From: a virus
Virus record (IMG/VR): IMGVR_UViG_3300006192_000027
Location: 1 to 28,331 of that record
Length of the DNA: 28,331 nucleotides
Direction: 5' to 3' (one strand)
Under the pieces are notes generated by a model. That model had not been told where the DNA came from. It did no database searches and was given only the letters and a program-made list of their open reading frames with translations. This document shows, one piece after another, positions 1 through 28,331 of this stretch. Position 1 is the stretch's first letter. Every line of letters starts with the position of its first letter. A program made the position numbers and the translations under genes.

Positions 1-1263
1 GCGCAAACCAAACCCGGACGCCTCAGCATCCCAGCCGACAACAATATCTTGAGCGGCCCCAACAGGCGCTACAAACGTCGCGCCAAAGTAATGTTCATCT
101 ACATTGAGCACGGCAGGTTCCGGGCGGGATGCATCACACAAGGGCAGAAACCCTTGCGGCGGTGCATAGGCATACCCGTTTTGGCCGAAGTCAATGGTTG
201 ATTCTCCCACGTTATCAAGCATCCCCACAGCGGGGAACGCAAGCCCTGGGTCAACGGTGAATGTCGGGGATGTCCCGGCCACAGGATCGCCACCGCCCAT
301 CCATGCGGCGTCGTTCTTACGCACCCACACTTTGCCAACCACGGGATCAATAGCCAGGCCGAGCACGTCTCCGGTGTAAGTCGCCCCCCACGAACCTATG
401 GTTACAGGGCTCGCATCGTTGTAAAGGCGCAAACTGCCGCTCAGGGACTGTATCCCCCAGCTATTCGCTGTTTCTCCGGGGTAGGCGTAGGAAGACGTTT
501 CGTCGGGGTTCATGATTACCCCCGCAACGGTGTATTCCTGTGCGCTGATTGCGCCCAAGCGCACCTCGAAGTACGTAGGGAACCCGGTCCCCATGGTTGA
601 TACGCCGCACCCCCAAGGCGCACCAGCCCCACTACCGGTAACGGACAACATCCCATTAGATAGAGTGGCCTCGGTGGAAGTTATCCCTAGCGGATTCATC
701 GTGGCAAAGTTGTTAGTCGGGGTATCCACGGACTGTACAGAGTCAACAAACGTCCAGTTGTGCCCGTTTCCCGACGAGTCCGCGCCCAGGTTGGCCGCAT
801 TGGTGAAGTCGAGCAGGGTATGGATGGACAAACCGGGCAACATACGCATAACCCACAGCCCCGGCACCTTGCCCGACTGCGTGTAGAAGCTGGCATAATT
901 CAGGGCCTCTTCCACTATTACAAGGCGGGACAGGTACCCTATGTATGCGCCGGAGTACTGTTCTAAGGCTTCTCCCAACAGCGCGGCATAGTTAGTTGCC
1001 GTTGATGTATAACTCCCTATATTAACATCCTGCTTCCATACCGTGACCGTGGTCCCTACTTTTCGGATGGTCAGCAAGTAATGGCTCGTCGGGTCGCACA
1101 GGGGGTAAGCCGTGTCCACCGCCGTGGGCTTAAATCCAAGGGCAATGGTGGCGCTTTCCGCTACATCCGGGGCTTGCCCATAGCCGTACTTGCACAGGAC
1201 TGAATAGGGAATATCTACGGGGTAGATGCCTCCTTGCGAACCCGTTTCCTTGGGGGTCAACAT
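1..1263 (-). CDS. SPRY-domain tail fibre/receptor-binding protein (C-terminus cut by window edge)
   Basis: An uninterrupted reading frame of 421 codons runs from an ATG at 1263 off the left edge, so the protein is partial. The N-terminal ~130 residues are not recognised. From about residue 150 the sequence (LLDFTNAANLGADSSGNGHN, then DTPTNNFATMNPL) matches the lead-in common to phage SPRY-domain tail proteins. A SPRY core follows at about 270-365: GDVLGLAIDPVVGKVWVRKN, GGGDPVAGTSP, FPAVGML, then IDFGQNGYAYAPPQGF. SPRY domains are beta-sandwich binding modules, so an adhesin or receptor-binding role at the tail tip fits (inference). The ATG lies 2 nt after the stop of the upstream tail-fibre gene, so the two are coupled. 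Codon use is less GC-biased than in the virion genes next door, which suggests exchange of a host-range gene. Confidence 0.8.
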   Translation of the reverse strand, partial: MLTPKETGSQGGIYPVDIPYSVLCKYGYGQAPDVAESATIALGFKPTAVDTAYPLCDPTSHYLLTIRKVGTTVTVWKQDVNIGSYTSTATNYAALLGEALEQYSGAYIGYLSRLVIVEEALNYASFYTQSGKVPGLWVMRMLPGLSIHTLLDFTNAANLGADSSGNGHNWTFVDSVQSVDTPTNNFATMNPLGITSTEATLSNGMLSVTGSGAGAPWGCGVSTMGTGFPTYFEVRLGAISAQEYTVAGVIMNPDETSSYAYPGETANSWGIQSLSGSLRLYNDASPVTIGSWGATYTGDVLGLAIDPVVGKVWVRKNDAAWMGGGDPVAGTSPTFTVDPGLAFPAVGMLDNVGESTIDFGQNGYAYAPPQGFLPLCDASRPEPAVLNVDEHYFGATFVAPVGAAQDIVVGWDAEASGFGLR

Positions 1264-1265
1264 GT

Positions 1266-2261
1266 CTACACCCCCATATTTTGTACGTTGATCAGAGACA
1301 ATCTTGAATTGTACCGCTCCAGCACAACGCGAATTTCCCCCGCATCCCGATCCGGCTCGGGTAGATTTTCGGGGGCCTTGAAACCGGCGGCCAAAAACAA
1401 TTTATTGCCATTCGGATACACATGGAAAACATAGGTCCCGTCATACGGTATGACCATATCGCCAAACAGGCCGCTCTGGGCGGTCAATGTCCACGTAACA
1501 TGATTTCGGTTCAAGACTAACCCGTGAGTGTCGCCCCCACTGTGTACCTGCGCCTGGTCGCCGTAGACCGCCTGAAGCAACGCGGCGGTATCCGCATAGA
1601 GGCGGTTCGCTCTGTTCTCGTCAACAGGCTCGACAGTCTCGCCTATGTCCGAAGCGTCAAGGGGGTCGCCGGGAATGGATTCGGCAGCCGCGACGGCGAT
1701 ATCGCGAGCCGCCTTCGCAGCTTCCAAGGCCAAGGCCGTTGCCTCTGCGTATCCTTGTGCGTTGGCTACTTCCTCGGTGGTAGGGCCGTTTTCGATGGCG
1801 TCACCGGCAGTATTCCAGCCAAGTAGCCGCCCCGCTTCCGGTTCAGGCATTTCAATGCCCACGGAAGCCGAAGACACGCGAAAGGAAACCGCCCGGTCCA
1901 GCCGCTCGGCCAGGGCCTGGCAAATCATAGTCAGCTTATCCAAGGCTGCTTCGTGAGTGGACGCGGGGAAGGCATCGTTTTCCACGTAGTCCACTTCCTG
2001 GACGATCTCCGGGTTGCGCCGGATGGTCAGGGTTTCCCCGTCAGCCGGGGACGCGATCATGGTACAAACCCCGCCCGTCTGCTCTCCCGCCCCAGAGAGC
2101 GTGTAATCTGTACTGATCGTCTTAAAATGCTCAACCTTTTCGACGTCCAGTACAATGACCTCGATGTCACTATTCTTGACGAACATGAACGGGACAGCGA
2201 AGGCCGTGGTTGATCCATTCCCCGCATAACTCACCTTGGTTACGGTACTTGCGAGAGTCAT
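1266..2261 (-). CDS. T7 gp17-type tail fibre protein, N-terminal anchor type (331 aa)
   Basis: Residues 1 to about 130 match the T7 tail-fibre N-terminal domain (Phage_T7_tail family), which anchors the fibre to the tail: a short beta region (VSYAGNGSTTAFAVPFMF), a DYTLSG turn, then LTIRRNPEIVQEVDY and a helix ending in LAERLDRAVSF. An Ala-rich, probably trimeric coiled coil follows at about 165-200. The C-terminal 100 residues are a short beta-rich domain. At 331 aa it is much shorter than T7 gp17 (553 aa), so it probably serves as an adaptor with the receptor-binding part on the SPRY protein encoded next. The start has a clear AGGAGG ribosome binding site. It sits directly after the gp16-like genes, as in T7. 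Confidence 0.85.
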   Translation of the reverse strand: MTLASTVTKVSYAGNGSTTAFAVPFMFVKNSDIEVIVLDVEKVEHFKTISTDYTLSGAGEQTGGVCTMIASPADGETLTIRRNPEIVQEVDYVENDAFPASTHEAALDKLTMICQALAERLDRAVSFRVSSASVGIEMPEPEAGRLLGWNTAGDAIENGPTTEEVANAQGYAEATALALEAAKAARDIAVAAAESIPGDPLDASDIGETVEPVDENRANRLYADTAALLQAVYGDQAQVHSGGDTHGLVLNRNHVTWTLTAQSGLFGDMVIPYDGTYVFHVYPNGNKLFLAAGFKAPENLPEPDRDAGEIRVVLERYNSRLSLINVQNMGV

Positions 2262-2273
2262 TTATTCCTCCTG

Positions 2274-4829
2274 TTAATAGCCCAGAACGTCCGACGGTGG
2301 GAAAAAGTATTCCTGGTCATACTCGCGCTCGAGGCGTTTTTCCGCCCTTCTCAGTGATCCGGGGGAAATCATTTCCTTAATGTGGTAGGTAAAGGCGTAG
2401 TCCACAGCGGCCCGTGCATACCAAAGATTGATGAAAGGCAGATTCCCCATGGCCTCGCGTCCGAGCGTGTCCATGGACTTCTCCCCCTCTCCTTGCAGCA
2501 AGTAACTGGGCACCTTAAGCAGTTCGGCTACGGTGCCCAGTGTCGGCCCGGCAGCCGTGCCTAAGGCTCCGCCGCCATAGCGGTTGGCCGCCGAAAAAAG
2601 GAAGTCCCCATAAATACCGGCCCCGCCGCCCTGGGCCGCCGCTGCAAGCCAGGTTTGCCATTTGGCAACGGACTTCGGTTCCCGGCCCTTGCTGAAATCC
2701 TTGGCCACTTGGGCGGCGTAGCCGAGTAAGACCGTCCCGGCCAGAAAATGGGTGAACCCGGGGAGATCGAGCCCGGCCCCGTTCTTCCTGAACCGCTGGC
2801 CCCTCAAGATGCGCTGAGAGTAGGCAATCGGAAAGCTCTTGAACTGCATGATGTAGCGGACCAGCTCACCCATGAGAGAGCCCGGGCGGGTGCCCTGCAC
2901 GATCACGGCCCGGGTCCGGTCGTCTGGTTCCAACACCGCGAACATGGTCTCATCCGCGTAGAAGCCCATGAGGTCCGCTTCCAGCCTCTCGGCGGCCTTG
3001 GCCCTGCGCTTCGTCCGGCTGGTTTCCTTGAGACCCTCGGGGACGAAGGCGTCCAGGTCACCCCCGGAGAGTTTGCGGGCGTTCTCCGGCAACAGGTGCC
3101 ATTTCCCGTCCGCTTCGATGGTGGTCATCTTCTTGAAGGCTTCCCAATGGCGGGCATCAAATCCGTGGTGATTGAACACGGCTTTGATGTCCGCATCGAG
3201 GGCATCCCAGGACAGGCCACGTCTGGCGGCCAGGTGGTTGGAAAGCGCGTGGCTGTAACCGGCTTTGAGACGCTCGGTCCACTGGGTCAACCAACTTGCC
3301 TTGAAAAACCAGTTTTGCGCCTGATGAATCTTCCCCGACGTGGAGTCCTGCGCGTTCCAACGCGCGGCGATATCCCCGAGCGTTCCGTCGAGCATCGTAC
3401 CGAAGGAGTAGGCCAGTTGCTTCGCGTCCTTTCCCTTGCGCCCCTTGAACAGCGAAGTGATTGCGTCGACGTACCCCTCAGCTGCGTTCTTCCCGATCAC
3501 GCGGGAGCTCATTGCATAGGTGGTTAGGTCGGCAACCGCGGAAAGCGTTGCACTGCCTAGCTTGGAAAAAGATTGAGAAGCACGGACGTATGATCCGATA
3601 CGCGCCGCGGTCGGGTTCTCTGGGATCATGGTCTCGCCCTTGACCTCCGCGAACAGCTTTTTGACCTTGCCGCCGCCGAAGGTGCCGTCGGTCCATGCCC
3701 GATTGAGCTGGCCAATCCGTTTCTGCCTTTGCTCCGGGGTGAGGGAGCTGTCGAGCCGCACCCTTCTCTTCCGCTCCTCAATGACGGACATAAGCATTGA
3801 TTCCGGGTTCGGCCCCAGCTTCTCCATGAGGGCAACGTCACGCGCGGAGCGTTCCAGGTGCTCGAGCATGCCCGAGAATACATTCCCGCGCCCGTATGCG
3901 TCGTGGTACTCGAGGAAGGCGTCCGCGTCCTTGAAGTGGAGCACCCGGCTCTTCCCCTTGCTCCGGGCCAGGTTCATCGGCCCCAGAAAGACGCCTTGCT
4001 CCCGGGCGTTCGGGCCAAGACGGTTCTGGCCGGTCAGGATGTTGTTGTAAACCTCGGCCAGGGCCTCCCGGGCCTGCGCTTCATTCAGTCCTGGGAAGCT
4101 GCGCTCGAGATCCAGACGCGGGAGCACGTAATCGACCCAGCCCTCTTGCTTGCCGAGCGACTTGCTCATCATCTTGCCCGTGTCGTGGCTCTGGGGTGTC
4201 CATCCGTCCAGGTGTCGGATATAAGCCCCGGCGTCATTCAACCGGATGCGCGCGACCTCAGCATACTTGCCGAAGATTTCGGCCACGAAGGCGGCGTCCT
4301 GGTCCCCGGTGAGGCCACGGCGGCCATCCGGTTTGAGTTCGTGCATCTCGCGGACCACGTTGGCCAGGAAGTCCTTGTCCTTGCCCAGCATATCCTCGAC
4401 GTGCGGGCGCTCGGACAGTTCCTTCATCATGCTCCCGCCCCAGGAGTGCATAACGCCCCAGCGGCGGGCGGTGACGCTGGCCCGGGCACCAGATACGCGC
4501 TTGTGCGACCCGCCGAGCATGGCCATCAAGCCTTCAACAGTGTCGCCCTTGGCCTCGGCCTCAAAATTGTCGAGGAAGTCGTCCACGTCGCGGCGGATGA
4601 TGACATTGAGAGCGGCATGCTTGCGCTGCAAGGCCGCATTGATACGCGCCTCCTCCGACAAGGTGACGACGTGCTCCCCGAGCAAGCGTTCCGCCTGATC
4701 CAGCTTGCCCTGGGCTTCCAGCTCGTTCTTTTTGCGGAAGAGCTCTTCGACAATGGCCTCGGCATGAATGGCCGACGCGCCCGCCTCCATGGCGGAAGAA
4801 ATACAATCTGACTTAGTTGCGGTACTCAT
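2274..4829 (-). CDS. Large internal virion / ejection protein, C-terminal half of a gp16-like pair (851 aa)
   Basis: A mostly helical protein of 851 aa. It is of a type found in podovirus ejection proteins and large phage polyvalent proteins. Recognisable blocks are an N-terminal helical region with GARASVTARRWGVMHSWGG (about 114-132), YIMQFKSFPIAYSQRIL (about 659-675), hydrophobic stretches at about 690-710 and 727-750, and a C-terminus with NLPFINLWYARAAVDY and a basic-acidic helix ending in FFPPSDVLGY. The last part resembles the LPD38-type C-terminal domain, from memory only. The hydrophobic segments fit a protein that enters the host envelope with the DNA. The ATG overlaps the upstream stop (ATGA), so it is translated with the 578-aa protein. 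No lysozyme or transglycosylase motif is visible, unlike T7 gp16. Exact role is inferred from position. Confidence 0.7.
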   Translation of the reverse strand: MSTATKSDCISSAMEAGASAIHAEAIVEELFRKKNELEAQGKLDQAERLLGEHVVTLSEEARINAALQRKHAALNVIIRRDVDDFLDNFEAEAKGDTVEGLMAMLGGSHKRVSGARASVTARRWGVMHSWGGSMMKELSERPHVEDMLGKDKDFLANVVREMHELKPDGRRGLTGDQDAAFVAEIFGKYAEVARIRLNDAGAYIRHLDGWTPQSHDTGKMMSKSLGKQEGWVDYVLPRLDLERSFPGLNEAQAREALAEVYNNILTGQNRLGPNAREQGVFLGPMNLARSKGKSRVLHFKDADAFLEYHDAYGRGNVFSGMLEHLERSARDVALMEKLGPNPESMLMSVIEERKRRVRLDSSLTPEQRQKRIGQLNRAWTDGTFGGGKVKKLFAEVKGETMIPENPTAARIGSYVRASQSFSKLGSATLSAVADLTTYAMSSRVIGKNAAEGYVDAITSLFKGRKGKDAKQLAYSFGTMLDGTLGDIAARWNAQDSTSGKIHQAQNWFFKASWLTQWTERLKAGYSHALSNHLAARRGLSWDALDADIKAVFNHHGFDARHWEAFKKMTTIEADGKWHLLPENARKLSGGDLDAFVPEGLKETSRTKRRAKAAERLEADLMGFYADETMFAVLEPDDRTRAVIVQGTRPGSLMGELVRYIMQFKSFPIAYSQRILRGQRFRKNGAGLDLPGFTHFLAGTVLLGYAAQVAKDFSKGREPKSVAKWQTWLAAAAQGGGAGIYGDFLFSAANRYGGGALGTAAGPTLGTVAELLKVPSYLLQGEGEKSMDTLGREAMGNLPFINLWYARAAVDYAFTYHIKEMISPGSLRRAEKRLEREYDQEYFFPPSDVLGY

Positions 4830-6562
4830 CCGGCAGCCTCCAAAACGCAGTTGATGATTTCCAGACCGGCTTCCTCAAGGCGCTGGGTAGATTCGAACTC
4901 ATCAAAGATGCGCTCAACGGCCTTCATTTGGTCGAAGTCTAGCTCATCGCGCTCAATCATTCCCATGAGGGCTTCCAACTCCGGGCTGTTTCCGTTCTTG
5001 TCCATGCCCATGGCCTCAAGCTCACTTTCACGGGTCCCTGGGAGCTCGACCGGTTTGAAGTCATCGCCCTGGCCGGTGGACCAGTTGACAGGCTCTTCCG
5101 CCGAGCTTATGCTTTTATCAAGGCTGGACCGCGGGCCGTTGGCAACCACTGACCCCCGTGTGTATCCCGGATGTGGGCCGGAACCGCTACCGGGGACACC
5201 AGCCTCTAAAGGGGCTTCTCTCTTCACTGAGGGGGCCCCTTTCGGGTTTTCTTCGATGTGCACGGTAACGAGCCGATTGTCGGCGTCCACCTTCTTGGCG
5301 GCTACAAGCAAGGCACTCCCGTCTTCCCGGGGGATGCGCCACCTGGTGCGGGGGCCTTCCACGTCAACCGGATCGAACTGGCGAACGATGTGTGGCAACT
5401 CCACGATGTCCGCCCGCGTGACCCTCAAGTGCTCCGGCTTGCTGCTCTTCTCTCCGTGCTTCCAGATGATCTTGACCAGCCCAAAGCCCGACTTGGAGCC
5501 GGTCGCCCGCTTCAATGCGGCTCCCCGGACCACGATTTCCCCGGCGTCGTTCATGATGGACGGGCCGCGCTGTATCAGGATGCGTTCAATGTCATGAGGT
5601 TCGATGGTGGCGAGGATTTCGTCCGCCGGGCCGCCCATGGGGTTGGCGTGCACTTCGTCGTAGGCCCGGGCCACGGCCTGGGCCTCACGAATGGCGGCCA
5701 AGCCGTCATCACTGGACCGGTACACCGTCGAGACGTCCACGGGTTCCCCTACGGCAAAGTCGGCCATGGCCTTCTCAGCCGCCCGAGCATGGACCTCCCT
5801 GTGCCGGGCAAGCAGGGAGTCCTTGAGCTTGGTTACGCGCCGTTGATGCAGCGAGTGCGCGCCCCAGCCGCCAAGGCCGCCGATGAGGCTGCCGAAAAAG
5901 ATGTCCGTGGCCGCGTCCTGCCACCCGACCGCCTCCCCCCTGTCGGCCAGGTCCGGCAGGACGATGGCGTCCGCCGCTGCGGTCGAGACTGCCCCCTCGA
6001 GGGCTGCCGCTCCGACGCGCGCGCCCATGGTCCCACCTTTACCGGCCAGGCCGAGGGGAATGAAGTTGATGGGATCAGGCACGTTGCCAATGAGTTGGCC
6101 AACGAAGCCGGCCACGTTGCGGATGCCGTCCGGGGAGCGTTGGATGAGAGAGTCTCGGTATCGACGCTGGTCGAAAGCCTTGGCCATGTACTCCGCGCGC
6201 ACACCGGTCATGTCGTCCCGGTATTCCATGCCCGGACGGTAAAACTTGGACGCCTCCCATTCCTCCTTGCCCATCACCGGGAGATTCCTGCGCTTCGCCT
6301 GATGCGCTCTGTACTGATCATATTGGGTTATGGGATCGTATGGGTTTCCGCCCCCCCAGAAATAACTTTTCGAGACACCATACTCAGCGCGCTCGGCCCG
6401 GGCGACCTTATCTTCATCGACCATCATGCGCGTTGTGGTGTAGTCGAACCCTTCGCGGACCTTAGCCCCCAAATATTCGCCAAAAGGAGTCTCTCGACGG
6501 TCAAAGCCGGAGAAGAGGTCAAGGTCCATTTCCTTCGTGAGCTCAGGAGTCAAGAAGCTCAT
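4826..6562 (-). CDS. Internal virion / ejection protein with PBECR-like nuclease-toxin domain (578 aa)
   Basis: I chose the ATG at 6562, one base after the upstream stop; the frame stays open to 6700, but that extension is a shadow of the upstream gene. Residues 140-235 are Gly/Ala-rich and hydrophobic (DPINFIPLGLAGKGG, then DIFFGSLIGGLGGWG), as in the N-terminal regions of podovirus ejection proteins. Residues 359-440 resemble the phage Barnase-EndoU-ColicinE5/D-RelE-like (PBECR) or MuF C-terminal nuclease fold: VKIIWKHGEKS, VTRADIVELPHIVRQFDPV, RTRWRIPREDGSALLV and RLVTVHIEENPKG. A Pro/Gly/Ser-rich linker and an acidic helical tail (NGNSPELEALMGMIERDELD) end it. Together with the 851-aa protein it replaces the single gp16 of T7. 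The virion role is well supported by position. Nuclease activity is an inference from pattern similarity. Confidence 0.7.
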   Translation of the reverse strand: MSFLTPELTKEMDLDLFSGFDRRETPFGEYLGAKVREGFDYTTTRMMVDEDKVARAERAEYGVSKSYFWGGGNPYDPITQYDQYRAHQAKRRNLPVMGKEEWEASKFYRPGMEYRDDMTGVRAEYMAKAFDQRRYRDSLIQRSPDGIRNVAGFVGQLIGNVPDPINFIPLGLAGKGGTMGARVGAAALEGAVSTAAADAIVLPDLADRGEAVGWQDAATDIFFGSLIGGLGGWGAHSLHQRRVTKLKDSLLARHREVHARAAEKAMADFAVGEPVDVSTVYRSSDDGLAAIREAQAVARAYDEVHANPMGGPADEILATIEPHDIERILIQRGPSIMNDAGEIVVRGAALKRATGSKSGFGLVKIIWKHGEKSSKPEHLRVTRADIVELPHIVRQFDPVDVEGPRTRWRIPREDGSALLVAAKKVDADNRLVTVHIEENPKGAPSVKREAPLEAGVPGSGSGPHPGYTRGSVVANGPRSSLDKSISSAEEPVNWSTGQGDDFKPVELPGTRESELEAMGMDKNGNSPELEALMGMIERDELDFDQMKAVERIFDEFESTQRLEEAGLEIINCVLEAAG

Positions 6563-6563
6563 G

Positions 6564-8582
6564 CTACCGCCCCCGCACGTTGTCCGGCTTCGAGGCTTCG
6601 CGGAACCTGAACGTGGTGCCGAGCGTCCAGAAGTCGATGTCGTCATAGCCGAGACGAAAATAATTGCCGCTCTTGAGGCGAACCGCCGCGCCGCTGCCAC
6701 CAGTCCCGGCGTCGAGCGGGTTGAGCAGGACGAAGCCGTCGCCGTCCGGTGCGTTCACCCAGATGCCATGCTCGACAATGCTGCCGACACGCTCGTCAAA
6801 AGCCTCGGCGGGCATGCCCGCTTTCTCGAACTTATCCCGCTGGTACTCGAGCGACTCGCCAAGGGATGCGCGCTTGTTCTTCAAGGCGACCTCAAGGGCG
6901 GTCACATCGGGTACCTTCGACGGGGAAAAGTAAATTGCCGTGGTGTCATCAACGATGGACGCGAAGTGTTTGTCGAGCAGCTTGCCCGCTGTTGCCTTAT
7001 CCCCGCTGATCTTCGCCGCACTGGTGAGCGTTTTTTCGACCTCGGCAACGAACCCTTGGAAACGGGCGTTGCCCGGCTGATTCCTGGCCACGGTTCGCAA
7101 GGCGCTCACGACGTCGCTATCCTCGAGCTCGTCGAGGGCTTCCGAAGTGGTCACGCCTGTTTCGGGGATGTCCGAAGGCTTGGCCGTCGCTGCGGTGATA
7201 AGCGTGCGCGCGTCGCCCTTGGCCATGGGGTTGTTCCAGAACATGGACGCGGCAATCTGGGCACTGGCCGGGACGCCGACTTGTTCCAGAACCGCGCCCC
7301 GATGAGTTCCGAACCCGTTCAACCTGGTCAGTATGTCCAGCTTGCCATTGGCGTCGGCCTCGTGCCAGGCGTCTTGATAAACGGCAGCTTCTTCCTTGGT
7401 GAGCACTTCCGGCTTGATGCGAATGCCCTTGCCAAGCTCTTTCTGCAATTCAAGGCGGCGCTCCGCCTGTCGCTCCTGGGGCATGTTCGAGTCAACCATG
7501 CTGGCCACGTAATCCGCCGGTGCCTTCTGGAAGGCTTGCATGCGCGCCTTGATCACCTTCTCGGCCTGGTCCTTTGCCCTGGCCTTGAGGGAAGCGTTTT
7601 CCGTAGAATCAACGGCAAGCTCCTTCTGAACATACTCCCATTGATCCATGAGCGGCATGTCCCCCCCCGCACGGATGACGGAATGGGCCTTCTCCGTGAT
7701 CCTGCGCTTTTTGGCGATATCGGAGGCGTCCCCGGCCTTTCCTATGGCTCTAAGGCTATTTTCGATCCCGATCAGGGCTGAGTTATCGCCGGTTTCGAGA
7801 TAATAGGCTTCCGCATCAGGGACACCGGACTTGATATCACTCGCCTTGCGGTCCGTTTTGGTCTTGATCTGTTTGCGTTGGGCCTTGGCCCGATCAAGAA
7901 ACCTGGACTTGACCTTCGGGGCCACGGCCCACATGTCGTTTTGCAACTCTTTTTCCACGCGCTGCCAGTCCATGGCATAGGCGTTTTCAAGGGCCTGGTC
8001 GGTCAACCCCTCCTTGAAGGAGGACAGCTTCATAGCGGCCTCCTCCTGGGTCATGTAGCCCGCGTCAACGGCCTGGGTGAAGTGCCATTCTGCATCCTCG
8101 ACCACCGGGCCAAGGTTGTAGGGGTTGCGCTGGGCGCGGCTTTCAAATCCCTTGAGCCCGGTGTTCCAGGTCTCCAAGGCCGCCCGTGTGGTCTCGCGGT
8201 GCTCGGTTTTCGTCCACCCTAGGTGCTCGCGCTCGTATTGCTCTTTCGCCCACTGCTGGAAGGCATGCGAAGACTGACCAAACTTCATCCCGCCGGAGAT
8301 TTCCCCGAACGCGGATTCATGTTCGGATTCATAATCCTTGGTCACGCCCTCGGCCTGGGCCCCTCCACGCTTGATGGCATTTTCCTCGAAGACACGCATG
8401 TGCTCAGAATACTTGTTCTGAGCGTCCTGAAATTCCGCGTTTTCATCCCTGCGCTTGATCGAGTCACCAAGGTCGAAGAGGCTCCCGCCGATGTTGGAGA
8501 CGGCATTGGCCAGCATATTAGAGGGGCTGAACCCATCGCTTTCTGGGATATATTTTTCCGTGATCGGATTAATTCGTGCCAT
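6564..8582 (-). CDS. T7 gp15-like internal virion protein (672 aa)
   Basis: A long, almost entirely helical, charged protein in the gp15 position, between a gp14-like and a gp16-like gene. Its length is near that of T7 gp15 (747 aa). Residues 1-60 (FSPSNMLANAVSNIGGSLFD, then DLGDSIKRRDENAEFQDAQN) look like the start of a core-stack protein. The middle is heptad-rich. The last ~70 residues turn beta-like and glycine-rich (GTGGSGAAVRLKSGNYFRLG). In T7, gp15 forms the middle of the ejected trans-envelope channel. I see no enzymatic motif. It starts one codon after the upstream stop and ends one base before the next start, so it belongs to the same late transcript. Confidence 0.75.
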   Translation of the reverse strand: MARINPITEKYIPESDGFSPSNMLANAVSNIGGSLFDLGDSIKRRDENAEFQDAQNKYSEHMRVFEENAIKRGGAQAEGVTKDYESEHESAFGEISGGMKFGQSSHAFQQWAKEQYEREHLGWTKTEHRETTRAALETWNTGLKGFESRAQRNPYNLGPVVEDAEWHFTQAVDAGYMTQEEAAMKLSSFKEGLTDQALENAYAMDWQRVEKELQNDMWAVAPKVKSRFLDRAKAQRKQIKTKTDRKASDIKSGVPDAEAYYLETGDNSALIGIENSLRAIGKAGDASDIAKKRRITEKAHSVIRAGGDMPLMDQWEYVQKELAVDSTENASLKARAKDQAEKVIKARMQAFQKAPADYVASMVDSNMPQERQAERRLELQKELGKGIRIKPEVLTKEEAAVYQDAWHEADANGKLDILTRLNGFGTHRGAVLEQVGVPASAQIAASMFWNNPMAKGDARTLITAATAKPSDIPETGVTTSEALDELEDSDVVSALRTVARNQPGNARFQGFVAEVEKTLTSAAKISGDKATAGKLLDKHFASIVDDTTAIYFSPSKVPDVTALEVALKNKRASLGESLEYQRDKFEKAGMPAEAFDERVGSIVEHGIWVNAPDGDGFVLLNPLDAGTGGSGAAVRLKSGNYFRLGYDDIDFWTLGTTFRFREASKPDNVRGR

Positions 8583-8584
8583 GG

Positions 8585-9073
8585 CTAAAACCTGTCGATG
8601 ATTTCGGATCCGCCCTTGAGGAGAGAAGCCCCCGCCCCGAGCGCGCCTGTTGATCTGAGAGCCCCGGCCCCAGCGTATCGGGACCTTGCCGAGTTCGCCC
8701 CGCCGTATCGGAGTGCCAGCGCATTCCGCTCGCCGGTGGCGGCGGAGTCTTCGAGCACGGCGAGGGGAGTGCCTTCCATCTGCACCCCACTTGCCCCGTA
8801 TTGGGCACGCATGGCCCCAAGGCGACGCTCGTTCTCCTCGCGCTCGAGCTGTTCTGCCCGGATACCCTCCCGCCGCTTTTCCGCGGCCTCGGCTTCCAGC
8901 ATGTCCGCCTGTGTCCCTGCCTGAGCAAGCGTGGAGCCAGCAGTCAGGAGCGTCCCGCCAGCCATAAAGGCATCACCAAGAGTGATGGTGGTGCCGGCGG
9001 TTGTAACTCCACCGGCTCCGGCGGCCATCCCTGCCGTGGTCCCGCCGATTGTGAATAGTTCTACTCCGCTCAT
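8585..9073 (-). CDS. T7 gp14-like internal virion protein (162 aa)
   Basis: The ATG at 9073 is chosen because it overlaps the upstream stop (ATGA) and follows AAGGTGAAG at a good distance. The first ~55 residues are Gly/Ala/Thr-rich and hydrophobic (GGTTAGMAAGAGGVTTAGTT), able to insert into a membrane. A charged helix follows at about 55-90 (EAEAAEKRREGIRAEQLERE), then a Gly/Ala-rich end. This arrangement and length (T7 gp14 is 196 aa) fit the gp14 group, whose members form an outer-membrane pore after ejection. The segment RLGAMRAQYGASGVQMEGTP is widespread in such phage proteins. Confidence 0.75.
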   Translation of the reverse strand: MSGVELFTIGGTTAGMAAGAGGVTTAGTTITLGDAFMAGGTLLTAGSTLAQAGTQADMLEAEAAEKRREGIRAEQLEREENERRLGAMRAQYGASGVQMEGTPLAVLEDSAATGERNALALRYGGANSARSRYAGAGALRSTGALGAGASLLKGGSEIIDRF

Positions 9074-9525
9074 ATCTTCACCTTTGCGTAGAGGTATCGG
9101 TCGAGGCTGTTGGGGCCGCATTTCCTGCAAAGTCCCTCACGCTCGAACCCCATCCATTCAAGCCAGTTGATGCTCAATTCGTGTTCGGTGAGAACCAGTG
9201 TTTGCAGCCTCACGGCTCCGAACTCGTCAAAAGCCCGGTTGAGCCCCCAGAGAACGCCTTTTACGAACGAGAGCTTGTATTCCTCAATGAGAGGGCTGGT
9301 CAGGACGTAAACGTCTCCGACCTTGCCGCCAGGATGGAAAAGAACACCGGCACACCCGGCGATTTCTCCATCCTCACGCACCAGCGAGTAGGCAATCGGG
9401 GAGGAAGCCATCAGGCGGCCCAGGGCTTCCATGTCCGTATCCTTGAGGTCGTGAGCGTCAAGGGTACGGAGGTCGATATCGAGAGCGTCTTTCGCCATGA
9501 ACGGGACAATTTGCGCTTTCATCAT
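9070..9525 (-). CDS. GNAT-like gp13-type internal virion protein (151 aa)
   Basis: The sequence has the beta-alpha pattern of GNAT-fold proteins: a predicted strand around YSLVREDGEIAGCAGVLF, a VGDVYVLTSPLIEEY segment, and the C-terminal SINWLEWMGFEREG motif typical of acetyltransferase-like proteins. T7-like phages carry a protein of this type (gp13, 138 aa) just before gp14, where it is needed for virion maturation and is not known to act as an acetyltransferase. Two starts are possible, ATG at 9525 or at 9522; the upstream stop lies between them (ATGATGA). Confidence 0.7.
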   Translation of the reverse strand: MMKAQIVPFMAKDALDIDLRTLDAHDLKDTDMEALGRLMASSPIAYSLVREDGEIAGCAGVLFHPGGKVGDVYVLTSPLIEEYKLSFVKGVLWGLNRAFDEFGAVRLQTLVLTEHELSINWLEWMGFEREGLCRKCGPNSLDRYLYAKVKI

Positions 9526-11282
9526 TCGTTAATCACCAGTTCGGGCACGACCATGAGCACGGTCATGGGGAGCGGTTGGTCCTGCACGATGGTCAAGATG
9601 CCGTCCCGATTCCAGCCCTTGGGGAAATTGACCACCTTGTCACCGGACCAGGCCCCGGCGGACTGGCCCATCGGCGTCGACGCCTTGCGGAAGTAGACGG
9701 GCTCCAAATGCTCCTCGTTCGGCCCGACCTTGCCGCCCAGGGTGTTGTGGAACCGCACGGCAACCTTCGTGATCCGCTTTTGCTTGGTCTGGGACGTGCC
9801 ACGTTGGCTACCTCCCTCAAGGCGCAACGGCTGGAGCGTGGAGGTATACGGAAGCCCGATATGGACCTTGTGCGCCGATCTGCTCAGAGAGAAGGTGCCG
9901 TCCTGAGCAATGAGTACGTCGGAGTGGACAGCGCCGTCGGCCAGGACTGCAACAGTCTCGCCCGCGAGATGATCGGCCCCGTTGAAATCCTTGGCGGGGG
10001 TCTCGCTGTCGTAGCTGATCCCGCAATCCACGAAAAAGGCGTCGGTGATGTCGCCGGAGAAGTTCTTCTCAAGCAGCTCAACGAAGCGCCTGGTTTCCCC
10101 GTTGATCGTCCGGTTGACGATGCACCATACTTCGGTCCGGTCCGGGCCGTGGATGGTGGCCACGTCCTCGAATATCCCTCGGGTCGTTTGCCGGTGCCAA
10201 GCAACAACCTCATGGTCCCGGGCATAGGTCAGGCTACAAAGTGTCCCGTCGTTGCGCACGACGTAGACAATGGGCTCCGGCTTGGTGGCAAAGGCCATCC
10301 GAGTCAGGCTGAACACCGTGCCGTTGTCCTCATCCCGACCGATATGCCGGGCCAGGAGGGTCAGGTCCGGGGCCTCAAAGGCGTCGGACTCGAAGGCGTA
10401 GGCCATTTCGTGGAGGCTCTGGCTGTAGTTGTCCACGAACAGCGCGGCATTCTTGGTCTTGATCGGGCGCACCCCGGAACTGCCTATGGTGGTCCAAGAA
10501 TCGGCCTTGACGTTCGTGGGAGTCAGGACTTCGGAGGCGTAAGCCCCCGCACTGATGGTCCACTCCGCACCCTCGGTCATGATCCTCAGCTTTTTGCCGG
10601 AGACCAGCCCATTGATTCCATCCATATGCTCGGAATCCAGCGTGTACTTCATGGCTTGATCATCGTTAGTTCCGATGGTCAGGTCGAAGAAATCGCCCGC
10701 CGACTGGGAAAGCCATACAGCCCCTGGCTCTGTGGGGATTCCACCCACCACAAGGCGCTGCTGGTAAAACCCGATTGTGCTGGGGTAATTACTGTCCCCC
10801 CACTCTTCCGGTTGCTCAGTCCACTCGATATCCGAAATTGCCCAGTCATTATGATCGGTGCGGACCAGTTTACGGGGCGGATGATTAGGGTGACACAGGA
10901 GCACCGTGTCGGCGCTCTGGGCATAACGGAGGTTCATGAGCTCGCCTTCGGCGTAATCATGGGCCAGCTCGTAGACCTCACCATCAAGCAACACCTGGCC
11001 TCGGCCATAGTAGAACCTAAAATAGTGGTGCCCCACTTCGATCATATAGGTCTGGTTGACGCTGAACTCGAAGGGGATGAGCCCGGCGACCCGGCTCGAA
11101 TCCTTGACCTCCGCGATCATGCGGAACCCTGACCGGCGATGCGCGCCGCCGTGAGGGAACGAAGTGAAGTTCTCGAGGATTTCGCACCCGTTGTAATACT
11201 TGGACAGGTCCACGCGACCGTCCAGGAGGTAACGCATTTCTCCGCCGGTGAAGTTGGTCAGGGCCGGGGTAGCAATGCTCAT
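9522..11282 (-). CDS. T7 gp12-like tail tubular protein B / nozzle protein (586 aa)
   Basis: The true start is the ATG at 11282, overlapping the upstream stop (ATGA); the frame extends upstream only as a shadow. The N-terminus FTGGEMRYLLDGRVDLSKYY followed by GCEILENFTSFPHGGAHRRSG is the hallmark of podovirus tail tube protein B. The rest is beta-rich, as expected for the nozzle propeller (for example TIGFYQQRLVVGGIPTEPGA near residue 190 and LWYTR-free beta repeats after it). It is shorter than T7 gp12 (794 aa) but in the range of other podovirus homologues. It sits between the gp11-like adaptor and the gp13-like gene, as in T7, and forms the distal tail tube to which fibres attach. Confidence 0.88.
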   Translation of the reverse strand: MSIATPALTNFTGGEMRYLLDGRVDLSKYYNGCEILENFTSFPHGGAHRRSGFRMIAEVKDSSRVAGLIPFEFSVNQTYMIEVGHHYFRFYYGRGQVLLDGEVYELAHDYAEGELMNLRYAQSADTVLLCHPNHPPRKLVRTDHNDWAISDIEWTEQPEEWGDSNYPSTIGFYQQRLVVGGIPTEPGAVWLSQSAGDFFDLTIGTNDDQAMKYTLDSEHMDGINGLVSGKKLRIMTEGAEWTISAGAYASEVLTPTNVKADSWTTIGSSGVRPIKTKNAALFVDNYSQSLHEMAYAFESDAFEAPDLTLLARHIGRDEDNGTVFSLTRMAFATKPEPIVYVVRNDGTLCSLTYARDHEVVAWHRQTTRGIFEDVATIHGPDRTEVWCIVNRTINGETRRFVELLEKNFSGDITDAFFVDCGISYDSETPAKDFNGADHLAGETVAVLADGAVHSDVLIAQDGTFSLSRSAHKVHIGLPYTSTLQPLRLEGGSQRGTSQTKQKRITKVAVRFHNTLGGKVGPNEEHLEPVYFRKASTPMGQSAGAWSGDKVVNFPKGWNRDGILTIVQDQPLPMTVLMVVPELVINE

Positions 11283-11866
11283 CGTCCCCTCCCGTGCTTC
11301 GCGGCGAGCCAGGACGTGGGCGTCACGGACTCGGGCACACCCTCGCGTGCATCCACGCCGCGCGCTTCGGAAAGTTTTTGCGTGTAGACGTCCCAGTATG
11401 CTTGCGCCAGTGACGTCGAGCCGGAGAGCGGATAGGCCAGCGCTGCCGACATCCGGGCAGAGAGGGCTTCGTCGAGAAGAGCGTCGTACTTCTTCGGGTC
11501 CGTCTCGCGTCGCACGTAAGAAATGAAGATCGGGGCATCCTCGTTGCAAAGGATGATGCCGCCTTGGATTTCCCAGTCATTGATGTCCTGGCCGCCACCG
11601 TCAACGACTTTGACGATCCTGAGAAAATCAGTGGGCAGGTTGTACTTGAACTCCCACTTCCACAATGGGGCCGCTGCGCCAGCGGCAAGCTCGGCCTGGG
11701 TCATAGCGCAATTCCAGGGGTGCGCTCGGAGCACGGCGTCGCGCACAGCGGGCCAACGCTGATTGCAGAGCCCGGCGGCCTTGCTTTCGTCGCCCAAGGA
11801 CATGATGACGTCCTCGCCAAGATCAAGCAGGGCGTTGTTGCAGATTTCGATTACACTTGTGGCCAT
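11279..11866 (-). CDS. T7 gp11-like tail tubular protein A / head-tail adaptor (195 aa)
   Basis: The start at 11866 is set by GGAGG six bases upstream; a second ATG at 11878 overlaps that ribosome binding site. The helical N-terminus (ATSVIEICNNALLDLGEDVI) and RDAVLRAHPWNCAMTQAELA, then WKWEFKYNLPTDFLRIV, are typical of gp11-type adaptors that dock on the portal. Length matches T7 gp11 (196 aa) almost exactly. It is the first gene of the tail block and overlaps the nozzle gene by four bases. Confidence 0.9.
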   Translation of the reverse strand: MATSVIEICNNALLDLGEDVIMSLGDESKAAGLCNQRWPAVRDAVLRAHPWNCAMTQAELAAGAAAPLWKWEFKYNLPTDFLRIVKVVDGGGQDINDWEIQGGIILCNEDAPIFISYVRRETDPKKYDALLDEALSARMSAALAYPLSGSTSLAQAYWDVYTQKLSEARGVDAREGVPESVTPTSWLAAKHGRGR

Positions 11867-11880
11867 GATTTCCTCCATGC

Positions 11881-11909
11881 GGAGGGGGGCAAGGAAGAGG
11901 CCCCCCTCC
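11881..11909 (-). other. Strong intercistronic hairpin between head and tail genes
   Basis: A perfect 10-bp stem (GGAGGGGGGC pairing with GCCCCCCTCC) with a 9-base loop lies between the small head protein gene and the gp11-like gene. No run of U follows on the minus strand, so it is not a standard rho-independent terminator. It may be an attenuator, mRNA stabiliser or processing site that raises head-protein mRNA relative to tail mRNA (inference). Confidence 0.6.
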
Positions 11910-11919
11910 TTGGCGTTAA

Positions 11920-12165
11920 CTAGGAGCCGTTAACTACGGTGACGGTTCCGACGGTGTTCGTGGCGACCATGATGTCCACGGCCGCAGCGTTGTCGGCCCC
12001 GGAACAAGCGATGATCACGTCGCCGGTGTCGAGGTTATAGTCCGCGACGGCAACGTCGAAGTAGCCGCCAGCGGCGATGGTCGCGAGGTCGTCGGAGGTC
12101 CGGTAAAGGAACAACTGCTGACCGGGGACGCCGCCCATGAGGCGCATGTCTTCGGATTTGTACAT
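11920..12165 (-). CDS. Small head decoration / head-fibre-type protein (81 aa)
   Basis: The sequence contains [20 protein letters not shown], then [13 protein letters not shown] and a final [16 protein letters not shown]. This pattern (a time or threshold clause with a GYF motif, then GDLI/GDVI and a terminal beta strand) recurs in small phage head-associated proteins and at the N-terminus of some head fibres. Position two genes after the major capsid protein supports a capsid decoration or cement role. A strong AAGGAGG site lies upstream, overlapping the end of the 59-aa gene. Function is inferred. Confidence 0.65.
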
Positions 12166-12168
12166 GGG

Positions 12169-12348
12169 TTAATCCTCCTTCTCGGGACCGTGGCCCGCGA
12201 GCTTATAGAGTTCCCCGAGCATGGGGATGTTCTTGCCTTCCTCCTCCTGCCGCTCCATGTCGGCAATGAAGAGATCCAGGACGGCCTTGATGGTGTCGCC
12301 CTGTTCGTTGACCTTCTTGGTCAGGGATTCAACGGTCTCTTTGCTCAT
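12169..12348 (-). CDS. Small acidic protein between capsid and head-decoration genes (59 aa)
   Basis: Reading frame of 60 codons starting MSKETVESLTKKVNEQGDTI and ending KLAGHGPEKED. A GGGAGGGG site sits 4 bases before the ATG, and its own 3' end supplies the AAGGAGG site of the next gene, only 3 bases separating this stop from the next ATG. The protein is one or two amphipathic helices with acidic ends. I do not recognise a family. The position among head genes suggests a small virion or assembly accessory factor. Confidence 0.65.
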   Translation of the reverse strand: MSKETVESLTKKVNEQGDTIKAVLDLFIADMERQEEEGKNIPMLGELYKLAGHGPEKED

Positions 12349-12361
12349 TGTCCCCTCCCGG

Positions 12362-13210
12362 TTAGGCGGCGATTTCGGCGTCGTCGTCGCATTCGATGGT
12401 CACGATACCGTCGGAGTCGATGAGAGTGGCCCCGGCGGAGATCATGTGGTCCACCAGATGGGCGGCCTTCTCAGGTACCCAGTCCACGAACGCTTTGACT
12501 TCGCTGCCCTCGGCCAGGCCCAGGGCGGTCTTGTGGTAGATGTGGCAAAGGCGGTTGCCGGAATCGAGGGTCAAACCAGTGTGGAACATCCACGTGATGC
12601 CCAGCCAGGTCTTGGACTCGGTGCCCTTGAGCCAGGGGTAGAAGTCGCCAGCATAGTCGGAGTTCTTGAACTCTTCGATGTTGAGCAGTTCGTTCCACTG
12701 GTGCGGGCCGACCAGACCGAAGACGTTGCCATCGAAGGCCACATCGTTGCCGGTGAGGACTTCGAAAGCGGAGAGAATCTTCGTCTTGGTCAGACCCTTG
12801 GTGCCGTGCGGGATGACGTTGACGGCGTTGCCGTCCATCTTGCCGATGACGATTTCATCGACCTTGCGCCCGAGGGCCCAGGCCCCGGCATCAACCGCCG
12901 TGGTGCGCTCGTTGTTCTCGCCGTTGGGACCGGCCTTGAGTACGTCGAGGTTGTCGTAATACTCGGCGGCGTACCAGTCGGAGAGAATGGCCTTTTCGTT
13001 GCCTTTGGCCAGGTCCATCAGCGGCACGTTGCCATGACGAGTTTTCTTGCCCGCCTTACCCTTGCCGGAAGTCTTGAAGACGTACTCGCTCCCGGTCACG
13101 CCCGTCGCCAGGCGGATGGTATTGCGAATCTTCGAGCCCTTCTGCTGATACGCGACATGCACGTCGGTCGCATAATCGGTCTCGAAATGGTTGGTGATCT
13201 GGGTGCTCAT
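12362..13210 (-). CDS. Major capsid protein (282 aa)
   Basis: Follows the scaffold gene and precedes small head genes, as expected. The sequence has the features of a compact HK97-fold capsid protein: an N-terminal arm (ITNHFETDYATDVHVAYQQK), an extended E-loop region (GSEYVFKTSGKGKAGKKTRH), a spine-helix area (DVLKAGPNGENNERTTAVDA then GAWALGRKVDEIVIGKMDG), and A-domain segments such as VFGLVGPHQWNELLNIEEF and KTWLGITWMFHTGLTLD. At 282 aa it resembles the short capsid proteins of podoviruses related to BPP-1. It has an AGGAGG site and a 95-base untranslated interval upstream. Confidence 0.88.
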   Translation of the reverse strand: MSTQITNHFETDYATDVHVAYQQKGSKIRNTIRLATGVTGSEYVFKTSGKGKAGKKTRHGNVPLMDLAKGNEKAILSDWYAAEYYDNLDVLKAGPNGENNERTTAVDAGAWALGRKVDEIVIGKMDGNAVNVIPHGTKGLTKTKILSAFEVLTGNDVAFDGNVFGLVGPHQWNELLNIEEFKNSDYAGDFYPWLKGTESKTWLGITWMFHTGLTLDSGNRLCHIYHKTALGLAEGSEVKAFVDWVPEKAAHLVDHMISAGATLIDSDGIVTIECDDDAEIAA

Positions 13211-13305
13211 TGCCTTGTTTCCTCCTGATTATTGGTTTTGCTCGGGTGTCCCGTGCTTCGGAGGGTGTCCCTACGGGGCCTCTTTGGGTTGGGGCCGATT
13301 GGGTC
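13211..13305 (-). other. Scaffold-capsid intergenic leader with short direct repeats
   Basis: These 95 bases precede the capsid gene. On the minus strand GGGACACCC occurs twice 19 bases apart (13246-13254 and 13265-13273, approximate) and GGCCCC twice within 25 bases. I see no clear promoter or terminator. It may be the leader of a separately regulated capsid mRNA. Confidence 0.3.
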
Positions 13306-14220
13306 CTACTTCAACGGCTGCCGCCCCCCGGGCTTGTCGCCGGGGAACCAGGTCTTGAGGATGCCGTCCACCTTGGCCCGGGCATCCCTGTCGCCGTCCT
13401 GATATTCCTTCGAGCTCTTGATCCGCACGATCTCGGCCCGCGCCTCGGCCTGGGAAGCGAAGGAGCCCTCCGCACCAGCGGGCGGGGGTGTCCTGATTCC
13501 GGCCTCCCTGGGCATGTGCGGACCGGCCAGGGCGGCCACGGCCAGGAAGTCCGGGTCGTCTGCCATCCCCTTCTTCTCGAGGCGGGTGAGAAGGTCGGCG
13601 TCCACGGTGTCCAGGTGATCCGCGAACAGCTTGGCGTTGCCAAAGAACTCGTTGGGGTCCTTGCCGCCCTTCTCGATCTCCGCCTTGATGGCCTTGGCGG
13701 TCTCGGTGCGCTTCTCGTTTTTCTGGGTCTCTGTGAGCTCAGCGGTTGCCTGAGCGTCCCCGACAAAAGCGGGCATCATGTCCTGATAGAGCCCGGCCAT
13801 CTGTTCGCTGGTAAGGCCGTACTTGAGCCCGGCGGCCTTGTAGGCGTCATTGAACTCGCCCTTAATCTCAAAGCCTTCGGGGACCTCCACTTCGGGTAGT
13901 TCGTAGCCTTCGGCCTTCTCCGGAACGCCCATGGCCTTCCGGTATTCGACATCGAACGTGGCGCGCTCTTCGTCGGTCGCGTCCTCACCGGGTACCTTGA
14001 GGCCGTCCACCTGGACGATCTCCTTTTTCCCGACAGCCTCCGACATGTTGTCGATGCCGCCCCAGAAGGCTGCGGGGTCATCGCCGTACTTGGTCGCCCA
14101 GCTCTTCCCGCGGTGTTCTTCGGGGATGAAGTCGAGCCCGCCGCCCTCGGGGGGCGTTTCCGGCTGGGCCGGGGCCTGTTGTCCGTTGTCGAGGGTGGGG
14201 GTGGTACTTTCATCGCTCAT
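13306..14220 (-). CDS. Capsid scaffolding protein (304 aa)
   Basis: A highly charged, mostly helical, low-complexity-rich protein immediately upstream of the major capsid gene. The Pro/Gln-rich N-terminus (TLDNGQQAPAQPETPPEGGG) leads into LDFIPEEHRGKSWATKYGDD, a motif common in phage scaffold proteins, and KAEGYELPEVEVPEGF is another frequent scaffold element. The C-terminus ends in a basic helix (SSKEYQDGDRDARAKVDGIL, then LKTWFPGDKPGGRQPLK), as in scaffolds that contact the capsid protein. CAGGAGGG precedes the ATG. Confidence 0.85.
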   Translation of the reverse strand: MSDESTTPTLDNGQQAPAQPETPPEGGGLDFIPEEHRGKSWATKYGDDPAAFWGGIDNMSEAVGKKEIVQVDGLKVPGEDATDEERATFDVEYRKAMGVPEKAEGYELPEVEVPEGFEIKGEFNDAYKAAGLKYGLTSEQMAGLYQDMMPAFVGDAQATAELTETQKNEKRTETAKAIKAEIEKGGKDPNEFFGNAKLFADHLDTVDADLLTRLEKKGMADDPDFLAVAALAGPHMPREAGIRTPPPAGAEGSFASQAEARAEIVRIKSSKEYQDGDRDARAKVDGILKTWFPGDKPGGRQPLK

Positions 14221-14223
14221 CGC

Positions 14224-14451
14224 TTATCCCTCCTGGATAAAGTGGTTGTGGTCCTGCATCTGGTGGATGTGCAGGACCAGGGAGCGGCGGCCTTCGTTGA
14301 ACTCGGTCCGTCCGCGATCGGTTGAAAACGTGCAGCGCAGGAAGCACCCGCGCTTTTCCAAGTCCGCAAGGACGGTCTTGCCGTCCTCGGTCTCGAACAC
14401 GCGCTTGTAGGCGCGGTGGAGTTCTATAGGGTCGTCGGGCTGTATCTTCAT
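14224..14451 (-). CDS. Bbp19-like small phage protein (75 aa)
   Basis: Motifs AYKRVFETEDGKTVLADLEK, then CTFSTDRGRTEFNEGRRS and SLVLHIHQMQ match the short Bbp19-type phage domain, named after Bordetella phage BPP-1, that sits between portal and scaffold genes in many podoviruses. Its ATG overlaps the portal stop (ATGA) and GGAGGAGGG lies upstream. The biochemical role is unknown. Confidence 0.75.
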   Translation of the reverse strand: MKIQPDDPIELHRAYKRVFETEDGKTVLADLEKRGCFLRCTFSTDRGRTEFNEGRRSLVLHIHQMQDHNHFIQEG

Positions 14452-16100
14452 TGCTGCCCTCCTCCGGTAGGTTTGCCCAGCAAGGCGGTCATGGCGTTAT
14501 CTCCGCCCATGTCGGCCTGACTAGCTGTTTTGGCGATGTTGGCCATCTCCCCGGCCCGATCCAGCTCGCGCTGGGCCTGGGCGTCCTTGACCCTCTGTTG
14601 GCGGTTCGCATCCCTGTCTTTCTCGGGTCGGAGGTAGTCGGCAGGGGTGCCGAAAAGCTCGGTAACGTGACGTGCGATCCGGTCGGTATCGAAGTTGTCC
14701 ATGATGCCAAATGGGTCGCCCTCACCCACCAGCGGAGCCAGGTACTCCATGCTCTGGCCCAGGGTCTGGGCTTCGTATTGCTTTTGCGCGCGAGCAATCG
14801 GGGACGTGTACCGGACGGCAAAGTCGCTGATGTCCATGCCATCGGGCAGCTTGGGCAGGGCCCCGGCCCGGTCCATGAGGGCGAAAACACGCCGGATAAG
14901 CGGGGTGAGGAACTCGGTCTGGAACCGCCCGAGCACTGGGCCCAGGACCCGCATTTTCTCGGATTGCCGGATGAGGGCTTCCGTTGCCGTCATCTGCGGG
15001 CCTTCCGGCGTGATCTGGTCGTTCATGAAGATGCGGCGGATGGACTCGCGCCGTTGCTCCATCATGGCCTCCGTTGCCCCAAGGTCCACGTTGACGGGCA
15101 GGGCCTCAATGCGGTCCGAGGACCCGGCGCGGTAATAGGACAACCCGCCGGGACCGGAGCGGACAGGGCCGAGGAAACCGTCGTCGGGCACCATGAGCGG
15201 CGGGTCGCTCATCTTCTCGGCGGCCATGAGCGCCGTGCGCGCCATAGCGTTCAGGACACGCACGTCGGACAGCGCCGTCAGCCCGGGGCCGCGCCCGTAG
15301 ATTTCGCCGGACGCCTTGGCCCAACGCGGGACCATGTAGGGCAGTTCCATAAAGCCGCCCTCTTCCAGAATGTGCTTGGTCTGCGTTTCGAGGTAGATGC
15401 TCTCGAGGGGAAAATCCTTGTCGCTCTTGCCGTTGGGGTCGCGTTTCTTCCTCGGGTAAACCGCATGGAGAATGCCGACCTTCTCTTCGGGTTTCTCTTC
15501 CGCCTTGTCGCGAAGATCCTGGGAGCACTTGGTCCCCCATTCCTGGATTGCCTGGCGTCTGGTGAGCTCGTATTTCCTGAAAACGGTGTCCGCCCTGCCC
15601 TGGGCTGATTCGGAAATGAATATCTCGCCAAGGGGGCGGGTTGAGAAGCGGACGATGGTGTCCGGGTCGCTCTCCACGTACATGTTTCCGGTCCCGAACA
15701 GGGGGCAGTCAAGATAGAGCTCGTGGACGCTCGTTTGGAAGCCGGTGTCCTCGGAGTTGAACCGCCCGAGCATGGCCTCCCTGGCCTCCGTGGTGTAGGC
15801 GCGGACGTCCTTGGAGTCGGCCTTCTCCTTCCGCATGCACGCGATGTCGAACCACGGCATGGCCGGGTTTGTCAGGATGCCGCCGACAGCACTAGCCAGG
15901 AGCTCTAGCGCGTGCATGGGCGTGGAGTCGTAGATATGCTCATCGCGCGGCTTCGCCTTAAGTCCGGCACCGGAAAAGCTGTCCTTGCGTGGCATAATGT
16001 AGTCCGCCAGTTCCTGCCAGGTCGGAACCCAGTCGGTACGGTTGGCGTCCAGTTCTTTGAACCGGGTAAGGAGTTTTTCGGCCCGTTCGGTCTTGTCCAT
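14448..16100 (-). CDS. Podovirus-type portal / head-tail connector protein (550 aa)
   Basis: Typical of the head-tail connector family of podoviruses (T7 gp8/BPP-1 type) in length and motifs: FKELDANRTDWVPTWQELAD then YIMPRKDSF near the N-terminus, DSTPMHALELLASAVGGILT then NPAMPWF at about 60-85, FGTGNMYVE at about 135, YGRGPGLTALSDVRVLNAMA at about 268, and MTATEALIRQSEKMRVLGPV then GRFQTEFL in the C-terminal half. Twelve copies would form the DNA channel at the capsid vertex. The Gln/Arg-rich C-terminus is predicted helical. It sits between a Gly-rich small protein and the Bbp19-like protein. Confidence 0.92.
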   Translation of the reverse strand: MDKTERAEKLLTRFKELDANRTDWVPTWQELADYIMPRKDSFSGAGLKAKPRDEHIYDSTPMHALELLASAVGGILTNPAMPWFDIACMRKEKADSKDVRAYTTEAREAMLGRFNSEDTGFQTSVHELYLDCPLFGTGNMYVESDPDTIVRFSTRPLGEIFISESAQGRADTVFRKYELTRRQAIQEWGTKCSQDLRDKAEEKPEEKVGILHAVYPRKKRDPNGKSDKDFPLESIYLETQTKHILEEGGFMELPYMVPRWAKASGEIYGRGPGLTALSDVRVLNAMARTALMAAEKMSDPPLMVPDDGFLGPVRSGPGGLSYYRAGSSDRIEALPVNVDLGATEAMMEQRRESIRRIFMNDQITPEGPQMTATEALIRQSEKMRVLGPVLGRFQTEFLTPLIRRVFALMDRAGALPKLPDGMDISDFAVRYTSPIARAQKQYEAQTLGQSMEYLAPLVGEGDPFGIMDNFDTDRIARHVTELFGTPADYLRPEKDRDANRQQRVKDAQAQRELDRAGEMANIAKTASQADMGGDNAMTALLGKPTGGGQQ

Positions 16101-16103
16101 GGG

Positions 16104-16328
16104 CTATTCCCCCAGTTTGTTCTTGAGCCCGGACCGGAGTAAGGACTGGCTCGTCTCGGCATCACCGGTGAGCCCCTGGCCGCCAGTCGTCAGTAACGAG
16201 GACCGCCCCGCCGCGTTCGCCGCGATACGCTGCTTTTTCTTTGCCTCGGCCTCCGCCGCCGATGTGTCCTTCGGGGTGTCAACCGACGGGGCCCCACCAC
16301 CAAAAATAGAACTGACTACTCCGCCCAT
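16104..16328 (-). CDS. Small Gly/Ala-rich phage protein upstream of portal (74 aa)
   Basis: The N-terminus MGGVVSSIFGGGAPSVDTPK is followed by an Ala/Lys helix and a Gly-rich GRSSLLTTGGQGLTGDAETS segment. Proteins of this shape are found just before the portal gene in BPP-1-like podoviruses and have no assigned biochemical role. GCAAGGAGA provides the ribosome binding site; it starts right after the large terminase stop. Confidence 0.65.
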   Translation of the reverse strand: MGGVVSSIFGGGAPSVDTPKDTSAAEAEAKKKQRIAANAAGRSSLLTTGGQGLTGDAETSQSLLRSGLKNKLGE

Positions 16329-16330
16329 GT

Positions 16331-17605
16331 TTATCTCCTTGCAAACGGGTTGAAATCGTTGACGGCCTGAGAGGGCCGAGGCCTTGCGTCACGGGGACGG
16401 AAACCTACCGCGAAATAGCGAAAGGCGTCCGTGGCGTGACTGGTCCAGTCGTGCAGTGGTTTCGGGCTGAAAAGCCCGGTCATGTCGTTGAAACTCCGCC
16501 GGTAATGGCGCAACGCCTCGATCCCGGGGCCGCACTTCCGCCGGTCGAACCAGCAAGCGGGAAGCATGGTGCGCACGGCGTTGATGCCGTCTTGGATCGG
16601 GATGTTGGCGGCGATGTCGAACCGGATGCCGAGGGAACGGGCCACTTCCAGACGAGACTTGCCGGTGCCGAGTTCGCGCACGCGGATGTCATGCGGCGCG
16701 ATGTGGGTGCCGTAGGTGTAGCCCCTGTCCTTGAGCACCTGGGCATAGTGGTCGAGCCCTTCGCCGTCGGCCTCGTAGAAGTCGATGACCGCGAACGCGC
16801 CCCCGGGCCGGGCCTGGATAAACCAGATTGACGTCGAATCGGACATGCCCAAATCCCAGGCCGTATGCACCGGCAAACTCGGATCGTAGGGAACATCGGT
16901 GATCCGGTTGTCCCGGTCCGCGTCTTCCATGAGCCCGGCGAAGTACGCGCCTCGGATGGCCGCCGAGAAGGAACACTCGAACTCCTGTTCGTACTCCTCC
17001 GGCGACATCTCGCGCCGGGCGATGTCGAGAGCCTTGGGGGTGAGGATGCCGGTCTCGGACGCCTTGTACATATAGCGGCCCCAGAGTTCGGGGTCGCCTC
17101 CGGCCTTCTCCCAGACCTCATACAGTGCGTTTTTGCCCATGGGCGTCCCGATGAACAGAGCTTCGCCATCGTTGGCCAGGAGCATGGGGAGGACGATTTC
17201 GGACCACACCCGGTAAGGCATTTGCGCGACCTCATCAAAAACGACGTCGCACAGGTTCAGGCCGCGCAGCTTGTCCGGGTCCTCCGCGCCGTAGAGCGAA
17301 TACCGGGCACCGTTGGAAAAGTTGATGCAAAGCTCGGACTCGGACGGGACGCCGCCCAGGGGACGGGAGATGTACTTGGCATAGTCCCACGCCACGGCCT
17401 TGGCCTGGCGGTACAGCGGGGCGAGATAGGCCGCGCGATGATTGGTCCTCTTGGTCTTGGTGCACTTGCTCACCTGGCGGGACACGGAAAGCACCGTCTT
17501 CCCGAACCGGCGGTGACACACAAGCGTGTTGAAAGGCCGACGCTCAAGGGCGACGTGCGCTTCCATCTGCTGGGGGCGGAGCCTGAAACGAATGCGATTC
17601 CTCAT
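16331..17605 (-). CDS. terL: Terminase large subunit, ATPase and nuclease (424 aa)
   Basis: The DNA-packaging motor. A Walker A-like CHRRFGKT at residues 30-37 and Walker B VVFDE at 121-125 mark the ATPase. The coupling segment LFIGTPMGKNALYEVW is at about 150-165. The RNase H-like nuclease is marked by HTAWDLGMSDS (Asp 251), PHDI (about 304-307) and HATDAF (Asp 393), giving the expected acidic residues. Length is normal for compact terminases of this group. It follows the small terminase with a 3-base gap and precedes the portal module. Packaging strategy (cos or headful) cannot be told from sequence. Confidence 0.95.
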   Translation of the reverse strand: MRNRIRFRLRPQQMEAHVALERRPFNTLVCHRRFGKTVLSVSRQVSKCTKTKRTNHRAAYLAPLYRQAKAVAWDYAKYISRPLGGVPSESELCINFSNGARYSLYGAEDPDKLRGLNLCDVVFDEVAQMPYRVWSEIVLPMLLANDGEALFIGTPMGKNALYEVWEKAGGDPELWGRYMYKASETGILTPKALDIARREMSPEEYEQEFECSFSAAIRGAYFAGLMEDADRDNRITDVPYDPSLPVHTAWDLGMSDSTSIWFIQARPGGAFAVIDFYEADGEGLDHYAQVLKDRGYTYGTHIAPHDIRVRELGTGKSRLEVARSLGIRFDIAANIPIQDGINAVRTMLPACWFDRRKCGPGIEALRHYRRSFNDMTGLFSPKPLHDWTSHATDAFRYFAVGFRPRDARPRPSQAVNDFNPFARR

Positions 17606-17608
17606 GGC

Positions 17609-18010
17609 CTACTCCGCAAAAAGTTCCAGGACCAAAGGCGCGTCCTTGTCCCCGGCCAGGACTTGCTTGGCATACTGGGGGTTCAGCTTCTTCATGCGAA
17701 ACATAAGCAGAGTGTCGGAGTACTCCCGGATGAACCCGCACGGCTTGCCCTTGTGAAACACGGCCTTGCACGTCCCTTTCATGGCGCGCCGGTCGGCCTC
17801 CTTCTCCATGGCCTCGAGTAGGACACACTCCCCCACCTTCTGGGCCTCATCCCATTCGGTGCGGAAGTCTTCGTCTTTGGCCCGGAGCTCGTAGAGCCTG
17901 GACGTAGAAAAGGAAACCGCCTTGGCCGCCTTGGTGACGGTCCCGGTCTCGCGCAGGGCGTCCAGGAAGGCCGCCCTTTTTTTCTTTGTCCACTTTGTCC
18001 GGTTCGCCAT
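17609..18010 (-). CDS. terS: Terminase small subunit (133 aa)
   Basis: ATG at 18010, overlapping the end of the upstream membrane-protein gene; a GTG at 18013 is possible but less likely. Residues 5-45 form a helix-turn-helix (WTKKKRAAFLDALRETGTVT, then KAAKAVSFSTSRLYELRAKD), as in DNA-recognising small terminases. The rest is helical and would oligomerise (EWDEAQKVGECVLLEAMEKE). It lies directly before the large terminase. Confidence 0.82.
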   Translation of the reverse strand: MANRTKWTKKKRAAFLDALRETGTVTKAAKAVSFSTSRLYELRAKDEDFRTEWDEAQKVGECVLLEAMEKEADRRAMKGTCKAVFHKGKPCGFIREYSDTLLMFRMKKLNPQYAKQVLAGDKDAPLVLELFAE

Positions 18011-18222
18011 CACTTGAACATCCCGTAGGCGATCCTGATGACAACGCCGACCAACACAGTCACAGTGCCCCAGGCCATGCGCTCCAACGTTTTGATCTTC
18101 TCAGCGTGCGTCGCACACGACCGCGCCGTGTTGATTTGCTGAATGTCCCCCTGAACCGCCTTGACCCGCTCGTCGATGCGGATCAGCAATTCCCGGAACT
18201 CCTCATGAGACTCCGGGCTCAC
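18010..18222 (-). CDS. XhlA-like small membrane protein of lysis cassette (70 aa)
   Basis: A GTG start at 18222 overlaps the holin stop (GTGA) and is preferred over an upstream shadow frame. A soluble, charged coiled-coil N-terminus (EEFRELLIRIDERVKAVQGD) leads to one C-terminal membrane helix (MAWGTVTVLVGVVIRIAYGM). This arrangement resembles XhlA-type haemolysin/holin accessory proteins; a spanin is less likely because there is no N-terminal signal. It sits between holin and terminase, so it likely helps host lysis (inference). Confidence 0.65.
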   Translation of the reverse strand: MSPESHEEFRELLIRIDERVKAVQGDIQQINTARSCATHAEKIKTLERMAWGTVTVLVGVVIRIAYGMFK

Positions 18223-18623
18223 TTGGTCGCCCCTTTGAGCTTCTCGCCGGTCCGCAACGCGCCCATGCCGAGCATCCCGAAAATCAGTTCCCAGAGCACG
18301 CCGTCCAGAGTGGGCAATGCCGGAGCGTCCGGCATCCACACGGCCAAACCCCACGCCGCGAAGGGGCGCACGATGTACTGGTAGGCGAGGGCAGCCGCGC
18401 ACACCCAGCCGATGGCCGGACGCCAGCCAGCCACGAAGATGGACCGATGCGCCGCTTCGACCTTGTTGATCTCGCGTTGGTCCTTGGTCTCGGCAATGGT
18501 CGCGTCGAGCACTGCCTTGCGGTACTCGGCCTCGGCCTTGGCCCGCTGGTTGGGATCGGGGATCAGGTTGAGCACTTTGTCCACTGCGGACCCGATGATG
18601 GGCAGGAAAGAAAGCAAGCCCAT
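18219..18623 (-). CDS. Holin, 3TM family (134 aa)
   Basis: Matches the 3TM holin family (GTA_holin_3TM): an N-terminal helix (LLSFLPIIGSAVDKVLNLIP), a charged segment (QRAKAEAEYRKAVLDATIAE), the signature GWRPAIGWVCAAALAYQYIV at about 66-85 and a final hydrophobic helix LWELIFGMLGMGALRTGEK at about 110-128. It forms inner-membrane holes that trigger lysis. It starts 3 bases after the DUF5675 stop and overlaps the XhlA-like gene. Confidence 0.88.
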   Translation of the reverse strand: MGLLSFLPIIGSAVDKVLNLIPDPNQRAKAEAEYRKAVLDATIAETKDQREINKVEAAHRSIFVAGWRPAIGWVCAAALAYQYIVRPFAAWGLAVWMPDAPALPTLDGVLWELIFGMLGMGALRTGEKLKGATK

Positions 18624-18626
18624 GCC

Positions 18627-19034
18627 CTACACCCCGCTCACGTCAACGACGCGAAGCCGGAAGCTGTCGCCGCCCGCCTCGCTGAAAAAATCGTCGCACG
18701 TCTTGGACGAGGTCAGGACCGCGCGCTCACCGTTGAGCGTCCCGTACTGACGGCCCAGCATCACGCATCCATGGGTGTCCCGCCGGATGTTGCCCGGGTG
18801 GAAGAGAATATTGGTGCGGCCCGGAACGTCCACTATCTCGTAGACGTGGCCGAAGTGAGGCGAGTTAACCGGCTTGCACAGGTAGACCCCTTCGGGGATG
18901 CATGAAATATCCCTGGCGTTGCCGTTGTCGGGCGGCTCGAGGGTGACGCAAAAGGCCCTGCCGTCGAGGGACAGGACGCCGAAGGTCCCGACGTCGGACT
19001 TTTCCAGGCGGTGGATGGTGGCTTGTTCGATCAT
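18627..19034 (-). CDS. DUF5675 protein, endolysin candidate (135 aa)
   Basis: The ATG at 19034 is chosen because AAAGGAG lies nine bases upstream; a TTG at 19058 is in frame but inside the hairpin. The sequence has the DUF5675 pattern: FCVTLEPP, then SCIPEGVYLCKPVNSPHFGH, VPGRTNILFHPGN and a THGCVMLG motif. His79, His88 and Cys90 recall, with shorter spacing, the His and HGC motif of YkuD-type L,D-transpeptidases. No lysozyme, amidase or transglycosylase is found elsewhere in the window, and this gene holds the endolysin position before the holin. I therefore list it as a possible peptidoglycan-acting enzyme; the family assignment is firm, the activity a guess. Confidence 0.75.
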   Translation of the reverse strand: MIEQATIHRLEKSDVGTFGVLSLDGRAFCVTLEPPDNGNARDISCIPEGVYLCKPVNSPHFGHVYEIVDVPGRTNILFHPGNIRRDTHGCVMLGRQYGTLNGERAVLTSSKTCDDFFSEAGGDSFRLRVVDVSGV

Positions 19035-19039
19035 CGGGG

Positions 19040-19066
19040 TACGCTCCTTTGATTGCAAAGAGCGTA
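19040..19066 (-). promoter_or_regulatory. Hairpin sequestering the ribosome binding site of the first lysis gene
   Basis: On the minus strand TACGCTCTTTG and CAAAGGAGCGTA pair in an 11-bp stem with a single bulged G and a 4-base CAAT loop. The right arm contains the AAAGGAG ribosome binding site of the ATG at 19034. Folding would block translation of the first lysis gene. The left arm, CGCTCTTTG, also resembles a boxA antitermination element. Confidence 0.6.
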
Positions 19067-19118
19067 ACCCCGGGTTTTACGATTTCTGACGATCCTGGCT
19101 CAAACCGACACGATTCGG

Positions 19119-19148
19119 GTTAAATCCGGCATGATCCGGTATTGACAA
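19119..19148 (-). promoter_or_regulatory. Weak candidate late promoter
   Basis: TTGTCA (19148-19143) and TTTAAC (19124-19119) are spaced by 18 bases on the minus strand, in the only sizeable gap between replication genes and lysis genes. The -35 is good and the -10 poor, so an activator or antiterminator would be needed. No other promoter-like sequence stands out in 19067-19154. Confidence 0.3.
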
Positions 19149-19154
19149 GGTTTT

Positions 19155-19370
19155 TCAGGAGACCTTTTCCCCGGTCTTGCGCCGGTACTTCTCGGCTTGC
19201 TCCCTTGCCCATTCCCTGAGGTCGTCCGGGTGGGCTTTCCAGGGGCCTTTTTTGGTCCTCTTCCAGGCGGGTAACTCCTCTTGCGCGACCAGGTTGCCGA
19301 TGTTGTCCCGGCTCTCTCCGATAAGTTCGCAAATGCGGTCCGCCCCGCTGATGAGAAAATCGTCCCTCAC
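19155..19370 (-). CDS. Small winged-helix DNA-binding protein (71 aa)
   Basis: A GTG start at 19370 overlaps the upstream stop (GTGA) and follows AGGAGGGC. The sequence ISGADRICELIGESRDNIGN, then LVAQEELPAWKRTKKGPWKA and HPDDLREWAREQAEKY, is a MerR/excisionase-like winged helix of the kind used by small phage regulators and Nu1-like packaging proteins. It is the last gene before the lysis cassette, where lambda carries Q, so a late-gene regulator is possible (inference). Confidence 0.7.
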   Translation of the reverse strand: MRDDFLISGADRICELIGESRDNIGNLVAQEELPAWKRTKKGPWKAHPDDLREWAREQAEKYRRKTGEKVS

Positions 19371-19765
19371 GCGGCCCTCCTGTATCCGCCCTGCATGTAC
19401 CGCTCGGTCACGGCACGGGCCTCCGGGTATGAGTAGCAGACGAAGACGGCGAACCCCTGGGCCGCAAGCTGTCCATGCCACCACGTTTGGTTTTCGCTCG
19501 GCTTGTTGCCCTTGACCTTGAGTTCGATATACAGGCCATGGAACCCGCCGGACGCAACCGGGAGCATCATGTCGGGCACCCCGGACTTGACGCCCTCGGC
19601 CCGGAGCTTGACCGCGACGCGGATGTCCCGGTCCCCGCCGTTGGGGATGGCGTGGAAAAGGATGAGCTCGGGCCACTTGGCCAGCGTGTTCGGCTTCCCC
19701 GTCCAGTCGAAGAACCGTTTTTGCTCCTGGTGCTCGAAATCACGCGACTTACTCCGCTTCCTCAC
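19367..19765 (-). CDS. VRR-NUC domain nuclease (132 aa)
   Basis: A stand-alone VRR-NUC (PD-(D/E)XK) nuclease. Visible motifs are EHQEQKRFFDW near residue 11, FHAIPNGGDRDIRVAVKLRA then GVKSGVPDMML (active-site Asp), and GLYIELKVKGNKPSENQTWW (active-site E-x-K). Such phage nucleases are structure-specific and may resolve branched DNA before packaging. A GTG start at 19765, preceded by AGGAGGAC, overlaps the upstream stop. Confidence 0.88.
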   Translation of the reverse strand: MRKRSKSRDFEHQEQKRFFDWTGKPNTLAKWPELILFHAIPNGGDRDIRVAVKLRAEGVKSGVPDMMLPVASGGFHGLYIELKVKGNKPSENQTWWHGQLAAQGFAVFVCYSYPEARAVTERYMQGGYRRAA

Positions 19766-19962
19766 TTTGTCCTCCTGCTCTTACGCCACCAGTCCCGGAC
19801 CGTTTCCAGCCAGGGACAGGCCGTCATGTATTTCGTCTTCCTGGGCTTGTCCTCGGACTTGTCCCAGCACTGGCCGCCCCAACACTCCCCGTCGCCTGGG
19901 GCCAGGCACGGTAGAAGATGGCGCGCGCTCTTCACGTCGCACGGTTTTTCCGGCTTGCTCAT
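19762..19962 (-). CDS. Cys-rich small protein (66 aa)
   Basis: ATG at 19962 overlaps the replication gene stop (ATGA); the frame extends further upstream only as a shadow. Five Cys (about residues 8, 19, 27, 32 and 49) with GECWGGQCW suggest metal binding. The C-terminus is basic and Trp-rich (ETVRDWWRKSRRTK). No family recognised. It is translationally coupled on both sides to replication and nuclease genes, so a DNA-metabolism accessory role is likely. Confidence 0.6.
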   Translation of the reverse strand: MSKPEKPCDVKSARHLLPCLAPGDGECWGGQCWDKSEDKPRKTKYMTACPWLETVRDWWRKSRRTK

Positions 19963-20933
19963 GCCGCCGCCTTGTCTTGGCGTATCCCGTTGTAGTGTTT
20001 TATAAATTCTTCTTTGATGCCCTTCATGTCCCACTTGTTCGCCACGCCGATGCGCTCATAGCCTCCAAGGCGATAGATCACGACCACATGAGCCTTCTCG
20101 TCCGCTGCCTTGGCCGTCTCCGGCCCGAACCGCAACGCGGCCAGCACGGTATTCCATGCCGCTTCCGCTCCGCTGCCGCCCTGCTGGTCCTGCCCCGGGG
20201 CCTCGAGGAACGCTTCCCGGATGTTCTGGAACTTGGTCAGTCCGTTCGTCTTGGATGGTTGCCGGAGCTTGGCCAGGGAACGGGCGTTCTTTGACCAGAA
20301 CTCATCCTTGACCGCCCAGCGCATGGATTCCTTGATCTCTTCCAGCGTGAACCCGTCGAGCCGGATGAGCTTGTCCACGACGTCCACCGCTTCCACAAGC
20401 AGCTTGTCCGTGATCTTGGGGGCACCCTTGGGAAATTGCTTCAAGGCAAACTGCTGGAAGGCGTTCGCAAACTCGAAGAGTTGGCGCTTGTTTTTAAGAA
20501 TGTCTTTTCTTATGTCTTTTGTGGTCCCCTTTTTGGGGGACACCTTTGTCCCCTTTTTGGGGGACACTTTGTCCCCTATTTGGGGGGCACTTCGACCACT
20601 GTCCCCTTTTTGGGGGACACTTTGCCATTGGGAAAAGTCCTTGTTTATCCCGATGTTGAGTGGCTTGTTGTCCCCTTTTTGGGGGACAGCCAGGAGCACC
20701 TTTTTCCCGGCCAGCGATTTGACCAGCCCGGCCACTTTCTTCCGGGGAATCCCAGTATCTTCGGCAAGTTGGCTGTAGGCGATGTCGTCAGATTTTCGGT
20801 TGTACCCGTAGGTGCGCCGGAAGATCGCCCAAACGATTTGACCCTCCTGTCCGGGGAGTCGAAACCGCGCCAAGGCCTCCACGATGGAGTTGGCGATCTT
20901 GAGGTATCCGTCTTCAAGCTGGGGCGAGGTCAT
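19959..20933 (-). CDS. Lambda O-like replication initiator protein (324 aa)
   Basis: The N-terminal ~95 residues match the phage replication protein O domain: GYLKIANSIVEALARFRLPG, then IVWAIFRRTYGYNRKSDDIA and a winged helix YSQLAEDTGIPRKKVAGLVK. Residues about 82-140 are a Lys/Gly/Pro-rich linker encoded by the iteron-like repeats, with repeating PQKGD or PKKGT units. The C-terminal half is helical (VDKLIRLDGFTLEEIKESMR) and would recruit the helicase loader or helicase. No helicase or loader gene is visible nearby, so the host helicase is presumably loaded by this protein or by the uncharacterised neighbours. Confidence 0.85.
   Translation of the reverse strand: MTSPQLEDGYLKIANSIVEALARFRLPGQEGQIVWAIFRRTYGYNRKSDDIAYSQLAEDTGIPRKKVAGLVKSLAGKKVLLAVPQKGDNKPLNIGINKDFSQWQSVPQKGDSGRSAPQIGDKVSPKKGTKVSPKKGTTKDIRKDILKNKRQLFEFANAFQQFALKQFPKGAPKITDKLLVEAVDVVDKLIRLDGFTLEEIKESMRWAVKDEFWSKNARSLAKLRQPSKTNGLTKFQNIREAFLEAPGQDQQGGSGAEAAWNTVLAALRFGPETAKAADEKAHVVVIYRLGGYERIGVANKWDMKGIKEEFIKHYNGIRQDKAAA
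20500..20523. repeat. Tandem AT-rich 12-mers, candidate DNA-unwinding element
   Basis: Two tandem 12-mers (ATGTCTTTTCTT and ATGTCTTTTGTG, first nine bases identical) lie in the AT-rich stretch 20490-20523, immediately beside the iteron array and inside the replication gene. This is the arrangement of an origin unwinding element next to initiator sites. Confidence 0.5.
20524..20689. repeat. Five iteron-like repeats, candidate replication origin inside the O-like gene
   Basis: Five copies of a 20-bp element with core GTCCCCTTTTTGGGGGAC start at 20524, 20548, 20571 (degenerate), 20601 and 20670. Each is itself an inverted repeat (GTCCCC/GGGGAC). Steps are 24, 23, 30 and 69 bases. In lambda the O-protein iterons lie inside the O gene with an AT-rich stretch on the 3' side of the gene; here the same order is seen. 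Confidence 0.7.
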
Positions 20934-20936
20934 GGC

Positions 20937-21149
20937 CTAGGCCACCTCCATGGGCAGGGACGCCTGGCCCCTGACCTTTTTGAGCTCGGCCCGGAGCCGG
21001 GCAATTTCCTTCTGTGCTTCGCCCAAATCGTACTTGGCCACCTTGGCGTCCCTCACGGCCCACTCCTCGCGACGCAAGGCGGCATTGAGTTGGACTTCCA
21101 GGCGCTCGGCCTTCCGCTTGTAGGATGTGCGCGGCAATAATTCCTGCAT
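20937..21149 (-). CDS. Coiled-coil protein of the early operon (70 aa)
   Basis: Almost entirely a charged coiled coil (RLEVQLNAALRREEWAVRDA, then KEIARLRAELKKVRGQ). Not assigned to a family. It lies between the CII-like regulator and the replication initiator and may be a replication accessory or regulator. Its 3' end contains GGAGG upstream of the initiator ATG. Confidence 0.6.
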   Translation of the reverse strand: MQELLPRTSYKRKAERLEVQLNAALRREEWAVRDAKVAKYDLGEAQKEIARLRAELKKVRGQASLPMEVA

Positions 21150-21159
21150 GGCGTTCCCC

Positions 21160-21600
21160 CTATCCGGCTTTCTTCATGATCTTGAGCCGCCGGAAGGCGA
21201 CCAAGTTTTCCTCTAGTTCCTGAATGGCCAGGGCCGTGACCTCTTCCGCCCGCTCCAAGGTCGTATTCCCCACGTCGAGTAATACGCGCTGGCACCGGGC
21301 CACGGCCTGGATATCGTCGTTGAGCTCTTCGGCCAGGGTCGGCTTGTCCGGGCTCACCCCGTCCATGGGGGTGAGCCGGTAGTTCATGCGGACCGCTAGA
21401 TACCGGAGGGGCGAGACGTCGCCACATTGCTCCATCAGCGGGAGCACCATGTCCGCGCCCAGCTTCGCCCCTTCGTCGTAGGGGTTGAGCTCTCGCATCA
21501 TGGTCTTGTATGGACGGCGGCAGTTCTCCGCGAGGACTCGGACAGGACGCTTGTTGTTGAGCACCATGTCTTGCATGAGCTCGAGGAAGGAGTCGGCCAT
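21160..21600 (-). CDS. CII/CP76-family phage regulatory protein (146 aa)
   Basis: Residues 1-110 match the phage CP76/CII-like regulator family: LELMQDMVLNNKRPVRVLAE, CRRPYKTMMRELNPYDEGAK and LPLMEQCGDVSPLRYLAVRM, followed by a helical C-terminal half (AEELNDDIQAVARCQRVLLD). Members sit after cro and before replication genes and control the lysis-lysogeny decision. GGAGGAAATCTA precedes the ATG. Confidence 0.75.
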   Translation of the reverse strand: MADSFLELMQDMVLNNKRPVRVLAENCRRPYKTMMRELNPYDEGAKLGADMVLPLMEQCGDVSPLRYLAVRMNYRLTPMDGVSPDKPTLAEELNDDIQAVARCQRVLLDVGNTTLERAEEVTALAIQELEENLVAFRRLKIMKKAG

Positions 21601-21659
21601 TAGATTTCCTCCGCAAAAGGATAATTGCTTCTCAACCGTCGCGCGCGTGTCATGGGCTC

Positions 21660-21923
21660 ATGAATCTTCGAATGAGCATCCATTTCAGGCGCAAGCCGGA
21701 CGGGTCGCACCTGGCAACGGTCGTGATGGTAGCCGGGAACATGGTGCGCTTTTTCCGAACCGTGTTGGCCGAAGGTGTGGACCCGTATGCGGCCTACGGC
21801 GATGTCGCCGCGTCGGCGCTGGACTACCTGAACGCCAAGGGCGCGCCCGATCCCGGTCCGCCGCCCAAAGAAAAGCCAGCCGGGCGGCTGGTAATGCTCC
21901 GGGCGGCCCTGCCGATGGAGTAA
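21660..21923 (+). CDS. Small unknown protein antisense to the early minus operon (87 aa)
   Basis: This plus-strand frame has strong G/C bias at third codon positions and a plausible protein (VVMVAGNMVRFFRTVLAEGV then DPYAAYGDVAASALDYLN), while the opposite frame looks random. No family recognised. Start is uncertain: ATG at 21660 or 21672, neither with a good ribosome binding site. It points against the cro-to-cII operon and ends convergently with cro, 8 bases apart. Confidence 0.55.
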   Translation: MNLRMSIHFRRKPDGSHLATVVMVAGNMVRFFRTVLAEGVDPYAAYGDVAASALDYLNAKGAPDPGPPPKEKPAGRLVMLRAALPME

Positions 21924-21931
21924 ACGCGACA

Positions 21932-22162
21932 CTAGGCCGCGTCCTTCTTTAGCATGGCGGGGGGGCTCTGGTTGTCATAGAGCGCTGGGCAAAGCTCCGG
22001 GAGGGGGATGCCAAGAGAAAGGTGGTACCTAAGAGCGGCACCCTCGGGGATGTTGGCGGCATGGCAATGTTTGTAGACGGTGCCTCGCAGATACCCGGCC
22101 TTCTCGCCCATGGCCTCATAGGTCAACTCATTTTCGGTGCGGTATTTTTCGAGTGCATTCAT
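21932..22162 (-). CDS. Cro-like repressor (76 aa)
   Basis: Start at 22162 (MNALEKYRTENELTYEAMGE). A helix-turn-helix at about 14-35 (TYEAMGEKAGYLRGTVYKHC) is followed by SLGIPLPELCPALY. It is divergent from the repressor across an 81-bp operator region and is the first gene of the minus early operon, the classical cro position. There is no ribosome binding site; see the promoter entry for a possible leaderless transcript. Confidence 0.78.
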   Translation of the reverse strand: MNALEKYRTENELTYEAMGEKAGYLRGTVYKHCHAANIPEGAALRYHLSLGIPLPELCPALYDNQSPPAMLKKDAA

Positions 22163-22169
22163 GCCGCAA

Positions 22170-22198
22170 TGTTTCCACACGAATACACATTGTGTCAA
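22170..22198 (-). promoter_or_regulatory. Candidate PR promoter for cro, overlapping an operator
   Basis: Consensus TTGACA at 22198-22193; the best-spaced -10 (17 bp) is the weak GAAACA at 22175-22170. Transcription would start about one base before the cro ATG. The operator at 22171-22186 covers the spacer and -10. Confidence 0.45.
22171..22186. promoter_or_regulatory. Repressor operator O3 (between repressor and cro)
   Basis: GTTTCCACACGAATAC matches 12 of 16 positions of GTWTCCGTGCGGAWAC, the sequence found twice at the plus early promoter. It lies in the repressor-cro intergenic region. Confidence 0.55.
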
Positions 22199-22243
22199 CA
22201 ACTGCTCTACCGTGAAAACTACGAAGCGAGTACAGGAAGATAT

Positions 22244-23023
22244 ATGAGTAAAAGCAAGTGGCACGAACGCTCCTCTCTCGTTTGGGACAAGATATTGGAA
22301 TCCATGCGGGAACTTGAACGTTCAGGGGAATCAAAATCATCGATTGCGCGTCTCATGGGCGTGGGTCGCGCCACGGTCGGCAACTGGCTTGAGGGGGTAC
22401 GACGCGGTGAGCGGGTATCATTCCCCGACATGCTTCACTATGCGGAGACCCTCCGCATAGATTTGGCCGAATTGCTCGGATTCCAGCCGCAAAAGTCCTC
22501 ACGGGAAGTTTGCTTTGTCGCCCCAAAACGCTTGAGCGCAGCAAGCGCGGATACCCCCATCCCCGAGGACTACATTGCCGTCCCCCTGGCCGAGGGCGAA
22601 GTTGCCGCCGGACGGGGAATGGTCCCCCAGGATGAAATTCAATCTTGGGTCCTGGTCTGGAAAAACCACGACGCCGTGCGGTTCCGCACCAACCTCATCG
22701 CCGTGGAGATCGGCAAGGGGCAAAACTCCATGGTCCCCACCCTGCACCCCCAGGACATCCTCCTGGTGGACCGGGACGACTTCAAGGATCACTTCGCCCC
22801 GCCCGGCAACATATTTCTGGTTCGCGAGCCCGATAGCTCCGTGACAGTCAAGCGCGTCACCGTCAAACCGCGCAACGGCGACGTGATGATTACCTACTAC
22901 TCGGACAATGCCGTGGAACATCCGCCAATGAGCTGGTCCCTGTCCGAAGACTATGAGGGAGAGATTTCAAGGGCCGTGATTGGCCGTGTTGTATGGGCAT
23001 GGAGTGACATGAGCAGAAAATAG
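22244..23023 (+). CDS. CI/LexA-type repressor with S24 autoprotease domain (259 aa)
   Basis: ATG at 22244 follows AGGAAGA; the frame is open further upstream but that part overlaps the divergent cro. A helix-turn-helix lies at 28-50 (SKSSIARLMGVGRATVGNWL). The C-terminal half is an S24 peptidase: cleavage-type Ala-Gly at 122-123 (EGEVAAGRG), catalytic Ser162 (QNSMVPTLHPQDILLVDRDD) and Lys203 (VTVKRVT), 41 residues apart as in lambda CI and LexA relatives. RecA-stimulated self-cleavage after DNA damage would induce the prophage. It is co-oriented with the lipoprotein gene. Confidence 0.92.
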   Translation: MSKSKWHERSSLVWDKILESMRELERSGESKSSIARLMGVGRATVGNWLEGVRRGERVSFPDMLHYAETLRIDLAELLGFQPQKSSREVCFVAPKRLSAASADTPIPEDYIAVPLAEGEVAAGRGMVPQDEIQSWVLVWKNHDAVRFRTNLIAVEIGKGQNSMVPTLHPQDILLVDRDDFKDHFAPPGNIFLVREPDSSVTVKRVTVKPRNGDVMITYYSDNAVEHPPMSWSLSEDYEGEISRAVIGRVVWAWSDMSRK

Positions 23024-23036
23024 ACGGGAGGAAATC

Positions 23037-23678
23037 ATGAAGAGACTGTTTTGTTTTCTGGCCTTGGCCGCCATGGTGGCTCTGGCCGGTTGTGCCAGTA
23101 TTATATCAGACACCGAATCCACGACCTACGTGGAAACAATCCCCGAAAAATGCCGATGCACCTTGCACGGGCAGGATTTTCAGAGGGTGATCATCACGCC
23201 GGGTAGCATCAATCTACCGGCAGAGGCGGCCCCTCTCACCGTCATGTGTGAGGCCGACAATTACCAAACGACAAGTGTTGTGATGGACACTAAAATGGAC
23301 GGCTGGGTTTTCGGGAATATCCTTTTTGGTGGAGTCATTGGGGCCGTTGTCGATGCCGGGCGAGGTGCTGGCCAGAAGTACCCGCCGAAATTGACTGTCC
23401 AATTGGACCCTGTGTACTTCGCCTCGGAAATGAAACGTGACGACTACTATGCGATGCGGGTGAAAGTCGCCAAGGATCAGTTTGAGGCGGAAAGAAAGCG
23501 CATAGAGCGAAGGTATAAGCAGGACTCGCAACGGTCCGCCAGGGAACGAAAGCTAGACGCCTTGGACATAGAGGAAAGCGAAGTGCTAGTCCGACTGGAA
23601 ACAAATCGGATAAATTCTATCATAGGCACCCCGCCGCCACTGCAAGAATTGGCCGAACACACCACCGCCTCGCAATAG
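23037..23678 (+). CDS. Lipoprotein co-transcribed with the repressor (213 aa)
   Basis: A 19-residue lipoprotein signal ends in the lipobox LAGC (MKRLFCFLALAAMVALAGC). The mature part begins with a PEGA-like beta region (STTYVETIPEKCRCTLHG, then QRVIITPGSINLPAEAAPLT), a Gly-rich GNILFGGVIGAVVDAGRGAG and a charged helix at about 135-200. It starts 13 bases after the repressor stop with GGGAGGAAATC, and a terminator follows. It should thus be made in lysogens, as expected of a lysogenic conversion or superinfection-exclusion protein (inference). Lower GC than neighbours. Confidence 0.8.
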   Translation: MKRLFCFLALAAMVALAGCASIISDTESTTYVETIPEKCRCTLHGQDFQRVIITPGSINLPAEAAPLTVMCEADNYQTTSVVMDTKMDGWVFGNILFGGVIGAVVDAGRGAGQKYPPKLTVQLDPVYFASEMKRDDYYAMRVKVAKDQFEAERKRIERRYKQDSQRSARERKLDALDIEESEVLVRLETNRINSIIGTPPPLQELAEHTTASQ

Positions 23679-23696
23679 CTGGAGAAAATTGAATTG

Positions 23697-23723
23697 GCCC
23701 GCCTATCCCCGGCGGGCTTTTTT
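23697..23723 (+). terminator. Rho-independent terminator of the repressor-lipoprotein operon
   Basis: Perfect 7-bp stem GCCCGCC/GGCGGGC with a 7-base loop, followed by six T. It lies 18 bases after the lipoprotein stop and just before the operators of the plus early promoter. Confidence 0.9.
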
Positions 23724-23734
23724 GGGGCCCCGTT

Positions 23735-23750
23735 GTATCCGTGCGGAAAC
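23735..23750. promoter_or_regulatory. Repressor operator O1 at the plus early promoter
   Basis: GTATCCGTGCGGAAAC, a pseudo-palindrome (GTATCCG and CGGAAAC half sites), ends five bases before the -35 box. Confidence 0.65.
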
Positions 23751-23755
23751 TTTTG

Positions 23756-23784
23756 TTGACACACTGTTTCCGTGCGGATACATT
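23756..23784 (+). promoter_or_regulatory. PL-like early promoter for the plus-strand operon
   Basis: TTGACA (23756-23761), 17-base spacer and TACATT (23779-23784) form a good sigma70 promoter. Operator O2 covers the spacer and -10, O1 abuts the -35, so repressor binding would shut it off. It drives the recombination-gene arm, as PL does in lambda. Confidence 0.75.
23766..23781. promoter_or_regulatory. Repressor operator O2 at the plus early promoter
   Basis: GTTTCCGTGCGGATAC, overlapping the promoter spacer and -10. Its start is 31 bases from that of O1, three helical turns, which would place two repressor dimers on the same DNA face. Confidence 0.65.
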
Positions 23785-23975
23785 GTTTTCAACGACGCAC
23801 GGGAATCACCCCGGAAACGGCGCGGCCACGGCCCGCCAAGTAGGGGACACCGCCGAGCGAAGGGACCGCCGGAAGTACCGCAACAGCAAGGCCGCTTAGA
23901 TGAGGTCACGCCACGGGAGGGAAAGGCGGACGACAAGAGGAAGAACAGGGAAACGACAGGGAAAGAGAGACAAGC
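23785..23975 (+). other. 190-base early leader, purine-rich 3' half
   Basis: No translatable gene found. A frame ending at 23899 reads as an arginine-rich peptide (TAERRDRRKYRNSKAA) but lacks a start codon after the predicted transcription start. Bases about 23915-23972 are strongly purine-rich with two GACAGGGAAA-like units just before the next ATG. Confidence 0.4.
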
Positions 23976-24380
23976 ATGTTGGTCGATACCAAGAAACTCC
24001 ACACCGTCAAGACCGCCCCCCAGGGCCCGGCCTACTCCCCCAGCGACTACGAACGCGCCCCCGAGGTCTACGTCTTCCGCATGACCTGGGACGGCGAGGA
24101 CCGGGGCGACATGATGAACTATGCCGACGTGCTCGAGTTTGTCATGGAGCTCGATGGCGACGAAGACGCGACCGAAGAGGACGTCCGCCAGTGGCTCGAC
24201 TCGGGCCGGGCCATCCGCTTCGGGACCGATGAGGAGTGGTACAGGGTCGCCCCCCTCGAGTACCCGCAGAAGCTCGACTACTTCGGGGAACTGGTGCCCG
24301 AGGATGAGCCTTTCTACCCCGACCGCGAACGCGCCACCGGGCCAACCGGCAGCGGTTTTCCGTACACCTGGAAAATTTAG
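23976..24380 (+). CDS. Acidic hypothetical protein (134 aa)
   Basis: First good gene of the plus early operon, after a 190-base leader. Acidic and Tyr-rich (VFRMTWDGEDRGDMMNYADV, then ATEEDVRQWLDSGRAIRFGT), with no recognised family. A GGGAAAGAGAG tract serves as ribosome binding site. Early position suggests an accessory or host-takeover function, but nothing in the sequence proves this. Confidence 0.65.
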   Translation: MLVDTKKLHTVKTAPQGPAYSPSDYERAPEVYVFRMTWDGEDRGDMMNYADVLEFVMELDGDEDATEEDVRQWLDSGRAIRFGTDEEWYRVAPLEYPQKLDYFGELVPEDEPFYPDRERATGPTGSGFPYTWKI

Positions 24381-24408
24381 AGCAGACACCTCCATCACAC
24401 CTTGTAAC

Positions 24409-24430
24409 CCGGGGGGAGCGATCCCCCCGG
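24409..24430 (+). other. GC-rich hairpin before a small membrane-protein gene
   Basis: 8-bp stem CCGGGGGG/CCCCCCGG with loop AGCGAT, followed directly by the AGGAGG of the next gene and not by T, so not a standard terminator. Confidence 0.55.
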
Positions 24431-24446
24431 CCCAGGAGGAACCACC

Positions 24447-24677
24447 ATGGACGAAGCATTGACCATGCCCAGGAAGCGGACACGGATTTCCACCGGCGAA
24501 GCCCGTTGCCACGTCTGCGAGAAGAGCATCCCCCGCGGCACGGAGTTCATCACCCTTCACGGCTGGGACTGGTGCCAGGGATGCTTGAAGAAGCGCGAAG
24601 ACTGGAAGGCGTGTGGTGTCGTCCTGACCGCCGTCGCGGTCGCCCTCCTCCTGCTCATAAACAGCATATCGGGGTAG
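24447..24677 (+). CDS. Small zinc-ribbon membrane protein (76 aa)
   Basis: CHVC (about residues 21-24) and CQGC (about 43-46) form a two-CxxC zinc-ribbon-like motif, followed by one C-terminal membrane helix (VVLTAVAVALLLLINSI). AGGAGG lies nine bases before the ATG. Family unknown. Such small tail-anchored proteins in early operons often affect host functions (inference). Confidence 0.65.
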   Translation: MDEALTMPRKRTRISTGEARCHVCEKSIPRGTEFITLHGWDWCQGCLKKREDWKACGVVLTAVAVALLLLINSISG

Positions 24678-24682
24678 CAGCC

Positions 24683-24787
24683 ATGAACACGCACACCGAA
24701 TCCGACGACAGGGAATTTTTCGACGGACTCAGCGAAGAAGAACAGGCCGAGTACAGAGCCAGAACGAGAGGAAATCAAGATGTTTAA
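24683..24787 (+). CDS. Very small acidic protein (34 aa)
   Basis: MNTHTESDDREFFDGLSEEE is the start of a 34-residue acidic frame placed between two genes, overlapping the next ATG by 8 bases. It has a weak ribosome binding site. It fills an otherwise empty gap and may couple translation of the ATPase gene; function unknown. Confidence 0.45.
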   Translation: MNTHTESDDREFFDGLSEEEQAEYRARTRGNQDV

Positions 24788-25997
24788 GAGAGCAGAAAGG
24801 AAGAAGGCAAAGTTGCGCCTTGCCCTCTGCGGGCCGAGCGGAAGCGGAAAAACCTATTCCGCCTTGAAAATCGCCATGGGCATCGGCGGGCGTATAGCGC
24901 TCATTGACTCCGAGAACGGAAGCGGTGAGCTCTACGCGCACCTTTGCGAATACGATGTATGCCCCATCGGGCCGCCGTTCACCCCCTCAAAGTATGTCGA
25001 TGCCATCCACGAAGCCGAACGGCTCGGCTACGACATCATCATAATCGACAGCCTCACCCATGCGTGGGCAGGTTCCGGCGGCATCCTTGAGGAGGTGGAC
25101 AACCGAAAGGCCATGTCCAACAACCCGAATGGCTTTTCGGCCTGGCGGACCGTTACTCCCATGCACAACCAATTTGTGGACGCGATGCTCCAATCTCCGA
25201 CCCACGTTATCGCCACCATGCGCTCAAAAACCGCATACGAAATGCAGAAGGACCCGAGAACGGGCAAGTTGAAACCCGTAAAGATTGGCTTGCAGCCGGT
25301 GCAACGCGAGGGGCTCGACTTCGAGTTTACGGTCGTCCTGGACATCAGCCAAGAGAAGCATGTCGCGTCCGCCAGTAAAGACCGCACGTCCCTTTTCGAC
25401 GGCTCCCCGTTCATCCCGAACGAAGACACCGGCAAGACCCTCATTTCCTGGCTCGAGGACGGCATCGACCCGGACGAAGCCATGGTCAAAGAGGCTTCGG
25501 ACCTCATCAGCGCATGCACGACCGTCACCGGCCTCCGTGGCGTGTGGCAGTGCGAGGGCAAACGGTGGCAGAGCCGCCCCACGGCCTTCGCCCAAATCTC
25601 AAAGCTGGTGGCGGCCAAAGACGCCGAGCTCAAAGCCCAGGACCAGGGCCAGGACAACGGCGTCCCCGACATGCCCACGGAGTACGACCAGCAGCCCGGC
25701 CAGCCCCGCGACGAGTTCGAGCCCGGCGCGGGCGGCATGGGCGACCCCATGCCCAGCGAGGAGCGCGGCCAGGGGCAGAGCCAGCCCGCCGAGGCCGAGC
25801 CCCTGAGCGACGCCCAGCGCAAGGCCATCATGGCGTACTTTTCCAAGTGCGGCATGGCCTACACCAGCCACAAGGAAGACGTCTTGAACAACTTGGCCAA
25901 CTTCTTCCAGTTGGACCAACCCTTCACATCCATCAAGGACCTCACCAAGGACATGGCCTCTCAATTCATCGACACGATTAACCAGGAGGCCGCATAG
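24780..25997 (+). CDS. AAA/RecA-like recombination ATPase, Sak4-like (405 aa)
   Basis: Walker A GPSGSGKT at 18-25 and Walker B DIIIIDS at about 85-91, with ALIDSENGSG at 39-48, place it in the phage AAA_24/Sak4-like RecA-core family (residues 1-230). Such proteins promote single-strand annealing together with SSB, which is encoded next. A Pro/Gln/Gly-rich linker (about 285-340) leads to a C-terminal helical domain (SDAQRKAIMAYFSKCGMAYT then SHKEDVLNNLANFF) resembling the tails of phage recombination proteins. GAGAGGAAATC lies upstream. Confidence 0.82.
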   Translation: MFKRAERKKAKLRLALCGPSGSGKTYSALKIAMGIGGRIALIDSENGSGELYAHLCEYDVCPIGPPFTPSKYVDAIHEAERLGYDIIIIDSLTHAWAGSGGILEEVDNRKAMSNNPNGFSAWRTVTPMHNQFVDAMLQSPTHVIATMRSKTAYEMQKDPRTGKLKPVKIGLQPVQREGLDFEFTVVLDISQEKHVASASKDRTSLFDGSPFIPNEDTGKTLISWLEDGIDPDEAMVKEASDLISACTTVTGLRGVWQCEGKRWQSRPTAFAQISKLVAAKDAELKAQDQGQDNGVPDMPTEYDQQPGQPRDEFEPGAGGMGDPMPSEERGQGQSQPAEAEPLSDAQRKAIMAYFSKCGMAYTSHKEDVLNNLANFFQLDQPFTSIKDLTKDMASQFIDTINQEAA

Positions 25998-25999
25998 CC

Positions 26000-26545
26000 A
26001 TGGCCGGAAGCATGAACAAAGTAATCGTGATCGGTCGCGTGGGCCAGGACCCGAAACTCTCTTACACGCCCAGCGGCCAGGCTGTGGCCAACCTCTCCGT
26101 GGCCACGGACGAAGGATACCGCGACCGGCAGACCGGCCAAAAGGTCGAGCGCACCGAATGGCACCGCGTGGTGGCATGGCGGCAACAGGCCGAGTTCATC
26201 GGCAACTACATCACCAAGGGCCGCTTGGTCTTGGTCGAAGGCAAGCTCCAAACCCGCAAATGGCAGGGGCAGGATGGCCAGGACCGATACACCACGGAGA
26301 TCGTTGCCGACAACGTGCAGGGCCTGGACCGGGCCCCGGACCACGGCCAGGGCGGCCAGTACCAGCAACAGGGCGGCCAGTACCAGCAACAGGGCGGCCA
26401 GTACCAGCAACAGGGCGGCCAGTACCGGCAGCCCCAGCAGCATCAGCAGCATCAGCCGTCCCAGCGCCAGCCCCAGCAGCCCGAAGAAGACTTGGGCCCC
26501 GCCTTCCCGTCCGAAGCCAGCGGCATGGATGACGTGCCCTTTTAA
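26000..26545 (+). CDS. ssb: Single-stranded DNA-binding protein with repeated Gln-rich tail (181 aa)
   Basis: Residues 5-113 are a bacterial-type SSB OB fold (NKVIVIGRVGQDPKLSYTPS, EWHRVVAWRQQAEF, then KGRLVLVEGKLQTRKWQ). A disordered tail of four QGGQYQQ units and Gln/His/Pro-rich sequence ends in the acidic MDDVPF tip that docks partner proteins. Start may be ATG 26000 or 26012. It lies two bases after the recombinase gene and probably acts with it. Confidence 0.95.
   Translation: MAGSMNKVIVIGRVGQDPKLSYTPSGQAVANLSVATDEGYRDRQTGQKVERTEWHRVVAWRQQAEFIGNYITKGRLVLVEGKLQTRKWQGQDGQDRYTTEIVADNVQGLDRAPDHGQGGQYQQQGGQYQQQGGQYQQQGGQYRQPQQHQQHQPSQRQPQQPEEDLGPAFPSEASGMDDVPF
26348..26431 (+). repeat. Four tandem 21-bp repeats in the SSB tail
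   Basis: Four in-frame 21-bp units (CAGGGCGGCCAGTACCAGCA plus A; starts 26348, 26369, 26390, 26411). The first three are identical, the last differs near its end. They encode QGGQYQQ. Confidence 0.9.
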
Positions 26546-26562
26546 AATCTCAGGAGGAAACC

Positions 26563-27444
26563 ATGCAGGATTTGAAACTCAAGACCCAGTTACCCGCCAT
26601 CAGCTTCGACTTTGACGGCTTGAAGAAGTGGGCCGAAGACATCGCCGCCCAATATACCGACGTTGTTGTCCGCGAGGAAGACGTCGCCGCCATCAAGAAC
26701 GAAATGGCCGCGCTCAACAAGGTCAAAGACGGCCTGAACAAGGCCCGGATCGCCACTAAGAAGAAGGTGTCCGAGCCCATCGCGGCCTTTGAATCCCAGG
26801 TCAAGAAATTGGTCGAGATCATCGACAACGCCCGGATTGGCCTGGACGAACAGGTCAAGGCGCACGAACAGGCCCAGCGCGACGAAAAGCGCAAAGAGGT
26901 CGAGTTCATGATCGAGGAGCTCAAGAATGAGCACGATGTCCCCGGTATCGACATCCCTTTTGAGGAGTCGTGGACCAACAAGTCCACAGCCATGAAGTCC
27001 GTGAAAGCAGCCGTCGAAGCCCGCATCCTGGAACACATGCGCCGGGAGAAGGAGCGCGCCCAGCTTGAACAAGCCAGAAAGGACCGGGCCGTTGCAATCG
27101 AGCAGAACTGCAAGGCCCTCGAAGGCGATTTCGGCGTCACCATGCAGCCCTCCGAGTTCCTGGGCTTGCAGGACATCGACATCCCCCTCGCGGACGTCAC
27201 CGAACGGATGCGCGCGGCTTTCCAGAAGAAGGCCGAGGCCGCACCCGCCGCCCGGCCTGAACCCCGGCGCGCGCCCGTGGCCGCCACCCGCCCCAGCGTC
27301 CCGGCCACGCCCCCCGGCCTCAACTCCATGACCGTGACCATTGAGTACCGCAGCGGCCAGGCCAACGCCGTCCGCGCCACGCTCAACGGACTCCGCGGCA
27401 TGGGCGTCACCGTCCACGTCCACGACGCCCAGGAGGCGGCGTAG
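26563..27444 (+). CDS. DUF1351 family protein (293 aa)
   Basis: The first ~200 residues match DUF1351: LPAISFDFDGLKKWAEDIAA, a YTDVVVREEDVAAIKNEMAA segment, then LNKVKDGLNKARIATKKKVS and a long coiled coil. A Pro/Ala-rich linker (about 228-255) precedes a small C-terminal beta-alpha domain (MTVTIEYRSGQANAVRATLN then GLRGMGVTVHVHD). DUF1351 genes sit beside recombination genes in many prophages; function unknown. CTCAGGAGG precedes the ATG. Confidence 0.8.
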   Translation: MQDLKLKTQLPAISFDFDGLKKWAEDIAAQYTDVVVREEDVAAIKNEMAALNKVKDGLNKARIATKKKVSEPIAAFESQVKKLVEIIDNARIGLDEQVKAHEQAQRDEKRKEVEFMIEELKNEHDVPGIDIPFEESWTNKSTAMKSVKAAVEARILEHMRREKERAQLEQARKDRAVAIEQNCKALEGDFGVTMQPSEFLGLQDIDIPLADVTERMRAAFQKKAEAAPAARPEPRRAPVAATRPSVPATPPGLNSMTVTIEYRSGQANAVRATLNGLRGMGVTVHVHDAQEAA

Positions 27445-27476
27445 CGCGGTCAAGATATCCTCTCAACCCTGTACCA

Positions 27477-27518
27477 GCGGGCGGGGGCCCAAGGGATTCC
27501 CTGCCCTTCCCCGCCCGC
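27477..27518 (+). other. Strong GC-rich hairpin after the DUF1351 gene
   Basis: A 10-bp stem GCGGGCGGGG/CCCCGCCCGC encloses a 22-base loop that holds a smaller GGGATTCCC stem. No T run follows, so it may be an attenuator, processing site or mRNA stabiliser. Confidence 0.55.
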
Positions 27519-27541
27519 GCAATCACACGGAAGGAAACGCA

Positions 27542-28087
27542 ATGCAAAACCCTGATTTTTACATCCGCAACGCGGAAACCATGGCCCCGGCAATGCATCG
27601 GCTCATATGCAACCAACTCCGTTTCTGGCCCTACCAGCGGGAAGTGCTCCTCTTCATGGAACTGGAAGACACCCTTGAGGACAATGCCAGCCTGGAAGAA
27701 CAGGTCGAGCTCCTCACCGTCGAGCGCAACAATCTCCGCTCCCGTCTGTCCGCCTTCGGCGTGGAAGACGGCCTCCTCACCCTGGACCAGATAGACGACG
27801 GCGATTGCCTCCGCGAGATCAACGATAGGTTGCAGGAGATGGCGCACGACATCCACAAGCGCGGCCACGTGGATAAGCCCCGCAAGATCGTCGCCACGGT
27901 CATCGCGGAACCCGGCAAGGAATCCGCCCGCGTGGATATCGACTACGAAGTCGAGCTCAAGAAGCCCAAGAGCGCCGGGTCCGGCGTCGGCTACCTGGAC
28001 GCCCGGGGCAACCTGGTCCCGGCCTATAGTGACGCCGAGCAATACATGCTCCCGGTCAACAGCAGAGAGAACAAGGCCGCGGCCTAG
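27542..28087 (+). CDS. Conserved phage protein of unknown function (181 aa)
   Basis: ATG at 27542 follows GGAAGGAAAC; a longer frame upstream is a shadow. The N-terminal half has PAMHRLICNQLRFWPYQREV then a coiled coil (EDNASLEEQVELLTVERNNL). The C-terminal half reads IVATVIAEPGKESARVDIDY then EVELKKPKS and GVGYLDARGNLVPAYS, a small beta-rich end. I do not recognise the family. It continues the recombination operon. Confidence 0.7.
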   Translation: MQNPDFYIRNAETMAPAMHRLICNQLRFWPYQREVLLFMELEDTLEDNASLEEQVELLTVERNNLRSRLSAFGVEDGLLTLDQIDDGDCLREINDRLQEMAHDIHKRGHVDKPRKIVATVIAEPGKESARVDIDYEVELKKPKSAGSGVGYLDARGNLVPAYSDAEQYMLPVNSRENKAAA

Positions 28088-28093
28088 ATATTT

Positions 28094-28201
28094 CGGGGAT
28101 GGTCCCCGGACTGCCGACAGCACACCGGCAGAAGGGACGAAAGGGGCCGGGCCGCGCGAAGCGGACGGCAACGATTGAGAGCCTCTTACCCCGGCCCCTT
28201 T
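28094..28201 (+). other. Three successive hairpins in an intergenic region
   Basis: Stems CGGGGA/TCCCCG (28094-28108), CTGCCG/CGGCAG (28111-28131) and a 12-bp AAAGGGGCCGGG/CCCGGCCCCTTT (28140-28201) with an inner CCGC/GCGG hairpin. Only weak T content follows. The 150 bases contain no gene and may be a terminator-like attenuator or a structured small RNA. Confidence 0.5.
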
Positions 28202-28239
28202 CAAACGAAGAATTGATAGTAGTCTTGGAGGAAATGTGA

Positions 28240-28331
28240 ATGGCTTGGCTCTATGTTCCGGGAGTGGAATGCTCGAAGCAGGAATCCACCTTGTCTTGCC
28301 CGAACAATATCGAACTGTATGTGCTGTCGAA
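28240..28331 (+). CDS. Start of a further early phage gene, cut by the window edge
   Basis: ATG at 28240 with GGAGG upstream, open to the window end (30 codons). MAWLYVPGVECSKQ resembles the N-terminus of prophage proteins that begin MAWLYVPG, which are mostly annotated as hypothetical or methyltransferase-associated. The assignment is from memory of this start only. Confidence 0.6.
   Translation, partial: MAWLYVPGVECSKQESTLSCPNNIELYVLS

Follow-up and report, generated by a model that had tools for sequence, protein, structure and literature searches.

The O-like initiator gene and its surroundings

The window, i.e., the whole stretch of DNA that was analyzed, is a linear viral contig of 28,331 bases and possibly a fragment. 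Its minus strand carries a gene for an O-like replication initiator. The gene and the parts of its protein product are located as follows:

19959..20933, minus strand: O-like replication initiator gene, 324 aa (PF04492, phrog_277, similarity to λ O)
20625..20921, minus strand: winged-helix DNA-binding domain, residues 5-103 (PF04492 match to residues 5-103, AlphaFold2 model)
20706..20744, minus strand: recognition helix, residues 64-76, containing K66, which co-varies with half-site base -5
20508..20618, minus strand: linker of about residues 106-142, predicted to be disordered; its codons hold iterons 2-5 and the AT boxes
20199..20486, minus strand: C-terminal domain, about residues 150-245 (phrog_2514 match; relatives L006, L011 and L012)

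The protein matched the Pfam family PF04492 (Phage_rep_O, bacteriophage replication protein O) with an E-value of 1.6e-21 (77.1 bits, cut-off 28.7) and phrog_277 ('replication initiation O-like') with an E-value of 3.4e-37. It was 30% identical to λ O over residues 6-224. These matches bore out the first-pass annotation, which had placed a set of repeats inside an O-like initiator gene. The AlphaFold2 model of the protein had a mean pLDDT of 59.9 overall, with values near 90 for the helices of the DNA-binding domain. Within this domain, the model showed helices at residues 28-42, 53-60, and 64-76 and wing strands at residues 80-82 and 92-96. The best Foldseek matches of the model were MarR-type winged helices, which were generic and had weak E-values, and a sequence search of the PDB did not find a solved O structure. 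Linker residues 108-142 had pLDDT values below 50 and were taken as disordered.

Residues 136-225 were matched by phrog_2514 (DnaD-like helicase loader), and the C-terminal domain is probably the part that contacts the replisome. Three other sequences, L006 (5325-5624), L011, and L012, share only the C-terminal half with the O-like protein of the window (47-52% identity over about 100 residues). L006 has a different N-terminal domain, and iterons were not found in it. It seems that the DNA-binding part and its sites are exchanged as a module. L006 was one of the two first matches; since it shares the C-terminal domain only and lacks an iteron array, it was left out of the analysis of the DNA-binding domain.

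The replication and recombination genes at positions 18000-28331 comprise O, SSB, a Sak4-like AAA protein, a DUF1351 protein, and a VRR-NUC nuclease. Searches of this part of the window identified no helicase, loader, or primase, and no gene for P, DnaC, or DnaB was found next to O in this possibly fragmentary record. Upstream of O, positions 20937-21600 harbor a 70-aa open reading frame and a CII-like gene (21160-21600), which resembles the lambdoid cII-O order. The part of the SSB gene for the C-terminus (26348-26430) contains four 21-bp tandem copies, which are 98% alike and encode QGGQYQQ repeats.

Palindromic repeats in the O-like gene and its relatives

The repeat unit, read in gene direction (minus strand), is GTCCCCCAAAAAGGGGAC. 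It consists of the arms GTCCCC and GGGGAC, 6 bases each, around CAAAAA. The copies are:

20670..20687, minus strand: iteron 1, the 'wing iteron' GTCCCCCAAAAAGGGGAC, exact; encodes VPQKGD, residues 83-88, in the loop between the wing strands
20601..20618, minus strand: iteron 2, exact 18-mer, frame 0 (VPQKGD)
20571..20588, minus strand: iteron 3, degenerate GCCCCCCAAATAGGGGAC, 16/18 bases, frame 0 (APQIGD)
20548..20565, minus strand: iteron 4, exact 18-mer, frame 2 (SPKKGT)
20524..20541, minus strand: iteron 5, exact 18-mer, frame 2 (SPKKGT)

Five copies had been described before as a single array. The number was correct, with four copies exact and one degenerate, but the copy at 20670 lies apart: in gene direction the spacings are 69, 30, 23, and 24 bp, and iteron 1 sits 69 bp upstream of the other four. 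Residues 106-137, in the linker that joins the DNA-binding domain to the C-terminal one, are encoded by iterons 2-5, while iteron 1 lies within the DNA-binding domain.

Four exact palindromes were observed, compared to 0.007 expected in Markov sequence, and no palindromic arm of any kind occurred more than twice in any of 100 Markov replicates. None of 2000 synonymous recodings of the O gene (protein fixed, phage-wide codon usage) contained any 18-mer four times. Taken singly, the iteron copies reached P values of 0.0009 to 0.003 by synonymous resampling with phage-wide usage. A further sequence, GTCCCCGCCGTTGGGGAT at 19631-19648 in the VRR-NUC gene, has one mismatch to the iteron arms; loose matches of this kind are expected by chance. 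An exact 18-mer scan of viral contigs gave a single match, in L008, which lies in unrelated DNA and was taken as chance. GC skew, which had been suggested as a check, gave no origin signal.

Iteron 3 is degenerate, and the contig is linear, may be incomplete, and shows no helicase or loader, so the sequence could come from the remnant of a defective prophage whose origin has decayed or lost its activity. This is very unlikely, as gene O has an uninterrupted reading frame, only one of the five iterons deviates from the exact sequence, and structural, lysis, and regulatory genes are present.

For comparison, O-like genes were collected from named phages and viral contigs and dereplicated to 151. 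The Trp residue that closes the DNA-binding domain is conserved in 150 of them. In 93 of the 151 genes, the region for the domain and the linker contained a significant palindromic family when codon-shuffled genes were used as the null. With a looser criterion of at least three sites downstream of the Trp codon, 113 genes, some of them possibly false calls, were retained for the family tests. The arms vary between phages (GTCCCC, TTATCA, TTACCC, TTGCCA, TCATCT, GTTCCC) and agree within one gene.

The first-pass annotation had also pointed out that the repeats encode PQKGD/PKKGT units, and this was confirmed: the identical 18-mer is read as VPQKGD in frame 0 and as SPKKGT in frame 2. One DNA sequence that yields different peptides in two frames argues that the conserved unit is the DNA. 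In a coding repeat, the likeness of the DNA would derive from peptide duplication in a low-complexity protein linker. The linker is indeed predicted to be disordered and the repeats encode similar peptides, but such an origin of the repeats is already contradicted by the two-frame reading, by palindromes and arm identity that exceed the synonymous nulls, and by the main iteron copies, which occupy at least two frames in 97 of the 113 genes. It has next to no probability left. As judged from sequence, the repeats are DNA repeats rather than protein repeats, and the two-frame reading is the most telling point.

The AT-rich segment downstream of the iterons

In gene direction, the last iteron is followed by an AT-rich segment with these features:

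20511..20522, minus strand: AT box 1 ACAAAAGACATA (gene direction), one base past the last iteron
20499..20510, minus strand: AT box 2 AGAAAAGACATT, a 12-mer in tandem to AT box 1
20488..20523, no strand assigned: putative unwinding element, 75% A+T, the most AT-rich 36-mer of the window

The two AT-rich 12-mers that had been reported before are present, and the most AT-rich 36-mer of the window contains both. They are on the same side as in the λ ori, as had also been stated: in both, the iterons are followed by the AT segment in gene direction. The eleven bases CACAAAAGACA past the last iteron are common to the window, λ, P22, HK446, and others. A ACAAAAGA box was found within 60 nt past the last iteron in 75 of the 113 O genes, usually 1-2 bases after it and often in at least two copies; it was absent from 24 kb of coding sequence upstream in these genes. 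Across the O-gene family, the box was read in all three frames (95, 33, and 9 occurrences) and encoded, for example, TKD in λ and HKR in mEpX1, which argues that it is a DNA element too. We infer that the ACAAAAGA box either belongs to the unwinding segment or is contacted by O in single-stranded form. In support of this, O was reported to bind single-stranded DNA of the origin AT region (PMC7466680). The literature searched did not contain a description of the box; older lambdoid-origin papers, which lie outside it, may show one.

The arrangement of iterons and AT-rich segment also bears on the possibility that the palindromes are an autoregulatory operator, on which O blocks its own transcription or translation while replication starts elsewhere. 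Palindromic dimer sites inside the gene would permit autoregulation, and the wing iteron is set apart from the AT-rich segment. However, the iterons adjoin the AT-richest segment and a conserved AT box with λ polarity, and the homologous array of λ is the origin (PMC5043065). We regard an operator as unlikely for the locus; possibly the wing iteron alone has such an added role.

An iteron within the codons of the wing

Iteron 1 lies inside the wing-loop codons, so that the predicted binding site of the DNA-binding domain encodes a portion of this same domain. Wing iterons were sought in the 113 genes with arms that were derived solely from sites downstream of the Trp codon, and matches to these arms were then looked for upstream. 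A gene's own arms were matched upstream at 10 or more of 12 bases in 48 of the 113 genes, compared to 2.6% with the arms of other, dissimilar genes. The dyad center of the wing iteron was located exactly -51 nt from the Trp codon in 37 genes, and a second cluster was seen at -70 to -73. Iteron 1 of the window matched its own arms at 12/12 bases and has its dyad center at -51 nt from the Trp-103 codon. With synonymous resampling from each gene's own codons, the wing match had P <0.05 in 36 of the 48 genes. For the wing site of the window alone, the P value was 0.0024 with phage-wide codon usage and 0.087, which is not striking, with the gene's own usage. About half of the wing-iteron genes retain a distance of 68-69 bp between wing iteron and array, which corresponds to some 6.5 helical turns.

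A wing iteron was absent from all 14 enterobacterial phages in which an array was called. It was also not seen in five more named phages (with Halomonas, Gram-positive, and Paraburkholderia hosts), so that a cultured example was not found. On the tree of the DNA-binding domain, which is poorly resolved, the trait would have changed at least five times, and the branch of enterobacterial phages on this tree consisted mostly of genes without a wing iteron. The wing iteron may serve the origin from outside the main array, comparable to the extra iterons of Stx phages, or it may be an autoregulatory site.

Co-variation of residue 66 with a half-site base

We compared protein columns with half-site bases across the O genes by mutual information. 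When residues encoded by the wing iteron were set aside, the leading pair, picked from several hundred comparisons, was residue 66 at the start of the recognition helix and half-site base -5. Of 51 genes with His, 50 had C; Lys was combined with C in 16 of 17 genes and Asn with T in 16 of 18, and Arg was also found with C. Altogether 85 of the 89 informative genes agreed with this code, and the window, with Lys at residue 66 and C at base -5, is in line with it. λ is an exception in the register used. An Asn facing A, and a His or Lys facing G on the opposite strand, are chemically sensible.

The association dropped to p = 0.067 among 17 representatives with less than 50% identity. Supported branches of the tree provided only four phylogenetically independent pairs, three of which went the same way on average; on the best tree, which is poorly supported, 10 of 12 disjoint pairs agreed and none opposed. 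Two phages outside the sample were inspected by eye: the code holds for Paraburkholderia phage IPK (Asn, T) but not for Caldibacillus phage CBP1 (Arg, G). The co-variation supports a direct binding of the palindromes by O, as predicted from the sequences.

The palindromes could alternatively act as hairpins of the O mRNA, by which translation is slowed or the transcript is stabilized or attenuated. Folding of the transcript was indeed stronger than that of shuffled sequences (z -5.5), and the hairpin of a single unit has -11.7 kcal/mol. In orthologs, however, the units have AU-rich arms and form weak hairpins (-4.0 to -4.7 kcal/mol, L117 and P22 types), while position, spacing, and arm identity are still kept, and the co-variation with residue 66 is unexpected for a role at the RNA level. 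We consider RNA hairpins as the function of the repeats to be extremely improbable.

Predicted function of the locus

The region is very likely a λ-type phage replication origin that is embedded in its own initiator gene, in a bipartite variant. This reading of the sequence is well supported by homology, by the position and polarity of the elements, by repeats in more than one frame, by the conserved AT box, and by the co-variation of the recognition helix. The overlap of DNA and protein constraints proposed in the first-pass annotation is likewise well supported by the multi-frame repeats, the AT box, and the co-variation. Dimers of the O-like protein would bind to the palindromic iterons, with one recognition helix per half-site. 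The resulting nucleoprotein complex would strain and melt the adjoining AT-rich segment with its ACAAAAGA boxes. The C-terminal half of O, which resembles DnaD-like loaders, would then bring in the replicative helicase, so that the site would serve as the start of replication.

Beyond the window, we think it probable that a large, so far undescribed branch of λ-type initiators has a bipartite origin, with one or two palindromes for initiator binding held at constant positions inside the wing codons, -51 (and about -70 to -73) nt from the conserved Trp codon. In this branch, the site would dictate part of the domain that reads it, and site and residue 66 would co-evolve under a simple code. What is new here is the predicted initiator site inside wing codons, which is widespread in uncultivated phages. 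Such a wing iteron represents an unusual coding overlap, because the predicted binding site lies within the codons of the domain that binds it. The results widen the range of the λ origin plan, which now takes in a divergent phage as well as many uncultivated phages, and they offer a route to the origins of such phages by sequence only, via Trp-anchored palindromes and then the ACAAAAGA box. The specificity of O for its iterons becomes directly testable at one residue and one base pair.

Comparison with known replication origins

Iteron plasmids of the Rep type likewise have an array of initiator sites next to an AT-rich segment. In these plasmids, monomers bind to iterons that are mostly direct repeats (PMC5043065). 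A Rep-type plasmid origin, with direct, non-palindromic repeats outside coding sequence, was rejected for the window, whose units are inverted repeats within a gene. A PICI-type origin, in which two iteron sets flank an AT-rich segment 3' of rep (PMC6092414), was also rejected, as all copies of the window are on one side and in the gene.

Not all O-like genes contain an array. The O-like genes of phages of Psychrobacillus, Halomonas, Lysinibacillus, and Virgibacillus (L030, L338, L339, and L340) had no significant palindromic array, which argues that their origins are elsewhere or of another type. In a Desulfohalobiaceae contig (L007, 858-1000), GGTAGTGCAAACAA repeats with poor palindrome scores are present at the iteron place of the O gene.

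Palindromic iterons with A-rich centers are found at the same place within the O genes of λ, P22, phi80, and others. The window shares the λ-type iteron format, an inverted repeat of 17-20 bp whose center is rich in A/T. The λ ori in gene O (NC_001416, iterons 39034-39118) resembles the window in its inverted-repeat iterons with an A-tract center, their spacing of 20-24 bp, and their reading in several frames, in this case three. The λ iteron TCCCTCAAAACGAGGGA is an inverted repeat around the A-tract and has the same TCCC start as the unit of the window. According to a review, the inverted repeats of the λ iterons are almost perfect; O dimers bind to them, and the adjoining AT-rich region is opened (PMC5043065). 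The earlier statement that the repeats differ from λ iterons in being nearly palindromic was therefore wrong. Polarity is also shared, with iterons followed in gene direction by an AT-rich segment that starts with CACAAAAGACA. In addition, λ O parallels residues 99-145 of the window protein, with iteron-encoded PQ.GD / SPKKG units and then TKD. In λ, O is followed by gene P, which is not the case in the window. The four iterons of λ are contiguous, and a wing iteron is lacking (the best match upstream has 6/12 bases), whereas the wing iteron of the window stands separate. This separate iteron inside the wing-coding segment is, at the level of the sequences compared, the real difference of the window from λ.

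The O proteins of λ and of Stx phages bind such iterons (PMC7466680). Stx phages (P27, 933W) have six iterons, and the extra copies upstream of the core four bind O weakly, yet plasmid replication needs them (PMC7466680). Like the extra iteron of the window, these copies are upstream of the core, but they continue the array in the linker and do not lie in the wing-coding segment (phage 32 is a 933W-like example). A very similar unit, ATCCCCGAAAACGGGGAT, is present in the O gene of Salmonella phage SPN3UB (L034, 792-1706). It occurs there as seven iterons in two blocks, 39 bp apart from start to start at the junction, and is read in all three frames. Unlike in the window, all SPN3UB iterons lie downstream of the conserved Trp codon, without a wing copy.

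The arrangement of the window was found again in O genes of uncultivated phages. L261, the best match to the O-like protein of the window (38% identity over 225 aa), as well as L222, L251, L257, L117, and L042 have one or two wing iterons with their own arms. These arms (TTGACC, TTATCA, TTGCCA, and others) are unlike those of the window, and several of the uncultivated phages with wing iterons harbor a DnaB-type helicase or an AAA+ protein beside O, in contrast to the window. In these genes, the inner wing iteron is centered at -51 nt from the Trp codon, as in the window.
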